DNA of 64,000 bases from Megasphaera stantonii. GTDB lineage: Bacteria; Bacillota; Negativicutes; Veillonellales; Megasphaeraceae. The position numbers and the translations under genes are program-made. The notes beneath the pieces are model-generated. The model was not told the DNA's origin. It worked only from the letters and a program-made list of their open reading frames with translations, and searched no databases. The stretch covers positions 2,108,001 to 2,172,000 of the forward strand of contig NZ_CP029462.1 in NCBI RefSeq assembly GCF_003367905.1, given 5' to 3'. Shown here in pieces: positions 1 through 64,000 of this stretch (positions within the stretch are counted from its first letter, which is position 1; each line of letters opens with the position of its first letter).

Positions 1-101
1 AAGGCTTTCCTGTGGCCCTGCACGACGACCAAGTGGATGCGGCCAGCGATGCGTTTAACGCCGTAGCGTCGACGTCTGACTGGTCGGCGCTGACATCGTA
101 A
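1..101 (+). CDS. Phage terminase large subunit, C-terminal end only
   Basis: Only the last 32 codons lie in the window (first full codon at base 3). The residues LHDDQVDAASDAFNAV match the C-terminal signature of phage large terminases, the ATP-driven DNA packaging motor and headful nuclease. It is followed by the strong ribosome binding site of the portal gene, consistent with a terminase-portal-MuF packaging module. Confidence 0.75.
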   Translation, partial: GFPVALHDDQVDAASDAFNAVASTSDWSALTS

Positions 102-118
102 AAGGAGGACAAAAAATA

Positions 119-1483
119 ATGGCAGAGCGGTTTGATGGCTTTTTCAATGCCTTTATCGGGCACGGTACGCATGGCCGCGACCCATTTTCAAATTACATAT
201 ACACGCCTTCGCGGATGATGACAGACTGGGAATGTGCCGATATGTTCACGTATAACGGCATTGCCCAGAAAATCATTACAGCCCCGGCCGACGAAGCCGT
301 AAAGGAAGGGTTCACGCTGAAAGACGGCGAGGCAGAAATGGAAGAGCAGACAAAAGCGGTGTTGTCCGTCATGGAGGACTTAGAATGGGAACAGCGATTT
401 TCGGAAGCCCTTTCCTGGGATCGCCTGTACGGCGGCAGCGCGGTTTTGATGATGGCCGATGACGGAACGGCTGAGCTAAGCGAACCGCTGAACGAATCGG
501 CCTTGCGAAGCATTGAGCGGCTTGTCGTCATCGAGGCGCCGGACATTACGACCAGCGACGCCATGCTGTACAGCGACCCGCGCAGCCAGTTGTACGGGCG
601 GCCGGAATTTTACAATGTGACCGGCTACTACGGCGGACGCTTCACCGTGCACGAAAGCCGCTTGCTCATGTTTCGTGGTGGTGTACTCCCAAGAGAGCAG
701 CGGCGGCAGCGGGCAGACTGGGGCGCGAAGGTCTACGAAAAAATGTTCAATGACCTCATGCGGTATGACAGCGCCTTATCGTTGGCCTTGATGGCTCTGT
801 CGCGCTTGTCGCAGGGCGTCATGAAACTCAATGGGTTGGCTGGGAAGCTGGCGACGGACGACGGCGAACAGCAGGTAATGAAGCGCTTACAGCTCATCGA
901 CATGGCCCGGCACATGATGAACACTATCGCGCTGGACAATGAAGACGACTATCGGCTGGAAAATATGGCCATAGGCGGCGTCACGAACATCATAGACCAG
1001 TTCCAGACGGCTATTTCCGCCGTTACAGAAATTCCTGTTACCGTATTATTTGGAGTTTCTCCCGGAGGGCTTAATAGTACCGGGAAGGCGGATTTCGAGA
1101 ACTATTACAATATGGTTCGCCGCATCCAGAAACGAACGCTCAAGCCACAGCTGTCACGCCTCATTGATTTGCTGGGCCAGTGCAGCGACTACGGCCTGAA
1201 CCTGCCGGATAAGTATACGCTTGAGTTTAACCCGCTCTGGCAGCCGACAGAAAAGGAACAGGCCGACACGGAATATGTGAAGGCCCAGACCAAAGAGCGC
1301 GAAGCCGCAACGGCCAAGACCTACTACGACATGAACGCGCTGGATGGCTCGGAAATGCGCGACACGCTGGAAAAGAACGGCGACTATGAGCTCGACCGCA
1401 GCCTTGACGATACGATTCAAAATTCCCGGCTGGGCCTTGAACCGGGACAGCCGCAGCCCAACACGGAAGGGAATGACGAATAA
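119..1483 (+). CDS. Phage portal protein (DUF1073 family)
   Basis: A 454-residue protein of the DUF1073 portal family, which forms the dodecameric ring at the capsid vertex through which DNA enters. It lies directly after the terminase and before the MuF minor head gene, the normal portal position. AAAGGAGG at 101-108 sets the start. Residues 1-30 carry the family-like PFSNYIY region, and the C-terminal 60 residues are charged and helical. The stop overlaps the next start by one base, so translation is coupled. Family assignment is by recognition of sequence pattern and context. Confidence 0.85.
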   Translation: MAERFDGFFNAFIGHGTHGRDPFSNYIYTPSRMMTDWECADMFTYNGIAQKIITAPADEAVKEGFTLKDGEAEMEEQTKAVLSVMEDLEWEQRFSEALSWDRLYGGSAVLMMADDGTAELSEPLNESALRSIERLVVIEAPDITTSDAMLYSDPRSQLYGRPEFYNVTGYYGGRFTVHESRLLMFRGGVLPREQRRQRADWGAKVYEKMFNDLMRYDSALSLALMALSRLSQGVMKLNGLAGKLATDDGEQQVMKRLQLIDMARHMMNTIALDNEDDYRLENMAIGGVTNIIDQFQTAISAVTEIPVTVLFGVSPGGLNSTGKADFENYYNMVRRIQKRTLKPQLSRLIDLLGQCSDYGLNLPDKYTLEFNPLWQPTEKEQADTEYVKAQTKEREAATAKTYYDMNALDGSEMRDTLEKNGDYELDRSLDDTIQNSRLGLEPGQPQPNTEGNDE

Positions 1484-3225
1484 TGAAAGTCGTAGCGAAA
1501 CGGAAATGGCGCTATCCCATGAGCTTAGAACGGCAGTACGCAAAGCAGCTTGTCGCCTACGTCAAGCGCAAATTTGCTGTTATTGACGAGCACCGGCAGG
1601 AAATCATCGACATTGTGGCCCAGTACGCCGTCAGAACGGACGACGACAGCCTGATGGAAAGCGTCAGCGCGCAGATTTCCGTACTTCTCGACCGTATCGA
1701 GCGGGACATGGAGAGCGCCGACGACCTCACGCGGGCCATGAACAACATGTTCGATGCCGTGAACCGCTACAATGCCAGCGAATTCAACGCTCTGACGAAA
1801 AGCCTGTTTGGGTTCCCGCTGCGCGTGCCGGTATCGCAAATATCGCACGCTGACAGCGCGGGCCGGTACCGAGCGGACGCTACGCTTGACGATGACATCT
1901 CAACTCTAAAAATGGCATGGGTACGCCAAAATTTAGCCCTCATCAAGAGCATTGACGCCGATACCATGCGTCGCATTGAGGACAAGATGATGGAACGCAT
2001 CATTGCCAACGTCAGCATGGGCGACCTGACAAAGTACCTCATCAAAGATATTCGGGATATTGCCGGCGTAGAAGTAAACCGGGCGACGCTGATCGGCGTT
2101 GACCAAGTAGGGAAACTCAACGGCAGACTAACGCAGTACCGGCAAGAACGCGCTGGGATTTCCGAATATCAATGGGAAACGGCCCTAGATTCCCGCGTAC
2201 GGCCTTCACACCGGCCGCGGCAGGGAAAGATATATAAATGGTCAAACCCGCCGCCAGACGGGCACCCAGGCTATCCTATCCGGTGCCGGTGCGTAGCCCT
2301 GCCGGTCATTGATTTGGGAAACATACCGATTCTTCCGAAAAAAGGGAGTTATCAAAACGTCAACACTTCCACAAACAGCTCAACATCAGGTATAATAAAT
2401 ATAAAAGAAAAGCTTCGTAAGAGCACTTCAAAGCTTCAAGCGACGATGCCAGAGGTTGAGTATAATGAATATTTGGACACAGTCGCAAATAATGAGGTAG
2501 TACGTTCATTGTATTTAAAATATGCGGATAAGATAGATGGCATTGTTAGAAAGCAATATGGTGGTGTATATAGCCCTAGTTCAAACACATTAGAATATAG
2601 TTTCGAACAAGATGAATATATAGAAAGTGGCATAAATAAATATTCTACGCTGGCACATGAGTATAGCCATTTCTTTGATCGCCAAATTTCAAATTCAAAA
2701 ATTCATTTTACAGAAATAGAAACTATCAAACATGAATTAGCTTCCGACGAGCCTTGGGTTGGCATTTTTTTGAATGGCCGATTTCCGCATAAAGCAAGTT
2801 TTAGTGATGAATTTTTAAAAGCGTTAAGGCTGGATAAAGAAGAATTACGCAAAAAATCATATGAAGAAATATGTGACGAGCTTAGGCCCCATGACGCCAG
2901 CGCCGGAGTACAAGATGCGTATGATGGATTTTTTATTGACCGGCGTATTGGATGGGGACATGGCGAAAATTATTATAATCGAATATACAAATTAATTAAG
3001 CAATACAAATTACATAATAAATTGAAAAAAGTTTATAAGGATATGGGACTTGATGCTAAAAATCTGACGAAAGTGAAAGAACAATGTCGGATTTACGATG
3101 CAGCCAGTGAAGCATGGGCTAATATTTTAAGTGCTGTGACAAATGGAGGGCAAGAGTTAGAATATGTAAAAAAATATTTACCTAACGGGTATCAGGCGGC
3201 ATTAGATATTCTTAAGGAGGAATAA
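1483..3225 (+). CDS. MuF-type minor head protein fused to a zincin-like C-terminal domain
   Basis: A 580-residue, two-part protein. Residues 1-285 are a MuF/SPP1 gp7-like minor head protein ending in the family signature WETALDSRVRPSH ... IRCRC (about 231-270). Residues 286-580 are unlike it: lysine, asparagine and tyrosine rich, encoded by visibly AT-richer DNA from about base 2340, with a zinc-metallopeptidase motif HEYSH at 392-396 and a possible third ligand in ASEAWANI (E543). MuF proteins with exchangeable toxic C-termini are a known class of temperate-phage polymorphic toxins; MuF is packaged in the capsid, so the domain could be delivered with DNA. Toxicity and the substrate are inferred, not shown. 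Confidence 0.8.
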   Translation: MKVVAKRKWRYPMSLERQYAKQLVAYVKRKFAVIDEHRQEIIDIVAQYAVRTDDDSLMESVSAQISVLLDRIERDMESADDLTRAMNNMFDAVNRYNASEFNALTKSLFGFPLRVPVSQISHADSAGRYRADATLDDDISTLKMAWVRQNLALIKSIDADTMRRIEDKMMERIIANVSMGDLTKYLIKDIRDIAGVEVNRATLIGVDQVGKLNGRLTQYRQERAGISEYQWETALDSRVRPSHRPRQGKIYKWSNPPPDGHPGYPIRCRCVALPVIDLGNIPILPKKGSYQNVNTSTNSSTSGIINIKEKLRKSTSKLQATMPEVEYNEYLDTVANNEVVRSLYLKYADKIDGIVRKQYGGVYSPSSNTLEYSFEQDEYIESGINKYSTLAHEYSHFFDRQISNSKIHFTEIETIKHELASDEPWVGIFLNGRFPHKASFSDEFLKALRLDKEELRKKSYEEICDELRPHDASAGVQDAYDGFFIDRRIGWGHGENYYNRIYKLIKQYKLHNKLKKVYKDMGLDAKNLTKVKEQCRIYDAASEAWANILSAVTNGGQELEYVKKYLPNGYQAALDILKEE

Positions 3226-3228
3226 ACT

Positions 3229-3423
3229 GTGGATTGGAAGCAATTGGACAAAGTGCTGCGAGTTTATGATAAGAAATTTGGATCGTTTCCTACTATTCCG
3301 TATTTAAAACGCAACGGGGCGGAATGGTGTATGAATGTAGCCCAGAAATGTTTGGAAAGTGGCAAAGATGGCTATGAAATGGGATTTTTTGACCCCGTTC
3401 CACTGGAGGATATGATTGACTAA
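3229..3423 (+). CDS. Small protein after the MuF-zincin gene, candidate immunity protein
   Basis: A 64-residue protein I do not recognise. It starts four bases after the MuF-zincin stop, preceded by AAGGAGG, and is similarly AT-rich. It is mixed in charge with two tryptophans and no membrane segment or signal peptide. Its position directly behind a polymorphic-toxin-like domain and directly before a terminator is the usual place for a cognate immunity gene; that role is inferred only from position. Confidence 0.6.
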   Translation: MDWKQLDKVLRVYDKKFGSFPTIPYLKRNGAEWCMNVAQKCLESGKDGYEMGFFDPVPLEDMID

Positions 3424-3462
3424 AATTGGGAAGGGTTTCCGATAATTAAATAGGTACTGCTT

Positions 3463-3499
3463 AGAGCAATGTGAAGAAAATTCATATTGCTCTTTTTTT
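3463..3499 (+). terminator. Rho-independent terminator inside the head operon
   Basis: AGAGCAATGTGAA and TTCATATTGCTCT form a 13-bp stem with a five-base loop followed by a run of T. A terminator between the minor head gene and the protease gene is unusual in a late operon and marks the end of the AT-rich inserted unit. Confidence 0.8.
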
Positions 3500-3524
3500 A
3501 TGCCATGAAAGGGGGTGAGAACAG

Positions 3525-4616
3525 GTGCTAAGGTATGACAGATTTGAACTAAAGGCAACGAAGACCGACGAGGGCTTTATCCGTGATACGCCTGTTATTG
3601 GCCGTACGGGCCTCATGACGTACTACAACCACGACGGCACGAAGCGGATAGAATACCGGCCGCCGGAAGAGGCGTTTAATGCCGACAGCCTAAATAGCCT
3701 GTTGGGTAAGCCGGTCACAGTAGGCCATAAAGCCATGGTGTCCGCAGCCAATGCGGCCGCCGTACAGCCGATCGGTTCCGTGTTGTCGGCCGGTCGGCAG
3801 GATGGCAACAACATCGTGGCCGACATGGTCATCTACAACCTGCCGACGAATGCCCGGGAACTGTCCTGCGGCTACAAGCTCGACCTTGACGAGACGCCCG
3901 GCACGACGCCCGACGGCCAGCATTACGACGCCGTGCAGCGCAATATCCGCTACAATCACGTCGCCGTCGTAGCCAAGGGCAGGGCCGGAGTTGCCCGGCT
4001 TAACATGGACGGCGACCAAATCGACGAAGAAGACGAAGGAGGAGACACCCAGATGAATATGACAAAAGTAAGAACCGACAGCGGTATCGAATACGACGCC
4101 GCCCCGGAAGTCAAAGTATATATTGAAAAGCTGTTGCAGGAACGAAATGATTCGAAAACCGCAATGGATAAGCTCCAGGCCAAGTATGACGCGGCCATCA
4201 GCGACTTAGATAAGGAAAAGAAAGCCCACAAGGACGCCATGGAGCAGAAAGACAAGGAATTCACCGCCGCCGTAAAGGAACGCGTCGACATGCTGGAGGT
4301 TGCCAAGAATCACAACATCGATAAGGCCGACACGATGAGCAACGCCGACATCAAAAAGGCCGTCATCAAGGCCGTTCACGGCGATTCCGTCAACATGGAC
4401 GGCAAGAGCGACGATTACATCGACGCAATGTTCGACATGGCCAAACAGAGCCAGCAGAAACGGCAGGACGGCATGGCCCGGCAGAGACAGACGGTTCTTC
4501 GTGGGGATGGCAGCCAGGGCAAGCAGAAAGAGGACCATGTAGACGAGTACGACGTCAATGCTGCTATGGCCAAGCTCCGCGAAGACGAAGCGAACGCATG
4601 GAGCAAACCGGTATAG
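3525..4616 (+). CDS. Head maturation protease/scaffold (DUF2213)
   Basis: A 363-residue protein. The first 165 residues match the DUF2213 prohead protease family ([36 protein letters not shown]). Residues about 200-270 form a charged coiled coil typical of the scaffolding part, so one product probably both templates the procapsid and cleaves capsid proteins. It starts with GTG behind AAAGGGGGTGAG; the nearest in-frame ATG would remove conserved residues. Catalytic residues cannot be assigned by eye. Confidence 0.8.
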
Positions 4617-4639
4617 GAAAGGACAGGAGGTAATTTATC

Positions 4640-5119
4640 ATGGCACAACAGAAACCCTTTACGTGGTATCAGCAGGGCATGGCGCCGGGATTCCCTGGCA
4701 TGAAGGCCAATACGACGGCCGACGTCGTCGATTCGTTTGCCTGCGAAGGCGGCGTCAATCCCGGCGAGCCCGTAGTCCGCGGCACAGACCCGGAACATCA
4801 GGCCAAGAAGGCCGCCGCATCGGGTAAGCCGATTGGCATTGCCCTTCACATCCACAAAGAGCCGCCCGAAAGCGATACGGAAGCGTACTTCCCGGACGGC
4901 TATTCCCTGTCGATTTTGACCAGCGGCGACGTATGGGTAACAGCTGGCGGCGATGTGGCCGCAGGCGACCCCGTAGCCTACAACACAACGAAGGGATTTG
5001 TCAAAGGTACGGAAACGACGCCGTCGGGCAACATGTTCCTGACGTCCGGCGAAGCAAATGACGTCGTGCGCGTCCGTATTCGCAACGCCGCAGCCATTAC
5101 CGTGACGGCGGGGGAGTAA
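4640..5119 (+). CDS. Capsid decoration/structural cement protein
   Basis: A 159-residue beta-rich protein resembling phage gp24-like structural cement proteins, which sit on the capsid surface and stabilise it. GDVWVTAGGDVAAGDPV and VRVRIRN are typical of the family. It lies between protease/scaffold and major capsid as expected, with AGGAGG about ten bases before the ATG. Confidence 0.7.
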   Translation: MAQQKPFTWYQQGMAPGFPGMKANTTADVVDSFACEGGVNPGEPVVRGTDPEHQAKKAAASGKPIGIALHIHKEPPESDTEAYFPDGYSLSILTSGDVWVTAGGDVAAGDPVAYNTTKGFVKGTETTPSGNMFLTSGEANDVVRVRIRNAAAITVTAGE

Positions 5120-5195
5120 CGCCGGATACCAATAATATCGTCGGCTCTGCCGTCGTTGGTTCGGCGATAGTAGGTTGAAATGGGGGTGTTAACGC

Positions 5196-5501
5196 ATGGC
5201 ATACGAACCAAAGAAATGGGAAACTGGCAACACAATCACCGCTGCCGACATGAATCATATTGAGGACGGGATTGCCAATATTGAATTGACGCCGGGGCCG
5301 CAGGGAGAAACAGGCCTACAAGGACCGGAAGGCCCGAAGGGGGATACCGGCGCACAAGGCCCGGCGGGTACCGCTGGCAAAGACGCCCCGACGATTACCA
5401 AATGTGAAATCAACGTGAGCGGTGCAACGATTTCCGGCACGCTCACATTATCAGACGAATCTACAGCGCCTATTACCGGAACATACACGGCAGGCGCTTA
5501 A
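5196..5501 (+). CDS. Small collagen-like phage structural protein
   Basis: A 101-residue protein with a short N-terminal head ([19 protein letters not shown]), a run of about ten Gly-X-Y triplets at residues 32-61 and a small beta-rich C-terminus. Collagen-like triplets form trimeric stalks in phage fibres. Its place between decoration protein and major capsid suggests a capsid-surface fibre. No function is assignable beyond structure. Confidence 0.65.
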
Positions 5502-5524
5502 TTTTTTTACAGGAGGATACCAAC

Positions 5525-6496
5525 ATGCCTACAGACAACAACATTCGCTACGATGACCGCGATTATAACGCTATCGTGCATACGGGCAACTTCGATGCTG
5601 ACGGTAGCGTCTTTCTGGCTCGACAGCTTACGCATATTCGTGCGCAGGTCTTGCGCGTCAAGAAGGCCGCGCTGAATTCCTTTGATGTATTTCCCGTTAC
5701 GACGGATATTCCCGTTGGCGCAGAAACGGCATTGCAGCGCGTCTATGACAGCGTCGGCGTGGCCGAAATCATTAGCAACTGGGCGGACGACCTTCCGCGC
5801 GTTGACTTGCTCGCCCAGGAATCAGCCGTTACGGTCAAAATGCTCGGCGACGCCTACGGCTACAATTACCGCGAAGTACAGAATGCGCAGTTTGCCGGTA
5901 TCAGCTTGTCCGCTGAAAGAGGACGGATTGCCAGATATGCCGTAGATTACAAGCTGAACTCGATCGCATGGCACGGCGACGCCGCCCATAAGATTGTCGG
6001 CTTTTTGGATAACCCGAATATTTCGGAATTTACCCTTCCGGCCGACGGCGGCGATAGCAGCTCTACGAAATTAAAGGATAAGACCGAAGAGCAGGTCTTC
6101 CGCGACCTGAACGATTTTATCGAATCTATCCCGGAAGCGACGAACGACGTCGAACAGGCGAATACGCTGCTGCTTCCGCCGTCCGTATACTCGTATCTGG
6201 CCACAACGCGCCTGAGCTACACCGAAACGACGTACCTTAATTTCTTCCGACAGGCGCATCCGGAAATCACCCGCATCATGCGCGTCGGCGAGCTGAAAGG
6301 CGCAGGCGAAAGCGGCAAAGACGTCATGATTGCCGGATACTTTGACCCGACGTACATCAAGTTCGAAATTCCGATTCGCTTCGACCAGTTGCCTGTCGAA
6401 TACCGCAATTTGGAATATGTCATTAACTGCGTTGCATCCACGGCCGGCGTTACGGTAACGATGCCGTTCGCTTTTGTTAAGGCCGAAGGCTGCTAA
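5525..6496 (+). CDS. Major capsid protein (DUF2184-like)
   Basis: A 323-residue protein of the DUF2184 capsid family by pattern (YDDRDYNAIVHTGNF at the start; DQLPVEYRNLEYVINC near the end) and by position after scaffold and decoration genes. It should adopt the HK97 fold and form the icosahedral shell. The gene is preceded by ACAGGAGG. Confidence 0.8.
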   Translation: MPTDNNIRYDDRDYNAIVHTGNFDADGSVFLARQLTHIRAQVLRVKKAALNSFDVFPVTTDIPVGAETALQRVYDSVGVAEIISNWADDLPRVDLLAQESAVTVKMLGDAYGYNYREVQNAQFAGISLSAERGRIARYAVDYKLNSIAWHGDAAHKIVGFLDNPNISEFTLPADGGDSSSTKLKDKTEEQVFRDLNDFIESIPEATNDVEQANTLLLPPSVYSYLATTRLSYTETTYLNFFRQAHPEITRIMRVGELKGAGESGKDVMIAGYFDPTYIKFEIPIRFDQLPVEYRNLEYVINCVASTAGVTVTMPFAFVKAEGC

Positions 6497-6514
6497 GGAA
6501 AGGGGGAAACTATC

Positions 6515-6829
6515 ATGATGATTCTTATGAACAAAACGGCCCGCGTCATCTTCGCCGGGGAGTATCGGCTGGTGCCGGAGGTGCCGCAAGAAGTCGAGGC
6601 GGATAAAGACGCGTTTCTGAAGCTCTATCCCCGCATCAAGTCCTTGATTGACAAGGGCGACATTCACATCATCAGCGGGGAAGAAGCAAAGAAAGCTGCC
6701 GAAGCGTTGGAAGATATGACGGTAGAGCACCTCAAAGAATATGCTGCGCAGAAAGGCATTGAGATTCCCAACGGCTTGAAAAAAGCCGACATTCTCGATC
6801 TTATCAAGGCCGCTGAAGCGGATGAGTAG
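6515..6829 (+). CDS. Small phage protein with C-terminal Rho-N/HeH-like motif
   Basis: A 104-residue protein placed directly after the capsid gene. Residues about 70-100 (MTVEHLKEYAAQKGIEIP ... KADILDLI) resemble the helix-extended-helix Rho_N/HeH motif found at the end of many small phage head proteins. It may be a head completion or DNA-contacting protein; the exact role is unknown. ATG codons at 6515 and 6518 are both possible behind GGAAAGGGGG. Confidence 0.65.
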   Translation: MMILMNKTARVIFAGEYRLVPEVPQEVEADKDAFLKLYPRIKSLIDKGDIHIISGEEAKKAAEALEDMTVEHLKEYAAQKGIEIPNGLKKADILDLIKAAEADE

Positions 6830-6831
6830 TC

Positions 6832-7224
6832 ATGACGCAGCTTGAGATATTCCGAAAAATCGCCCCGGAATTTCAGCAAATTTCCGACGACGAAGTGCAG
6901 GGAATGCTGGATCTTGTCGGCGATATTCTGAGCAAGAAACGGTTTGGCAAGATGTATGATCGGGCCGTCGCCTTGTTGGCGGCCCATCAGTTTACCTTGC
7001 AGACCCTGATTGCCAACGACGAAAACGCCGGGGCGGCGACGTCGCTGACATCCGGCGCTCTTGTCTCGGAACGGGAGGGCGATTTGCAGCGCTCTTATGG
7101 CGGAATGGCGTCGTCTTCTTCGGGAGACGACATGGATTCCCTGCTCAAAAAGACCGTGTATGGTCTGCAATTTTTAACGCTTCGCAGCATGTGCATCGTG
7201 CCGGTCATGACGCGGATGGGGTGA
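6832..7224 (+). CDS. Head-tail connector protein (DUF4054-like)
   Basis: A 130-residue protein two bases after its neighbour. Its pattern (FRKIAPEFQQISDDEVQGML, then MYDRAVALLAAHQ) matches DUF4054, a head-completion/adaptor family found after the major capsid gene in Mu-like and myovirus-like prophages. The N-terminal helices would dock on the portal. Confidence 0.7.
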   Translation: MTQLEIFRKIAPEFQQISDDEVQGMLDLVGDILSKKRFGKMYDRAVALLAAHQFTLQTLIANDENAGAATSLTSGALVSEREGDLQRSYGGMASSSSGDDMDSLLKKTVYGLQFLTLRSMCIVPVMTRMG

Positions 7225-7230
7225 TGAAGC

Positions 7231-7758
7231 ATGACAAAAGTCATTGACGTTGACCTGGGGTACAAAGAGATTATCGGCGATCTGGAACAGCTGGACGGGA
7301 AGAGCGTAGAAGCCGGCGTATTTGCCAACGCTGGAACCGAAAAGGACGGCAAGACCAAAGTGGCCGATGTGGCCTATTGGAATGAGTACGGCGTCGATAT
7401 TCCGGTTACGCCGCGGATGCGGGGGTATCTGCACACCATCGGCATTCATCTGAGCCCCAATAAGACGACGATTCATATTCCGGCCCGGCCGTTCATGCAT
7501 CAGGCGGCCGACGCCAATATGGATAAATGGGGCGACACAGCGGAACGGCTTGTCACGCTCATTCTTAACGGCATGTCCGCTGAGCAGGCACTCGAACTGC
7601 TCGGAACTCAGGCCAAGGGGGATATTCAAGCTATCTTCACGCGCGGCGACTTTGCCCCCAACTCACCGGCGACGATCGCCCGGAAAAAATCCAGTCGCCC
7701 GCTCATCGACACCGGCCGCCTGCGGAACAGTGTTGATTTTCGCATCAAGAGAGGATGA
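7231..7758 (+). CDS. Phage neck/tail completion protein
   Basis: A 175-residue protein similar in layout to HK97 gp10 and Mu virion morphogenesis families: N-terminal beta region (SVEAGVFANAG), AYWNEYG, PARPFM, and a C-terminal LIDTGRLRNSV motif frequent in these proteins. It likely joins head and tail. It ends 8 bases before the next start. Confidence 0.7.
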   Translation: MTKVIDVDLGYKEIIGDLEQLDGKSVEAGVFANAGTEKDGKTKVADVAYWNEYGVDIPVTPRMRGYLHTIGIHLSPNKTTIHIPARPFMHQAADANMDKWGDTAERLVTLILNGMSAEQALELLGTQAKGDIQAIFTRGDFAPNSPATIARKKSSRPLIDTGRLRNSVDFRIKRG

Positions 7759-7765
7759 TACCACG

Positions 7766-8140
7766 ATGGGATTCCGCAAACCTGTTAAGATTTTGCGCCG
7801 GGCCGTGGGCTCCGTCGGCGACGACGGCTATTATGTCCCGGGAACGGAGCAGGAACTGACGATTTTTGCCTCCGTGCAGCCGCTCAATGCCAACGAATAC
7901 ACGCAAATTGCCGCAGACGGGGCCAGAAACGTCCGTTACATCAAGGCCTATACCAACACCCCTCTACACCCTGCGAAAGAGGCAGGATGGGCAAATACGG
8001 AAGATTCCGGGCCATGGGAGGCCGATACGATACTCTGGCAGGGCAGCCGGTTTCAGGTCATCCAGTGCGACCCGTACCAGAGCGGCGTTATCAGCCACTA
8101 CAAGGCCATCGCGCAGGAGGTGATGCCGGATGATAAATGA
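7766..8140 (+). CDS. Phage neck protein, hypothetical
   Basis: A 124-residue basic-to-neutral protein starting at ATG 7766, preceded by the weak GAGGATG; longer reading upstream overlaps the previous gene in another frame and is discarded. The segment GSRFQVIQCDPYQSGVISHYKAIA resembles small neck/stopper proteins, and the gene sits between completion protein and terminator. Its stop overlaps the next start by 11 bases. Confidence 0.6.
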   Translation: MGFRKPVKILRRAVGSVGDDGYYVPGTEQELTIFASVQPLNANEYTQIAADGARNVRYIKAYTNTPLHPAKEAGWANTEDSGPWEADTILWQGSRFQVIQCDPYQSGVISHYKAIAQEVMPDDK

Positions 8141-8687
8141 CCAGAGACGATTTGTTCATGACCTTATCGCCGAACTGCTGAACATTCCCAAGCCGTCCGT
8201 CATCTGGGCCAATCAAAACAACATGCCGCGGCCCATGAAAGCGTATGCTATGCTGCGCCTGTACAATGCGCAGCGGGAAGCGGCCGAAGAGCTGCGGCCG
8301 ACGGATACGCCCGGTATTATGACCATTGTCGTTCCGACCTCGGCGATGCTCGAAGTACAGTTTACCGACAATCAAAAACAAAATCCCCTTGAAACACTGG
8401 AAAGAATGGTTCGGGGCCTTGAAAAGCCAACCGTAGCAGACCGATGTCAGGCTGCCCGGGTGGCTTTTTTTAATGCCGGGCCAGTACAGGACGTATCCTT
8501 CACGCTCGGCGCCGTCGCCTGGGAACACCGGGCCGCGGTTGACCTGAGCGTCCGGTACATGTCGGAAATGACGGATGACGTCGGTTACATTGAAACCGTG
8601 GAAATCGATGGCACACTTACCGAACCAACATCAACCCCAAAAATGAAGATTGATTTAACTGTGAAAGGAGAAAATTCAAATGGCTAA
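8130..8687 (+). CDS. Tail terminator/neck protein (gp12-like)
   Basis: A 185-residue protein of the phage neck terminator type by pattern (WANQNNMPRP, GAVAWEHRAAVDLSVRYM) and position immediately before the sheath gene. Such proteins cap the tail tube and join it to the neck. The 3' end overlaps the sheath start by 8 bases. Confidence 0.7.
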   Translation: MINDQRRFVHDLIAELLNIPKPSVIWANQNNMPRPMKAYAMLRLYNAQREAAEELRPTDTPGIMTIVVPTSAMLEVQFTDNQKQNPLETLERMVRGLEKPTVADRCQAARVAFFNAGPVQDVSFTLGAVAWEHRAAVDLSVRYMSEMTDDVGYIETVEIDGTLTEPTSTPKMKIDLTVKGENSNG

Positions 8688-10068
8688 TATTGACAGAATT
8701 GTCAATGTGCAAATATCGCTGAATACGACCGGCATCTCTACGGAGGGGTTCAGCACTTTATTGTGCGTCGGCCCGCATATGTATGGACTGACGCGCGTCA
8801 GCACTTACACAGACCCAAATCAAATGATTGAGGATGGTTTTTCTGCGGAAGACGCCTTGTATCATATGGTGTCCGACGCCTTCGCGCAGACGCCTTCGCC
8901 GGCGCAGGTCAAAGTCGGCCGCCAACAGGTAGACGGTTTCACCCTAAGTGTCGCTCAACTGGGCGCAGCTAGCACTTACACGCTTACCGTATCCAATGTG
9001 CTTTCGGATGGAACAATCCGAGATAAGGAATACACCTACACCAACAGTTCCGGAAGTGAATCCGATATTTTGAAAGGGATTTTACAGGCGATTACAGGCG
9101 ATAGTGATTCTGTTCTGATAGATAATGATTCACAAGCCGATGAGCCGTCGTTAACGCAGCTGCATTTGGAAGCAAAGAATCCCGGAACGGCTTTTTCTGT
9201 AAAGGTCACAAGCAATTTACAAACGGCTATGGATGACACGACAGAAAGTATCACGTTATCTATGGCCAAAATTGTGACATCTGACAGCGATTTCTACGGC
9301 GTCGCCTTGGCGTCTCGCGCTGATGAGGACATTTTGGCCATGGCTGAATGGGCCGAGGCGAATGAAAAGCTGTTCGGGACGGCGACGGCAGCTGATGGAG
9401 CTAAAAACAGCGAGGTTACAACGGACATCGGCAGTCAGCTGAAGGCGAAAAACTATTACCGGACATTCTGGTTCTATCACGCATTGGCGGCTACAGAATA
9501 TCCGGAATGCGCTATTATGGCCCGCTGCTTTGCCATTGACCCGGGCGGGGAAACATGGGCCAATAAGCAGCTTTCCAGCATTACGACGGACGGCCTGAGC
9601 GAAACGGAAGCGCTTGCCGTGCAGGGAAAAAACGGGAATACCTTCGAGGCGTTCCGGAACATCTCTATCACCCAGAATGGTAAAGTCGCCGCCGGTGAAT
9701 GGATTGACGTCATTCGCTTTCGCGACTGGCTGGCCGAGGAAATCAAAGTCAATGTTTTTAATTTACTGATTAACCGCGACAAGGTTCCGTATACCGACGC
9801 CGGCATTGCGGCCGTTGAGGCGGCTGTCCGTTCGGCGCTGACGTTGGGACAGACCCGCGGCGGCATTGCGCCGACGGAATATGACGAATCCGAGAATAAA
9901 AACCTTGGCTTTACGGTTTCAGTTCCGTTGGCTTCGACGATTTCGCCGAATCAAAAAGCCCTTCGCATTTTGAACGACGTCAAATTTACGGCACGTTTGG
10001 CCGGCGCTATTCACGTTGTCAATATTACGGGCAACCTGACCTATGAAAATCTGATTGAAGTTGCATAA
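8680..10068 (+). CDS. Contractile tail sheath protein (DUF3383)
   Basis: A 462-residue protein with the DUF3383 opening (IDRIVNVQISLNTTGISTEGF) and a C-terminus ending in ARLAGAIHVVNITGNLTYE, typical of this sheath family. It polymerises around the tube and contracts on infection, which makes the phage a myovirus. Ribosome binding site AAAGGAG lies 8 bases before ATG. Confidence 0.88.
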   Translation: MANIDRIVNVQISLNTTGISTEGFSTLLCVGPHMYGLTRVSTYTDPNQMIEDGFSAEDALYHMVSDAFAQTPSPAQVKVGRQQVDGFTLSVAQLGAASTYTLTVSNVLSDGTIRDKEYTYTNSSGSESDILKGILQAITGDSDSVLIDNDSQADEPSLTQLHLEAKNPGTAFSVKVTSNLQTAMDDTTESITLSMAKIVTSDSDFYGVALASRADEDILAMAEWAEANEKLFGTATAADGAKNSEVTTDIGSQLKAKNYYRTFWFYHALAATEYPECAIMARCFAIDPGGETWANKQLSSITTDGLSETEALAVQGKNGNTFEAFRNISITQNGKVAAGEWIDVIRFRDWLAEEIKVNVFNLLINRDKVPYTDAGIAAVEAAVRSALTLGQTRGGIAPTEYDESENKNLGFTVSVPLASTISPNQKALRILNDVKFTARLAGAIHVVNITGNLTYENLIEVA

Positions 10069-10087
10069 GGGAAGGAAGTGAGCAAAC

Positions 10088-10516
10088 ATGAGCGTATTAA
10101 CGTATGACCCAAAGAAATTGCTCGTCATTTTTGGCGGACAGCAAATTACGGGATTTTCTGAAGATGACATGATTACGATCCGCCCGCTGGGCGATGGCAT
10201 GACAATCTACGTTGGCGCCGACGGCGAAGTCGGGCGCAGCGTTGACCCGAATCACTGTTTTGAGGTGGAATTATCCTTGGCGTCGACGAGTAAGAGCAAC
10301 GATTACCTTTCGAATGCCTATAATCAGGATCGCGATAACGGCGGCGGCAAGAAGCCGCTTATGATCAAAGACTTGTCCGGCTCAACGTTGTTTTTTGCCG
10401 ACGAGGCATGGGTTCAAAATTTCCCGGAAGCCGGAAAGGGACGTCAGATTGATTCCCAGAGCTGGACACTAAATACAGGGGCCGTAACAGACCCAATTAT
10501 CGGAGGTAATGACTAA
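10088..10516 (+). CDS. Tail tube protein (DUF3277-like)
   Basis: A 142-residue protein directly after the sheath, the canonical tube position. The pattern SVLTYDPKKLLVIFGGQ ... PNHCFEVELSLASTSKSND fits DUF3277 tube proteins of Mu-like and related phages. Its stop overlaps the chaperone start by one base. Confidence 0.8.
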   Translation: MSVLTYDPKKLLVIFGGQQITGFSEDDMITIRPLGDGMTIYVGADGEVGRSVDPNHCFEVELSLASTSKSNDYLSNAYNQDRDNGGGKKPLMIKDLSGSTLFFADEAWVQNFPEAGKGRQIDSQSWTLNTGAVTDPIIGGND

Positions 10517-11067
10517 TGTATAGCGGTGGAGAAATCAAAGAGTATAAACAAGGCGAGTATACCTTCAATATCCGGCAATTTGACCCGTTTTATGCCATGA
10601 AGGTATCGGGCGATCTGCTGAAAGTGGCCGCTCCTCTGCTGGATGGTGGCTTTGATGCAATAAGAAAATCACCGGCGAACGATAAACATACGTCGGATTT
10701 TGCACTATTGGCCAACATTGCGACCGGCGGGGTTACGGCCCTTGCGCGTCAGCTGAACGGGGACGAATTGCTCCGGATAGCAAAACTGCTGCTTGACCCG
10801 GAATACGTTTACGTGAAGAAAGGAAACGGCGATTTTGTGAAATTTACGGAATCCGTTGCCAATGAGGTCTTTTCTGGTCGGCCTATCGACATGATGGTGC
10901 TGATGTGTCAGGTCGCCGCGGTGAATTACGCGGATTTTTCGAAGCTCTCCAGCATCCCGGTTGGGTTCCTCGAGATTTGGGGCGCGATCCGGTCGATGTT
11001 CCGGGACGCGTTGAACGCTATTTCGGTTCAACCCTCTTTATCTGGAGAGCGATCCGAGAAGGAATGA
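10516..11067 (+). CDS. Tail assembly chaperone, frame 1 product
   Basis: A 183-residue helical protein between tube and tape measure genes, the position of tail chaperones. A second frame (-1 relative) stays open across its last 160 bases and continues to 11219 in protein-like sequence, suggesting a programmed frameshift that makes a longer form, as known for many tail chaperone pairs. The last residues of this frame (QPSLSGERSEKE) look non-conserved. Confidence 0.7.
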   Translation: MYSGGEIKEYKQGEYTFNIRQFDPFYAMKVSGDLLKVAAPLLDGGFDAIRKSPANDKHTSDFALLANIATGGVTALARQLNGDELLRIAKLLLDPEYVYVKKGNGDFVKFTESVANEVFSGRPIDMMVLMCQVAAVNYADFSKLSSIPVGFLEIWGAIRSMFRDALNAISVQPSLSGERSEKE

Positions 11068-11219
11068 CGACATTCCGGGACGTGAAAGAAGGCCGGGTCA
11101 CACTGGCCGAACTCGTCAGTATGAATGACTATCTGACGATGGTATCCGATATTGAATACTGGAATATGACGAAGAAAATGCCCAAAGGAGGTGGACAGCC
11201 ATGGCCGCGTCGGCGGTAA
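11010..11219 (+). CDS. Tail chaperone extension in -1 frame (frameshift product)
   Basis: From about 11010 the -1 frame reads FIWRAIREGMTTFRDV, then MNDYLTMVSDIEYWNM, a well-formed helical sequence, and ends at 11219 overlapping the tape measure start. No good ribosome binding site precedes an ATG in this frame (ATG at 11064 lacks AGGAGG), so expression by frameshifting from the upstream frame is more likely than independent initiation. No classic X XXY YYZ heptamer was found by eye; the exact slip site is unknown. Confidence 0.55.
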   Translation, partial: VERYFGSTLFIWRAIREGMTTFRDVKEGRVTLAELVSMNDYLTMVSDIEYWNMTKKMPKGGGQPWPRRR

Positions 11220-12859
11220 GGGAATTACTCATCAGAATTTCATATGAGCTTAACCGGGGCAGCCAGCACCGGGCAGAAGCAGCAATCAATGGGACGAAGG
11301 CGAATATGCGGCGAATGGCCCAAAGCGCCACCTTTGCCGGGGATTCTCTGAGCCGGGCTTTCCTGCGGGCGGGCCCTGCCTCACAAATGGCCGCCCGGGC
11401 CGTGAACAACGTCAATTATGCCTTGGCCCGGCTGCGCCGGAACAGCAACGTCAATCTAAATCTAAAGGGATTTAGTCAAGGCTTGGGAACGGTCAATAAT
11501 CAGGCGTCGGCCCTGATCGGAAAATTTAACTTGCTGGCGACGGCCATCGCCGGGGCATTTGCAACCAGTGCCATCATTGATACAGCCGATGAGATGATGA
11601 ACTTGGATGGCCGCCTTCGCACATTGTACGACGACGAGCGGGAACGGGCTGCCGTTGAAAATCAGCTCTATACGATGAGCCAGAAGAACCGGCAAGGACT
11701 GAGCGATATTGGCGACTTGTATTTTAAGGTCGCCAGCTCCGTTGAGCAGTACGGCATGGGAGCCGCAGAAGCGGCCCGGCTGACGGATATTGTCTCGAAG
11801 TCTTTGACCGTCGGCGGTGCGTCGGCGGAACAGGCCAGCGCGACGATCTTGCAGTTAGGGCAGGCCCTCGGCTCCGGTCAGCTGCAAGGCGATGAATTGA
11901 GCTCATTGCGCGAAAATGCCTTCACGCTGATGCAACAGATGTCCAAATCACTAGGGGTCACAGTCGGCGATTTGAAAGAAATGGGTGCCCAGGGCGAACT
12001 TACCAGTGAGGTCGTTATAAATGCAATTCTCGCCAGCGGGGACGCCATTGATGCGCAGTTCAAGAAAATGCCTACCACTATTGGACAGGCAATGAAGAAA
12101 TCCAGTAATTTATGGCGGCGGTTTGTCTGGTACATCGAAAACCGGTCAAAGGTATTTTCGCAACTAGGCCAGCAAATCAGCGATGTCGTCGATAAGGGCG
12201 ACGCCTTGCTCACCATCATGAGCGGCCCCATAGAAGGGCGGACACCGGAGGAAACGGCAAGAAATAAAATTGAATACGAGCAGACCGTCGCCGAAAATCC
12301 GGCATTGGCGCAGGTAGCGGCCGGGCTGAATAAAATCGTTGAAGCATTGGGCATTGCTGGCCAATACATCAACGATATTTTTACGCCCGCAATCGACGCA
12401 ATAAAAGAGCATTGGGAACCAATTATGCAAGCATTTGAGCCCGGATTGCAGATGCTTAAGCAAGGCGTTGATGAGTGGAAAGAAGCCTTTGAGACGTTAA
12501 AACCTGTATTACAAGGGATTGCTACGATTTTAGGTTATGCTCTGGTGGGCGCTATAACCTCCCTATTTACTATCGGATCCAGAGTATTTCGCGACTTAGG
12601 GGATTTGATTAACACTGTGGCAAGTGCTGTTCGCACTTTATACGATTGGCTTTCCGCTGTCGTCAATAAAGTATTGGAATTTATCGGCTTGAAAGCTCAG
12701 TTCGACGCGGCAGGAAGTGCAGCAGAATCTTTCTCGCGTCAGATAATAAGCACCAATATTCATCAGGACAATCAATATAATTTGACGGATTCCTCACAAC
12801 TGGGAGACGCAGTACAGTCTGCATATGATGGTCTTCCGGGATTCATGCCGGGGTTCTGA
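11201..12859 (+). CDS. Tail tape measure protein
   Basis: A 552-residue protein with the tape-measure domain at about residues 120-300 (AVENQLYTMSQKNRQGL, then ASAEQASATILQLGQALGSG and GDELSSLRENAFTLMQQM). Hydrophobic helices occur around 420-480. Its length would give a rather short tail. Position after the chaperone pair is diagnostic. GGAGGTGG lies 6-13 bases before the ATG. Confidence 0.88.
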   Translation: MAASAVRELLIRISYELNRGSQHRAEAAINGTKANMRRMAQSATFAGDSLSRAFLRAGPASQMAARAVNNVNYALARLRRNSNVNLNLKGFSQGLGTVNNQASALIGKFNLLATAIAGAFATSAIIDTADEMMNLDGRLRTLYDDERERAAVENQLYTMSQKNRQGLSDIGDLYFKVASSVEQYGMGAAEAARLTDIVSKSLTVGGASAEQASATILQLGQALGSGQLQGDELSSLRENAFTLMQQMSKSLGVTVGDLKEMGAQGELTSEVVINAILASGDAIDAQFKKMPTTIGQAMKKSSNLWRRFVWYIENRSKVFSQLGQQISDVVDKGDALLTIMSGPIEGRTPEETARNKIEYEQTVAENPALAQVAAGLNKIVEALGIAGQYINDIFTPAIDAIKEHWEPIMQAFEPGLQMLKQGVDEWKEAFETLKPVLQGIATILGYALVGAITSLFTIGSRVFRDLGDLINTVASAVRTLYDWLSAVVNKVLEFIGLKAQFDAAGSAAESFSRQIISTNIHQDNQYNLTDSSQLGDAVQSAYDGLPGFMPGF

Positions 12860-12880
12860 TAACAGAAAGGAGGGTTGTAT

Positions 12881-13627
12881 ATGCCGAGTCTTAATAGCTT
12901 GCTGGGCGGCAGCGGCTTCGTGTCCAGCACCGCCGGAATCATGCCGAAGCCGACACAACCGGCAAAAATCGGCGACTATCTGACCGTCGACGTTGTCATG
13001 TCCCGGGAAACGAATTTCGATAGCGAAGTAACGGAATATCCCGTCGAAGACGGCTTCCCCATCGCTGACCATGTCGTCAGAAAGCCTATGCGGCTGTCTA
13101 TGGATGTCGTATTTACGCCAACGCCGGTTACTTGGGGCAATAGTTTCTTAGGCGGGCGAACGCTGAATGCCGTTACGAACATGCTGATGCAGATTTACCA
13201 GAAAGGCGAGCCGGTAACGATTACGTTAGTGGATGCTATTTATACAGACATGGTCATGACATCTGCTCCGCTTCCCCGTAATGTCGAAAATGGCTATTGC
13301 TACCGCTGCCAGCTGGAATTTACGCACGTCCGCCGCGTAGTGCAGCGGACAGAAGACGTGCCGGAAGAGTATGCTGCTAATGATGCGGCCGGAAAAGCCG
13401 GAACGACGGAAAAAGACGGCGGGGCCGCGGCCCAGACGGAAATCGGGACGGGCCTGCAAACGGTCGACGCCTCGGCCGGAAGCGCGGGCGGCGGGATTCT
13501 GGGAATCAATACGGACAATATAGATTTCGGCCAGCTCGGGGCCATGGCTACCGGATCGGAAGCGACGGCATATATGGCAGCTTATTCTGTGTATCAGTCT
13601 ATCGGGAAGGCAGGGACATTTTACTAA
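12881..13627 (+). CDS. Baseplate/distal tail protein (Dit-like)
   Basis: A 248-residue protein after the tape measure gene. Residues 20-150 resemble the Dit-like N-terminal domain of phage baseplate proteins, which connect tube to baseplate hub; the C-terminal third is Ala/Gly rich and low complexity. ATG 12881 is chosen over TTG 12875 because AAAGGAGGG ends six bases before it. Confidence 0.7.
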   Translation: MPSLNSLLGGSGFVSSTAGIMPKPTQPAKIGDYLTVDVVMSRETNFDSEVTEYPVEDGFPIADHVVRKPMRLSMDVVFTPTPVTWGNSFLGGRTLNAVTNMLMQIYQKGEPVTITLVDAIYTDMVMTSAPLPRNVENGYCYRCQLEFTHVRRVVQRTEDVPEEYAANDAAGKAGTTEKDGGAAAQTEIGTGLQTVDASAGSAGGGILGINTDNIDFGQLGAMATGSEATAYMAAYSVYQSIGKAGTFY

Positions 13628-13980
13628 TGATTACGATTTCAATGACCGACGCTAACGATTTTTATGAATCGGTTATTATCGATACAGTCCAATTCAATTT
13701 GCATTTTGCTTGGAATGATCATTCACAGTCATGGAGTATGGACGTACGCGATAGTCAAAATACGGATATCGTTCGCGGTATTGCACTTGTACCGAATTTC
13801 CCGCTCCTGCATCAATATCGCCGTCATGCCGGACTTCCTGGCGGTGAATTCGTGGCTGTCATTACGTCGCCGGTTACAGGCAACGAGAAAATCGGACGAA
13901 CCGATTTCATCACCGGCAAGGCGTCTATGGTCTATATACCGGAGGCGGAACTCAATGACATTATGGCATCGACAGTATAA
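13627..13980 (+). CDS. Baseplate plug protein
   Basis: A 117-residue beta-rich protein similar to the baseplate plug family of contractile phages (FNLHFAWNDHSQSWSMDV, then FPLLHQYRR). Such proteins close the baseplate channel. It overlaps neighbours on both sides (one base with the previous, 26 bases with the hub gene), consistent with coupled translation. Confidence 0.7.
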   Translation: MITISMTDANDFYESVIIDTVQFNLHFAWNDHSQSWSMDVRDSQNTDIVRGIALVPNFPLLHQYRRHAGLPGGEFVAVITSPVTGNEKIGRTDFITGKASMVYIPEAELNDIMASTV

Positions 13981-14857
13981 AGTCGTATTCCCGGAAATCA
14001 ATTTGGAATATGCGAATACGCTTCGCATCCAATTTGCTGTGGAAAAAGACATCACCAAAGAAACCAATAAGAGTGCCTTATCCTTGTACAATCTGTCGGA
14101 AGATTCGCGAAACCGAATAGAAGTTGCTGACCGCAAAGTCGAAATTTGGGCGGGCTACAAGGATAATACCGGTCCTGTTCGGCTATTTGTCGGCACGGTT
14201 ACACAGAGCGAGACGAAAGAAAACGATAAGGATGTGGAAACGAAGCTCACTCTGGCCGACGGCAACGTAGCGATTCGTGACACGGCCTTTTCTCTTTCCT
14301 TTGCGCCGGGCACTTCTGGGAACAGAATATTGCAGACAATCGCTAACGCAATGGGGGTGCCGCTGGTGCTGGGCGAAGGCGTGCAGTTCGGTACGTTCAT
14401 CAACGGGTATTCATTCGTCGGCACGGCACGCGAAGCATTGGACGGCATTTGCTATCATTCCGGCTGCTCGTGGAGTGTTCAAAATGACACATTACAAGTC
14501 ATTATGAACGGCGGCGTATTTACGAATCGTGGACTAGTCTTTGCATCGGATAGCGGATTAATTGGTTCTCCAGAACGAATCATCAGAGCAAGCCCTAAGC
14601 CGGATAAGGAAACACCAAAGCGTCGTCGACGGCAAAAGGCTAAAAAGGAAAAGCCGGAAAAGCAATCAGGATGGAAAATCAAGACGCTTCTGGCCCCGAC
14701 GGTCACGCCGGGAGATGCGGTTAAGGTCGAAAGCCGCATCATTACGGGCTGGTTCCGCGTCGAATCGGTCAAACATCAGGGCGACACCCACGGCGGCGAC
14801 TGGATCAGCGAAATGAATCTCATAGAAAGGCTGACGTATACCGATGAACAACAGTAA
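13955..14857 (+). CDS. Baseplate hub protein
   Basis: A 300-residue protein corresponding to phage gp27/gpP-like hubs: N-terminal YANTLRIQFAVEKDITKE, FVGTVTQSETKEND, and a basic linker KRRRRQKAKKEKPEK near residue 225. ATG 13955 is chosen because GGAGGCGG precedes it by seven bases; the upstream open frame overlaps the plug gene out of phase. It precedes the spike gene as expected for the hub. Confidence 0.75.
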   Translation: MTLWHRQYKVVFPEINLEYANTLRIQFAVEKDITKETNKSALSLYNLSEDSRNRIEVADRKVEIWAGYKDNTGPVRLFVGTVTQSETKENDKDVETKLTLADGNVAIRDTAFSLSFAPGTSGNRILQTIANAMGVPLVLGEGVQFGTFINGYSFVGTAREALDGICYHSGCSWSVQNDTLQVIMNGGVFTNRGLVFASDSGLIGSPERIIRASPKPDKETPKRRRRQKAKKEKPEKQSGWKIKTLLAPTVTPGDAVKVESRIITGWFRVESVKHQGDTHGGDWISEMNLIERLTYTDEQQ

Positions 14858-15449
14858 TCAAGGGCCGAATCAAATCAAGGAAATCGTCGAAGGATGGACA
14901 GATAACAAGCTGGCCGCCGTACATACGGCGCTTCCCGGCAAGATTGTGTCTTACAGTCCGGGAACAAACCGGGCGCAGGTGCAGCCCTTCGGAAAGTACA
15001 AGCTCGACGACGGCCGTTCCTTCGACTATCCCGTCATTCATAACGTGCCGGTACAGTTCCCCATGGGCTGCGGCGGCAGTTCCGGCGTGACCTTCCCCTT
15101 GCGGGCGGGCGACGGCTGTCTGCTCATTTTCGCCGAATCGCAGCTGGATGATTACCTGAGCGGCGGCGACAGCGACGACACACGAAAGCACGACATGAAT
15201 GACGCTATGTGTATTCCTGGGCTGTACAGCGGGGCGGCCCCGTCGAATGTGTCCCATGCGTCCGACGTCTGTCTGTTTAACGGCGGCTCGCTGGTGTTGC
15301 TGGGAAGCGGCGGCTTCTCCGGCACGTTGGCCGACGGAACGAATTTTTCGTTTTCCGGCGGCGATTTAGTCGTGAACGGCATTTCGTTGACGGGCCATAC
15401 GCACGGCGGCGTCGAATCCGGCGGCAGCAAAACGGGCCCGCCGGAGTAG
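14844..15449 (+). CDS. Membrane-puncturing spike protein (Gp138-like)
   Basis: A 201-residue protein: N-terminal OB-like region (residues 25-110, GKIVSYSPGTNRAQVQPFG), then a beta-helical glycine-rich stalk and the C-terminal tip LTGHTHGG. The HxH motif at the end is typical of phage spike tips that bind iron. It is the central needle driven through the outer membrane, which fits a Gram-negative-type host such as Negativicutes. Confidence 0.8.
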   Translation: MNNSNQGPNQIKEIVEGWTDNKLAAVHTALPGKIVSYSPGTNRAQVQPFGKYKLDDGRSFDYPVIHNVPVQFPMGCGGSSGVTFPLRAGDGCLLIFAESQLDDYLSGGDSDDTRKHDMNDAMCIPGLYSGAAPSNVSHASDVCLFNGGSLVLLGSGGFSGTLADGTNFSFSGGDLVVNGISLTGHTHGGVESGGSKTGPPE

Positions 15450-15465
15450 AAAGGGGTGGCAGATC

Positions 15466-15840
15466 ATGGCCTATGATATAGCGATGAACGTCAATACCGG
15501 CGACTTAGTCATCCAGAACGGCGACCTCGTGCTCATCGATCACGCCGAACGGGTCGCGCAGCAGATATTGATTACGCTGCGGGAATGGCTCGGGGAATGG
15601 TTTTTGGACACGCGGGACGGCGTACCTTATTTAGAGTACATACTCGTCAAAAATCCGAACGAAAACCATATCCGGCAAATCCTCATGGAGAAAATCAGCA
15701 GCGTCGAAGGGGTATCGTCCGTAAAATCGATGACGCTTGCCATGAATAACTTTTCCCGGACGTTGGCAGTAGAATATGAGGCAGAAACAATATACGGATT
15801 AGTAAAACGAAAGGAGCTGCTCGGCTATGGCCGAAACTAA
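15466..15840 (+). CDS. Baseplate wedge protein (DUF2634/gp25-like)
   Basis: A 124-residue protein with RVAQQILITLREWLGEWFLD, characteristic of the gp46/DUF2634 family, functionally equivalent to the T4 gp25 wedge component that nucleates the sheath. It overlaps the baseplate J gene by 14 bases. Confidence 0.8.
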   Translation: MAYDIAMNVNTGDLVIQNGDLVLIDHAERVAQQILITLREWLGEWFLDTRDGVPYLEYILVKNPNENHIRQILMEKISSVEGVSSVKSMTLAMNNFSRTLAVEYEAETIYGLVKRKELLGYGRN

Positions 15841-17275
15841 ATACGGACTTACCCCAGAAGGGTTTAAGCGGAAACGGCTGCCAGAGATACTCGACAGCCT
15901 GAATAAGCGTGTCGCGGACAAGTTAGGAATGGAAATCCAGACGGGCAGTAATTCTATTTTTGGCCAACTTCACGGCATATATGCCTATGAGTTGGCCGAC
16001 CTGTGGGAATTGGCCCAGAACGTCTATAACGCAATGTACCCCAACACGGCGGAAGGCGTTTCCTTGTCCAATGCGGCAGCCTTGGCCGGAATTACGCTCA
16101 TCGATGCGGAGCGAAGTTCGCTCATAGCCACTTGTTACGGCGATAATGGGACGCTTATTCCGTATGGGGCTCAAATTTCGGCCTCAGATGCCAATGCAAC
16201 GGTTTGGACTTGTGTAGATAATAATATTTACATAGACTCAGGGAAAGCGTCTTATGCGTCCATTCAGATAGCGTCTGACGTGTCTGAAGGAGCGCAGTAC
16301 ACACTGACGATCGACGGAGTGCAAAAATCTTATACGGCAAAAAGCGGCGATGATAAAGCTACGGTATTGGTCGGATTGTCATCGCAGTTTAGTTTTACAG
16401 ATAAATCCTTTACTATTGCCAACGATACCATGACGCTGGCCATGGCCGACCAGAAAAATACTTTTTCTATAGCCGCAACTGGCATATCTATTATTGAAAT
16501 CGGATCGCCAGTTCACTTCCAGTGCTCTACAGCCGGCGCTATCGATCCAGCGCTCAACACAATTACTCAAATTCTTACGACCTATGCTGGATGGCATAGT
16601 GTGGCAAATAATGTCGCAGCTACCGTCGGGAGGGATGCGGAATCCGACATCAGCCTGCGGCAGCGCTGGAGTTCTTCTTTATATGACCGGGCTTCAGCTA
16701 TGACGGATTCGATCGCCGCAGCAGTCTATTCCAATGTCGAGGGCGTCACTACCTGCCGAGTCTATGAAAATAACACAGATACAGAAGATGACGACGGGCG
16801 ACCGCCGCACTCTATAGAAGCTGTAGTGGATGGCGGATTAAATGATGCTATTGCTCAACAGATATGGAATCGAAAGGCTGGCGGAATTGACACGTGGGGA
16901 GAGGAAAGCGGTGTTGCCGTTGATTCGCAAGGGATAGCGCACACAATGCACTTTAATCGACCGGAACAGATTAAAGTTTGGATAAAAGTGGTTATCGGAG
17001 AAAATCCTGATGAAACCTTCCCGACGGCCGGCATTGATGAAATTGCACAGGCTATTTTGGACAAGGGAAATGAACAAGAAGTGGGGCAAGATGTTATTTT
17101 GCAACGCTATTTTTCAGCTATTTTTTCAGCAACAACAGGCGTTGGATATATCAGCTTAACAGCTTGTACTGGCGATGTTGCTGGATCATACACAACAAAT
17201 AATATCGAAATCAATGAGCGCCAGATTGCGGTGTTTGATGCGTCGCGAATAGAGGTGACGAAGCAAGATGAGTAG
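15827..17275 (+). CDS. Baseplate assembly protein J
   Basis: A 482-residue protein of the baseplate J family (T4 gp6-like wedge). The N-terminal GFKRKRLPEILDSLNKRVAD, and the conserved middle DAESDISLRQRWSSSL followed by VEGVTTCRVYENNTD, are typical. It overlaps the next gene by eight bases. Confidence 0.85.
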   Translation: MAETKYGLTPEGFKRKRLPEILDSLNKRVADKLGMEIQTGSNSIFGQLHGIYAYELADLWELAQNVYNAMYPNTAEGVSLSNAAALAGITLIDAERSSLIATCYGDNGTLIPYGAQISASDANATVWTCVDNNIYIDSGKASYASIQIASDVSEGAQYTLTIDGVQKSYTAKSGDDKATVLVGLSSQFSFTDKSFTIANDTMTLAMADQKNTFSIAATGISIIEIGSPVHFQCSTAGAIDPALNTITQILTTYAGWHSVANNVAATVGRDAESDISLRQRWSSSLYDRASAMTDSIAAAVYSNVEGVTTCRVYENNTDTEDDDGRPPHSIEAVVDGGLNDAIAQQIWNRKAGGIDTWGEESGVAVDSQGIAHTMHFNRPEQIKVWIKVVIGENPDETFPTAGIDEIAQAILDKGNEQEVGQDVILQRYFSAIFSATTGVGYISLTACTGDVAGSYTTNNIEINERQIAVFDASRIEVTKQDE

Positions 17276-17930
17276 AGCTGACAATATGAAAAGTCATCTC
17301 ATCGGACAGTTTCAAGATAAAGCAGTTATATATGCTTTACTTGAAGCCATTGGAGAGGAACTAGATGAGCTGGAACAGGCTTTCGATGCTCTCCGGAATG
17401 ATCGCTGGATTGATACCGGGGAAGGTGTTCAGTTGGATGGAATAGGAACTCTTGTTAATCAACCGAGACAAGTTTCGGAAGCCATTCAAATAGCCTTTTT
17501 TGGATTTCAAGGACAAGAAAATGCCTTAGGATTTGAGCAAGGCCGCTTCAGAGATAGGGGCGAAACATGGCTTCAAAGCGTTAATTTGAGCGATCCGGAA
17601 TATCGAAAAATACTTTGGTTAAAAGTTTTCAAGGATGTGGCCAGCGGTACGGCGGAGGATACGATAAATAGTATTCAGCGAATTTTTGAAGCTCCATACG
17701 TCACTTTAACGGAAATAGGAAACGCTAAAATTATGCTTGGCATCGGAAAGAAGCTGGATGTAAATGACATCGCCTTAGCTAGAGCTGTTGATCTAGTTGT
17801 TCGCGCCGGGGGAGTCGGTCTTGAACGGGCGATTATGTTTGACTACGAAAATTATTTTGGATTCATAGATCAACGCAACGCAAAAGGATTTGAACAAGGA
17901 ATCTTTGCGGATGAAATTAACTTAGGTTAG
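17268..17930 (+). CDS. Baseplate wedge/fibre connector (DUF2612)
   Basis: A 220-residue protein resembling DUF2612, the tail protein I-like group linking wedge and fibres. RNDRWIDTGEGVQLDGIG and KVFKDVASGTAEDTI match the family. It contains two related short segments, ENALGFEQGRFRDRG and NAKGFEQGIFADE. It precedes the fibre gene as usual. Confidence 0.75.
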   Translation: MSRADNMKSHLIGQFQDKAVIYALLEAIGEELDELEQAFDALRNDRWIDTGEGVQLDGIGTLVNQPRQVSEAIQIAFFGFQGQENALGFEQGRFRDRGETWLQSVNLSDPEYRKILWLKVFKDVASGTAEDTINSIQRIFEAPYVTLTEIGNAKIMLGIGKKLDVNDIALARAVDLVVRAGGVGLERAIMFDYENYFGFIDQRNAKGFEQGIFADEINLG

Positions 17931-17940
17931 GAGTGATAAT

Positions 17941-18681
17941 ATGCCAGGAACGCCCGATTTTTCTAAAATATGGGCTCAAAACTCGCCCTTAGACCCGTAT
18001 GTTATTACGGATGGAAATTATTTAGAAGGATTGAATTTTATCGGAAGTCAACCGCCAGATCGCGGAATATTTGATGCGTGGATGAATAATGCAGACCAGA
18101 AGATGAAATATTTATATGATAACTCGGCATCGAGTGAATCACTTACTGAACATAACGATAATCCTTCAGCTCACTCAAAATTGACGCTAACAATGAATGA
18201 CTTACTCACACCGACAAAAGACACTGATACGCTTGTCAATCTCTTATCGGGGCTCGGGAGAAGATTTCGGGATGTGACTGGGAAAGGGAACTGGTATGAT
18301 GCCCCGGATATAAGCCTTGCAACACTGGCCACACTGGTTAGTAATCTCGCGAGCGGATCCGATGTGCAATGGAGCGGCAGCAAATTCACGAATGCAAAGC
18401 TCGGTATCAGTGGACTAATGGCGCAAAATGGGTATATCCAATTCGGCCCGAACTTCGGCGGCCTAATTGTACAGTGGGGAACGGGAAGCTGTAATACTGT
18501 TAGAACCCTGCCACTTGCATTGTCTACTTTTAAAGTAGCTTTCGCGATGCATCAAGGAACAGTCACAAATACAGTGATAATATCATCCCAAGATTATGCA
18601 TCGTCGTTAACACAAGTTAAGTTTTTGACAAATAACAGCAATGACACTGCTTTTGTGATGTATATTATCATCGGCCGATAA
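17941..18681 (+). CDS. Tail fibre protein, currently expressed form of a shufflon
   Basis: A 246-residue fibre protein. Residues 1-177 are the constant part (N-terminal attachment region and helical shaft); from the QWG motif at base 18472 the last 69 residues are a replaceable receptor-binding tip ending IIIGR. At the junction lies ACAGTGGGGA, repeated at the start of five other fibre tips downstream. DNA inversion at these repeats would exchange the tip and so the host range. The tip's stop is shared by a 10-base palindrome with the converging alternative tip. Confidence 0.85.
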   Translation: MPGTPDFSKIWAQNSPLDPYVITDGNYLEGLNFIGSQPPDRGIFDAWMNNADQKMKYLYDNSASSESLTEHNDNPSAHSKLTLTMNDLLTPTKDTDTLVNLLSGLGRRFRDVTGKGNWYDAPDISLATLATLVSNLASGSDVQWSGSKFTNAKLGISGLMAQNGYIQFGPNFGGLIVQWGTGSCNTVRTLPLALSTFKVAFAMHQGTVTNTVIISSQDYASSLTQVKFLTNNSNDTAFVMYIIIGR

Positions 18682-18890
18682 CAACATACTCTGCTGCCGG
18701 CCCGCCTGTTTCGGATGCCCTAAATAAACAGCTACTTGTTGTTTTATGAGTTCTCAGTATGCCGCGAATATACGCTTGCGAATCATCTTCCAGCACGCCG
18801 GTTGCAATTCCGATATAATCTGTATTTGAAAAAGAAATCGGGAATGTTGCCGTAGCGACTAAGCTAGCATATGTGGCCAATTCCCACTGT
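18668..18890 (-). pseudogene. Silent alternative tail-fibre tip 2
   Basis: An open segment of 74 codons on the minus strand from the repeat (QWELATYASL) to a TGA stop after VVIGR. It has no start codon or ribosome binding site of its own and is a donor module, not a decayed gene. It converges with the expressed tip; inversion of 18471-18890 would swap the two. It is intact and in frame with the junction. Confidence 0.8.
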
Positions 18891-19106
18891 CTAACGACCA
18901 ATAGCTAACCAGTTAAAGCCGTATCCCGTTGTACCGCTGTTGTATAATCCAAATCCAGTCAAATCTGCGCCAGCAATAACTGCGGTCTTTTGGTCATCTC
19001 TTAAATCGGCACGGTGTGATTCTTGAATGCCATAAAGCACGGTTTGAAATTTAATCGGAAAATCAACATGCACTCCCGTTGCCGTTGAAGTCGAGAATCC
19101 CCACTG
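18891..19106 (-). pseudogene. Silent alternative tail-fibre tip 3
   Basis: A 72-codon minus-strand module from QWGFSTSTATG at the repeat to a TAG stop after NWLAIGR. It is uninterrupted and has no start of its own. The ending IGR is shared with tips 1 and 2, suggesting a common fold with divergent middle residues. Confidence 0.8.
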
Positions 19107-19113
19107 TAGCGTA

Positions 19114-19336
19114 CAGTGGGGAACTGCGACTCTTGCAAACGTAGTAAGTGTAGTAGTCGCATTACCAGGATTTCATGCAAGTGGTATCTGTATCTGATAG
19201 CGGCGAAGGGGCGTTTTCGTTAGGTGGCGAATTAACAGGCGGAAAAACTATTACCGTGTGGCAAAATATGACATACAATTATGCAGTCTCGCCCGGAAAC
19301 ATTGTTTGCCGATGGATAGCTATTTGCAAAGAATAA
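19114..19336 (+). pseudogene. Silent alternative tail-fibre tip 4, frameshifted
   Basis: A plus-strand module starting QWGTATLANVVSV at the repeat. The frame meets TGA at about 19195, while the +1 frame from about 19175 continues in fibre-like sequence (VSDSGEGAFSLGG) to RWIAICKE and a TAA stop. One extra base or two missing bases near 19175 explain this. Either the tip is broken or the base call is wrong. Confidence 0.7.
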
Positions 19337-19523
19337 GCCAAAACCCTTGAGCTCCGGAATAACTGGCTTCGCATACTATTGTTATCCTTCCATTGTTATA
19401 TCCGAATGTGCTTGCGTATAAATTATTCTGACCAGTATAAAAACATGTTGTCCCGAAAAGTGGAAATGTTGCCACTGTTAATGGTGGTAATATTTCCGTA
19501 TTAACATAAGCGAATCCCCACTG
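19320..19523 (-). pseudogene. Silent alternative tail-fibre tip 5
   Basis: A 68-codon minus-strand module from QWGFAYVNTEILPPL to a TAG stop after WLILCK. It converges on and overlaps by 17 bases the end of tip 4, mirroring the arrangement of tips 1 and 2. It is intact and has no start of its own. Confidence 0.8.
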
Positions 19524-19524
19524 T

Positions 19525-19740
19525 CTAATGACTAATAATGATAATACGGACAGAAAATTGAGATGATGCCGGCGCATCAAATTTATCTTGATAGCATCTC
19601 CATTCTACATATGTTGATGTAAGCTCGATTAGCTGTGATGTTGCGTAAAAAGTATCTATTGACACGACTGTTTTTGTTGGAGTTACAGAAACAGGAAAAT
19701 TAAATTTCCTAGTTGTATCGTTATTAAGTAATCCCCACTG
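19525..19740 (-). pseudogene. Silent alternative tail-fibre tip 6
   Basis: A 72-codon minus-strand module from QWGLLNNDTTRKFNF to a TAG stop after IIIISH. It is intact. The open frame extends upstream past the repeat for 15 codons, but these look like remnant flanking sequence. It is the outermost module, next to the recombinase gene. Confidence 0.8.
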
Positions 19741-19819
19741 TAGAGTGGATAAAAAAGGGGGGACGAGGCCTATAAAAATTGTCATATTGTCAATAAATTT
19801 AGAAATAATGAGAATAAGA

Positions 19820-19888
19820 AAATACAGCTATATGAGCTGATATTATCATGATAAAAAATCGAAAATATCAGCTGATACGGCTGTATTT
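19820..19888. terminator. Long imperfect hairpin between shufflon and recombinase gene
   Basis: Two 25-base arms (19820-19844 and 19864-19888) pair with three mismatches around a 19-base loop, with A-runs on one side and T-runs on the other, so it can terminate in both directions. It lies in the gap between the fibre modules and the end of the converging recombinase gene. The rest of 19742-19975 shows no gene. Confidence 0.6.
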
Positions 19889-19975
19889 TTTAGTATCAAC
19901 AGTAACGGCTGTTAGATATTGAGAATATAAGCTTACATGCGGTATATCTGTAAATCCGCAACGCAAGAGTAACAA

Positions 19976-21001
19976 CTATTTAAGTAATTGTATGGCTTTT
20001 CGTAGTTGTCGTAGTCCTTTATGCGTGTACACTCGGTCAGTAATATCGCCGTCTGCATGTCCGAGGATTCGACGCTTTGCGTTTTCGTTGGCACCTGCAT
20101 TATCTAGCAGGGTTGCGACAGTGTGGCGGCAGTCATGCGTCGTGTGTCCGCTGGCGTGGATCAGTGACATAACATGCCCCCAAACAGTACTGTACCGGCC
20201 ATAGTTGTACGGCTGCCCGTCTGCGTCGGCGATAAGCGTCTGCCCTGGCAATATCATACGGGCCTGCACAAGCGGCAGTATACGGCTATGGATGGGGATG
20301 ATACGCAGCCCCGCAGCAGTCTTGCTTTTTGTAATACGTATGTATTGTTGACGCAGGTTGACGTCGGACTTGTCTAAATTAAGCATCTCGCTGCAACGCA
20401 TGCCGGTGTACATGAGAATAAGCACCGTATCGACGCCGGACGCATCAGCGTGTGTCCATAGTCGGTTTATTTTTTGACGGCTGAAAACTTTATGCGGCCG
20501 GACAGGCTTATTTTTTCCGAGAGTAAGCAACTCGGCATAGTTTTTATCTGCGGCTTCAATTTTGGCCGCATATTTTGACACAAGGCTGATCAGCGAGCGA
20601 ACTTTTTTGACGCTACTGTATGACAAGCCGTGCCGGCGCATGGTATCGATGACACGTTGATAATCCACATACTTGATGTCTGTAAATATCTGGGCATGTA
20701 GCGGTTGGCAATGGGCAAAGGCGTTTTTATAGCCGCAGATAGTACTATCTGCGGGCGAAGTATCGTCAATATGAGCCGGCAGCCAGCGGTAATACAATTC
20801 AGCGAATGTCATTTTATGACCTGGGAGGGAGTGATTACGATGTATTTTATTGTAGTCGGCGGCGTAGATCTCTGCTTCTATCTGAGTGCAAAAGTATTCA
20901 ATCGGTCGTTGCCTGCCGTTTTCGGTCACTACAAAAACAAACGGCCGCCGCCGGTTGCCGGATAATTTTTTGATGCTTCCATATCCATTTGGTTTTCTCA
21001 T
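19976..21001 (-). CDS. Tyrosine recombinase, probable tail-fibre shufflon invertase
   Basis: A 341-residue tyrosine recombinase. The first 60 residues form a beta-rich arm-binding region (NGYGSIKKLSGNRRRPF), followed by a core-binding domain and a catalytic domain with the full set: R in YTGMRCSEML, K in RITKSKTAAG, H-x-x-R in HDCRHTVATL, H in ILGHADG and the nucleophile Y in DRVYTHK. It lies inside the late region beside the inverted fibre tips, not at a prophage end, so an Rci-like role in inverting the tips is more likely than integration. AAAGGTGG precedes the ATG by eight bases. A dual role cannot be excluded. Confidence 0.8.
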   Translation of the reverse strand: MRKPNGYGSIKKLSGNRRRPFVFVVTENGRQRPIEYFCTQIEAEIYAADYNKIHRNHSLPGHKMTFAELYYRWLPAHIDDTSPADSTICGYKNAFAHCQPLHAQIFTDIKYVDYQRVIDTMRRHGLSYSSVKKVRSLISLVSKYAAKIEAADKNYAELLTLGKNKPVRPHKVFSRQKINRLWTHADASGVDTVLILMYTGMRCSEMLNLDKSDVNLRQQYIRITKSKTAAGLRIIPIHSRILPLVQARMILPGQTLIADADGQPYNYGRYSTVWGHVMSLIHASGHTTHDCRHTVATLLDNAGANENAKRRILGHADGDITDRVYTHKGLRQLRKAIQLLK

Positions 21002-21046
21002 ACCATTACCACCTTTTTACCCCCATATTACACAGGAGGAGACAAC

Positions 21047-21460
21047 ATGGCAAAAGCAGATTATTTAATTAAGTTTGATGCGGACGGCAATAGTGGAGAA
21101 ACGCACGACGCTGCATTTATGAGTGAGACAGATATTGCCAAATATAAAGAACAGGGATTTATTGAGGTCAGCACGGCGGATTATATGAATTTATTAGGAA
21201 ATAACGCTGATAATCAGCCGTATATCCGCCAAAATGATGGAACATATATCCCTAAACCGCCATATGTTCCTACGCCGGAAGAGGCGCAAGCGGCAAAGCT
21301 ATCTGCGTTGGATAATGAATATGCTGCAAAGTTAGATGAAAATAAATCGTCAATTATTGTCGCGGCTACGGTGGATCAAGACGAAGAGTACGCCGATCAG
21401 CTACGGCAGGAACGGCAGGCTTTACAAGCTGAATATGTTCAGAAAAGGAGTGAGCTGTAA
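21047..21460 (+). CDS. Phage protein of unknown function, possible fibre assembly factor
   Basis: A 137-residue acidic protein, with AGGAGG eight bases upstream of the ATG. The N-terminal half is beta-like (ADYLIKFDADGNSG), then a proline-rich linker (PKPPYVPTPEE) and a C-terminal coiled coil. Small proteins of this layout often follow fibre genes and assist assembly, but no family is recognised with certainty. It ends one base into the next gene. Confidence 0.55.
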   Translation: MAKADYLIKFDADGNSGETHDAAFMSETDIAKYKEQGFIEVSTADYMNLLGNNADNQPYIRQNDGTYIPKPPYVPTPEEAQAAKLSALDNEYAAKLDENKSSIIVAATVDQDEEYADQLRQERQALQAEYVQKRSEL

Positions 21461-21624
21461 TGGAAACAACCAAAAAATGCTTTTTGTGTGGACGCCCAAT
21501 GAAACAACAAGAAGGGCTTTTGTATGAGCTCTGCACAAATCCGGAATGTCCTCGTTCCCAGCCGCTTCCGGAGCCCAATAGTGCTACTGAAGGGGATAGA
21601 ACTGATAATAAGGTTGCGACATGA
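21460..21624 (+). CDS. Small zinc-ribbon-like protein
   Basis: A 54-residue open frame starting with ATG that overlaps the previous stop by one base, preceded by AAAAGGAGTGAG. Two cysteine pairs (CFLCG and CTNPEC) suggest a zinc ribbon. It overlaps the holin start by four bases, so it is embedded in a coupled operon. Function unknown. Confidence 0.6.
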   Translation: METTKKCFLCGRPMKQQEGLLYELCTNPECPRSQPLPEPNSATEGDRTDNKVAT

Positions 21625-22079
21625 TGACGGCCCTGCTCGGCTGGATGCGGAGCCTGATTCCAGTCCAGACAGAAATAGAATGGGGGGCGGTGGCGTCGGC
21701 GGCGGGAGCATTGATTACGCATTTTACGGGATGGAGCGATATTCACGAGGCACTGGTCGTCATCATGGCCATAGACTACATTACCGGCATAGCAGCGGCT
21801 TATATTAATCCCAATATGAAGCTCAACAGCAAGAAGGGATTCGCCGGATTTTGCAAAAAGATGGTCATTCTTTGCCTTGTAGCCTTGTCTCACGAGCTGG
21901 ATATGGCCCTGGGTCAGTCGACATTGACGCAGCCGTTTGTCGTATGGTTCTTCATTGCAAACGAAGGCCTGTCCATACTGGAAAATGCCGGGAAGGCCGG
22001 GCTTCCTATCCCGAAAAAATTGAGAGAGACGCTTGAACAGCTCGCCAGCGAAAAGGAAGAGAAGGGAGAGCGGAAATGA
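21621..22079 (+). CDS. Phage holin (toxin secretion/lysis holin family)
   Basis: A 152-residue protein of the Holin_4/TcdE-like group: hydrophobic segments at about residues 20-65 and 75-115, the conserved AIDYITGIAAAY and SKKGFAGFCKKM, and a charged C-terminus. Holins open the inner membrane to release the endolysin; the amidase lies two genes downstream. Confidence 0.82.
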   Translation: MMTALLGWMRSLIPVQTEIEWGAVASAAGALITHFTGWSDIHEALVVIMAIDYITGIAAAYINPNMKLNSKKGFAGFCKKMVILCLVALSHELDMALGQSTLTQPFVVWFFIANEGLSILENAGKAGLPIPKKLRETLEQLASEKEEKGERK

Positions 22080-22399
22080 TGATGTATGAAGGATGCTTAG
22101 ATTTCAGTGCGGCACTGGAAGTATTAAAATCTGGCGGCAAGGTTAGCCGGATAGGCTGGAATGGAAAAGGAATGTTCATTTATTATGTTCCGTCGGCCTA
22201 TCATGAGCCAAAAACAGACGCAGGTAAGCACTTGGCCGGAGAAGGTGGAAAGGTGCTGTATGGCGGATTTATCGCCATGAAGACAGCTACCGGCGAAGTG
22301 GTGCCATGGCTGGCAAGTCAGACGGATTTGCTGGCCGAAGACTGGTGCGTTTATTTGTTTGGTAGCGAAGAAAAAGCAGTGAAGGGGATTGTGATGTAA
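22076..22399 (+). CDS. DUF2829/Tad2-like protein, candidate Thoeris anti-defence
   Basis: A 107-residue protein with the DUF2829 signature: FSAALEVLKSGGKVSRIGWN, FIAMKTATGEVVPWLASQ and LLAEDWCVY. The family includes Tad2, a phage protein that sequesters the nucleotide signal of Thoeris defence. Residues W28, W80 and D/W near 88-89 are in the expected places by eye. It overlaps the holin by four bases. Whether this member binds a Thoeris signal is inference; many DUF2829 members are uncharacterised. Confidence 0.8.
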   Translation: MMMYEGCLDFSAALEVLKSGGKVSRIGWNGKGMFIYYVPSAYHEPKTDAGKHLAGEGGKVLYGGFIAMKTATGEVVPWLASQTDLLAEDWCVYLFGSEEKAVKGIVM

Positions 22400-22400
22400 T

Positions 22401-22982
22401 ATGATGCGCGAGGTAACTTTACAGGAACTAAAAAACATGGCCAGGGCAGCCTACAATGATTTGTGGACGGCAGCGCGAAACATGGGCCGCGATGTCAAAC
22501 TGTATTGCCATTGGACCGGCGGAGATTACTACACCAAGTTTGCGGATTATCACGTCAATATTGACGGCGACGGCCGCGTCTGGGTCACGACGGACAACTT
22601 GGCCATGATAAAGGAAGCAACGTACATGCGGAATACTGGCAGCGTCGCTATCACGTTATGCTGCGCCTTAGATGCCGTCGACGAGTACCGTTTGGGGGCA
22701 TATCCGCCGACAGAGGCCCAGCTGAACGCCATTGCGCAGGTTGTCTGCGTATTGGCCGACGCGTTGGATTTGACGATTGATTTACAGCGCGTCATGACGC
22801 ACGCCGAAGCTGCCGACAACAAGGACGGTCTGTGGTGCCATGATCCGTACGGCCCGGATGCGACCGTCGAACGCTGGGACTTGCTCGTCCTGCGTGAAGG
22901 TTCGCCCCGCTGGAGCGGCGGCGATGAGCTGCGAGGGAATGCGAATTTCTACCGCGCGCAGGGCCTTTTGAAAGACGTTTAA
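22401..22982 (+). CDS. Phage endolysin, N-acetylmuramoyl-L-alanine amidase-like
   Basis: A 193-residue single-domain amidase of the Amidase_2/PGRP fold. The zinc-binding pattern is present: H37 in LYCHWTGG, a second H in VMTHAEAAD, and CHDPYGPD with W-D downstream. No signal peptide is seen, so export depends on the holin. It would cleave the bond between peptide and muramic acid. It starts with ATG just after the Tad2-like stop. Confidence 0.8.
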   Translation: MMREVTLQELKNMARAAYNDLWTAARNMGRDVKLYCHWTGGDYYTKFADYHVNIDGDGRVWVTTDNLAMIKEATYMRNTGSVAITLCCALDAVDEYRLGAYPPTEAQLNAIAQVVCVLADALDLTIDLQRVMTHAEAADNKDGLWCHDPYGPDATVERWDLLVLREGSPRWSGGDELRGNANFYRAQGLLKDV

Positions 22983-23041
22983 ATGAGGAGGTGATCCCTT
23001 TTATCTGCCGCAGACAATGAAAGGGGGTGAGCACCGCGATC

Positions 23042-23248
23042 ATGAGCTTGTTAAAGTCTCTTGTGTCGTCCTTAATCAAGTCAAAACTGGACGACCGAAA
23101 GAAGGAATTGCAGGCCCGGCTGATTGCTGAAATCGGCAGCACGGAATCAGCATGGGTCAAGGCCCGGAATCAGGCCTACATCAATTTACTGGACGGCGCC
23201 AACAAATCCGTCGTCAATCGCATCGAAAAGGAGCTGGATAAATTATGA
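23042..23248 (+). CDS. Small phage protein, unknown
   Basis: A 68-residue, charged helical protein following the endolysin (SLLKSLVSSLIKSKLDDRKK). ATG 23042 lies about 12 bases after AAAGGGGGTG; GTG 23027 is a longer alternative but lies within that ribosome binding site. It shares TESAWVKARNQ with the STWVKIRNK of the next gene, suggesting relatedness. Function unknown. Confidence 0.55.
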   Translation: MSLLKSLVSSLIKSKLDDRKKELQARLIAEIGSTESAWVKARNQAYINLLDGANKSVVNRIEKELDKL

Positions 23249-23550
23249 ACGGGGAAGACTTGAAAGATATCATCAAAGAGGTTGTATTGGATATTCTGGG
23301 GGAATTCAAGGGCCAGATTAAAGATGTCGTTGTAAACAGCATCATCCCGGCCGTCGACGACGCCATCGCCGACTTTGCGGCCGAGCAGACCGCCGAAGCC
23401 GACGCTTCCGCGTCGACATGGGTCAAAATCAGGAATAAGCTGCTGATCAACGGCGGTATTAAATTGATCTGGTCTTTTGCAAAGAAAGTCATCGTCAAGG
23501 TGTTGGATAAGGCGGACGAAGCGGAAACCGCTGCCTTGTCGCAGCAGTAA
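23245..23550 (+). CDS. Small phage protein, unknown
   Basis: A 101-residue protein overlapping the previous gene by four bases (ATGA). N-terminal amphipathic helices are followed by ASTWVKIRNKLLINGG. It is the last plus-strand prophage gene before the operon terminator. It may belong to the lysis module, but no family is recognised. Confidence 0.55.
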   Translation: MNGEDLKDIIKEVVLDILGEFKGQIKDVVVNSIIPAVDDAIADFAAEQTAEADASASTWVKIRNKLLINGGIKLIWSFAKKVIVKVLDKADEAETAALSQQ

Positions 23551-23611
23551 CCGGCGACACCGCTGCCATTCGGCAGCATACGATTATCCTACATAAAACA
23601 GTGCAGACAAA

Positions 23612-23667
23612 AAGAAGGCGCGTACCGGGGAATAGATAGTTCCCGGTACGCGCCTTCTTTTTTTTTT
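23612..23667. terminator. Strong terminator at end of phage late operon
   Basis: An 18-bp GC-rich perfect stem (AAGAAGGCGCGTACCGGG with its complement) and 12-base loop followed by ten T. It ends the late operon and, being A-rich on the other side, may also stop the converging cas7 transcript. Confidence 0.92.
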
Positions 23668-23674
23668 GCGTATT

Positions 23675-24526
23675 TTACAAGGTATATTTTTCGATTGTCA
23701 ATTTTGGAATCTTAAAGAGTTCATGATCATCTACTTCGTAATCTTCCCAGCGGCGCGGGGAGTCAATCCCGTCCTTTTTGGCTATCTTGATAGCCTTTTT
23801 TATTAATACAGGGTTACAAACTCCTAAGCTGGATTCATGCTTAATCCAGTAGAGAAGGGGAACGCACATGCTTCCGTCCGGGCGGGCGATGGATGCGTCG
23901 GTCTGGAACATATCCAGCATGGCCGCTTTTAATTTTTCCGCGTCCTCGTCAGAAAAGCCGGTTTTTTGAGCAATGACTGGCGTAATACCGCCAAAGAACA
24001 TATACGCACCATAATCTATCTTAGGAAGGGACATGCCGTAGGTTTCCGGGCCGCGGCCTTCTTCGCTCGTGATATTGCCTGACCGCGTAATCTGAATATC
24101 ACGAATAGTCACAATATCCAAAGAGCGCCCCATGGACATAGTAACAGGGCCTTTAACCCCAGAAATCAAGGTGCTTTTAAAGGGGAGCATGGAAAATACC
24201 ATGCCGAAGGCTCGGACATCAAAAAACTCACGACAGAGAACGGATATTGCGTCTGTTTCTTTTTTCTTGCTTAGTAATTTACGAACTTCCGGAAGGTTTG
24301 CACGTTCCTTTACATTGATACATCCGTCGTCAATACGGTCATGGGTCTGCAATAAAATTCGTTCCCCGGCAAGTTGCAGCCGATTACGGATTTTTCTCTT
24401 TATGCAAACGTCCGTAATTTCTCCGTAGCCGTCGTAATCTGTCCGGGGGCGATTACCTAACAGCGGATCGCCGTTCGGGTTGCAGTTCGTAGCGGATATG
24501 ATTCCAATGAAATTGATTTTATTCAT
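23675..24526 (-). CDS. cas7: Solitary Cas7 (Csd2/Csh2-like, type I-C/I-B family)
   Basis: A 283-residue Cas7-family protein. Diagnostic features are FIGIISATNCNPNGDP at residues 6-21, GNRPRTD, EITDVCIKRKIRNRLQ at about 36-51, FDVRAFGMVF, KGPVTMSMGRS, and TYGMSLPKIDYGAYMFFGG. Cas7 normally forms the crRNA-binding backbone of type I Cascade. No cas3, cas5, cas8, cas1, cas2 or array is present here. It is the last gene of a three-gene minus-strand phage-linked operon, overlapping the previous gene by four bases. It is intact, so a dedicated role such as poisoning host Cascade is more likely than a relic. Confidence 0.85.
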   Translation of the reverse strand: MNKINFIGIISATNCNPNGDPLLGNRPRTDYDGYGEITDVCIKRKIRNRLQLAGERILLQTHDRIDDGCINVKERANLPEVRKLLSKKKETDAISVLCREFFDVRAFGMVFSMLPFKSTLISGVKGPVTMSMGRSLDIVTIRDIQITRSGNITSEEGRGPETYGMSLPKIDYGAYMFFGGITPVIAQKTGFSDEDAEKLKAAMLDMFQTDASIARPDGSMCVPLLYWIKHESSLGVCNPVLIKKAIKIAKKDGIDSPRRWEDYEVDDHELFKIPKLTIEKYTL

Positions 24527-24945
24527 TGTTCTTCCTCCTCGGCAGTAATTTCGCTGTATTCTTTGCTGTTAATTTCGTAGTCAATACTTGTGTCGAGGCC
24601 ATATAACAATTCATTTACCAGGCGGACACGCTGGACGATATTCAAAGCCTCAATTTTTTTGTATAACTCATTATCTGTAGAGCACCCAAAGTAATCCAAC
24701 ACATCTAAATGCAAGTCCTTGATTTTTGAAGCGGTGACTTTCGAGCCCCAAAGAATATTATATAGGACTTCTTTTTCTCCGTCGGAAAACTCCGGGAGAG
24801 GTGAGAGCGTCATCAAAATTTGATAGCTGTTGACGATCAGCCCCAGCGCGCGGCTAAAGCCGCCATTTCGACGGCTGTCGGCCTTTGTTTGCTCAGCAAG
24901 CAGTTCTAACGGCTCGTTCATATAAATTTTCTTGACTTTTCCCAT
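24523..24945 (-). CDS. Unknown protein co-transcribed with solitary cas7
   Basis: A 140-residue protein, with AGGAGGAATCAA before its ATG; an upstream frame extension is rejected. Residues 1-45 (MGKVKKIYMNEPLELLAEQT) could be a short DNA- or RNA-contacting N-terminus; the rest is helical and acidic, ending in EITAEEEEQ. It sits in the position a small Cascade subunit might hold, but shows no recognisable similarity. Candidate anti-CRISPR or Cas7 partner; function unknown. Confidence 0.65.
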   Translation of the reverse strand: MGKVKKIYMNEPLELLAEQTKADSRRNGGFSRALGLIVNSYQILMTLSPLPEFSDGEKEVLYNILWGSKVTASKIKDLHLDVLDYFGCSTDNELYKKIEALNIVQRVRLVNELLYGLDTSIDYEINSKEYSEITAEEEEQ

Positions 24946-24971
24946 ATTGATTCCTCCTATAAAAATAACAA

Positions 24972-25003
24972 AAAAAGCGGCATTTCTGCCGCTTGAATAC
25001 TTA
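24972..25003 (-). terminator. Possible attenuating hairpin within cas7 operon
   Basis: On the minus strand AAGCGGCAGAAATGCCGCTT is followed by TTTTTTG between the first and second genes. The perfect eight-base stem and T-run resemble a terminator, so downstream cas7 expression may be reduced relative to the first gene. Confidence 0.7.
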
Positions 25004-25261
25004 CTAATCGTCGACCAGCTGGTCGACTTCTTCCGGGGGCATTTCTTCGCTATAAACTTCGACAGCAAAGAACTTTTTCCCCTCGGCAGAAACCATATCC
25101 TCATCGACAGGGTCAGGGATTTCCTCACAACCTAAGTCATCCATAACCTTGTCAAAACCAAGAATATCCCATCGTACTGGGTGTAAACTTTCATCTACCC
25201 AGCCAAGATATACGTCGTCACCATGGCTATTTCTGCCGAAAACCTTATAAAATTTTCTCAT
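25004..25261 (-). CDS. Small acidic protein, first gene of cas7 operon
   Basis: An 85-residue very acidic protein (about a third D/E in the C-terminal half, e.g. EIPDPVDEDM and EEMPPEEVDQLVDD). ATG 25261 follows AAAGGAGGAATTAAA; a longer upstream frame lacks a binding site. Acidic small proteins can mimic DNA and are frequent among anti-CRISPRs, but no family is recognised. A hairpin lies in the 58-base gap to the next gene. Confidence 0.65.
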   Translation of the reverse strand: MRKFYKVFGRNSHGDDVYLGWVDESLHPVRWDILGFDKVMDDLGCEEIPDPVDEDMVSAEGKKFFAVEVYSEEMPPEEVDQLVDD

Positions 25262-25325
25262 TTTAATTCCTCCTTTACAGCCTTCCATTGCCGGTAGCCG
25301 TCTTAAGTAGTTTTTCTATATAATT

Positions 25326-25393
25326 ATTATAACACTTTATGGGCATAAAATCAATAGTTTATGCCCATAAGATTAGTAATTTATGGGCATAAA
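25326..25393 (-). promoter_or_regulatory. Repressible promoter with three phased operators
   Basis: Minus strand: -35 TTGATT at 25349-25354, 17-base spacer, -10 TATAAT at 25326-25331. TTTATGGGCATAAA, an almost perfect palindrome, lies in the spacer (25336-25349), and again at 25358-25370 (inverted, less the last base) and 25380-25393. Centres are 22 bp apart, two helical turns, as for cooperative repressor binding. It drives the cas7 operon. The repressor gene is not in the window; a prophage lysogeny repressor is plausible. Confidence 0.85.
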
Positions 25394-25426
25394 CGAAAAA
25401 TAGGTAAAATAAGAGGCAATTACCCC

Positions 25427-25462
25427 GAGTGTTTTTCTAAGCTGCCTATGCGGCAGACACTC
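25427..25462 (-). ncRNA. Solitary type I-F-like CRISPR repeat, candidate repeat-mimic RNA
   Basis: Minus strand: CTGCC, loop GCATA, GGCAG, then CTTAGAAA (25434-25456), matching the type I-F repeat hairpin and 3' handle base for base except the variable loop position. It is enclosed by a second stem GAGTGT/ACACTC. No second repeat or spacer exists nearby. A possible promoter (TTTACT at 25502-25507, TATACG at 25479-25484, 17-base spacing) would start transcription about ten bases before the outer stem. Solitary repeat units in phages are known to act as RNA anti-CRISPRs; that role is inferred here. Confidence 0.7.
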
Positions 25463-25623
25463 ACAAAGATGCACGCCCCGTATATTTAAAATACGAAATT
25501 AAGTAAAGAGTAACGGCCGGGCCGAATGCTAACGGTGATGAAGCTCATACAGCAAAAAGGAAGACGTGTAGGAGTTGGGGAGCAGAGGCAAAAAACAGGC
25601 AAAAAAAGTTGAAAAAACGAGAA
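25462..25623. other. Non-coding gap between accessory island and rpsD terminator
   Basis: About 160 bases without a supported gene. It holds the possible promoter of the solitary repeat RNA at its left side. The prophage right attachment site should lie here or slightly left, but no core sequence can be named without the other end. Confidence 0.4.
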
Positions 25624-25667
25624 AAAAGCGGAAATCCCATATTTGGGAAATCCGCTTTTTTGCTGCA
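25624..25667 (-). terminator. rpsD terminator
   Basis: AAAAGCGGAAATCCC and GGGAAATCCGCTTTT form a stem with a small internal mismatch, flanked by A- and T-runs. It lies 46 bases after the rpsD stop on the minus strand and may also stop incoming plus-strand transcripts. Confidence 0.8.
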
Positions 25668-25712
25668 TTTTTGTGATTTTTGAATCTGTTGAAATGCCCG
25701 GAAATCGTAGTC

Positions 25713-26300
25713 CTACTTGGAGTACAATTCGACGATGAGTGTTTCGTTGATTTCTACAGGAATTTCGGAGCGTTCGGGCATACGTGTCAGCGTGCCTTCG
25801 AAGCCGTCGAAGTTCTTTTCGATGTAGGGAACATCGAAGGTTTTCAATTCCTGGAAGGATTTTTTGTACATTTCGTTAGCGCGGGAAGCTTCCTTCAGCG
25901 TGATAACGGAACCTACTTTTACGTGTGCCGACGGAATGTCGCAACGTTTGCCGTTTACCAAGATGTGGCCGTGGTTGACCATCTGGCGGGCCTGACGAAT
26001 GGAGTTTGCAAAACCGATACGGTATACCAGGTTATCCAAACGGCATTCCAACAATTTCAGCATGTTTTCGCCAGTAACGCCTTCCATCTTCTTGGCTTTA
26101 TCATAATACCGGACAAACTGGCGTTCGAGCAAATTGTAGTATGCGCGAAGCTTCTGTTTTTCCAGTAACTGTGTGCCGTATTCAGACATCTTTTTCTGAC
26201 GCTGTTCTTTCTTCACACGTTTTAATGCCTTAGGATGTCCGTACACATTGAGTCCGAACCGGCGACATTGCTTAAAACGTGCTTCTCTCCTCGTTGCCAT
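25713..26300 (-). CDS. rpsD: 30S ribosomal protein S4
   Basis: A 195-residue S4 primary 16S rRNA-binding protein. The N-terminal domain and the S4 RNA-binding domain ([25 protein letters not shown], split here: [14 protein letters not shown] then [20 protein letters not shown]) are intact. The zinc-binding cysteine cluster is reduced to one cysteine (KQCRRFG), the C-minus form. It is monocistronic with its own strong promoter and terminator, as in Bacillus, where S4 is autoregulated; a leader structure could not be confirmed. Confidence 0.96.
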
Positions 26301-26347
26301 TTTCTACATCACCTCATATAAAAATTTAATAAAATATAACAATAGAA

Positions 26348-26376
26348 ATTCTATCACGGTTGCAGGGCTTTGTCAA
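26348..26376 (-). promoter_or_regulatory. rpsD promoter
   Basis: Minus strand TTGACA (26371-26376), 17-base spacer, TAGAAT (26348-26353): a near-consensus sigma-70 promoter about 47 bases before the rpsD ATG. Bases 26377-26560 beyond it show no gene. Confidence 0.85.
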
Positions 26377-26563
26377 CGGATAGGCAGGGAAAAGTGCCGG
26401 CGTTTTGGGCGCAGAGCCTGAACAATACATTTTTTTGCCGGCGCCGCGTAAAGAATGCGTAAACTGCAAGTCGTGAAAGACGGCGTAAAATAGGGGGATT
26501 CCTCCTACTGGTTATGGTTAACAATGCGCTGTCCTGTGCGATTGGCGCCGTCTTATGAGAAAA

Positions 26564-26637
26564 TGTGCTCGTGAACACTATTGACAAAAGGTTTACAAAG
26601 GGATAGGATATACATAACAAAACTGTGTTCGAACACA
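26564..26637 (+). promoter_or_regulatory. Promoter and operators of the arabinose operon
   Basis: TTGACA (26581-26586), 17-base spacer, TAGGAT (26604-26609). TGTGCTCGTGAACACT sits directly upstream (26564-26579) and the perfect palindrome TGTGTTCGAACACA directly downstream (26624-26637), flanking the promoter as repression-loop operators would. A near-identical copy, TGTGCGCGTGAACA, occurs at 33089-33102 before galM, pointing to one regulator, probably the LacI-type gene at 31991-33010. Confidence 0.75.
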
Positions 26638-26702
26638 ATTTATAAAAAGTAAGAAAAAAACATATTTTAATTGTACGTATTGCTGAGTGGAGGAATGAAG
26701 AA

Positions 26703-28094
26703 ATGAACACGAGCACAGCGGAAAAAGATAATAAAAAGATATCCAGCTCTTTTATTTACTTTTTCGGCTCTTTTGGCGGTATTTTGTTTGGGTACGACAT
26801 CGGCGTTATGACCGGGGCGCTGCCCTTCCTGCAGGACGACTGGGGGCTGCACGGCAATGCCAGCATCATCGGCTGGATTACGTCGGCCGTCATGTTCGGC
26901 GCTATTTTCGGCGGCGCGCTGGCAGGTCAGCTGTCCGATAAATTGGGCCGCCGCAAGATGATTTTGATTTCTGCGCTGATTTTCGTCGTCGGCTCTGTCT
27001 TGTCGGGGATTGCTCCGGACAACGGCCAATATTACCTGATCGGCGTTCGTATTTTACTTGGCTTGGCCGTTGGCGCCGCGTCGGCTCTCGTGCCGGCTTA
27101 TATGTCGGAAATGGCTCCGGCTCATCTGCGGGGCCGCTTGTCCGGCATCAACCAGACGATGATCGTATCGGGCATGCTGCTATCGTACATCGTCGACTAT
27201 TTGCTGAAGGATTTGCCTGAAATGTACGCTTGGCGCTTAATGCTCGGCTTAGCTGCCGTTCCGGCTATTATCCTGTTCTTCGGCGTCCTTCGCCTTCCCG
27301 AATCGCCGCGTTTTCTCGTCCGTCATAACTTATTGGATGCAGCCCGCCGTACGCTGAGCTATATCCGTCCCAGCGACGAAGTAGAACCGGAATTGAAACA
27401 AATTCAGGAAACCGTCGCCGCCGAAGCCCATGCTGCGCAAAACAGCTCCTGGGGAATGTTGTTCAGCGGCAAATACCAGTACTTGGTCGTCGCCGGTATC
27501 GGCGTCGCCGCATTCCAGCAATTCCAGGGGGCCAACGCGATTTTCTATTACATTCCCCTGATCGTCGAAACGGCGACAGGACATGCCGCCAGCTCGCAGC
27601 TCATGTGGCCGATTATTCAGGGCGTTCTTCTCGTTTTGGGCTCCCTCGTCTTCCTGGTCATTGCCGATAAGTTCAACCGCCGCACGCTGCTGAAAGTCGG
27701 CGGCACGATTATGGGCCTGTCCTTTATCCTGCCGGCTATCATCAACAGCATCATGCCGGACACGAACCCGATGATGATCGTATTCTTCCTGTGCATTTAC
27801 GTTGCCTTTTATTCCTTCACATGGGCCCCGCTGACCTGGGTTATCGTCGGTGAAATCTTCCCGCTGGCCATCCGCGGCCGGGCGTCCGGCATGGCTTCGT
27901 CCTTCAACTGGATCGGCTCCTTCCTGGTCGGCTTGTTGTTCCCCATCATGACGGCTTCGATGCCGCAGGAAATCGTCTTCGCTATCTTCGGCGTCATCTG
28001 CATGCTCGGCGTATGCTTCGTGACGAAATGCGTCCCCGAAACGCGCGGCCACACGCTGGAAGAAATCGAAGCGCAGGGAACGAAGAGAAGATAA
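26703..28094 (+). CDS. MFS sugar:proton symporter, probable arabinose importer
   Basis: A 463-residue, twelve-helix sugar porter of the AraE/GalP/XylE type. Signatures are GGILFGYDIGVMTGAL (25-40), DKLGRRK (79-85), PESPRFLV (199-206) and PETRGHTLEE (about 445-454). It probably brings L-arabinose in with protons. It is the first gene of the arabinose operon and ends 36 bases before the kinase start. Substrate is inferred from the neighbouring araA and araD. Confidence 0.9.
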   Translation: MNTSTAEKDNKKISSSFIYFFGSFGGILFGYDIGVMTGALPFLQDDWGLHGNASIIGWITSAVMFGAIFGGALAGQLSDKLGRRKMILISALIFVVGSVLSGIAPDNGQYYLIGVRILLGLAVGAASALVPAYMSEMAPAHLRGRLSGINQTMIVSGMLLSYIVDYLLKDLPEMYAWRLMLGLAAVPAIILFFGVLRLPESPRFLVRHNLLDAARRTLSYIRPSDEVEPELKQIQETVAAEAHAAQNSSWGMLFSGKYQYLVVAGIGVAAFQQFQGANAIFYYIPLIVETATGHAASSQLMWPIIQGVLLVLGSLVFLVIADKFNRRTLLKVGGTIMGLSFILPAIINSIMPDTNPMMIVFFLCIYVAFYSFTWAPLTWVIVGEIFPLAIRGRASGMASSFNWIGSFLVGLLFPIMTASMPQEIVFAIFGVICMLGVCFVTKCVPETRGHTLEEIEAQGTKRR

Positions 28095-28130
28095 TTAATG
28101 TATTCCGTTACGGGAGAAAGGACTTGTCTC

Positions 28131-29735
28131 ATGGATTTATTAAAGGTTGCAGCGAACATTAAAACCGGCGAAACGGCCTTAGGGATTGAACTCGGCTCGA
28201 CCCGCATTAAAGCGGTTCTCGTCAATTACGACTGCCAGACCATTGCTTCGGGCAGCTACGGCTGGGAAAACGCCCTGCGCGACGGCGTGTGGACCTATTC
28301 GCTGGATGAAGTATGGAAGGGGATTCAGGCCTGCTATGCCCAGCTGGCGGCCGACGTGCAGAGCCGCTACCACGTGCCGCTGACGCGCATCGGCTCTATC
28401 GGCGTCAGCGCCATGATGCACGGCTACCTGGCCTTCGATGCCCAGGGGGAACTGCTCGTTCCCTTCCGCACGTGGAGAAATAATATTACCGGCCAGGCCG
28501 CTAAGGCGCTGACGGAAACCTTCCATTTCAATATTCCCCAGCGCTGGAGCATCGCTCATTTGTATCAGGCTATCCTGAACGGCGAAGACCATGTGCCGCA
28601 GATTGCCTTCCTGACGACCTTGGCCGGATACGTCCACTGGAAGCTGTGCGGCGAAAAAGTCCTGGGCATCGGCGACGCGTCGGGAATGTTCCCAGTTGAT
28701 GAAAGGACTGGCACGTACGACGCGAAGATGCTGTCCCTGTTCGACGAATTGGAAGCGGTAAGGCCCTATTCGTGGAAGCTAGCCGACCTCCTGCCGAGAG
28801 TGCTGCGGGCCGGGGAAGGTGCCGGTACTTTGACGGAAGAAGGGGCGCGCCTCCTCGATCCGGCAGGCCGTCTGGAACAGGGCAGCCATATGGCTCCGCC
28901 TGAAGGCGACGCCGGTACGGGCATGGTCAGCACGAACAGCGTCCGCAAACGGACCGGCAACATTTCCGTCGGCACGTCGGCCTTTTCCATGAACGTATTG
29001 GACCGGCCGCTGCAGGGCGTCCATGAAGATATTGACGTCGTCACGACGCCTGACGGGGCTCCTGTCGCCATGGTACATACGAATAACTGCTCGTCGGACA
29101 TCAACGCCTGGGTCGACCTGTTCGGACAGTTTGCCGCGGCGACGGGACTGGCGATCGGGCCGGACAAGCTGTATGAAACGCTGTTCAACCTGGCCGGCAC
29201 GGCCGACAAGGATGCGGGAGGACTGGTCAACTACAGCTATTTGTCGGGCGAAAACGTAACGCGCATCGACAATGGCCGGCCACTGTTCGTCCGTACGCCG
29301 CACAGCCGCTTTACCTTGCCGAACTTCATGCTGGCCCAGCTGTACGCAGCCTTTGCGCCGCTGAAAATAGGCATGGATATCCTGGTTCAGGAAGAAGGCA
29401 TTGAAACGGACGTCATGATTGCCCAGGGCGGCCTGTTCAAGACGCCGGTCATCGGCCAGCAGGTATTGGCCGACGCCCTCAACATGCCGATTACCATTAT
29501 GGATACGGCTGGCGAAGGCGGCCCGTGGGGCATGGCCGTACTGGCCGTATACATGGAAGTCCGTCAGGACGGCGAAACCTTGGCCGACTTCCTCGATGAA
29601 CGGGTATTCCGCCATCCGAAGAGCGTCACCTTGACGCCGAACGCCGAAGGCGTAGAAGGCTGCAACGCCTTTATTGAAAACTATAAGCGGGCCCTGGCTG
29701 TCGAAGCCGAAGCGGGCCGCACGTTGGCAGAGTAA
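28131..29735 (+). CDS. FGGY-family carbohydrate kinase, probable L-ribulokinase
   Basis: A 534-residue FGGY kinase with N-terminal phosphate loop GIELGSTRIKAV, SAMMHGY, TWRNNITGQA and C-terminal FGGY part with MIAQGGLFKTPVIGQQ. By position between transporter and araD it should phosphorylate L-ribulose, but it is not a classic AraB and looks like the alternative kinase seen in some Firmicutes arabinose operons. ATG 28131 follows AGAAAGGA; the in-frame ATG 28098 has no good binding site. Confidence 0.85.
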   Translation: MDLLKVAANIKTGETALGIELGSTRIKAVLVNYDCQTIASGSYGWENALRDGVWTYSLDEVWKGIQACYAQLAADVQSRYHVPLTRIGSIGVSAMMHGYLAFDAQGELLVPFRTWRNNITGQAAKALTETFHFNIPQRWSIAHLYQAILNGEDHVPQIAFLTTLAGYVHWKLCGEKVLGIGDASGMFPVDERTGTYDAKMLSLFDELEAVRPYSWKLADLLPRVLRAGEGAGTLTEEGARLLDPAGRLEQGSHMAPPEGDAGTGMVSTNSVRKRTGNISVGTSAFSMNVLDRPLQGVHEDIDVVTTPDGAPVAMVHTNNCSSDINAWVDLFGQFAAATGLAIGPDKLYETLFNLAGTADKDAGGLVNYSYLSGENVTRIDNGRPLFVRTPHSRFTLPNFMLAQLYAAFAPLKIGMDILVQEEGIETDVMIAQGGLFKTPVIGQQVLADALNMPITIMDTAGEGGPWGMAVLAVYMEVRQDGETLADFLDERVFRHPKSVTLTPNAEGVEGCNAFIENYKRALAVEAEAGRTLAE

Positions 29736-29756
29736 TCCTGCCGGGAGGGATATAGT

Positions 29757-30455
29757 ATGTTAGAAGAATTGAAGCAGCAGGTCTATGAAGCGAATATGCG
29801 CCTGCCGAAATTGGAGCTCGTCACCTTTACGTGGGGCAACGTGTCGGGAATCGACCGGGAACAGGGCCTGTTCGTCATCAAGCCGTCGGGCGTAGAATAT
29901 GAAAAATTATCGCCTGCCGATATGGTCGTCGTAGATTTGGACGGCAAGGTCGTCGAAGGGGACTTAAACCCGTCGAGCGATACGATGACGCACGCCGTAT
30001 TGTACAAGGCCTTTCCCAATATCGGCGGCATCGTCCACGCCCATTCTCCCTGGGCCGTATCCTTCGCCCAGGCCGGCGTAGACCTCGAAGCTATGGGCAC
30101 GACTCATGCCGATACGTTTTACGGCGACGTGCCCGTGACCGACGCGCTGACAAAGGAAGAAATCGAAAGCGCCTATGAAGAAAATACGGGCAAGGTCATC
30201 GTCCGCACCTTTGCCGAACGGGGCATCGACCCCGACGCCGTTCCGGCCGTACTGGTAAAACAGCATGGGCCCTTTACGTGGGGACCGACGGCGGCGAAGG
30301 CCGTAGAGACGGCTAAGATTCTGGAAGTCGTCGCCGAAATGAACTACCACGCGCTCCAGCTCACGCGCGCCGACATTCGCGTGCCCCAGTACCTGCTGGA
30401 TAAGCATTACTACCGCAAGCACGGGGCCAACGCCTATTACGGGCAGAAAAAATAA
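29757..30455 (+). CDS. araD: L-ribulose-5-phosphate 4-epimerase
   Basis: A 232-residue class II aldolase/epimerase family member. It converts L-ribulose 5-phosphate to D-xylulose 5-phosphate for the pentose phosphate pathway. Metal-binding histidines lie in [16 protein letters not shown] and a later [22 protein letters not shown] is typical of AraD rather than fuculose aldolase. GGGAGGG precedes ATG. It is third in the operon. Confidence 0.93.
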
Positions 30456-30499
30456 GATCATTTAGCATTAGTATTCACATATATAAGGAGGAACCTTCC

Positions 30500-31924
30500 A
30501 TGTTACAAGTAAAAGATTATGAATTTTGGTTTGTCGCCGGCAGCCAGTATCTGTACGGCGAAGAACAGCTCCGCAACGTAGACCGCGATACGGAAGATAT
30601 GGTCAACAAGCTCAACGCCAGCGGCAAGCTGCCCTACAAGGTCGTATACAAAGGCGTCATGACGACGGCCGACGGCATTACGCAGTTCATGAAGGACGTA
30701 AACTACAACGACAACGTAGCCGGCGTCATTACCTGGATGCATACGTTCTCGCCGGCGAAAAATTGGATTCGCGGCACCATGCTCCTACAGAAACCGCTTC
30801 TCCACCTGGCAACGCAGTATTTGAACAACATCCCCTACGATACGATCGACTTCGATTACATGAACCTCAACCAGAGCGCGCACGGCGACCGCGAATACGG
30901 CTACATCAACGCCCGCCTGAATCTGAAGAACAAAGTCGTATACGGCTACTGGGAAGACGAAGACGTACAGGATGAAATCGCCAAATGGCAGGACGTCGCC
31001 GTTGCCTACAACGAAAGCTTCAACATCAAGGTATGCCGCTTTGGCGATACGATGCGCGACGTAGCCGTCACGGAAGGCGACAAGGTAGAAGCGCAGATTC
31101 GCCTGGGCTGGACCGTCGACTACTGGCCTGTCGGCGACCTCGTGCCGGTTATTAACAGCGTTAGCGACGAAGACGTACAGGCCGTATACGACCAGCTGAA
31201 AGAAGAATATACGATGGTCGTAGGCGACAACACGCCGGAAAAATTTGAACACAACGTCCGCGTGCAAATCAAGGAATATCTGGGCATCAAGCGCTTCCTG
31301 GATAAAGGCGGCTATACGGCGTTCTGCACGAACTTCCAGGATCTCTGCGGCATGGAACAGCTCCCGGGCCTGGCTGCGCAGCTGCTCATGAAGGAAGGCT
31401 ACGGCTTCGCCGCTGAAGGCGACTGGAAGACGGCCGCCCTGACGCGCCTGCTGAAGATCATGGCGCACAACGACCGCACCGTATTCATGGAAGACTATAC
31501 GCTGGACCTGCGCAAAGGCCACGAAGCAATTTTGGGTGCGCACATGCTGGAAGTCGACCCGACCATTGCCAGCGACAAGCCGCGCATCGAAGTGCATCCC
31601 CTGGATATCGGCGATAAAGAAGACCCGGCCCGCCTCGTCTTCACCGGTTCGGAAGGCGATGCCGTCAACTTGACGGTAGCCGATTTCCGCGGCGGCTTCC
31701 GCCTTATCAGCTACCCCGTAACGTGCCGCAAGCCCGAAGCGGAAACGCCCCACCTTCCTGTGGCAAAACAGCTCTGGACGCCGAAGGTCGGCTTGAAGAA
31801 AGGCGCTACGGCTTGGATTCACGCCGGCGGCGGCCACCATACCGTATTGAGCTTCCGCCTGACGGAAGAACAAATCCACGACCTGGCCGTCATGTTCGAC
31901 CTGGACTTAGTAGAAATCTGCTAA
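30500..31924 (+). CDS. araA: L-arabinose isomerase
   Basis: A 474-residue isomerase converting L-arabinose to L-ribulose in the cytoplasm. The opening ([18 protein letters not shown]), [16 protein letters not shown], and the manganese-site regions [17 protein letters not shown] and HAGGGHHTV are all present. It is the last gene of the operon; AAGGAGGAA lies eight bases before the ATG and a terminator follows. Confidence 0.97.
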
Positions 31925-31950
31925 TCGTCAGCTTATAGTGTTACATCAAT

Positions 31951-31985
31951 AAAAAAGAGAGGCTCGCGAAAGCCTCTCTTTTTTA
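31951..31985. terminator. Bidirectional terminator between araA and the regulator gene
   Basis: AAAAAGAGAGGCT and its complement form a 13-bp stem with a short loop, with A and T runs on either side, placed between the converging araA and regulator genes. Confidence 0.9.
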
Positions 31986-31990
31986 TAAGA

Positions 31991-33010
31991 TTACATGTTT
32001 TCTGCAATGCGTATTTCGTTGTTCATGATATACCTTTCCCGGTCGGGAACGATGCCGTTGACCAGGTAATCGAAGACGAGCTGCATCGCCTTTTGGCCCT
32101 GCTGGTGGGGGTGCTGGTAGATGGCGGCCTTGATGTCGCCGGCCTTCATCATTTCCCGCGTCGTCGGGATGGTGTCGAAGACGAGGATGAGCAGGTCGTC
32201 CTTGCGGGGGCTGGCCAGGGCTGCCCGGCAGGTGCCGTAGGAGCCGCCGGAGGACAAGATGAGGAGGACATTGATGTCCGGATGCTGGTGCAGCAGGTTT
32301 TTCGTCGCGTCGTACGATGAAATATCGTCGTCGTTGTCTTCGATGAGGGCCGTAATTTCATACTGGGGATCGCCGCCCAGTATTTCCTTGAGGCCCTGCA
32401 GGCGGTGGCGGTGGCCTAAGATCTTCAGCGAGCCCAGGACGACGCCGATGTGGCAGGGGCCGGGGGAAAACATCTTCAGCAGCGCGCCGATGGTGCGGCC
32501 GCCGTTTACGTAGTCGCTGCCTACATAGTAGTGGGTGCTGGCCTGCTCGATGTCGTTATTGATCGTGACGACGAAGATGCCGGCGGCGATGAGCTCGTTC
32601 AGCTTGGCCGCTATTTTCGGATCGTTGATGGGATTGATGATGAGGGCGTTGATCTGCCCCTTGATCTGATCGAGGATATGGCACTGTTCTTCTACGTCGT
32701 AACCCCGTACGGTGTGCCAGACCGTGCGCATGCCGTAGGACTCGTATTTTCGGGCCGCCTTTTCCAGGGCGTCGATGATGTCGTCAAAGAAGCGGATGCT
32801 CTTGGAGGGCAGGACGACGGCGACGACGGGATTGCTCTTCTGCGCCGCCAGGGCCTTGCCGGCAGGGTTGGGCCTGTAGTGGAGCTTCTTGGCCATTTCT
32901 AGGATTAATTCGCGCTTTTCCGGCTTGACGTTGCCGCGGTTGTTTAAGACGCGGTCTACGGTGCCGCGGGATACGCCGCAGAGATCGGCGATTTGTTTTA
33001 TCGTTACCAT
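31991..33010 (-). CDS. LacI-family transcriptional regulator of the arabinose regulon
   Basis: A 339-residue repressor: helix-turn-helix at residues 2-25 (TIKQIADLCGVSRGTVDRVL), linker, and a periplasmic-binding-protein-like sensor domain (ALIINPINDP, VGSDYVNGG, VLILSSGG). It converges with araA and diverges from galM. It probably senses a sugar and binds the TGTGNTCG-type operators at the transporter and galM promoters. B. subtilis uses a GntR/LacI hybrid AraR instead; here a plain LacI protein fills the place. Effector and operator pairing are inferred. Confidence 0.85.
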   Translation of the reverse strand: MVTIKQIADLCGVSRGTVDRVLNNRGNVKPEKRELILEMAKKLHYRPNPAGKALAAQKSNPVVAVVLPSKSIRFFDDIIDALEKAARKYESYGMRTVWHTVRGYDVEEQCHILDQIKGQINALIINPINDPKIAAKLNELIAAGIFVVTINNDIEQASTHYYVGSDYVNGGRTIGALLKMFSPGPCHIGVVLGSLKILGHRHRLQGLKEILGGDPQYEITALIEDNDDDISSYDATKNLLHQHPDINVLLILSSGGSYGTCRAALASPRKDDLLILVFDTIPTTREMMKAGDIKAAIYQHPHQQGQKAMQLVFDYLVNGIVPDRERYIMNNEIRIAENM

Positions 33011-33088
33011 ATATTTCCCTCCTGGGAATTACGAATGATGTAAATATATAATGTACACTAATTTTGTTTTCCCTATTTTAACACAAGG

Positions 33089-33102
33089 TGTGCGCGTGAA
33101 CA
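33089..33102 (+). promoter_or_regulatory. Operator-like site in the regulator-galM intergenic region
   Basis: TGTGCGCGTGAACA matches 13 of 14 bases of the site upstream of the sugar transporter promoter (26564-26577). It lies 34 bases before the galM ATG and could control galM, the divergent regulator gene, or both. The core promoter here is not clear. Confidence 0.6.
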
Positions 33103-33135
33103 AGTGCGCAAAAAGTCAAAAGAGGAGTGAATGAC

Positions 33136-34212
33136 ATGAGTGTTATTTCTAAAAAAGATTTCGGCTGCCTGGCCGATGGCCGGCCCGTCTTTCTCTATAC
33201 CTTGACCAACGCCAACGGCACAGCCCTGTCCATCTGCACGTACGGCGGCCATGTCCAGGCTCTGCGGACGAAGGACGCCGACGGGGCTGAGGTCGATGTC
33301 GTCCTGGGCTATGACGACGTCGAAACCTATGTGAACGAAGACAAATATATCGGAGCTCTCATCGGCCGCTGCGGCAACCGCATCGCCCGGGGCCGTCTGC
33401 ACATCGGCGGCAAAGACTATCAGCTGGAGTGCAATAACGGCCGCAATCACCTGCACGGCGGCACCCTGACCGGCTTCAATAAAAAGCTCTGGCAAGCCGA
33501 AGAAACGGCAGAAGGGCTGAAACTGACCTATACGAGTCCCGACGGAGAAGGGAATTATCCCGGCGCCCTTCAGGTCGCTGTCTGGTATGATTTGACGGAC
33601 GACGACGCTGTTACCATCCGCTACGAAGCTGTCAGCGACGCCGATACGGTATGCAACCTGACGAACCATACCTATTTCAACCTGAACGGCTGCGGCAGCG
33701 GTTCCGTCCTCGACCAGGAAATCCAGCTGTTCAGCGATTTCTTCACGGAAAGCGATGCCGAATCCCTGCCGAACGGCAACATCGTCGCCGTCGCGGGCAC
33801 GCCGATGGATTTGCGGGAGCTGACGCCCATTGGCCGCCATATCGACGACGACTACGTCCAGCTCCGCCAGGCCCACGGCTACGACCATAACTGGATTGTC
33901 CGCCGCGATGAATCCCAGGCCGTGCCTACGCCCTATGGCACGGTATATCCCATGGCCCATGCCGTAGGCAATCGGACAGGCATTACGCTGACGGCCTATA
34001 CGAGCCAGCCTGGCGTGCAGTTTTATACGGGCAATTACCTCGACGGCACGCCCTTGGGGAAGGGCGGCGCAGTCTTTGACCGCCGCAGCGGCTTCTGCCT
34101 GGAAGCGCAGTATTATCCCAATGCGCTGGAGCATCCGGAATTTCCCCAGCCCATTTTGAGAAAAGGCGATGTGTGGAAGGCCCTGACGATATACAAATTG
34201 GGACGAAAATAA
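33136..34212 (+). CDS. galM: Aldose 1-epimerase (mutarotase)
   Basis: A 358-residue GalM-family protein interconverting alpha and beta anomers of aldoses. Catalytic regions are visible: NRIARGRLHIGGK, NNGRNHLHGG (H), LTNHTYFNL (H) and PGVQFYTGNYLDG, with a C-terminal E in FCLEAQYYPN. Linked to the arabinose genes, it may supply the anomer used by AraA. ATG 33136 is preceded by AGAGGAG; GTG 33127 is less likely. Confidence 0.92.
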   Translation: MSVISKKDFGCLADGRPVFLYTLTNANGTALSICTYGGHVQALRTKDADGAEVDVVLGYDDVETYVNEDKYIGALIGRCGNRIARGRLHIGGKDYQLECNNGRNHLHGGTLTGFNKKLWQAEETAEGLKLTYTSPDGEGNYPGALQVAVWYDLTDDDAVTIRYEAVSDADTVCNLTNHTYFNLNGCGSGSVLDQEIQLFSDFFTESDAESLPNGNIVAVAGTPMDLRELTPIGRHIDDDYVQLRQAHGYDHNWIVRRDESQAVPTPYGTVYPMAHAVGNRTGITLTAYTSQPGVQFYTGNYLDGTPLGKGGAVFDRRSGFCLEAQYYPNALEHPEFPQPILRKGDVWKALTIYKLGRK

Positions 34213-34220
34213 AGACATAC

Positions 34221-34262
34221 AAAAAAGATGAGACTGCGCTGCAGGCAGTCTCATCTTTTTTA
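34221..34262. terminator. Bidirectional terminator after galM
   Basis: AAAAAAGATGAGACTGC and its complement make a 17-bp stem with a short loop and T-run, lying between converging galM and the DnaQ-like gene. Confidence 0.92.
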
Positions 34263-34291
34263 TATGTCAGTATATACGTGTGCGTTGGTTG

Positions 34292-35254
34292 TCAGGGCAG
34301 CGATTCGGAGAAGTCGAGGCCGGCGTCTGTCGCGTAATACGTCCCTTCCTTGTCTCCGTGCTCGATGTATTTTTTATCCAGCAAGGTCTGAATGACGTCC
34401 ATGTCGGCCGGGTTCGGGGCGAAGATTTCTTCGGCCGTGCATTCTTCCCGTTCGACGGCGGCGACGACGGCGGCGAGCCGTTCGTCCTGCGTCGGCATGC
34501 CGTAGGCGAAATGGATGTTCGGCAAATACAGGGGATAGTCCTGCTTGGCCTTGATAAGGAACTGGCCGGCGGCCATGGCGGCGCTGAGGGCGTTTTGTTC
34601 GTCCATTTCAATGTTCATTTCCTCGCTGATCGCTGTCAGCTTATTAGACGGGAAATGGTATAATGTCTTGGCTACTTCCATCGTGTCGATAAAGCGCAGG
34701 CACGGCGCGTCGATGCCGTATATTTTCAGCGCGTGAGCGATGCAGCCCATGACGAAGGACGCGTTGTGGGCGACGAGGGTGCGGCCGACGAAGTAGTCTT
34801 TCATGCCGGCTTCCCAGTATTCGCCGAATTCGTCGGCTTTGCGGAGAACATCCCAAGTCAGTTCAGGATATTTTTTATTGGTAATGTCGTTTTCCGGCGG
34901 GCGGACGTAAAAATAGTGGGTGTTTTTCAGCTGGCCCTTTTCAAACTCGGCGAAGCCGATGAGGCAGACTGAGTAGGGCTGCTCGTTGGCCAGGACCAAG
35001 GACAGGGCCGTAAACTGCTGGGGATAGCGGCGAAGGGCGTCGGAGGCGTCGATGGGATAGGCGTAGTAGCCCTTCTGCGGCTGGACGTCGTATTGGTGCA
35101 GGTTTTCTACCTGTACGTGCTGTTTTGTTTCCAGGTCCTTTTGCCGGGCCGCTTTTTTTCGCTTTTTGCGAAACGACGAAAGCAGGGAGTAGAGGACGGC
35201 GGCGATGAAGAGAATCGTGAGCAAGGTGCCGCCGGTGTGAAGCAGTGAATCCAT
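34292..35254 (-). CDS. Membrane-anchored DnaQ-like protein lacking catalytic residues
   Basis: A 320-residue protein. Residues 9-27 are a membrane segment followed by a basic stretch (FRKKRKKAARQK). Residues 80-235 align with DEDDh exonucleases (ALSLVLANEQPYSVCLIG; VAHNASFVMGC; FIDTMEVAKTLY), yet the expected D and E of motif I are S85 and V87, the motif II D is V168, and the motif III H and D are Q220 and A225. The last 70 residues look like a small winged-helix domain. It should be inactive as a nuclease and might bind nucleic acid at the membrane; role unknown. It starts two bases after the preceding gene's stop. Confidence 0.75.
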   Translation of the reverse strand: MDSLLHTGGTLLTILFIAAVLYSLLSSFRKKRKKAARQKDLETKQHVQVENLHQYDVQPQKGYYAYPIDASDALRRYPQQFTALSLVLANEQPYSVCLIGFAEFEKGQLKNTHYFYVRPPENDITNKKYPELTWDVLRKADEFGEYWEAGMKDYFVGRTLVAHNASFVMGCIAHALKIYGIDAPCLRFIDTMEVAKTLYHFPSNKLTAISEEMNIEMDEQNALSAAMAAGQFLIKAKQDYPLYLPNIHFAYGMPTQDERLAAVVAAVEREECTAEEIFAPNPADMDVIQTLLDKKYIEHGDKEGTYYATDAGLDFSESLP

Positions 35255-35256
35255 GG

Positions 35257-35736
35257 CTATTCATTCCTTTTCGTTGAAGATGGGGGCTGTTTAGTAAAGG
35301 TGTGATAAAATGTCATGCTGTAGCAGGTAAAGAAGGCGTTGTCGGCAGCCTTGCCGTTTACGGAATAGCGGTCGCAGGCGTTTACGGCCGGGTCGGGCAG
35401 TATGATCTGCTTGGTCGGCAGGCCTTTGTCATCGTACAGCAGCGTCGACAGCGTTTGCGCTTTGACGGTCTGAGCTTTAAAGTTGTAGAAAAACTTGTTT
35501 TCATATCCTGAAGCGACGTTCGTCGTATAATCGTACGTCACGACGGTGGCCTTGATGATATAATACGGCGGGTCATAGCGGATAGACTGGATGGAGTTCA
35601 TGTCGACGTAGGATTCCGTCGTGTCGTCATGGCCTACCTGGATATAGCGGGGATTGTCGTCGAAAAACATGGCCGCCGCCAGGGCTGTGCCGGCCATGAG
35701 AAAGACGGCCAATAACGCGGTTATTTTCTTTAGCAA
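35257..35736 (-). CDS. Secreted protein of unknown function
   Basis: A 159-residue protein with a signal peptide (LKKITALLAVFLMAGTALA). The mature part has YVDMNSIQSIRYDPPYYIIKA followed by VTYDYTTN, a beta-rich pattern seen in small exported proteins of Negativicutes. Two cysteines (ACDRYS and TCYSM) may form a disulfide. TTG 35736 is preferred because GGAAAGGAG precedes it; ATG 35760 would place that binding site inside the gene. It is followed two bases later by the DnaQ-like gene, so they form an operon. Confidence 0.65.
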   Translation of the reverse strand: MLKKITALLAVFLMAGTALAAAMFFDDNPRYIQVGHDDTTESYVDMNSIQSIRYDPPYYIIKATVVTYDYTTNVASGYENKFFYNFKAQTVKAQTLSTLLYDDKGLPTKQIILPDPAVNACDRYSVNGKAADNAFFTCYSMTFYHTFTKQPPSSTKRNE

Positions 35737-35859
35737 ACGAAACGCTCCTTTCCATAACAAGGTACCCTTTTATTATACGAAAAAGGAAAAAATTTACAAC
35801 AGGCGGAGCGGCAGAATAGGCAGGAAGACGTAAATTTTTTAAAAATCCCCGGTAGGAAT

Positions 35860-35888
35860 TTGTCTTCTGAAGGTCGAATTAATACTAT
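35860..35888 (+). promoter_or_regulatory. Promoter of the MogA/MoaB-like gene
   Basis: TTGTCT, 17-base spacer, TACTAT, about 75 bases before the start codon. The intergenic stretch contains no other feature. Confidence 0.65.
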
Positions 35889-35962
35889 AGTAAGAGCATG
35901 TCGATTTGTTTTCGTTCGTGATAAGGTCTGATTGGCATGTATAACTGTAAGGAGGGATTACG

Positions 35963-36451
35963 TTGGGAAAGAAACTTGAAGAACGTCCTTTGCGTGCGGC
36001 TATTTTGACTATCAGCAATAGCCGGACTTTTTCGGATGATACAAACGGCCTGATGATTCAGTCGGCTCTGACAAACCGGGGGCATCAGGTCGTCGATTAC
36101 GCTATCGTAAAAGATAATAAAGAGGATATTACCCGTCATATCCACGAATGGGTGTGCAGCGTCGACGTCGTCATTACGAGCGGCGGCACGGGCATTGCCA
36201 AGCGGGACGTGACGCTGGAGGCGATAGAGCCTCTCTTTGAAAAGAAAATTCCCGGATTTTCCGAAATGCTTACGTATTTCGCCTATCGCCGCGTCTGCGG
36301 CGTGCAGGCCATGGCCTACCGCTCGACGGCCGGCCTGGTTCATCAGTGCATGGTATTTTGCCTGCCCGGCCTGCCCAGCTTGATTAAAGTAGGCATGGAA
36401 AAGATCATCCTGCCGGAACTGTTCCACTTATATACGGAAATTAAAAAGTAA
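35963..36451 (+). CDS. Molybdenum cofactor biosynthesis protein, MogA/MoaB family
   Basis: A 162-residue MoaB/Mog domain protein, which adenylylates molybdopterin before metal insertion. Conserved parts: AAILTISNSRTFSDDTNG at the start, DVVITSGGTGIAKRDVT (glycine loop), IPGFSEMLTYFA and the C-terminal VFCLPGLPSLIK. The start is TTG, with AAGGAGGG eight bases upstream. No other cofactor gene lies nearby. Confidence 0.88.
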   Translation: MGKKLEERPLRAAILTISNSRTFSDDTNGLMIQSALTNRGHQVVDYAIVKDNKEDITRHIHEWVCSVDVVITSGGTGIAKRDVTLEAIEPLFEKKIPGFSEMLTYFAYRRVCGVQAMAYRSTAGLVHQCMVFCLPGLPSLIKVGMEKIILPELFHLYTEIKK

Positions 36452-36467
36452 GAGCCTTAGTATGGAA

Positions 36468-36497
36468 GGGCGTGTCTGCGGCACGCCCGATTTTTAT
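36468..36497 (+). terminator. Terminator after the MogA/MoaB-like gene
   Basis: GGGCGTG and CACGCCC form a seven-bp GC-rich stem followed by GATTTTTA, between the molybdopterin gene and cobU. Confidence 0.7.
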
Positions 36498-36511
36498 GAG
36501 GGGAGGCAGCT

Positions 36512-37090
36512 ATGAAATCGAAGCTGATTGTCGTGACAGGCGGCGCGCGCAGCGGCAAGAGCCTGTTTGCCGAAGAATATCTGGCGTCCTGCTCCGGCCG
36601 CAAGGCCTATGTCGCGACGGCCCAGATATTAGATGAAGAAATGAAGGAGCGAGTTGCCGAGCACCGCCGCCGTCGTCCGGAAGACTGGCAGACGCTGGAG
36701 ATATCCTCCGGCCTGAGTGCGGCGTTTCCTGCCGTATTGGAGCAGGCCGACGCCGTCCTCGTCGACTGCCTGACGCTGTATCTTTCTAATTATCTGTTTG
36801 CTCATGAAACGGCCGGGGACGAAGAGATACTGCAGGGGGCGCTGCAGGAGATGGAGAATATCGTCGGGGCCGTCCGGCAGACGGAGGATAAGACGGTGAT
36901 TTTCGTGACCAACGAGCTGGGATGCGGCATCGTGCCGATGAGCCACATAAGCCGCCTGTACCGGGACGTCGTCGGCAAGGTCAACCAATATGCCGCCGGG
37001 CAGGCCGACGAGGTGTACTGGACCGTCTGCGGCATTCCCGTAGAGATCACGCGGCTGAGAGCGTCCATTCCGCCGGGAGGCTGCCGATGA
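36512..37090 (+). CDS. cobU: Adenosylcobinamide kinase / guanylyltransferase
   Basis: A 192-residue bifunctional enzyme that phosphorylates adenosylcobinamide and attaches GMP. The P-loop GGARSGKS (residues 10-17), EHRRRRPEDW with the guanylylated histidine, DCLTLYLSNYL and FVTNELGCGIVP are typical. It overlaps cobS by four bases. No cobalamin riboswitch is visible upstream. Confidence 0.94.
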   Translation: MKSKLIVVTGGARSGKSLFAEEYLASCSGRKAYVATAQILDEEMKERVAEHRRRRPEDWQTLEISSGLSAAFPAVLEQADAVLVDCLTLYLSNYLFAHETAGDEEILQGALQEMENIVGAVRQTEDKTVIFVTNELGCGIVPMSHISRLYRDVVGKVNQYAAGQADEVYWTVCGIPVEITRLRASIPPGGCR

Positions 37091-37848
37091 AATCTTTTTT
37101 TATTGCCCTGCAGTTTTTATCGCGCATCCACGTCGTGACCCAGACTGTCTGGACGGAGGCGGACTTTGGCCGTTCGGTCATATTTTTCCCCCTCGTAGGG
37201 ACCGTTATCGGTGCAGTCCTTTGCTTGGCCTATGCCGGCATATCCCTGTGGTTTTCCCAGCCCTATACGGCTGTTCTCCTGGTACTGTGCTGGCTGTTTG
37301 TCACGGGAGGCCTTCATGCCGACGGCCTCATGGATACGGCTGACGGGCTGTTTTCCGGGCGGAGCCGCGAGCGCATGCTGGAAATACTCAAGGACAGCTG
37401 TGTCGGCTCGAACGGCGTCGTCGTCTTTGTTTCCTGCATGGCCCTGAAGGTCTGCTTTCTGGCGAATCTGCCGCAGCCGTCGGTCTGCGCCGCGCTGCTG
37501 GCCGTGCCGACGGCGGCCCGTTTCGGCGTGCTCATCGGGATCTTTCAATTTCCCTATGTCCGCCAGCAGGGATTGGGACAGGCCTTCGTCCAATATGCGC
37601 CCCGCCGCGCCCTGGTTAAAGCCTTCCTGTGTGCCTTGCTGCCGCTGGCAGTCGCCGGCTGGGGCTATTTCCTGCTGTTAGGCGCGGCGATGCTGATTTC
37701 GCTGGGATTGAATACGTATATCGCCCGGCGGCTGGGCGGCGTGACGGGCGATACGTACGGCGCCGTCATCGAATTAAGCGAAATGCTGCTGCTGGGTCTG
37801 GCCTTTCTTGCATCCGGAGCTGTTCAGACGGCGTGTATTTGGATATAA
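37087..37848 (+). CDS. cobS: Adenosylcobinamide-GDP ribazoletransferase (cobalamin synthase)
   Basis: A 253-residue integral membrane protein joining adenosylcobinamide-GDP to alpha-ribazole. It shows FIALQFLSRIHV at the start, the conserved GGLHADGLMDTADGLFSG, and LGGVTGDTYGAVIELSE near the end, with five to six hydrophobic helices. ATG 37087 overlaps the cobU stop; a longer upstream frame is a shadow of cobU. Confidence 0.94.
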   Translation: MKSFFIALQFLSRIHVVTQTVWTEADFGRSVIFFPLVGTVIGAVLCLAYAGISLWFSQPYTAVLLVLCWLFVTGGLHADGLMDTADGLFSGRSRERMLEILKDSCVGSNGVVVFVSCMALKVCFLANLPQPSVCAALLAVPTAARFGVLIGIFQFPYVRQQGLGQAFVQYAPRRALVKAFLCALLPLAVAGWGYFLLLGAAMLISLGLNTYIARRLGGVTGDTYGAVIELSEMLLLGLAFLASGAVQTACIWI

Positions 37849-37904
37849 TGGAAAGGGACGGCCTCAGGCTGTCGCCAAGGACATGAAACGGTAGGAGGAA
37901 CATC

Positions 37905-38558
37905 ATGATAAAGTTATATGTAGTGCGCCACGGCGAAACGGACGGCAATGTGCAGCAGTGGTATCAGGGTTCTACGGACGTGCCGCTCAACGCCCGCGGC
38001 ATCGAGCAGGCGCAGTGCCTGAGCCGTTTTTTGAAGGACGTCCCCTTCAGCGGCATATACAGCAGCACGCTGCAGCGGGCCCGCCGAACGGCGGAAATCG
38101 TCGCCGAACCTCACGGCCTGCCTGTGTATTCCTACGACGAACTGAAGGAAATTGATTTCGGCGTATGGGAAGGCCATACGTACAAGGAAATTATCCAGAT
38201 GTGGCCCGGCGAAATCGAGGCCTTTTACGACTCCAACGGCACGCTGCGGGCGCGGGGCGGCGAATCGTTCTGTGAAGTAGAGCGGCGGATTACGGCTAAG
38301 ACGAAGGAACTGCTGAGCCGCCATAAGGACGGCGACACGGTGCTCATCGCGTCGCACGGCGCGTCTATCCGCTGCCTGATCTTCGGCCTGCTGGGCTTGG
38401 AAATGAGCCGCATCTGGTGTTTCCAGCAGTACAATACGGCCTTTAATATCATTGAATACCACGGCGACAAGAACGTCATGACTCTCATGAACTGCACGCA
38501 GCATCTGGAAGGCATGGCGGGCTATCAGGCCCAGTGGGCCAGCATGCCCAGCTTGTGA
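37905..38558 (+). CDS. cobC: Histidine phosphatase, probable alpha-ribazole phosphatase
   Basis: A 217-residue phosphoglycerate-mutase-like phosphatase: RHGETDGN with the nucleophilic histidine near residue 8, SSTLQRARRTAE, and the second histidine in IASHGASIRCL. Position after cobU-cobS suggests removal of phosphate from alpha-ribazole phosphate in cobalamin assembly; other substrates are possible. It starts behind AGGAGGAA. Confidence 0.8.
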   Translation: MIKLYVVRHGETDGNVQQWYQGSTDVPLNARGIEQAQCLSRFLKDVPFSGIYSSTLQRARRTAEIVAEPHGLPVYSYDELKEIDFGVWEGHTYKEIIQMWPGEIEAFYDSNGTLRARGGESFCEVERRITAKTKELLSRHKDGDTVLIASHGASIRCLIFGLLGLEMSRIWCFQQYNTAFNIIEYHGDKNVMTLMNCTQHLEGMAGYQAQWASMPSL

Positions 38559-38574
38559 GCGGAAAGGATGGCAT

Positions 38575-39291
38575 ATGGCAAAATCAATGCGTCTTGACAA
38601 GCTCCTGGGCCACTGCGGCTGGGGAACGCGCCGCCAGCTGAAAGAGCTGTGCAAGGGCGGGCACGTCTTCGTCAACGGCCAGTGCTGCCGCGACAGTGCG
38701 GCGAAGGTCGATCCCGAAGGAGACCAGATTTCCGTAGACGGAACACCCGTCGTATACGAAGCGTTCTATTATCTGATGATGAACAAGCCTGCCGGTGTCT
38801 TGTCGGCTACGGAGGACCGCTGCAGCCGCACGGTTCTCGATTTGCTGCCTCAGCAATACCAGGGGGCCGGATTATTTCCCGTCGGACGTCTGGACAAGGA
38901 TACGACGGGGCTGCTGCTGCTGACGAACGACGGCGTGTGGGCTCACTGCATTACGGCGCCGAAAAAGCATATCGATAAGATATATATCGCCGAAGTCGAC
39001 GGCTCTATTCCCGACGATATAGACGATGTCTTTCAAGGCGGTATCGTGCTGGCCGACGGGCTGCAGTGCCTGCCGGCGCGGGCGAGAAAAATAGAGGAGC
39101 AGACCGTCGAGGTGACGGTTCAGGAAGGGAAATTCCATCAGGTAAAGCGCATGTGCGCCGCCGTCGGCCTCAGCGTCCGCGCGCTGTGCCGCCATACTAT
39201 CGGCGGGCTGCGCCTCGACGAAACGCTGCGCCCCGGCGAATTTCGTCCCCTGAAGGAAGAGGAAAGAGAATTCCCCTTTATGAATAAATAA
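38575..39291 (+). CDS. 16S rRNA/23S rRNA pseudouridine synthase, RsuA/RluB type
   Basis: A 238-residue enzyme with an N-terminal S4 domain (MRLDKLLGHCGWGTRRQL) and a catalytic domain whose active aspartate lies in FPVGRLDKDTTGLLLLTNDG. It isomerises a specific rRNA uridine. RsuA versus RluB/E/F cannot be decided by eye. It follows the phosphatase by 16 bases and may share its transcript. Confidence 0.88.
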   Translation: MAKSMRLDKLLGHCGWGTRRQLKELCKGGHVFVNGQCCRDSAAKVDPEGDQISVDGTPVVYEAFYYLMMNKPAGVLSATEDRCSRTVLDLLPQQYQGAGLFPVGRLDKDTTGLLLLTNDGVWAHCITAPKKHIDKIYIAEVDGSIPDDIDDVFQGGIVLADGLQCLPARARKIEEQTVEVTVQEGKFHQVKRMCAAVGLSVRALCRHTIGGLRLDETLRPGEFRPLKEEEREFPFMNK

Positions 39292-39357
39292 CCTGTTCAA
39301 ATGGCCTGTAATATGGTATCATAAAATGTAATCCAAATACGGTGGGGGATGATTGTG

Positions 39358-40425
39358 ATGGAAGAACGGATTTCTCGCCTGCGGCAGTTTCTGCATGAAC
39401 ATACTGCCGACGGTATAATCATATTGCAGCCGGAAAACCTTCGGTACTTCAGCGGCTTTACGGGCGGCGAAGGCGCGCTGGTCGTCAGCTTGTCCGACGC
39501 CGTGCTGTGGACCGACTCCCGATACACGGAGCAGGCGGCGCTGCAGTCCGGCCAATGGTATGCCGTGAAAAATCACGAGGGAAAGCTGGCCGGTTCCATC
39601 TGCGATTCCCTGAACGGTATGGGCGTACAAGCCGTTCTGTATGAACGGGACTTCTTGACCCATTCGCTTTACGAAGCCATTTCATCGGGCTTGGAAGAAT
39701 GCTGTTTCTCGGCTCAGGATTTATCACAGCTGCGGGCGGTAAAGGAGCCCTATGAGCTGACGGCGACGCGCCGGGCCAGCGAGATTGCCGATCAGGCCTT
39801 TGCCCAGCTGCTGCCCTATATCCGTCCCGGCGTGACGGAACGGGAATTGGCGGCGCGGCTGGAAAGCGCTATGCTTCTTCTCGGCTCGGAAGAACGATCC
39901 TTCGCGACCATCGTGGCTTCAGGCCGCCGGTCGGCTATGCCCCACGGCACGGCGAGCGGCAAGGTCGTTGAAGCCGGCGATTTCGTTACCTTTGACTTCG
40001 GCGCCGTATGGGAAGGCTATCATTCCGACATGACCCGCACCGTCGTCGTCGGCAAGGCATCGCCGGAGCAGAAAGAGTTTTATCAAACCGTATTGGAAGG
40101 CCAATTGTTGGGATTAGGCGCCGTCCGGGTGGGAGCGTCCTGCCGCGACATCGACGCGGCTGTCCGCCAGTATTTTTCCGAACGGGGCGCAGACCAATAC
40201 TTCACCCATGCCTTGGGCCATGGGACGGGGCTGGAGATCCACGAACAGCCCGTGCTTTCGCCGCGTGCGGCCGGCACGCTGCAGGAGAATATGATAGTCA
40301 CGGTTGAACCGGGACTGTACATAGAAGGCAAATACGGCGTCCGCATAGAGGATTCCGTTGCCGTTACAGCTGATGGCTGTGAAATACTAACTAAGACATC
40401 AAAAGAATTGATGGAGCTGTTATAG
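39358..40425 (+). CDS. pepP: Xaa-Pro peptidase (M24 family)
   Basis: A 355-residue creatinase-like N-domain plus pita-bread metallopeptidase. Metal ligands are seen in DFVTFDFGAVWEGYHSDMTRT (in two parts: TFDFGAVWEGYH and SDMTRTVVVG), HALGHGTGLEIHE, MIVTVEPGLY and VRIEDSV. It removes N-terminal residues preceding proline. ATG 39358 is chosen since GGTGGGGG lies nine bases upstream. A possible extended -10 (TGGTATCAT) precedes it. It is followed 12 bases later by efp, a common Firmicutes pair. Confidence 0.88.
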   Translation: MEERISRLRQFLHEHTADGIIILQPENLRYFSGFTGGEGALVVSLSDAVLWTDSRYTEQAALQSGQWYAVKNHEGKLAGSICDSLNGMGVQAVLYERDFLTHSLYEAISSGLEECCFSAQDLSQLRAVKEPYELTATRRASEIADQAFAQLLPYIRPGVTERELAARLESAMLLLGSEERSFATIVASGRRSAMPHGTASGKVVEAGDFVTFDFGAVWEGYHSDMTRTVVVGKASPEQKEFYQTVLEGQLLGLGAVRVGASCRDIDAAVRQYFSERGADQYFTHALGHGTGLEIHEQPVLSPRAAGTLQENMIVTVEPGLYIEGKYGVRIEDSVAVTADGCEILTKTSKELMELL

Positions 40426-40437
40426 GAGGAGTAAATT

Positions 40438-40995
40438 ATGATTACAAGTAATGATTTCAGACCAGGCGTAACGATTGAAATTGACGGCCAGGTATGGCAG
40501 GTCGTCGAATTCCAGCATGTAAAACCCGGTAAGGGCGCAGCCTTTGTCCGCGCTAAGATTAAAAACCTCGAAACGGGCGCCGTTATCGAACGTACATGGA
40601 ACGCCGGCGAAAAAGTCCAGGACGGCCGCGTAGACCGCCGCCAGATGCAGTACCTCTATGAAAACGACGGCATGTACTGCTTCATGGACAACGAAACGTA
40701 CGAACAGATCGAACTGAACAAGGACAACCTCGGCAACGCCGTAAACTTCCTGAAAGAAGACATGACGGTTACGGTTATGCAGTTTAAAGGCAAGGTAATC
40801 GGCATCGACTTGCCGGCAGCCGTCGAACTCAAGGTCGTTGAAACCGATCCGGGCGTCCGCGGCGATACGGCTACGGGCGGCAGCAAACCGGCTAAATTGG
40901 AAACAGGATATGTCGTTAAAGTGCCTCTCTTCATCAACGAAGGCGAAGTTCTCCAGATCGATACGAGAACGGGCGACTATATCGGCAGAGCATAA
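40438..40995 (+). CDS. efp: Elongation factor P
   Basis: A 185-residue EF-P that relieves ribosome stalling at polyproline. The three beta-barrel domains are present; the modified-loop position reads [10 protein letters not shown] with lysine at the tip (residue 32), the classic site. The end, [14 protein letters not shown], is typical. AGGAGG precedes ATG. A terminator follows. Confidence 0.97.
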
Positions 40996-41010
40996 GCATA
41001 CGGACACTGG

Positions 41011-41037
41011 AAAAGCGATGAGTTTCTCATCGCTTTT
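41011..41037 (+). terminator. Terminator after efp
   Basis: AAAAGCGATGAG and its complement form a 12-bp stem with a three-base loop, followed by TTTTTG. Confidence 0.88.
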
Positions 41038-41063
41038 TGTGAATTTTATCAATGGTGGTCATC

Positions 41064-41462
41064 ATGGAAACGACGGAAACGAATGCGTTAGGAAGCGTAC
41101 ATATTTCACAGCGGGCGATTTCCGTACTGGCGTCCCAAACGGCAGCTGCCGTCAGCGGCGTAGCTTCGCTGGGCGCGTCTATTGCGGAAACGGCGGCCCG
41201 GAAAATCGGGCGGACCAGCCTGGCCCAGGGCGTAGACGCGGTCATCGACGGCCGGGAGGTCGAGCTGACGGTGCGCCTTGTCGTGCAGTATGGGTATCGG
41301 ATTCCCGATATTGCCCTGGCAGTGCAGAAGAAGGTCAAGGACGCTGTAGAATCCTCGGCTGGATGCAGCGTGACGGCCGTCCATGTCGTCGTTCAGGATA
41401 TCGCGTTTTCCGACGGCGAGGGAGACGGGGCGGAAAGGAGCGGCAGTCATGACGGAGCATAG
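41064..41462 (+). CDS. Asp23/Gls24 family envelope stress protein
   Basis: A 132-residue Asp23-domain protein (GSVHISQRAISVLASQTA, EVELTVRLVVQYGYRIPDIA, VTAVHVVVQDIAF). In Gram-positives these small proteins associate with the membrane and respond to envelope stress. It overlaps its paralogue by 14 bases. ATG 41064 follows GGTGG by five bases; ATG 41052 is less likely. Confidence 0.85.
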   Translation: METTETNALGSVHISQRAISVLASQTAAAVSGVASLGASIAETAARKIGRTSLAQGVDAVIDGREVELTVRLVVQYGYRIPDIALAVQKKVKDAVESSAGCSVTAVHVVVQDIAFSDGEGDGAERSGSHDGA

Positions 41463-41775
41463 CGATAGTTTTGCCTATACGATCAGCGAAAGCGCGCTGG
41501 CTAAGATTGCGGCGACGGCGGCCTTGGGCACCAAAGGCGTGGCCGGAAAAAAAGGCCGCGGCATCGTCGTCAAATATCTGGACGGCATCGTCGCGGCAGA
41601 CGTGCACATTCAGGCCTATTACGGCGCACAGCTGCGGACGCTGGCCCTGACGGTGCAGCAGAACGTCGCCAAGGCCCTTACGGTGATGGCTGATCCTAAA
41701 CACTTAGAGGTCCACGTCACGATTGAAGACGTAGTCATGAGTCCCCATGAGGGCCAAAACCATACAGGAGGTTAG
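41449..41775 (+). CDS. Asp23/Gls24 family protein, second copy
   Basis: A 108-residue paralogue of the previous gene with the same core (TISESALAKIAATAALGTKGV; LDGIVAADVHIQAYYG; VHVTIEDVVM). Tandem Asp23 genes before nusB are common in Firmicutes. Its end precedes nusB by one base. Confidence 0.85.
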   Translation: MTEHSDSFAYTISESALAKIAATAALGTKGVAGKKGRGIVVKYLDGIVAADVHIQAYYGAQLRTLALTVQQNVAKALTVMADPKHLEVHVTIEDVVMSPHEGQNHTGG

Positions 41776-41776
41776 C

Positions 41777-42226
41777 GTGAGCAGACATAAAGCGCGCCAG
41801 CAGGCGCTGGAACTTTTGTTTTCCCGCGAATTCCACGGCGAAAACGACATACAATATAAAGAAAAAGAAATTTTTGAAGAAGACGGCGCGGCGCCTGACG
41901 ATGCAGCCGATAGCGCGGCGGAACTTAGCGACGGCGGCGACGAAGGTGCCTATTGCGACTATCTCGTGCAGACGGTTACGGCTCATAAGGAAGAGCTGGA
42001 CGGCGTCATTCAGTCTTTTGCCAAAGGCTGGAACGTATCCCGCATGAATCATACTGATAAAAACATCATGCGGCTGGCCTTGTGCGAGCTCGTATACCCC
42101 AAGGAGGAAACGGCTCCGTCCATCGTGCTGAACGAGGCGATCTTGCTGGCCAAAGAATACAGCGGCGAAAAAGCGGCTAAATTCATCAACGGCATTTTGG
42201 GCGCCTATGTGAGGTCCCGGTCGTAA
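41777..42226 (+). CDS. nusB: Transcription antitermination factor NusB with acidic insertion
   Basis: A 149-residue NusB, an RNA-binding antitermination factor for rRNA operons. SRHKARQQALELLFSREF at the start and NIMRLALCELVYP, VLNEAILLAKEYSGEKAAKF are typical. Residues about 27-57 form an acidic insertion rich in D, E and A (EEDGAAPDDAADSAAEL) between helices 1 and 2. GTG 41777 follows AGGAGG; the open frame extends upstream into the Asp23 gene. Confidence 0.92.
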   Translation: MSRHKARQQALELLFSREFHGENDIQYKEKEIFEEDGAAPDDAADSAAELSDGGDEGAYCDYLVQTVTAHKEELDGVIQSFAKGWNVSRMNHTDKNIMRLALCELVYPKEETAPSIVLNEAILLAKEYSGEKAAKFINGILGAYVRSRS

Positions 42227-43173
42227 TGGACGCGTTTTTGGGCATCGACACGAGCTGCTATACGACGTCGCTGTGCGTAGTCGACTCGCATTTCGACGTC
42301 GTTGCCGACGAACGGATTATTTTGACCGTGCCCCAGGGCGGGCGCGGCTTATCCCAGTCGAACATGGTATATCAGCATATGCGGAACCTGCCCGTGCTGT
42401 TCGAACGGCTTGCGCCGCAGCTGGAGTCCTGCGTGATTCGCGCTGTCGGCGTCACGGATAAGCCGCGGCGGCGTGAAGATTCATATATGCCGGCCTTTTT
42501 AGCTGGATTGGGCTACGGCCGTTCTCTGGCTGCCGTTCTCCGCGTCCCGCTGTATACTCTCAGCCATCAGGAAAACCACTTGCTGGCGGCGCTGCGCGCG
42601 ACTGGCTCCATAGGGCAGGAGGCCTTTTACGGCCTTCATCTGTCCGGCGGCACGACGGATTTGCTCAAAGCTGTTCCCGATGCAATGGGACTCGATATCG
42701 AACGGGTCGGCGGCACGAGCGACATCAGCGCCGGTCAGTTCATCGACCGCATCGGCGTCGCCCTGGGCCTGCCCTTCCCGGCTGGCGTTCATGTGGATAA
42801 AATGGCTCAGACTGCGGCAGTTCCGGCTAAGCCGTCGCACGTGTGGTGCCGGCAGGGAGAAATCAGTTTTTCCGGTCCGGAATCGCAGGGGCAGCGGCGT
42901 ATTGCCGGGCGCAGCGGCACGGCTGCCGAAATATGCAGCTGGACGCTGGCTACGGTCTGGGACGGCCTGCGCCGCATGCTGGACGACAAGGAGGACATGC
43001 AGTCTCTCGTCGCCGTAGGCGGCGTCATGTCGAACGCCTATTTGCAGGGCGAATTGGCGGCTTACTGCCGCCGCCGTCATGTCAGGCTGCTGCTGGCTCC
43101 GGCCGGCTTTAGCGCGGACAACGGTTCCGGCGCGGCCTTTTGGGCTGCCTGGCAGGAAAGGAAGAGCAAATGA
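42226..43173 (+). CDS. TsaD/Kae1-like protein, paralogue of unknown function
   Basis: A 315-residue ASKHA-fold protein of the glycoprotease M22/TsaD family: FLGIDTSCYTTSLCVVD, the metal site HQENHLLAAL, LHLSGGTTDLL, and AVGGVMSNAYLQGEL. The true TsaD makes threonylcarbamoyl-adenosine tRNA; this shorter paralogue between nusB and xseA occurs in many Firmicutes and its role is unknown. Start and stop overlap neighbours by one and four bases. Confidence 0.8.
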   Translation: MDAFLGIDTSCYTTSLCVVDSHFDVVADERIILTVPQGGRGLSQSNMVYQHMRNLPVLFERLAPQLESCVIRAVGVTDKPRRREDSYMPAFLAGLGYGRSLAAVLRVPLYTLSHQENHLLAALRATGSIGQEAFYGLHLSGGTTDLLKAVPDAMGLDIERVGGTSDISAGQFIDRIGVALGLPFPAGVHVDKMAQTAAVPAKPSHVWCRQGEISFSGPESQGQRRIAGRSGTAAEICSWTLATVWDGLRRMLDDKEDMQSLVAVGGVMSNAYLQGELAAYCRRRHVRLLLAPAGFSADNGSGAAFWAAWQERKSK

Positions 43174-44381
43174 AGTATGCCTCAGTGACAGACGTCGTCC
43201 GGCGTATCAAGGACGATATACAAAAAGACTTTCGCCTCCAAAGCGTAGCGATGGAAGGGAATATCATCGGCCTGAAGCGGGCGTCCAACGGCCATTACTA
43301 CATGAATCTCCACGACGACGCCTGCTCGATCAGGGCCATCTTATTCCGCAATCGTGCCGGGAGGATGATGGACGGCATCCGCGAAGGCGATCATGTCGTC
43401 GTCATCGGCTCGGTCAACGTATACGAAAAAGGCGGCGCGTTGTCGTTTATCATCGAGCGCCTCTTTTCGCAGGGCATAGGCTCGCTGCAGGCCGAATACG
43501 AACGGATAAAGAATGAACTGGAGCGGGACGGGTATTTCGACGCCGCCCACAAACAGGCGATTCCCCGCTTTCCCTGGACTGTAGGCGTGCTGACGTCGCG
43601 TACGGGCGCCGTGCTTCACGATATCCGCAAGATAGCCGCCGAACGCAATCCCTACGTGGATATCCGCCTGTTTCCCATTCCTGTGCAGGGCGCAGGAGCC
43701 GAAGAAAAAATTGCAGCCGCCGTGGCAAAAGCCGGAACGCGCAGGGATTTGGATGTCCTCATTCTGGCGCGCGGCGGCGGTTCCATGGAAGATCTGTGGT
43801 GCTTCAACAGTCCCGCCGTCGTCAAGGCTATTTACGGCTCGGCGGTGCCGGTCATTACGGCTATTGGCCATGAGACGGATACGACGCTGGCCGATTACGC
43901 GGCGGACATCCGGGCGGCGACGCCGACGCATGCGGCCGAACTGGCTTTTCCCGACGTAGAGGAAATCGAGCTGGACTTGGCGGCCATGAGCCGTCAGGCC
44001 TGGGACATGCTGATGGACGCGATTGAAGGGCGGCGCCGCGATACGGCCAACCTGGCCGCCCGCATGCAGCCGAGGCGGTACGGCGCCTTTTTGACGGAAA
44101 AACGAGACCGCATCCGCCAGATGGTGCAGACGGGGAGCCGCCGTCTCGACGTGATTTTAGCTGAAAAAGGCGGGCGCATGGCCGGCCTGCAGGCTGCGCT
44201 GCAGGCCCTGAACCCGGCGGCTCTCGTGCGCCGCGGATACGGGCAGCTGGAGCAGCAGGGACGCATCGTCGCGGATATCCGCCGGCTGGACAAAGAGTGT
44301 CCGCTGCGGATACAGCTGGTAGACGGCGCAATTACGACGGAAATCAAAGAGGTAGACATATATGGCAAGAACGACGGATAA
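43170..44381 (+). CDS. xseA: Exodeoxyribonuclease VII large subunit
   Basis: A 403-residue XseA: N-terminal OB domain (GNIIGLKRASNGHYYMNL), then the catalytic domain with PVQGAGAEEKIAAAV, VLILARGGGSMEDLWCFN and ITAIGHETDTTLADYAAD RAATPTHAAE in sequence, and a long coiled coil. With XseB it degrades single-stranded DNA. It starts at the TGA of the previous gene (ATGA) and overlaps xseB by 20 bases. Confidence 0.95.
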   Translation: MKYASVTDVVRRIKDDIQKDFRLQSVAMEGNIIGLKRASNGHYYMNLHDDACSIRAILFRNRAGRMMDGIREGDHVVVIGSVNVYEKGGALSFIIERLFSQGIGSLQAEYERIKNELERDGYFDAAHKQAIPRFPWTVGVLTSRTGAVLHDIRKIAAERNPYVDIRLFPIPVQGAGAEEKIAAAVAKAGTRRDLDVLILARGGGSMEDLWCFNSPAVVKAIYGSAVPVITAIGHETDTTLADYAADIRAATPTHAAELAFPDVEEIELDLAAMSRQAWDMLMDAIEGRRRDTANLAARMQPRRYGAFLTEKRDRIRQMVQTGSRRLDVILAEKGGRMAGLQAALQALNPAALVRRGYGQLEQQGRIVADIRRLDKECPLRIQLVDGAITTEIKEVDIYGKNDG

Positions 44382-44625
44382 ACTAAAGAATTTTGAAGCG
44401 AATTATGAAAAGCTGGAAGAAGTGGTCAAGGCCCTGGATTCGCCAGACTTGACGCTTAAGGAATCGCTGGACTTATATGAAAAGGCCATCAAGCTTTCCG
44501 AAGCTTGCGAAAGCGCGCTGGAATATGCCAAACAACGGGCTCAGGCCCTGGCAGATATTCACGAACGGGCCGAAGAGGACGATGGGTCAGACAAAACCTT
44601 GGAAGAAGGGACGTTAGGCTTATGA
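44362..44625 (+). CDS. xseB: Exodeoxyribonuclease VII small subunit
   Basis: An 87-residue helical hairpin protein (NFEANYEKLEEVVKALDS, LTLKESLDLYEKAIKL) that multimerises on XseA. It is encoded in an overlap with xseA on one side and ispA (ATGA) on the other. Confidence 0.94.
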   Translation: MARTTDKLKNFEANYEKLEEVVKALDSPDLTLKESLDLYEKAIKLSEACESALEYAKQRAQALADIHERAEEDDGSDKTLEEGTLGL

Positions 44626-45506
44626 ATTTTGCAGACTATATGAAGGAACAGAAAGGCCGCATAGACAGCCGGCTGAAAACGCTGCTCCAGACGGACGTGC
44701 CGCAGTTTTCCCAGCTGTATAAGGCGATGAATTACAGCCTCCTGGCCGGCGGAAAGCGCATCCGGCCGATATTGCTTCTGGCTACGCTGGAAGCCTTGGG
44801 CAAGGATTCGGAACCGTATATAGATCTGGCCTGCGCTTTGGAATGCGTTCATTCCTATTCGCTCATCCACGACGACTTGCCGGCCATGGACGACGACGAC
44901 CTGCGGCGTGGCAAGCCGACGAATCACGTCGTGTTCGGCGAAGGCACGGCGATTTTGGCCGGCGACGGCCTGCTTACCTATGCCTTCGAGCTCATGGCGG
45001 CGCAGACCCATATCGACGCGGCTAAATTGGCGCGGTGCATCGCCATCTTTGCCCATGCGGCCGGACCGGCCGGCATGGTAGGCGGCCAGGCCTTTGATCT
45101 GGCGTCGGAAGGCAATACGTCCATCGGCCGCGAAGGCTTAGAGCTTCTCCACTATTCTAAAACCGGCATCATTTTTAAAGCGGCGATTGAATTGGCAGCT
45201 GTACTGGGCGATGCCGGCGAAGCGCAGAAAAAAGCTCTGGATACATACGCCTTTTACATGGGCCTGACCTTCCAGATTACCGACGACATTCTCGATGTCG
45301 TCGGCGACGAAGCTTCGCTGGGGAAACCTGTCGGCAGCGATGCAAAAAACGACAAGGCTACGTATGTTACGATTTTTTCATTAGACGAAGCGCGGCGCAT
45401 GGCGGAGGAAGCGGCGGAAAAAGCGACGGCCGCCGTAGAACCGCTGGGACCGAAGGCTTGGTTCCTGCGGGACCTCGTGTCGTATATGCTCGTCCGTACG
45501 AAGTAA
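44622..45506 (+). CDS. ispA: Farnesyl diphosphate synthase (polyprenyl synthetase)
   Basis: A 294-residue trans-prenyltransferase making C15 isoprenoid precursor. First aspartate-rich motif is DDLPAMDDDDLRRG, the second DDILDV; GGKRIRPILLLA and GQAFDLASEG are conserved. ATG 44622 overlaps the xseB stop; the longer upstream frame is a shadow. dxs, often next, is absent here. Confidence 0.93.
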   Translation: MNFADYMKEQKGRIDSRLKTLLQTDVPQFSQLYKAMNYSLLAGGKRIRPILLLATLEALGKDSEPYIDLACALECVHSYSLIHDDLPAMDDDDLRRGKPTNHVVFGEGTAILAGDGLLTYAFELMAAQTHIDAAKLARCIAIFAHAAGPAGMVGGQAFDLASEGNTSIGREGLELLHYSKTGIIFKAAIELAAVLGDAGEAQKKALDTYAFYMGLTFQITDDILDVVGDEASLGKPVGSDAKNDKATYVTIFSLDEARRMAEEAAEKATAAVEPLGPKAWFLRDLVSYMLVRTK

Positions 45507-45518
45507 GGAGAGGAAAGT

Positions 45519-46322
45519 ATGCAGCAAAAAGAACGGCTCGACGTGCTGCTCGTCGAACGAGGGCTGGCGGAAAGCCGGGAAAAGGCAAAGGCTGCTATTA
45601 TGGCAGGCCTCGTATTCGTTAAAAATCAGCGCGTCGACAAGGCGGGAACGAAGATTTCCGTCGACGCCGAAGTAGCGGTGAAGGGCAATCCCATTCCCTA
45701 CGTCGGCAGAGGCGGATTGAAGCTGGAAAAAGCGATGGAAACCTTTCCTATCGACCTGACGGGCGTGACGATGATGGATATCGGCGCGTCGACAGGCGGG
45801 TTTACGGACTGCGCCCTGCAGAACGGGGCGGCTAAGGTATTCGCCGTCGACGTGGGGTACGGCCAGCTGGCCTGGAAACTGCGCACGGACGAACGGGTCG
45901 TCAATATGGAGCGGACTAATATACGCAACGTCACGGTAGAAGACATCGGCGAGCCCGTCGATTTTATTTCCATCGACGTGTCGTTTATTTCCCTGCTCAA
46001 GATCATGTCGGCCGTCGCGCCGCTGCTGGCTGACGGAGGCTCCATGGTCACACTGATCAAGCCCCAATTTGAAGCGGGGCGCGAGCATGTCGGCAAGGGC
46101 GGCATCGTCCGGGACAGCGGCGTGCACCGCGACGTCATCCGCCGCGTGACCGACGGCATTGCAGCCTGCGGCATATCGCCCCTGGCCCTGACCTTTTCAC
46201 CGATCAAAGGGGCCGACGGCAATATCGAATATTTGCTGTACAGCAAAAAAGAAGGGGCCGTCCGCAATGAAATAAGCGACGATGTAATCGAAGACATCGT
46301 AACCCGTTCTCATGAAATGTAG
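45519..46322 (+). CDS. tlyA: TlyA-family rRNA 2'-O-methyltransferase
   Basis: A 267-residue protein with an N-terminal S4 domain (RLDVLLVERGLAESREKAKA) and a FtsJ-like methyltransferase domain (MDIGASTGGFTDCALQNGAA; VDVGYGQLAWKLR). TlyA methylates 16S and/or 23S rRNA ribose. Standard position between ispA and nadK. AGGAGAGG precedes the ATG. Confidence 0.93.
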   Translation: MQQKERLDVLLVERGLAESREKAKAAIMAGLVFVKNQRVDKAGTKISVDAEVAVKGNPIPYVGRGGLKLEKAMETFPIDLTGVTMMDIGASTGGFTDCALQNGAAKVFAVDVGYGQLAWKLRTDERVVNMERTNIRNVTVEDIGEPVDFISIDVSFISLLKIMSAVAPLLADGGSMVTLIKPQFEAGREHVGKGGIVRDSGVHRDVIRRVTDGIAACGISPLALTFSPIKGADGNIEYLLYSKKEGAVRNEISDDVIEDIVTRSHEM

Positions 46323-46332
46323 GTGATAGCGT

Positions 46333-47205
46333 ATGCGCATTGGCATATTTCCCAATCTGGTAAAACGAGAGAGCGCCGATATCGTCCGGCAGATCATCGC
46401 GATTTGCGAGGACCAGGGCGTCGAATACTACTTGCCGGCCTATGTCGGCGAAAGCCGGCAGGCGCTGTACCGCCATATCGGCGCGTCTCATTTGCGGCCG
46501 CAGAAAAAAATATACGAATCCATCGACGTGGCTATGGTGCTCGGCGGCGACGGCACGATTCTGAAAATGTCGAAGCAGTTTGCCGAGGCCGGCGTGCCGA
46601 TCTGCGGCGTCAACCTGGGCTCCCTGGGCTTTTTGTACGAAGTGGAGACAAGTACCTTGGAGCAGCGGATTGCAGACCTCATCGCCGGCCGGTATTTCAT
46701 GGAGGAGCGCATGATGCTTCAGGCTGATTTGTGCTACGAAGACGGCACATGTCAGCATCTGCCGCCGGCGCTGAACGATATTGTCATCGGCCACGGCAAC
46801 GTAGGCAAGCTGATCCGCGTCGACATGAGCATTAACGGGCAGTTTATCCAGCAGTTTCCCGGCGACGGCCTCGTCGTGTCGACGGCGACGGGCAGCACGG
46901 GCTATACCTTTTCCAGCGGCGGCCCCATCGTCTCCCCCCAGGTCAAGTGCATCATGGTGACGCCCATCTGCCCGCACCTGCTGCTGAAAGTGCCGCTGGT
47001 GCTAAGCGACAGGGACGAGCTCAGCTTTACCGTCGACAACAGCCGCAACAGCGTCCGCATTTCCGTCGACGGCATGATGGACCAGGAGCTGCTGCGCTCC
47101 GCTGTGCTTCACGTCAAAAAATCCGATGACGTGCTGAACATCGTGCGGTTTAACCAAAGCTATTTTTACGGCAATTTGTTTAAAAAGATGATGGGAAATG
47201 AGTAA
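46333..47205 (+). CDS. nadK: NAD kinase
   Basis: A 290-residue ATP-NAD kinase producing NADP. The catalytic motif GGDGTILKMSKQ (about residues 71-82), NLGSLGFLYEV, and FPGDGLVVSTATGSTGYTFS are intact. It ends directly before the next start. Confidence 0.95.
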   Translation: MRIGIFPNLVKRESADIVRQIIAICEDQGVEYYLPAYVGESRQALYRHIGASHLRPQKKIYESIDVAMVLGGDGTILKMSKQFAEAGVPICGVNLGSLGFLYEVETSTLEQRIADLIAGRYFMEERMMLQADLCYEDGTCQHLPPALNDIVIGHGNVGKLIRVDMSINGQFIQQFPGDGLVVSTATGSTGYTFSSGGPIVSPQVKCIMVTPICPHLLLKVPLVLSDRDELSFTVDNSRNSVRISVDGMMDQELLRSAVLHVKKSDDVLNIVRFNQSYFYGNLFKKMMGNE

Positions 47206-47781
47206 ATGAAAGTATATCCGTTTAAAAATGTCGTAGCTATGTCCCACATGCTGCTGCAGCCCTACGTGTCGGAGGCGCAGGTCCTCGTCGATATGACCTG
47301 CGGCAACGGGCACGACACGGCTTTTTTGGCCTCTTTGATGAAGGACGACGCCGTCTTGTATGCCTTTGATATCCAGGACTGCGCTGTCGCCAGGACGAAA
47401 GAGCGGCTGGACAGCCTGGGCTTGTCCCATAAGACCGTCGTATATCGTCAGGGGTCTCACGACGACTTGGTCGGGCACATTGCCGAGCCCATTGATATCG
47501 CCGTGTTTAACCTGGGATATTTGCCTTCGGGGGACCATGGGATTCATACGAAAAGTGAAACGACGATAAAAGCTATAAAAATATGCTTGCATAAAATTGC
47601 GATAAATGGGATAATTATGATAGCGGCCTATCCCGGCACCGAGGCCGGGGCTCAGGAGGAAAAGGCTCTTCGCCGTTTTCTCCAATCCGTGCCGCAGCGG
47701 GAATTTGACGTGTCCCTGTGGCAGCCAATCAACCAAATACATTGTCCGCCTGTTTTATATATTGTACAGAAAAGAGGGTAA
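47206..47781 (+). CDS. tRNA/rRNA methyltransferase, YtqB/MnmM-like
   Basis: A 191-residue class I SAM-dependent methyltransferase of the rRNA methylase (YtqB) family: VDMTCGNGHDTAFLA, FDIQDCAVARTKERL, FNLGYLPSGDH. The B. subtilis homologue MnmM methylates the wobble-modified uridine of certain tRNAs, so that is the likely role. Starts at the base after the nadK stop. Confidence 0.85.
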   Translation: MKVYPFKNVVAMSHMLLQPYVSEAQVLVDMTCGNGHDTAFLASLMKDDAVLYAFDIQDCAVARTKERLDSLGLSHKTVVYRQGSHDDLVGHIAEPIDIAVFNLGYLPSGDHGIHTKSETTIKAIKICLHKIAINGIIMIAAYPGTEAGAQEEKALRRFLQSVPQREFDVSLWQPINQIHCPPVLYIVQKRG

Positions 47782-47787
47782 GCTAAC

Positions 47788-48243
47788 ATGAAACGATTTC
47801 GCTATACGAAGATAAAGGAAATAGTGCAGTCCCGTCCGATTGAAACGCAGGAAGAGCTGGCAAAAGCCCTGCAGGAAGAAGGGATTGAGGTCACGCAGGC
47901 GACGGTGTCGCGCGATATTAAAGAACTCATGCTCATCAAGGTTCCGACCAGTGACGGCCATTATCGGTACGCCCTGTCGCCGGAACAGAACATGCTCATG
48001 TCCAAAAACCGCATGGCCCGCCTGTTCCAGGATTCTATCGTCCGCGTCGACTCGGCCTTTAACCAAATCGTCGTTCATACGCTGCCGGGCTCGGCCAGCA
48101 TGGTGGCTTCGGCTATCGACCACGCGAAATGGGAAAGCATTATCGGGACCTTAGCCGGCGACGATACGATTCTCATCATTACGAACAACGCGGAAACGGT
48201 GCCGCAGCTGGTAAAATTAATCGTGTCGCTGATGAAAGAATGA
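47788..48243 (+). CDS. argR: Arginine repressor ArgR
   Basis: A 151-residue regulator: winged helix (IQTQEELAKAL-like region, QATVSRDIKELMLIKV) and C-terminal hexamerisation/arginine-binding domain (LPGSASMVASAIDHAKW, GTLAGDDTILIIT). It controls arginine synthesis and breakdown genes elsewhere. The argR-recN order is typical of Firmicutes. Confidence 0.94.
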   Translation: MKRFRYTKIKEIVQSRPIETQEELAKALQEEGIEVTQATVSRDIKELMLIKVPTSDGHYRYALSPEQNMLMSKNRMARLFQDSIVRVDSAFNQIVVHTLPGSASMVASAIDHAKWESIIGTLAGDDTILIITNNAETVPQLVKLIVSLMKE

Positions 48244-48250
48244 GGCGCTT

Positions 48251-49936
48251 ATGCTGCAATCGCTGCACATACATAATTTTGCGTTAATAGAAGATCTGCA
48301 GTTTTCTTTCGGCGAGGGCATTACGATTTTTACCGGCGAAACCGGCGCCGGCAAATCTATTCTTCTCGATGCAATCGGCATGTTGGCGGGAAAACGCGCT
48401 TCAGCATCGTTCGTGCGGCAGGGCACGGACGCCTTTCGTGTTGAAGGCGCGTTCTTTTTTTCTGTAATAGACGAACATTTGGCCCATCTGCTGGAAGAAA
48501 ACCACATCGAGTGCGACGATGGCCAGCTTGTCATCTGTCGGCAGTTTTACCGCAGCGGCAGGGGTACGACGCTGGTGAACGGCACGCTGGTGCCGACTGC
48601 CGTCGTCAAGCGCATTGGCGAATACCTTCTCGACATACACGGCCAGTTCGACAACCGCCTCATCTTTGACCCGGCCTACCACGTCGGCATACTGGATTCG
48701 CTGACGCCGGAGCTGCAGCAGGAGCGGCGCCGGTATGACGAAATGTACGGCGCGTGGCGTTCCCTGTGCCAGCAGGCGCGGAAGCTGCAGCACGACGAAG
48801 GCGAAAAGGCGCGCATGACCAGCATTCTCGATTTTCAAATCAAGGAAATTGAAAGCGCCCAGCTGCAAATCGGCGAGGACGACGAGCTGGAAAAGAAGGT
48901 GCGCGCCGCGTCTCATGCCGAGCATATTAAAGACAACTTGAAGGAAGCTGTATTTTGCCTGGAAGGGGGCGAACGGCAGAAGGGTATCGTCGAACAGCTG
49001 GAGACGATACATCGCTGCCTGGAAAAGGCCTCCGCCTACGATACGGCCTTTGACGACCTGGCGTCTAAGGTGGAAACGCTGTCCTATGAGGTAGAAGACG
49101 TGCACGACGGCCTGATGCGGTATGCCGATTCCTTTGAATTTGACGAACGGGCTCTCGACGCTATGCAGTCCCGCTTGGCGGCAATCGACAAGCTCAAGCG
49201 GAAATACGGCCTTACGATTGAAGAAATACTGGCCTTTTTGGCCAAAGCCAAGGGCGAATACGAACGGCTCGACCAATCGGAAAGCCTGCTGGCGGAGCTT
49301 CAGGCTAAAATCAAGCGGCAGGAACAGGGCCTGCGGCGACAGGCCGAACGGCTGCTTTTGCTGCGGCGGGAAGCGGACGCCTCCTTTCGTCAGGCCATGG
49401 AAGAGACCCTTCATCAATTAGGCATGCCGAACAGCCGCATCGCCTTTCACATCGAGCCTATGGAAAAAATTCTTCCTGACGGGGCGGCTTCCATCGAATT
49501 ATATTTCTCGGCCAATACGGGCGAAGCCATGCAGCCTCTGGCGAAAATCGCCTCGGGCGGCGAAATTTCCCGTATTGCCCTAGCCCTGAAGTCGAGCGCG
49601 GCCTCGGCCGGCGGGCAGACGATGATCTTCGATGAAATCGACGTCGGCATCAGCGGGCAGACGGGATTGAAGGTAGCCGAGCACATCCGGCGGCTGGGAC
49701 GAGACAATCAGGTCTTGTGCATTACCCACCTGCCCCAGACGGCGGCCATAGCCGATCACCATTACTTCATCTATAAAAGGGAAGCCGATGGTCGGACCGT
49801 TTCGCAAGTTCGCCCGTTGTCGGCAGAAGACCACGTCTTGGAAATCGCCCGCATGTTTGCCGGCGACGACGCGACGGAGGCCAGCATCGAGGCGGCCAAG
49901 CAAATCGTGCGTCAAGTGCGGGACGACAAGATTTAA
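48251..49936 (+). CDS. recN: DNA repair protein RecN
   Basis: A 561-residue SMC-like ATPase: Walker A TGETGAGKSILLDAI (about 30-44), long central coiled coil (residues 155-370), signature and Walker B FDEIDVGISGQTG, and LCITHLPQTAAIADHHY. It assists double-strand break repair. It starts seven bases after argR. Confidence 0.96.
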   Translation: MLQSLHIHNFALIEDLQFSFGEGITIFTGETGAGKSILLDAIGMLAGKRASASFVRQGTDAFRVEGAFFFSVIDEHLAHLLEENHIECDDGQLVICRQFYRSGRGTTLVNGTLVPTAVVKRIGEYLLDIHGQFDNRLIFDPAYHVGILDSLTPELQQERRRYDEMYGAWRSLCQQARKLQHDEGEKARMTSILDFQIKEIESAQLQIGEDDELEKKVRAASHAEHIKDNLKEAVFCLEGGERQKGIVEQLETIHRCLEKASAYDTAFDDLASKVETLSYEVEDVHDGLMRYADSFEFDERALDAMQSRLAAIDKLKRKYGLTIEEILAFLAKAKGEYERLDQSESLLAELQAKIKRQEQGLRRQAERLLLLRREADASFRQAMEETLHQLGMPNSRIAFHIEPMEKILPDGAASIELYFSANTGEAMQPLAKIASGGEISRIALALKSSAASAGGQTMIFDEIDVGISGQTGLKVAEHIRRLGRDNQVLCITHLPQTAAIADHHYFIYKREADGRTVSQVRPLSAEDHVLEIARMFAGDDATEASIEAAKQIVRQVRDDKI

Positions 49937-49946
49937 AGTGATTCTA

Positions 49947-49975
49947 TTGACGAATTTGCATAATAGGTATATATT
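49947..49975 (+). promoter_or_regulatory. Promoter of the dapB-asd-dapA operon
   Basis: TTGACG, 17-base spacer and TATATT, ending 43 bases before the dapB ATG. Confidence 0.7.
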
Positions 49976-50018
49976 AATGGTAATCTTTAATTAAGTAAAA
50001 TTAGGATGGTGAACAAAC

Positions 50019-50816
50019 ATGATTCGCGTATTGGTAAACGGCGCGGACGGCCGCATGGGAAGCCAGGTCGTCAAAGCCGTATATGAAGATAAGGATTTAG
50101 AATTTGTCGGCGGCGTCAGCGTGACGAATATCGGCAAAGACGCCGGCGAACTGGCTGGCGTCGGCGCGCTGGGAATCGCTATCCGCGAAGGCTTAGGCCA
50201 GGCCCTGGACGACATTAAGCCCGACGTCGTCGTAGATTTTACGACACCTAAGGTTATCTTTGAAAACGCCAAGACATGCATTGAACACGGCGTCAATATG
50301 GTCGTCGGCACGACGGGCCTGACGGCAGAACAGCGCGGCGAATTGGCCGCCTTGGCAGAACAGCGCAAGACGAGCATTTTCATTGCGCCGAACTTTTCTA
50401 TCGGCGCCGTTTTGATGATGAAGCTGTCGGAAGAAGTGGCTCCTTATTTGCCGGATGTAGAAATCATCGAACTTCACCATAATAATAAGCTGGACGCTCC
50501 ATCCGGCACGGCCATCATGACGGCTAATAAAATCGACGCGGCCCGTAAGGCTGCCAATGCCCAGCAGGCTCCGGATAAGACGCATGAAAGCCTGGACGGC
50601 GCCCGCGGCGCAAAAGTGGACGACATTCCCATTCACAGCGTCCGCCTTCCCGGTTACGTAGCCCATCAGCAGGTGCTGTTCGGCGGCTACGGCGAGCTGC
50701 TGACGATCCGTCACGATTCTATCGACCGCAAATCGTTCATGCCCGGAGTCATTTTGGCTGTAAAGAAAGTAAGCTCTCGGCCGGGCCTGACCTTTGGCTT
50801 GGAAAATTATTTATAA
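50019..50816 (+). CDS. dapB: 4-hydroxy-tetrahydrodipicolinate reductase
   Basis: A 265-residue reductase, third enzyme of the lysine/DAP branch. NADPH-binding VNGADGRMGSQVV near the start, VGTTGLTAEQ, catalytic ELHHNNKLDAPSGTA and HSVRLPGYVAHQ are clear. It heads an operon with asd and dapA, giving three consecutive steps to DAP. Confidence 0.96.
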   Translation: MIRVLVNGADGRMGSQVVKAVYEDKDLEFVGGVSVTNIGKDAGELAGVGALGIAIREGLGQALDDIKPDVVVDFTTPKVIFENAKTCIEHGVNMVVGTTGLTAEQRGELAALAEQRKTSIFIAPNFSIGAVLMMKLSEEVAPYLPDVEIIELHHNNKLDAPSGTAIMTANKIDAARKAANAQQAPDKTHESLDGARGAKVDDIPIHSVRLPGYVAHQQVLFGGYGELLTIRHDSIDRKSFMPGVILAVKKVSSRPGLTFGLENYL

Positions 50817-50844
50817 GACGTAAGATGTTGGAGGGGTTTTTAGT

Positions 50845-51882
50845 ATGGCAAAAGAACCGGTAGTAGCGATTTTAGGCGCCACAGGTGCAGTTGGACAAGA
50901 ATTTATCCGCCTGATTGAAGAACGAAACTTTCCGTACAGCAAGCTGAAGCTGCTGGCGTCGGCCCGTTCGGCAGGCAAGACGATGACCGTCAACGGTCAG
51001 GAATACACGATAGAAGAAGCGAAGCCCGAATCTTTCGACGGCGTAGATATCGGCTTGTTTGCCGGTGGTTCTATCAGCAAGACCCTAGGGCCTGAAGCTG
51101 CTAAACGGGGCTGTATCGTCATCGATAATTCCAGCACGTTCCGCATGGATCCGGACGTGCCCCTCGTCGTTCCTGAAGTCAATCCGGAAGACATTGCTTG
51201 GCATAAGGGCATCATAGCCAATCCGAATTGCTCGACGATTATCATGCTCATGGCTTTGAAGCCAATTCACGACTTGTCGCCGATCAAAAAGATTATCGTC
51301 AGCACCTATCAGGCCGTGTCCGGCGCCGGCAAAGAAGGCATCGACGAGCTGCAGGAAGAAACGCAGGCCTACCTCAAGGGCGAAGCCATGAACCCGCAGA
51401 TCCTGCCGAGCAAGAGTTTGCCGAAGCACTATCCCATCGCATTTAACCTGATTCCGCAGATTGATAAATTCATGGAAAACGATTATACGAAGGAAGAAAT
51501 GAAGATGGTCAATGAAACCCATAAGATGCTTCACGACGATACCATCGCCATTACGGCGACGACCGTCCGCGTTCCCGTTTTCCGCAGCCATGCCGAATCC
51601 ATTTACGTAGAAACGCAGGATGAATTGACTGTCGACGCGATCCGCAAGGCCATCGACGCCTTCCCGGGCGCGCAGGTACAGGACAATCCGGCCGAAATGG
51701 AATATCCCATGCCCATGTATACGTCGGAACAATACGACTGCTACGTAGGCCGCATCCGCAAGGACCTGTACAATCCCAAAGCCGTCAACTTGTGGGTATC
51801 GGGCGACCAAATCCGCAAGGGCGCCGCACTGAACGCCCTGCAGATCGCCGAATACATGCTGGCTCATGATATGGTAAAGTAG
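50845..51882 (+). CDS. asd: Aspartate-semialdehyde dehydrogenase
   Basis: A 345-residue enzyme: N-terminal GATGAVGQEFIRLIEE, catalytic cysteine in IANPNCSTIIMLMAL, YQAVSGAGKEGIDEL and the RVPVFRSHAESIYVE segment. It makes aspartate semialdehyde, the substrate of DapA. GGAGGGG lies upstream of the ATG. Confidence 0.96.
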   Translation: MAKEPVVAILGATGAVGQEFIRLIEERNFPYSKLKLLASARSAGKTMTVNGQEYTIEEAKPESFDGVDIGLFAGGSISKTLGPEAAKRGCIVIDNSSTFRMDPDVPLVVPEVNPEDIAWHKGIIANPNCSTIIMLMALKPIHDLSPIKKIIVSTYQAVSGAGKEGIDELQEETQAYLKGEAMNPQILPSKSLPKHYPIAFNLIPQIDKFMENDYTKEEMKMVNETHKMLHDDTIAITATTVRVPVFRSHAESIYVETQDELTVDAIRKAIDAFPGAQVQDNPAEMEYPMPMYTSEQYDCYVGRIRKDLYNPKAVNLWVSGDQIRKGAALNALQIAEYMLAHDMVK

Positions 51883-51898
51883 AGAGGAGCGAATTGGT

Positions 51899-52783
51899 AT
51901 GTTAACATTTGGCAACGTTATCACGGCTATGATTACGCCGTTTTATGAAGACGGGTCCGTCAATTACGAAGGCGCCGTCAAATTAGCGCAGTATTACTGC
52001 GAAAACGGCTCCGACGGCATTCTCGTAGCCGGTACGACCGGCGAAGGCGCTACGATGACGGAAGAGGAAAAATTAAAGCTCTTTACGGACATCTCTGCCG
52101 CCGTAGGCGATAAAGTGATGGTCATGGCCAACGTAGGCACGAACAATACGGCGCAGACGATCGAATTCATGAAAAAAGCGGAAAAGACGGGAGTAGACTG
52201 CTTCCTGGCCATCGTTCCCTATTACAACAAGCCGAATCAGGACGGCTGCTACGCCCACTTTGCGGCCCTTGCGAAGGCGACGGATATGCCGATTCTGATC
52301 TACAATGTACCGGGCCGTACAGGCGGCAAGATTGAAGCGGCTACGGTCGTCAAGCTGGCCCATGACTTCAAGAATATCGTCGGCATCAAGGAAGCCAGCG
52401 GCGATTTGAACGCAGCTACGACGATTGCCCGCGATACAGACGACGATTTCTACGTATACAGCGGCGAAGATAATCTGACCCTGCCAATTTTGTCCGTCGG
52501 CGGCTGCGGCGTTATCAGCGTTGCGTCCCATATCATCGGCAAGGAGATGAACGAAATGGTTCAGGCCTATAAAGACGGCGACATCAAAAAGGCCATGGAA
52601 CTGCATCAGAAATACCTGCCGGTTATGACGGGTATCTTCTGCACCGTAAACCCGACGCCGATCAAGGCCTGCTGCAACATGCTCGGCCTGCCGGCCGGCG
52701 CATTCCGCCTGCCTATGGTAGACGCCAGCCCGAAGGTAAAAGAATTCTTAACGCAGATGATGAAGGATGCCGGCGTCATGTAA
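51899..52783 (+). CDS. dapA: 4-hydroxy-tetrahydrodipicolinate synthase
   Basis: A 294-residue TIM barrel lyase condensing pyruvate and aspartate semialdehyde. GTTGEGATMTEEEK, catalytic tyrosine in LIYNVPGRTGG and Schiff-base lysine in IVGIKEASGDL are present. Last gene of the dap operon, followed by a terminator. Confidence 0.96.
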   Translation: MLTFGNVITAMITPFYEDGSVNYEGAVKLAQYYCENGSDGILVAGTTGEGATMTEEEKLKLFTDISAAVGDKVMVMANVGTNNTAQTIEFMKKAEKTGVDCFLAIVPYYNKPNQDGCYAHFAALAKATDMPILIYNVPGRTGGKIEAATVVKLAHDFKNIVGIKEASGDLNAATTIARDTDDDFYVYSGEDNLTLPILSVGGCGVISVASHIIGKEMNEMVQAYKDGDIKKAMELHQKYLPVMTGIFCTVNPTPIKACCNMLGLPAGAFRLPMVDASPKVKEFLTQMMKDAGVM

Positions 52784-52810
52784 CTGGAAATCATCAATAC
52801 GATGGAGCAA

Positions 52811-52845
52811 ATGGGGAAGGAGCGCCGCTCTTTCCCCATTTTATA
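52811..52845 (+). terminator. Terminator after dapA
   Basis: TGGGGAAGGAGCG and CGCTCTTTCCCCA pair with one bulge, followed by TTTTAT. It lies just before the IS30 left end. Confidence 0.75.
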
Positions 52846-52855
52846 TAAAAAACGT

Positions 52856-54078
52856 ATGGTTAATTGTAAAATGAATTTGAACAGGTAATCAAAAAAACAA
52901 AAATCCATAGTGAAGCTTCATGTTAAAATGGTTTTGCGAGAAATCATCAACAAAGGAGCAATCACTATGGATCACATCCATTCTAACACAATTGAGGACG
53001 TACGTACACCCGGCCGCCATCTTTCTTTGGAGGAACGTGGCATGATTCAGGCCCTGCATCGCCAGGGGCTTTCCCTTCGCAACATCGCTGCTGCAGTAGG
53101 ATGTGCTCATACGACTGTTTTCTATGAACTTCGGCGTGGAACGCCGGATCGGAAAAGCAAGCACGGTCGTGCCCCTCAGTATATGGCAAAGCGCGGTCAG
53201 AAGGCTTATGCAGAGAATCGCAAGAACTCCAGGAAGCCTTGTAAAATCGATCATGACGACTGCGAGCTGTTTATCCAATGGATGGTGGAACGAGTCCGCC
53301 AGGAACGCTGGTCACTGGATGCCTGCGTTGGCTATGCTAGGCGAAATAAGCTATTTACTCCGGAACAGATTCCCTGTACCAAGACGCTCTACAACATGCT
53401 TTGGGCTAACAAACTTCCACTGTCACTCTTCGAGGTACCGCAGGTCTTGAAGCACAAACGCCGCCGCAAATGGGTGCGTAAGAACAAACGTATGAAGGGC
53501 CGCTCCATTGAGGAACGTCCTGCCGTCGTCGATGATGGTACCGAGATGGGCCACTGGGAAGTGGATACGGTCGTTGGTCGGCGCGCAGGTCGTGAAGCAG
53601 TAGTCTTCACCGCTGTTGAAAAGGTTACGCGCAACTACATCGCTATCCGAATTCCTGGACGTACCTGCGCCGGCGTTGAAGCTGCTCTTGCACAGTTGCA
53701 GGAGCGATATGGCGCAGAGTACTTCAGCCAGATCTTTAAGACGATGACGGCCGATAACGGTCCAGAGTTTGAGAACTTATCGCAGTTCGAGAGCCTCGGT
53801 ACTAAGATATACTTTACACATCCGTACAGCTCATGGGAGCGGGCTCAGAACGAACGCCACAATGGCCTGCTGAGGGATTTCATCCCAAAGGGCATGTCCA
53901 TGGAGCGGTTCTCTGATGAGGATATCCTGAACATGGCAGATACGCTGAACCAGCGCCCACGGCGTGTTTTGGGCTACCATACGCCGTCAGAGCTATTTGA
54001 TGCATTCCTCGATGAAGTTTATGCTAGTGAGTGTGTTTCCTGATTATGGTTGTTCAAATTCAACTTGCAATTTACCAT
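52856..54078 (+). mobile_element. IS30-family insertion sequence
   Basis: A 1,223-base element. Terminal inverted repeats of about 27 bases begin ATGGTTAATTG at the left and, read inward on the minus strand, ATGGTAAATTG at the right; both contain TGAATTTGAACA. Directly repeated AAAAAACGT flanks both ends (52847-52855 and 54079-54087), consistent with a target duplication. It carries one intact transposase and looks recent. Confidence 0.85.
52967..54043 (+). CDS. IS30-family transposase
   Basis: A 358-residue transposase: N-terminal helix-turn-helix (HLSLEERGMIQALHRQGLSL) and a DDE catalytic domain with D in MGHWEVDTVVG, D in MTADNGPEFEN and E in WERAQNERHNGLLR. ATG 52967 is preceded by AAAGGAGC. 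Intact full-length product. Confidence 0.95.
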   Translation: MDHIHSNTIEDVRTPGRHLSLEERGMIQALHRQGLSLRNIAAAVGCAHTTVFYELRRGTPDRKSKHGRAPQYMAKRGQKAYAENRKNSRKPCKIDHDDCELFIQWMVERVRQERWSLDACVGYARRNKLFTPEQIPCTKTLYNMLWANKLPLSLFEVPQVLKHKRRRKWVRKNKRMKGRSIEERPAVVDDGTEMGHWEVDTVVGRRAGREAVVFTAVEKVTRNYIAIRIPGRTCAGVEAALAQLQERYGAEYFSQIFKTMTADNGPEFENLSQFESLGTKIYFTHPYSSWERAQNERHNGLLRDFIPKGMSMERFSDEDILNMADTLNQRPRRVLGYHTPSELFDAFLDEVYASECVS

Positions 54079-54088
54079 AAAAAACGTA

Positions 54089-54117
54089 TTGACAAATAAT
54101 AAAAAATTTACTATACT
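54089..54117 (+). promoter_or_regulatory. Promoter of tRNA-Arg
   Basis: Consensus TTGACA, 17-base spacer and TATACT, ending 19 bases before the tRNA. It begins only ten bases after the IS30 right end, so the insertion spared it narrowly. Confidence 0.85.
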
Positions 54118-54136
54118 ATATAAGTCGTTAAGATAT

Positions 54137-54213
54137 GACTCGGTAGCTCAGCTGGATAGAGTGACTGACTACGAATCAGTAGGTCTAGGGTTCGAATCCC
54201 TACCGGGTCACCA
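54137..54213 (+). tRNA. tRNA-Arg (anticodon ACG)
   Basis: A 77-base cloverleaf: acceptor stem GACTCGG with CCGGGTC, D arm AGCTCAGCTGGATAGAG, anticodon stem ACTGA/TCAGT with loop CTACGAA (anticodon ACG, read as ICG), T arm GGGTTCGAATCCC, encoded CCA. It serves the CGU/CGC/CGA codons. Confidence 0.96.
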
Positions 54214-54217
54214 CAGA

Positions 54218-54250
54218 ACAGCTCATGCATTTTGCATGAGCTGTTTTTTT
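54218..54250 (+). terminator. Terminator after tRNA-Arg
   Basis: ACAGCTCATGCA and TGCATGAGCTGT form a 12-bp stem followed by a run of seven or more T. The 54251-54397 gap beyond holds no other recognised feature. Confidence 0.92.
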
Positions 54251-54397
54251 GTGCGCAGTATAAACGATTAGCATATGGTCATGAAGGATTGGATGGACTG
54301 TACGGTAATTTCTATCCCCATAGGGGGCTTAAAAGGCCATATATATTTTTGTATAATAAAATTACTTTAAATTACGATGTATAGAAAGGCTAGGCAG

Positions 54398-55111
54398 ATG
54401 GAAGAGATTAAACGTGAAATGATAGCGTATTGGTCGCAGCGGGTCGACGAGTTTTCGGCGCAGCGGTGCCGGGAGTTTCAAAGCCCGAAGCGGCGGCTGT
54501 GGATAGAGGAGTTTCAGCGGTATTTTTCAATGGACGCGCCGCTGCGCATCTTAGACGTCGGCACGGGCACAGGATTTTTTGCTAATATCCTGGCCCTGGA
54601 AGGGCACGACGTCGTCGGCATCGATCTGACGGAGCACATGATCGCCGAAGCGAAGCGGAAAGCGGCGCTATATCATGTGCCGTCGGCGTTTTACGTCATG
54701 GATGCGGAACGGCCCGAGTTTCCCGACGCTTCTTTTGACGTCGTCATTTCGCGCAATCTGACCTGGGCTCTTCCGAATTTGGGCAAGGCCTATAGGGCGT
54801 GGCGGCGCGTGCTGAAGGACGGCGGCCTGCTGCTGAATTTTGATGCCGATTATTGCCATGAAAGGGCGGATATGCCGCTGCCGGCTGCCCACGCGCACCA
54901 ACGGATTGCGCCGTCGCTGCTGGCTGACTATGAACGGATGAAGACGGTCCTGCGCAGGCCGGAGCTGCGTCCGCAGCGGGATTGCGAGTTATTGGCCGAG
55001 GCGGGATTCCGCGATGTCCGCGTGGATCTGTCCGTTTGGAAGCGCATATATCATGACGTAGACGAATTTTATAATCCTACGCCCATATTCTGTATTGCGG
55101 CGTATGTTTGA
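54398..55111 (+). CDS. Class I SAM-dependent methyltransferase, first of pair
   Basis: A 237-residue methyltransferase with motif I ILDVGTGTGFFANILA, acidic VVGIDLTEHM, and the pattern SRNLTWALPN then WRRVLKDGGLLLNFDADY. It is clearly paralogous to the next gene. Coupled to a nickel/peptide-type importer, it may modify a small metal-binding or peptide-like substrate, but the substrate is unknown. ATG 54398 follows AGAAAGGC; ATG 54377 is an alternative. Confidence 0.8.
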   Translation: MEEIKREMIAYWSQRVDEFSAQRCREFQSPKRRLWIEEFQRYFSMDAPLRILDVGTGTGFFANILALEGHDVVGIDLTEHMIAEAKRKAALYHVPSAFYVMDAERPEFPDASFDVVISRNLTWALPNLGKAYRAWRRVLKDGGLLLNFDADYCHERADMPLPAAHAHQRIAPSLLADYERMKTVLRRPELRPQRDCELLAEAGFRDVRVDLSVWKRIYHDVDEFYNPTPIFCIAAYV

Positions 55112-55123
55112 CGAGGGATGACT

Positions 55124-55906
55124 ATGGCGGCTTATGAAAGCTATGAACAAGAAAATATGGCCTATTGGACAAACCGCGCGCCGGGATATTCGGCAGTCCA
55201 TCAAAACGAGCTGAGCTCAAGCCAGCGGGACGTCTGGAGACGGACGCTGCTGCAGCACATAGACGCGGCCTGCGGTAAAGAGAGTGCTTCATCAATCCGC
55301 GTGCTGGACGTCGGCACGGGGCCGGGATTTTTCGCCATTCTGCTGGCTGAACGGGGCTATGAGGTGACGGCCGTCGACTATACAGCGTCTATGCTGGAAG
55401 AAGCGAGATACAATGCCGGACGGCTCGGCCGGTCTATACGGTTTTGCCGCATGAACGCGGAGCAGCTGGCCTTTGCCGACGGGTATTTCGACGTCGTCGT
55501 CACGCGGAACCTGACGTGGAACCTTCCGCACCCTGACAAGGCCTATGGCGAGTGGCGGCGCGTCCTGAAACGAGGCGGCCTGCTGCTGAACTTCGACGCC
55601 AATTGGTATCGGTATTTATACGATGAGGAAGCGCGGCGGGGATATATGGAAGACAGGGAGCATATCCGCCGGAGCGGCGTTGCCGACGAGACGGACGGGA
55701 CAGATATACCGGCTATGGAAGCAATCGCCGGCAAAGCGCCCTTGTCGGGATGCGTGCGCCCGCAGTGGGATTTAGATATTCTGCGGCGCTTGGGGATGGA
55801 CGCCGTCGCCGACGAGGATATATGGAAGACGGTATGGACGCGGGAAGAACGCATCAATAACGGCTCGACGCCCATGTTTATGATAAAGGCTGTGAAGCGG
55901 TTATGA
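55124..55906 (+). CDS. Class I SAM-dependent methyltransferase, second of pair
   Basis: A 260-residue paralogue of the preceding gene: VLDVGTGPGFFAILLAERGY, VTAVDYTASML, VVTRNLTWNLPHPDKA, WRRVLKRGGLLLNFDANWY. It overlaps the first ABC permease gene by four bases, so the two methyltransferases and the importer form one operon. ATG 55124 gives better spacing to GAGGG than ATG 55118. Confidence 0.8.
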   Translation: MAAYESYEQENMAYWTNRAPGYSAVHQNELSSSQRDVWRRTLLQHIDAACGKESASSIRVLDVGTGPGFFAILLAERGYEVTAVDYTASMLEEARYNAGRLGRSIRFCRMNAEQLAFADGYFDVVVTRNLTWNLPHPDKAYGEWRRVLKRGGLLLNFDANWYRYLYDEEARRGYMEDREHIRRSGVADETDGTDIPAMEAIAGKAPLSGCVRPQWDLDILRRLGMDAVADEDIWKTVWTREERINNGSTPMFMIKAVKRL

Positions 55907-56850
55907 CGATGTATGTGATAAAACGGCTTCTGCAGCTGATTCCGATTTTGTTGGGAATTACCTTTCTGTCCTTTGCCATGATGCATATTGCCGGCAGCGA
56001 TGCAGTCGTTCAAAAATATGACCGGGCAGGCATAGCTGTCGCTGCGGAAGTCGTCGCGGCTGAACGGGCGCAGCTGGGCTTGGACCGGCCGTTTCTGACG
56101 CAATATATCGTTTGGCTGGGAAATCTGCTGCACGGCAATATGGGTGTCAGCTTCATGACAGGGCGCGACGTTTTTGCTACCTTCATGGATAAATTGCCGG
56201 CGACGCTGCTCCTCACGGCGTCGTCCGTCTTGGTGACAATCGCCGTTTCTGTCCCGCTGGGCATTGCGGCAGCAGTCCGGCGCAACTCGCCTGTAGATTA
56301 CGTCATCCGCTTTTTCAGTTTTTGCGGCAACAGCATGCCTAATTTTTTTCTGGCCTTGGTGCTGCTGTATCTGTTTGCCGTCCAGATTCCCCTGTTCTCA
56401 GTCCTTTCCTCGGGGGAAGGCTTGGAGCATCTGGCGCTGCCGACGGCGACGCTGGCTATTGCGATGTCCGCCAAGTATTTGCGGCAAGTGCGGGCGGCCG
56501 TGCTGGAAGAAATGGGCAAGGACTATGTGCTGGGTGCGAAATCGAGAGGCATTCCCTTTTCCTGGACGCTGCGGTGCAGTATCCTGCGGGCTTCCTTTGG
56601 CACGATCCTGACGCTGCTGGCTCTTTCCATCGGCAGCCTGCTGGGCGGGACGGCCATTGTAGAATCTATTTTCATGTGGGACGGCGTGGGAAAGCTGGCC
56701 GTCGACGCGATTCACGGCCGGGATTATCCTATGATTCAGGCCTATGTCGTATGGATGGCCTTCATATACGTCGTCGTCAACTTGCTGACTGATATCGTCT
56801 ATCGGATAGCGGACCCGCAGATTGGCTGGAAAGAGGGACGTCGTCGATGA
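55903..56850 (+). CDS. Nickel/peptide-type ABC importer, permease 1
   Basis: A 315-residue DppB/NikB-type permease: N-terminal IKRLLQLIPILLGITFLSF, six membrane segments, and the EAA loop around YLRQVRAAVLEEMGKDYVLG with AKSRGIPFSW. GLDRPFLTQYIVWLGNLLHG is the usual periplasmic signature. It overlaps the second permease by four bases. Substrate class cannot be read from the permease alone. Confidence 0.9.
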   Translation: MTMYVIKRLLQLIPILLGITFLSFAMMHIAGSDAVVQKYDRAGIAVAAEVVAAERAQLGLDRPFLTQYIVWLGNLLHGNMGVSFMTGRDVFATFMDKLPATLLLTASSVLVTIAVSVPLGIAAAVRRNSPVDYVIRFFSFCGNSMPNFFLALVLLYLFAVQIPLFSVLSSGEGLEHLALPTATLAIAMSAKYLRQVRAAVLEEMGKDYVLGAKSRGIPFSWTLRCSILRASFGTILTLLALSIGSLLGGTAIVESIFMWDGVGKLAVDAIHGRDYPMIQAYVVWMAFIYVVVNLLTDIVYRIADPQIGWKEGRRR

Positions 56851-57686
56851 TATCAGAAGCTCTCGTTTCTCGCAAGGCGCCGAAGCAGCGCCTTGTCTTG
56901 TTTTCACTCTGCGCCGCCGCATTGCTGTGCGTCGCGGCCTTCGGCGCGCATCTATGCCCTTACGACCCGTATGCCCAGCAGTATGACGCGGTTCTTCAGG
57001 CGCCGAGTTGGGACCACTGGCTGGGGACCGACCGGTACGGCCGCGATATGCTGTCCCGGATTCTCGCCGGCGCGCAGCTCAGCATTTTTTCGGCCTTGGC
57101 TCTCGTCGCCATGATTGCTTTTATCGGCACGGGTATCGGACTGCTGTGCGGATATTACAGCGGGAAGGCGGACGCCCTGTGCATGCGCCTGGCCGACGTC
57201 TGCCTGGCCTTTCCCAGCTTAATTTTTGCCATGGCTATAGCGGCTGTTTTGAACGGCGGGATCCACAATGCCGTCGTCGCCTTAGGAGCCGTCAGTTGGC
57301 CTAAGTACGCCCGCTTGGTCCGAAGCCGGACCTTGGCATTGAAAGAGCAGAAGTTCATTTTAGCGGCTCAGATGGCCGGTTCTCTGCCGCGGCAGATCCT
57401 GATCCGCCATATATTGCCGAACTGCCTAGGAACAATCGTCGTGACGGCGGCTTTGGACATCGGTACGATGATGATGGAGCTGGCGGCCCTGTCCTTTTTG
57501 GGATTAGGTGCCAAGCCGCCGGCCGCCGAATGGGGCAGCATGATGAGTACGGGACGAAGCATGCTGCAGACCTATCCCTGGGTCGTCCTGTCTCCCGGAG
57601 CGGCTATTTTTCTTTCCGTAGCTATATTGAATCTATGGGGCGATGCGCTGCGCGATTATATAGACCCGAAAGAGCGGGGACGGTAA
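56847..57686 (+). CDS. Nickel/peptide-type ABC importer, permease 2
   Basis: A 279-residue DppC/NikC-type permease with DHWLGTDRYGRDMLSRILAG, LADVCLAFPSLIFAM, the EAA loop with FILAAQMAGSLPRQIL, and LSFLGLGAKPPAAEWGSMM. Six predicted membrane helices. It forms the channel with the upstream permease. Confidence 0.92.
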   Translation: MISEALVSRKAPKQRLVLFSLCAAALLCVAAFGAHLCPYDPYAQQYDAVLQAPSWDHWLGTDRYGRDMLSRILAGAQLSIFSALALVAMIAFIGTGIGLLCGYYSGKADALCMRLADVCLAFPSLIFAMAIAAVLNGGIHNAVVALGAVSWPKYARLVRSRTLALKEQKFILAAQMAGSLPRQILIRHILPNCLGTIVVTAALDIGTMMMELAALSFLGLGAKPPAAEWGSMMSTGRSMLQTYPWVVLSPGAAIFLSVAILNLWGDALRDYIDPKERGR

Positions 57687-57703
57687 TGGGGAGGTTTGCG
57701 AGG

Positions 57704-59257
57704 ATGAATAAAAAACGGTTTATAGCGTGGATTGCAGCGGCGCTCCTGCTGCTGACGGCGGCCGGCTGCGGCGGTACGGAAGAGGCGAACCATTCCGCCG
57801 CTGGCAAAACCTTTGTCATGGGCGATACGACCTTTAACCCTGAAAACAACGAGCCCGACATCAATCCGCACAACGACAACAGCGGCTGGGCCTGTATCCG
57901 CTACGGCGTAGGGGAGACGCTGTTCCGATACTCCGATACGATGGAAATTGAGCCGTGGCTGGCAGAAAGCTATGAGCCTGTCGACGACGTGACGTGGCGG
58001 ATTGTCCTGCGCAGGAATGTGACCTTTACCAGCGGCCGGCCCGTAGACGCCCAGGCCGTCAAGGAATGTCTGGAGCATTTGGTTGCCGTCCATAAGCGGG
58101 CGGCCGGCGATTTGCATATTGCCTCGATGGAAGCGGACGGACAGGTGCTGACGATTCGGACGACGGTTCCCGTGCCGGCCCTGCCCAATTATCTGTCCGA
58201 CCCATACGGCTGCATCATCGACATGCAGGCCGGCATCACCAGCGACGGCATGGTGACGGCGACGGGGCCGTATAAGGCCGTGTCCCTCGTGTCCGGAGAC
58301 CACGTCGACCTCGTAAAAAATGATGCCTATTGGAACGGCGAGCCCAAGCTGGATTCGATTACGATACGGACTATTTCCGACGGCGATACGCTGACTATGG
58401 CCCTGCAGTCCGGAGAAATCGACGCGGCCTACGGCATGCCCTATGCCAGCTATCCCCTGTTTCAAAACGACGAGTACACGATCAGCAGCGCGGCTACAAG
58501 TCGCACCTTCTTTGTCTGGATGAATTTCGACAGCCCTCTGATGCAGGAGGAAGCTGTCCGCAAAGCGATTTCCATGGCCATTGACAAGCAGGGCTTTGTC
58601 GACGCCTTGCTCCATGGAAACGGCTACCCTGCCGCCGGCCCCTTTCCCGGTACGTTTGCCTTCGGCGGCGATGCGGCGAAGGCCGAGCCCTATGACTTAG
58701 AAGGGGCCCGGCGCGTATTGGACGACGCCGGCTGGAAGGATGAAGACGGCGACAGCGTTCGGGAAAAGGACGGACGCAGATTAGCCTTACGCTGGCTTAC
58801 CTATCCGAGCCGTCAGGAACTGCCGTTGCTGGCCGAGTCGGCTCAGGCGACGCTGAAGCAGATTGGCGTCGCCGTGGATATACAGTGTACGGCTGACCAC
58901 AACCGCGTGAAAAAGGACCGCTCTGCCTGGGACGTCTATGCCAGCGCGATGGTGACGGCTCCGTCGGGAGACCCGCAGTATTTCTTCACCTACTGCTGCC
59001 TCGACGGGTCGGACAGCAATACAGGCCGGTATCACAGCGACGCCCTGGAAGAATTAGCCCGGAAGATGGAAGGGACCTTTGACCCCGATGAACGGGGCGC
59101 GCTGGCCGCGCAGATGGCGCAGACTATTCTGGACGACCACGCCTATGTATTTTGCTCCCATTTGAAGATGAGCATGATCGCCAGGAAGGGCGTCGTCGGC
59201 CTTGCGGCTCATCCCTGCGATTTTTATGAAATTACGGCGGATTTAGATAAGACGTGA
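57704..59257 (+). CDS. Nickel/peptide-type ABC importer, substrate-binding lipoprotein
   Basis: A 517-residue family-5 solute-binding protein. Signal peptide FIAWIAAALLLLTAAGC with lipobox AAGC, so it is anchored in the envelope. FGYG-type region reads CIRYGVGETLFRYSDTMEIE; AESYEPVDDVTWRIVLRRNV, TGPYKAVS and KAISMAIDKQGFVDALLHG are typical of NikA/DppA. ATG 57704 follows GGGGAGG. Ligand may be nickel, a metal-chelate or a peptide. Confidence 0.88.
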   Translation: MNKKRFIAWIAAALLLLTAAGCGGTEEANHSAAGKTFVMGDTTFNPENNEPDINPHNDNSGWACIRYGVGETLFRYSDTMEIEPWLAESYEPVDDVTWRIVLRRNVTFTSGRPVDAQAVKECLEHLVAVHKRAAGDLHIASMEADGQVLTIRTTVPVPALPNYLSDPYGCIIDMQAGITSDGMVTATGPYKAVSLVSGDHVDLVKNDAYWNGEPKLDSITIRTISDGDTLTMALQSGEIDAAYGMPYASYPLFQNDEYTISSAATSRTFFVWMNFDSPLMQEEAVRKAISMAIDKQGFVDALLHGNGYPAAGPFPGTFAFGGDAAKAEPYDLEGARRVLDDAGWKDEDGDSVREKDGRRLALRWLTYPSRQELPLLAESAQATLKQIGVAVDIQCTADHNRVKKDRSAWDVYASAMVTAPSGDPQYFFTYCCLDGSDSNTGRYHSDALEELARKMEGTFDPDERGALAAQMAQTILDDHAYVFCSHLKMSMIARKGVVGLAAHPCDFYEITADLDKT

Positions 59258-59268
59258 GGATAATGGAC

Positions 59269-60060
59269 ATGAAAGAGGCGGTCATCGCCTATGACAACGT
59301 AGACATCTGCTATGACGGGCGGACAGTCGTGCGGCAGGCGACGTTTTCGCTGCAGCCGGGAGAGATATTGGGGATTGTCGGCGAGTCCGGAAGCGGCAAG
59401 AGCACCCTCCTGCAAAGCGCTATGAATCTCTTAGGCCCGGGAGGCGCCGTGACGCAGGGACATATTTGGTTTCAAGGACAGGATATACTGGCGTTATCGG
59501 ACGAAGGGATGCAGCGTCTTTGCGGTGCACAGATGGCCATGGTCTTTCAGGATGCCGCGGCGTCGCTGTGTCCGGTGCGGACCATAGGCAGTCAAATCTG
59601 CGAGGCTGCGGCGGCCCATTTGGATATGGGGAAGGAAGAGGTCCGGCGGCAGACTTTGGAGCTTTTCGCGCGCTTGGGATTTTCAGACGGCCGGCGCGTA
59701 TGGGAAAGCTATCCTTTTGAGCTGTCAGGAGGCATGAATCAGCGCGCGGCCTTAGTCTTGGTCATGCTGCTGAAGCCGGCCCTGCTGCTGGCCGACGAGC
59801 CGACGAGCGCTCTCGACGTCTGCGCGCAGAAGCAGGTACTGGATGAGCTGCTGTATTTGCGGGATCAGTACGGTACGGCGATTATGCTGGTCACGCACGA
59901 CATGGGCGTCGTCTCCCGCGTAGCCGATTACGTGCTGGTCGTAAAGGACGGTCAGATAATAGAATACGGACCGGCGAAAGACGTGCTGGCCTCGCCGGCC
60001 CAGGCGTATACGAAGGAGCTGCTGGCTGCCGTGCCGAAGCTGCGGAGGGACAGACGATGA
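59269..60060 (+). CDS. Nickel/peptide-type ABC importer, ATPase 1
   Basis: A 263-residue ABC ATPase of the DppD/NikD type: Walker A GESGSGKSTL, Q-loop MVFQDAAASLCPVRTIG, signature ELSGGMNQRAAL, Walker B LLLADEPTSALD and switch TVTHDM-like LVTHDMGVVSR. Starts 59263 and 59269 are both possible; the latter has better spacing to GAGGA. It overlaps the second ATPase by four bases. Confidence 0.9.
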   Translation: MKEAVIAYDNVDICYDGRTVVRQATFSLQPGEILGIVGESGSGKSTLLQSAMNLLGPGGAVTQGHIWFQGQDILALSDEGMQRLCGAQMAMVFQDAAASLCPVRTIGSQICEAAAAHLDMGKEEVRRQTLELFARLGFSDGRRVWESYPFELSGGMNQRAALVLVMLLKPALLLADEPTSALDVCAQKQVLDELLYLRDQYGTAIMLVTHDMGVVSRVADYVLVVKDGQIIEYGPAKDVLASPAQAYTKELLAAVPKLRRDRR

Positions 60061-60815
60061 CTGTTTTGGAACTGCAAGAAGTGACGAAAGTATTTTCAGG
60101 AAGAAAGGGCGCTCAGGTCAGGGCGTTGGATAGGGTTAGTTTTTGCATAGAAGAAGGCGAAAGCGTCGGCCTGATCGGTTCGTCCGGGTCGGGAAAGAGC
60201 ACCGTCGCCAATGCGGTATGCCGCTTTATCGACGTGACGTCAGGACGTATTTTGCTGAGAGGCTGCGATATTACAGAGGCCAGGGGAAAGGCCCTGCGGC
60301 AGGTGTATAAAGAAGTGCAAATGGTATTTCAGTCGCCTCGGTCGTCCTTTGACCCGCGGCGGACACTGGGAGACGGCGTCGGAGAATGTCTTAAGAACGG
60401 CGGCGTCGGCAAAGCCGAACGGCGGGAACGGGTAAGAGCGCTGCTGGAACGGTGCGGATTGCCTGCTGCCGCCGCCGATTGGTATCCTCATGAGGTCAGC
60501 GGCGGCCAATGCCAGCGGGCGGCCATCGCCCGCGCCTTGGCGGCACAGCCGCGGCTGCTTGTTTGCGACGAAGCGACGAGCGCCTTGGACGTCATGGCCC
60601 AGCGGCAGATTCTTGAACTGCTGCTGGAGCTAAAGGCCGAGGGGCGTCTCCAGCTCCTGTTTATTACGCACAATTTGGCCGTAGCGCAGCAGTGCTGCGA
60701 CCGGCTTATCGTCATGGACAAGGGCCGGATTGTAGAAGAAGGACGGATGGACGACGTCGTTTGCCGTCCTCAAAGCGAATACACGAGGCGCCTTATCGAG
60801 GCCGTCCTATACTGA
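60057..60815 (+). CDS. Nickel/peptide-type ABC importer, ATPase 2
   Basis: A 252-residue ATPase of the DppF/NikE type: GSSGSGKSTVANAVC, VFQSPRSSFDPRRTLG, EVSGGQCQRAAIARAL, LLVCDEATSALD, LFITHNLAVAQ. It pairs with the first ATPase and ends the operon; a terminator follows directly. Confidence 0.92.
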   Translation: MTVLELQEVTKVFSGRKGAQVRALDRVSFCIEEGESVGLIGSSGSGKSTVANAVCRFIDVTSGRILLRGCDITEARGKALRQVYKEVQMVFQSPRSSFDPRRTLGDGVGECLKNGGVGKAERRERVRALLERCGLPAAAADWYPHEVSGGQCQRAAIARALAAQPRLLVCDEATSALDVMAQRQILELLLELKAEGRLQLLFITHNLAVAQQCCDRLIVMDKGRIVEEGRMDDVVCRPQSEYTRRLIEAVLY

Positions 60816-60817
60816 CG

Positions 60818-60867
60818 AAAAAGGGCTCCTCCATAGCCTGCATGGGACTAGGGAGGAGCCTTTTTCG
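60818..60867. terminator. Terminator between the ABC operon and the lipoprotein gene
   Basis: AAAAAGGGCTCCTCC and GGAGGAGCCTTTTTC form a stem with an 18-base loop and A/T runs, serving converging transcripts. Confidence 0.88.
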
Positions 60868-60878
60868 TATGATTGTAT

Positions 60879-61409
60879 TTATTTTTTCAAATTAGGCGTG
60901 CAGTCGACGATAATGCTGTCATATTCTTTGCCGTTTTTATTTTTCATGACCGTATAGGTTCCCTTCGTGTCGGGGATCGCTTTTTCCAGCATGTCGCTGT
61001 GCCATTTTTCTACGATCATGGTCATGCCGCCCGTTTGCTGGCTGTTTTCCGACTGCTTCTTGCCGTCGCGGGGAAGGAGCGTATCCGTCGCCGGTTCTTT
61101 GCCGTCTTTAGCCGGCAAGGTAATGGTAACGGCCCGGTCCTTTTCAAATACGACTTCGTAGAGGCCGCCCTTGTATACTTTCAGCGTATCGCCTTGCGCG
61201 TAGGGATGGCCGAATTCGGCTTCCCAATCCTGGGCCGTATCGCCGAGGCCGGCGACTTCGCCGATCGTGGCTTTTTCAGCTTTGCCCTTATCGACCTGCT
61301 GTTCCTGCGTGGTCTGGGCCTTATTGGCGTCCTGCGTGTCTGCCGGGGAACAGCCGGCGCTGACGAACAGCGTCAGAATGGCCAGGACGACGGCTAATTG
61401 TTTTTTCAT
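60879..61409 (-). CDS. Lipoprotein of unknown function
   Basis: A 176-residue protein with signal peptide and lipobox (LTLFVSAGC). After a low-complexity linker rich in Q, K and T, the domain reads GDTAQDWEAEFGHPYAQGDTLKVY, YEVVFEKDRAVTITLP, and ends MKNKNGKEYDSIIVD. The pattern resembles small envelope lipoproteins of Negativicutes; function unknown. AGGAGG precedes ATG. Confidence 0.75.
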   Translation of the reverse strand: MKKQLAVVLAILTLFVSAGCSPADTQDANKAQTTQEQQVDKGKAEKATIGEVAGLGDTAQDWEAEFGHPYAQGDTLKVYKGGLYEVVFEKDRAVTITLPAKDGKEPATDTLLPRDGKKQSENSQQTGGMTMIVEKWHSDMLEKAIPDTKGTYTVMKNKNGKEYDSIIVDCTPNLKK

Positions 61410-61432
61410 ATCAAGTACCTCCTTACTGTATG

Positions 61433-62692
61433 TTACCGCCGGCGGCGGTTGTCTCCGCCCTTATGCAGCGTTTTGTGGCGCTTGCTTTTCGTAGGCTGGT
61501 ACGTGCTGGCCGGCAGCTTGTCCTTGTATACCTTTTTCTTTTTGGGAGGCTGCGCGCTGGCCTTGACTTTGATTTTGCCGCTCGTCGTATATTTGGTAAT
61601 CGTGGCGTGAATGCTGTGTTCGATGCGGCGAACCCAGTCTTCGTCAGAGCCGGTGGCGAACATGACGGACAAGCCTTCGTTGCCGGCCCGGCCTGTCCGG
61701 CCGATGCGGTGGATATAATAATCTACGTCGCGGGGGACGTCGTAGTTGAATACGTGCGTAATGCCTTCGATGTCGATGCCGCGGGCGGCGATATCCGTCG
61801 CGACGAGAATCTGCGTCTTAGCCCGGGCGAAATCGCGCAGCACCTGGGTGCGGCGGCCTTGGGACATGTCGCCGTGGAGTTCGCCGATATTGAAGCCGGC
61901 GGCGATGAGCTGACCGGCCAGCTGGGCTGTCCGCTCTTTAGTATTGCAGAATACGACGGCCAGGTAGGGATTCATTTCCTGCAGCATCTGGCACAGCATG
62001 CCGAATTTTTTGTCCTCGCTGGTCATGTAGATGCGCTGTTCAATTTGCTCCAGAGCGATGGTTTCGCCTTCTAATACGCGGAGCGACAGGGGATTCTGCA
62101 TGTGTTTTTTAGCCAGACCCCTGATTTTGTCCGGTATGGTGGCGGAGAAAAACAGGAGCTGACGGCGCTTGGGCGTCATGCTGATGAGGATGTCGACGTC
62201 TTCTAAAAATCCCGACTGCAGCATTTGGTCCGCTTCGTCGACGACGACCCGGCCGACGCCGCTTAAATCGAGGGAATTGCGGCGGCAATGGTCCAGGAGG
62301 CGGCCCGGCGTGCCGATGATGACATGGGGATGGCGGTGCAGCTTCTGCAGCTGGTTTTCGATCGTCTTGCCGCCGATGAGGCTGAGGACGTCGACGCCGA
62401 GAGCCGGGGCTAGGGCGTCGGCTACTTCGGCAATCTGCCGGGCCAGCTCGCGCGTCGGCGCGATGATAAGGACCTGCTCCATATGGACGTTCGGCTTGAC
62501 CTGCTGCAATGACGGCAGGAGGAAGGCGTAGGTTTTGCCCGTGCCGGTCTGGGCCTGGGCCAGTATGTCGCGCCCTTTAAATACAGGCGGGATCGCCTGT
62601 TCCTGTATGGCCGTGGCCTCACGGATGCCCTGCTTGCGCAGCAGTTCGCAAAGCTCCGGCGTAATGCCTAAGGATTGGAATGTTTTGGACAT
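61433..62692 (-). CDS. DEAD-box ATP-dependent RNA helicase
   Basis: A 419-residue helicase with all motifs: FQSLGITPELCELL and Q in ATAIQEQAIP, AQTGTGKT (I), PTRELARQ (Ia), VVVDEADQM (II), FSATIP (III), ARGIDIEGITHV (V), YIHRIGRTGRAG (VI). The basic tail (PKKKKVYKDK; SKRHKTLHKGG) probably binds RNA. Closest to the CshA/RhlE type; role in RNA decay or ribosome assembly is inferred. Confidence 0.93.
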   Translation of the reverse strand: MSKTFQSLGITPELCELLRKQGIREATAIQEQAIPPVFKGRDILAQAQTGTGKTYAFLLPSLQQVKPNVHMEQVLIIAPTRELARQIAEVADALAPALGVDVLSLIGGKTIENQLQKLHRHPHVIIGTPGRLLDHCRRNSLDLSGVGRVVVDEADQMLQSGFLEDVDILISMTPKRRQLLFFSATIPDKIRGLAKKHMQNPLSLRVLEGETIALEQIEQRIYMTSEDKKFGMLCQMLQEMNPYLAVVFCNTKERTAQLAGQLIAAGFNIGELHGDMSQGRRTQVLRDFARAKTQILVATDIAARGIDIEGITHVFNYDVPRDVDYYIHRIGRTGRAGNEGLSVMFATGSDEDWVRRIEHSIHATITKYTTSGKIKVKASAQPPKKKKVYKDKLPASTYQPTKSKRHKTLHKGGDNRRRR

Positions 62693-62874
62693 GATCGTGT
62701 AAATACCTTTCTATGTAAATATTTGCGTAATTATTATCTATTGTACACAAGAGCCGTCTTTTTCGCAATAGAAGATTGCGCCGGCCGGCCATAACGACTA
62801 CCCATGTATGCCCTGTATGTGGTATACTTAATTATTAAGCAAGAGAGTTCCTGTAATGGAGGTACAGAAAAGAA

Positions 62875-63306
62875 ATGAGTGGCTGTTGCGATGTAATTCG
62901 TCAGTGCGTGTTCATGTGTTTTTTTATTATCCCGATTCCCATCGGGGCGTATACGATACATAACGGCTCCAGCGCCGTCGTGGCCCTGGTGAGCTATACG
63001 GTCTTGTCCTTCCTGGTTCCCTGGGCTTATTTAGGCAGCGCCGAAGCGCGGTTCGGCCCGGAACAGCGGAAGATAAGCCGGGCTGCCTTTGTCGTCATGT
63101 GGCTGGCTGTCGCCGCGGCCTTTGCCGTTTTCAGCGCCTGTATGGGCGATATCTGGAAATCGTCGTCCTTTTGGGAATGGCCGACTGTTGGACGGGATAT
63201 CGTATTCATCGTCGGCATGTACGGAAAGGTATGCGTCACGCTGCTGCTGGCCTATGGCCTGGCCTGCCTGACCGGGTCGGATACGGCGAAGGGAGGGAGC
63301 CTATGA
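62875..63306 (+). CDS. Small integral membrane protein, unknown
   Basis: A 143-residue protein with about four hydrophobic segments (CVFMCFFIIPIPIGAYTI; VVALVSYTVLSFLVPWAYLG; AAFVVMWLAVAAAFAVFSAC; VTLLLAYGLACLTG). It overlaps the next membrane protein gene by four bases (ATGA), so they probably work together. GGAGGT lies upstream of ATG; TATACT at about 62820 with an upstream TGG may be the -10 element. Confidence 0.7.
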   Translation: MSGCCDVIRQCVFMCFFIIPIPIGAYTIHNGSSAVVALVSYTVLSFLVPWAYLGSAEARFGPEQRKISRAAFVVMWLAVAAAFAVFSACMGDIWKSSSFWEWPTVGRDIVFIVGMYGKVCVTLLLAYGLACLTGSDTAKGGSL

Positions 63307-64000
63307 CGGCGTCTGTGACAGATCGCGTGCGGGCTGTTCTGCGGCTGGCTCTTTGGACAGTCCCCATTCCCTTCGGCGCCTTTGCGTCCGATAAGGGCCT
63401 GTTCGTATCCCTGTCGGTCCTGGTGTTCATTTTGGCTTCGCTGAGCCTGCCCATTACGGTGCGCCGCCGCCAGATGAAGGGGACGGGAACGTCGCAATAT
63501 GCGTCCGTAGGTGCAATACTATACGGCGGCATCGTCGCCCTGTGCGTTGCCGTCGCCATTCTCAACGGCCTCATGGCGTATCCGTTTTGGCAGGAATACG
63601 CCTTGCGGGTCGCCTCCTTTTTCGCATGGATGGTGGGGACCCTGACGCTGCAGTCTCTGGCTGCCTGGGGCGTGGATTGGTGGCTGAAGCGCCGCCGGGT
63701 CTACTGGTTTTCCGAATTTCTGGATACGATTTTATATAGCCTGCCTCTGCCTTGCGCTGTCATGGGCATGCTCCTGTTTCCGTCTGTCGGCGACGGCGAA
63801 GTAACGACCAGCCTGGTCGTCGGCGTGATGGGCATCATGGGCTTTGGATTTATCGCTATGGGCATATGCGTCATCGCCGTGTTCGCCTTTTATTTTTTTC
63901 CGTCAAAGGGCCTGCCGGGAAAGGAACGGATTATTCAGTGCTTGCGCATCGTCGTGATGACGGCTGTCTGGCTGGGATCGAATTCGATCATCTTCGACAG
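63303..64000 (+). CDS. Membrane protein, partial at window end
   Basis: At least 232 codons, open to the window end. Several membrane segments are visible (GLFVSLSVLVFILASLSLPI; YGGIVALCVAVAILNGLMAY; FFAWMVGTLTLQSLAAWG and others). The opening LALWTVPIPFGAFASDKGLF mirrors the IIPIPIGAYTI start of the upstream gene, suggesting a related pair. Function unknown. Confidence 0.7.
   Translation, partial: MTASVTDRVRAVLRLALWTVPIPFGAFASDKGLFVSLSVLVFILASLSLPITVRRRQMKGTGTSQYASVGAILYGGIVALCVAVAILNGLMAYPFWQEYALRVASFFAWMVGTLTLQSLAAWGVDWWLKRRRVYWFSEFLDTILYSLPLPCAVMGMLLFPSVGDGEVTTSLVVGVMGIMGFGFIAMGICVIAVFAFYFFPSKGLPGKERIIQCLRIVVMTAVWLGSNSIIFD

Follow-up and report, generated by a model that had tools for sequence, protein, structure and literature searches.

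Near the right end of a prophage in Megasphaera stantonii lies a single copy of a type I-F CRISPR repeat with no array around it, and the question is what such a solitary repeat unit (SRU) does there. The original prediction, made within the window (the whole stretch of 64,000 nucleotides that was analysed), took it for an RNA anti-CRISPR (Racr), as known for solitary repeats of phages. We consider it probable that the SRU is a Racr-type candidate directed against the type I-F1 system of the host, placed in an anti-CRISPR island at the right end of the prophage. The idea gained a cognate I-F gene set in the host and a location at a prophage end; in the wider context, an AcrIE10-family gene in the same cluster, host I-C spacers against the prophage and a parallel locus in a second genome of the genus (G013) count for it, while the lack of a matching spacer in the host I-F array counts against it. 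The parts of the unit are as follows.

Positions 25427 to 25462, minus strand: SRU, candidate Racr; 25457 to 25462 and 25427 to 25432 are the arms of a 6-bp outer stem.
Positions 25434 to 25456, minus strand: 23-nt core of the SRU, identical to I-F array repeats.
Positions 25456 to 25442, then 25441 to 25434, minus strand: stem-loop of the SRU, followed by the 8-nt handle CTTAGAAA.

Read on the minus strand from 25462 to 25427, the SRU has the sequence GAGTGT-CTGCCGCATAGGCAG-CTTAGAAA-A-ACACTC, and the identity of its core bears out the claim that the hairpin and the 3′ part of the I-F repeat are reproduced. The host array repeat, GTTATCTGCCGCATAGGCAGTTTAGAAA, is shared at 24 of 28 nt, with all 15 stem-loop positions identical. 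A core pattern with one position open matched once in the window at up to three mismatches and never in 100 shuffles, and a looser pattern with four positions open matched once in the entire 2.65-Mb, single-contig host genome. The original description of a single repeat without an array was correct: there was no second degenerate I-F repeat near the SRU, the runner-up 28-mer in the window reaching 17/28. A search with one I-C repeat variant at up to three mismatches found no I-C repeat in the window. The unit is intergenic on the mobile element, between orf85 and rpsD, and no ORF of at least 60 aa overlaps it. The conserved C6-G20 pair, given as a criterion for Racr stem-loops in the part of PMC10651486 used here, was present by sequence check. 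By analogy with the same part of that source, the Cas6f cut is predicted between 25442 and 25441.

The comparison with I-F repeats of relatives, suggested at the outset, showed the same 23-mer recurring at a spacing of 60–61 nt in their arrays, for example in G001 (87 copies of the motif) and G028 (123 copies). The motif was present in 6 of 60 genomes, the host's own included, and the identical 23-mer also occurred in several viral contigs. Since the 23-mer recurs in the arrays of relatives and in viral contigs, the SRU carries a genuine I-F repeat sequence, and the solitary I-F repeat at 25427 to 25462 is confirmed. Its flanks were shared neither by the other viral contigs with this 23-mer nor by any relative searched, which was counted against the Racr reading.

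The host carries two systems to which such an island could answer. The type I-F1 set comprises cas1, a full-length cas2-3 (1114-aa open frame), csy1 to csy4 and an array of 28 repeats, one of which has an altered loop base; csy1 was a clear Cas8f in PADLOC (1.8e-85) and scored 159.4 with the NCBIfam model, slightly below the cut-off of 169.4. The absence of a host I-F system in related strains, which had been named as grounds for dropping the proposal, was not found, and the statement that I-F is uncommon in Firmicutes does not hold for this genus, as 6 of 15 of its genomes, the host's own included, held at least 13 I-F repeat copies. The type I-C set comprises cas3 (853-aa open frame), cas5, cas8c, cas7, cas4, cas1 and cas2 with large arrays; cas3 scored 97.2 against a core cut-off of 102.45, on a scanned piece clipped at the fetch border. 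An IS30-family transposase gene lies between the host I-C arrays (L063:6426-7193).

The prophage was delimited by two features.

Positions 25714 to 25739: 3′ end of rpsD, proposed attR, with its second copy (25/26) at genome positions 2087373 to 2087398.
Positions 19976 to 21001, minus strand: prophage integrase.

The 26-nt repeat pair of the rpsD 3′ end probably bounds a prophage of about 46 kb with portal, head, sheath, tape measure, baseplate, holin, endolysin and integrase genes; its right end is about 250 bp from the SRU. A putative terminator, an inverted repeat with T-tracts at 25622 to 25661 between the SRU and this end, was read as that of rpsD. No match to the right end was found among phages or plasmids.

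Three of the 58 host I-C spacers extracted matched the prophage, with 2, 3 and 3 mismatches and TTC beside each; a looser motif gave 72 repeats, and the spacer set is therefore partial.

Positions 7565 to 7598, plus strand: host I-C spacer match; spacer positions 1 and 2 are mismatched, TTC adjoining.
Genome positions 2102315 to 2102349 and 2098686 to 2098719: the other two host I-C spacer matches, 3 mismatches each.

TTC is the PAM of type I-C, and every sixth spacer position is often unread in type I systems. The mismatches of the three matches fell at positions 1 and 2, at 15, 24 and 30, and at 3, 5 and 9; in the middle match, position 15 was the sole mismatch outside multiples of six. Two of the three differ near the PAM, so targeting may be weakened. 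A living lysogen that carries such spacers suggests either I-C inhibition or tolerance. None of the 27 host I-F spacers matched the prophage at up to 7 mismatches, so no I-F pressure on it from its own host was seen. At the same threshold, a sample of 282 spacers from relatives, in which the I-C ones were crudely cut, gave no match, and neither did the reversed controls.

On the minus strand, the SRU is followed in order by a promoter-like pair with operator-like sites, orf85, a terminator-like hairpin, orf140 and cas7.

Positions 25380 to 25393: operator-like site three, identical to the first.
Positions 25358 to 25371: operator-like site two, opposite orientation, 13/14.
Positions 25336 to 25349: first of the three operator-like sites, 14-mer TTTATGGGCATAAA, mostly within the promoter spacer.
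Positions 25326 to 25354, minus strand: promoter-like TTGATT-17-TATAAT, 10/12, with TG before the second hexamer, preceding the downstream genes.
Positions 25004 to 25261, minus strand: orf85, acidic (23 D/E, 8 K/R, pI 4.2).
Positions 24975 to 24994, minus strand: terminator-like hairpin in the gap between orf85 and the AcrIE10-family gene.
Positions 24523 to 24945, minus strand: orf140, encoding a distant member of the AcrIE10 family; stop codon overlapping the cas7 start.
Positions 23675 to 24526, minus strand: full-length orphan type I-C Cas7 (Csd2), 283 aa.

Shuffles of the region contained on average 1.7 sites as good as the TTGATT-17-TATAAT pair. The orf85 product had no match in PDB, PHROGs or Pfam and could be an additional inhibitor.

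The relationship of orf140 to AcrIE10 emerged from a profile. A single-sequence search gave only a weak AcrIE10 match (E 0.19), and a nine-member profile retrieved four AcrIE10 sequences at E 9.2e-10 to 2e-9, the next, unrelated hit being at 0.72; one of the four, 8ji9_D, is labelled 'Uncharacterized protein' in the profile table and AcrIE10 in the structure search. The profile was built from 9 of 12 genome matches, the host's own included, leaving out the weak L203 to L205, which tblastn did not place, and the AcrIE10 sequences align to its positions 10–111 or 12–111 of 112. The alignment-based model of orf140 reached a pLDDT of 72 (the single-sequence model was poor, at 54); Foldseek placed AcrIE10 at the top with probability 1.00 and E values of only 0.011–0.054, and VIA gave it Z scores of 9.9–10.4, the next row being at 4.2. 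Rows at or below this value were taken as chance. Since VIA cautions that helical folds with Z below about 13 may reflect a common arrangement, the profile is the stronger test of homology. The protein thus resembles AcrIE10 (PDB 8ji9, 9m71, 9m7t, 9uer) over nearly the full length by profile and in fold, but the structural alignment gives an identity of no more than 22%, the aligned relatives lack its C-terminal tail of about 25 residues, and, in contrast to the I-E assignment of AcrIE10, the systems looked for and found in the host are I-F and I-C.

According to the part of PMC13131331 used here, AcrIE10 binds Cas7e and blocks both Cas7-Cas7 contact and crRNA loading. Structure 9m7t is titled as a DNA complex; DNA binding may thus be a further activity of the family, with orf140 as a possible repressor at the operator-like sites. 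Matches of orf140 also included phrog_14350, to which PHROGs assigns no function. Relatives annotated as hypothetical occur in Paenibacillus phage Heath (L206; also in Halcyone and Scottie) at 40% identity and in Streptococcus phage Javan178 (L207) at 31.5%.

The second neighbour is a clear type I-C Cas7, with 239.8 bits and E 3.8e-71 against TIGR02589 (cut-off 182.25), matches to solved I-C Cas7 chains (PDB 7kha, 9jhb, 8g9s) and 46% identity to the host Cas7c. The original prediction of a solitary cas7 beside the SRU therefore held as to its isolation and not as to its presumed type; being I-C, the protein answers to the other system of the host and not to the I-F RNA. A tblastn search with 11 host proteins (Cas5f, 6f, 7f and 8f of I-F; Cas1 to Cas5, Cas7 and Cas8 of I-C) found no other cas gene in the prophage. 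Hence the phage Cas7 has no cas5c/cas8c operon there, the company that serves as a criterion for an I-C Cas7, whereas a cas8c match lay in the same short locus as the host Cas7c and 10 of 13 Cas7 proteins of relatives. Of 62 positions that are near-invariant among 14 other Cas7 proteins it retains 57; when these 14 were left out in turn, the omitted protein missed at most 3 of 62–64. Unlike Csd2 of CRISPR loci, it is an orphan, and five near-invariant positions are changed as aligned; among these is the K of the MGxK motif, otherwise invariant, with a one-residue insertion at that place. Close patterns found no relative in the genome contigs and, in the viral contigs, only a stretch identical to the window. 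Cas7 relatives were present in 4 of 50,697 records of the phage collection; none was accepted as an orphan, three having cas4, cas1 and cas2 matches and the fourth a cas3 match.

These neighbours may have nothing to do with inhibition. That Cas7 is a passenger and orf140 a mere DNA-binding autorepressor is a possibility of some weight, if a doubtful one, and it is compatible with the SRU being a Racr: structure 9m7t is titled as a DNA complex, operator-like repeats occupy the promoter, and Acr homology is no proof of Acr activity. The full length of Cas7, its conservation at near-invariant positions, the overlap of its start with the orf140 stop and the three I-C spacers that match the prophage argue the other way.

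The SRU itself is framed by weak expression signals.

Positions 25479 to 25507, minus strand: weak promoter-like pair TTTACT-17-TATACG, 8/12, read by eye; an RNA start would be expected near 25472.
Positions 25413 to 25426, minus strand: weak terminator-like hairpin directly after the SRU, from scan and fold.

The weak promoter of the original prediction was found by eye, and the promoter scan did not report it. In the predicted fold of the RNA, a small hairpin at the 5′ end is followed by the SRU, enclosed by its outer stem, and then by the weak terminator-like hairpin. The enclosing GAGTGT/ACACTC stem does fold as had been claimed, the 36-mer reaching -13.2 kcal/mol (z -3.2), and its significance is marginal: 52 of 5000 shuffled flanks added a 6-bp outer stem to the repeat hairpin, as did 9 of 542 array repeats (overlapping loci included) and, among the matches listed, 1 of 30 other solitary repeats, three of which came from genomes and the rest from viral contigs. 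The stem of the SRU is thus only slightly above chance. As a general trait of solitary repeats it was not supported, given that 1 in 30 among the matches listed.

Other solitary I-F repeats showed features of their own. In the viral contigs L139 and L169, the 5′ flank can form 7 bp with part of the 8-nt handle of the same repeat (in L169 only when G-U pairs are counted), which could hide the handle. In four different viral contigs (L004, L005, L007, L018), one and the same solitary I-F repeat recurs, and its flanks are identical among them.

A CRISPR-array remnant, or a repeat captured by recombination and drifting without function in the prophage, would also leave a single copy with a weak promoter and no match among 27 host I-F spacers, and a remnant-like case with two repeats was seen in G003. 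Against such an origin stand an intact 23-nt core between flanks and five initial repeat positions that depart from the host repeat, the lack of a second degenerate repeat nearby, the absence of cas5f, 6f, 7f and 8f from the prophage, and the small cluster that the SRU shares with the AcrIE10-family gene; we regard this origin as improbable. Much less likely still is a crRNA-like guide, in which the handle CTTAGAAA left by Cas6f and the sequence downstream would load a Csy complex and repress or cut another target. The canonical 8-nt handle is intact, and repeat-like sequences take part in Cas-dependent repression according to the part of PMC10651486 used here, but there is no second repeat to form the crRNA 3′ end, and the 19-nt start of the would-be spacer has no exact match in the viral contigs searched and takes in one arm of the outer stem as well as some of the terminator-like hairpin. 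A chance resemblance of an ordinary terminator or attachment-site hairpin to the repeat is scarcely credible despite the terminator-like hairpin directly behind the SRU and the att site about 250 bp off, since no T-run immediately follows the SRU hairpin, the att core is elsewhere, at 25714 to 25739, the shuffles gave no match, and relatives with many copies hold the 23-mer at regular spacing in arrays.

The preferred reading remains that of a Racr-type candidate against the I-F1 system. We infer transcription, capture by Cas6f, inhibition and a role for each protein. A short minus-strand RNA of about 60–70 nt, from about 25472 to about 25405, would show the exact I-F stem-loop of the host to Cas6f, and a cut product without a usable crRNA layout would tie up Cas6f and Cas7f. 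The genes downstream of the SRU would counter the second host system, I-C. The AcrIE10-family protein would act as a Cas7 blocker, as its known relative does, and possibly as an autorepressor at the operator-like sites; the orphan Cas7 would enter or starve the host I-C Cascade.

Among the closest known cases is RacrIF1. In the part of PMC10651486 used here, Cas6f binds this RNA and cuts it, and the product upstream of the cut carries a Cas7f filament without Cas5f or Cas8f, so that Cascade is not formed; Racr candidates are also described there as adjoining acr genes. The SRU shares with Racrs a solitary I-F repeat in a prophage, an I-F host, an intact Cas6f stem-loop with a C-G foot and an acr-family neighbour. 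It differs in its marginal outer stem, weak promoter and short predicted leader; leader and stem are predicted to give about 31 nt upstream of the cut, as against about 70–76 nt for RacrIF1 in the same part of PMC10651486. The short leader and weak promoter make a simple copy of the RacrIF1 mechanism less likely, and the 8-nt handle left intact after the cut was also counted against the Racr reading. A further difference from known Racrs is the cluster shared with an orphan Cas7 of another subtype.

A more far-reaching proposal is that one island disarms two CRISPR systems by RNA and protein mimicry centred on Cas7 filament assembly; we put it forward as speculation that is unlikely to hold in full. 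A repeat-mimic RNA would act against I-F, and a Cas7 decoy with a Cas7-binding AcrIE10-family partner against I-C. In the boldest version, the outer stem would hold the cut handle and hairpin together as a spacer-less decoy crRNA, one end of which would capture Cas5f/Cas8f and the other Cas6f, so that the capture would go beyond Cas6f and Cas7f. A lone homologue of a Cascade subunit on a phage has a precedent: Katz et al., writing in 2024 on viral cas genes, reportedly describe AcrIB3 as a Cas5-mimic anti-CRISPR. The island differs from AcrIB3 in using Cas7 and not Cas5, in facing I-C and not I-B, in the repeat-mimic RNA alongside, and in that its inhibitor role is a candidate one. A Cas5-like Acr displaces Cas5 according to the part of PMC13131331 used here.

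A similar arrangement occurs in G013, of the same genus, where a prophage-like region that includes endolysin and tail-fibre genes holds a relative of orf140. About 0.6 kb downstream of this relative, on the same strand and beyond an HNH-like gene, there is a solitary I-C repeat; a 12/12 promoter match precedes it, and a 20-bp terminator hairpin comes after it (fold z -9.6).

L208 positions 9570 to 9730 (G013:C4), minus strand: promoter, solitary I-C repeat unit and terminator.

The 3′ part of this repeat has 23 further copies, on another contig. The locus is a second, better-formed Racr candidate. Three repeat motifs were sought at 13 loci with orf140 relatives outside the window, from 11 genomes and 2 phage records, and this locus alone had a convincing solitary repeat, a scarcity that counts against the island reading; in L201 and L206, loose motif matches near the relatives lacked the remainder of a repeat on inspection by eye and were discounted. 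Single I-F repeats elsewhere were not counted as support: that of G007 lies within an I-F cas locus, the ORF lists around those of G006 and G025, inspected by eye, showed no clear phage context, and that of G048 was seen as sequence alone. The AcrIE10-family profile, run on the ORFs of the other solitary-repeat loci, the prophage, G006, G007 and G025, had no hit other than orf140 itself and the relatives of it in L209 and L210.

Racrs are known already, as are Cas-derived Acrs, and the island appears to combine both in one prophage; a literature search found no published locus that joins an SRU with an orphan Cas7. Through its match to orf140, phrog_14350 may be AcrIE10-like, which suggests a function for that family. 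The I-C spacers against the prophage supply a reason for I-C inhibition. According to the part used here of a 2024 review (PMC11656645), viruses widely took CRISPR RNA pieces as inhibitors and apparently, with exceptions, not Cas proteins, for reasons called an enigma. With an island matched to two systems of the same host, the question of RNA versus protein mimics would become testable in one strain.
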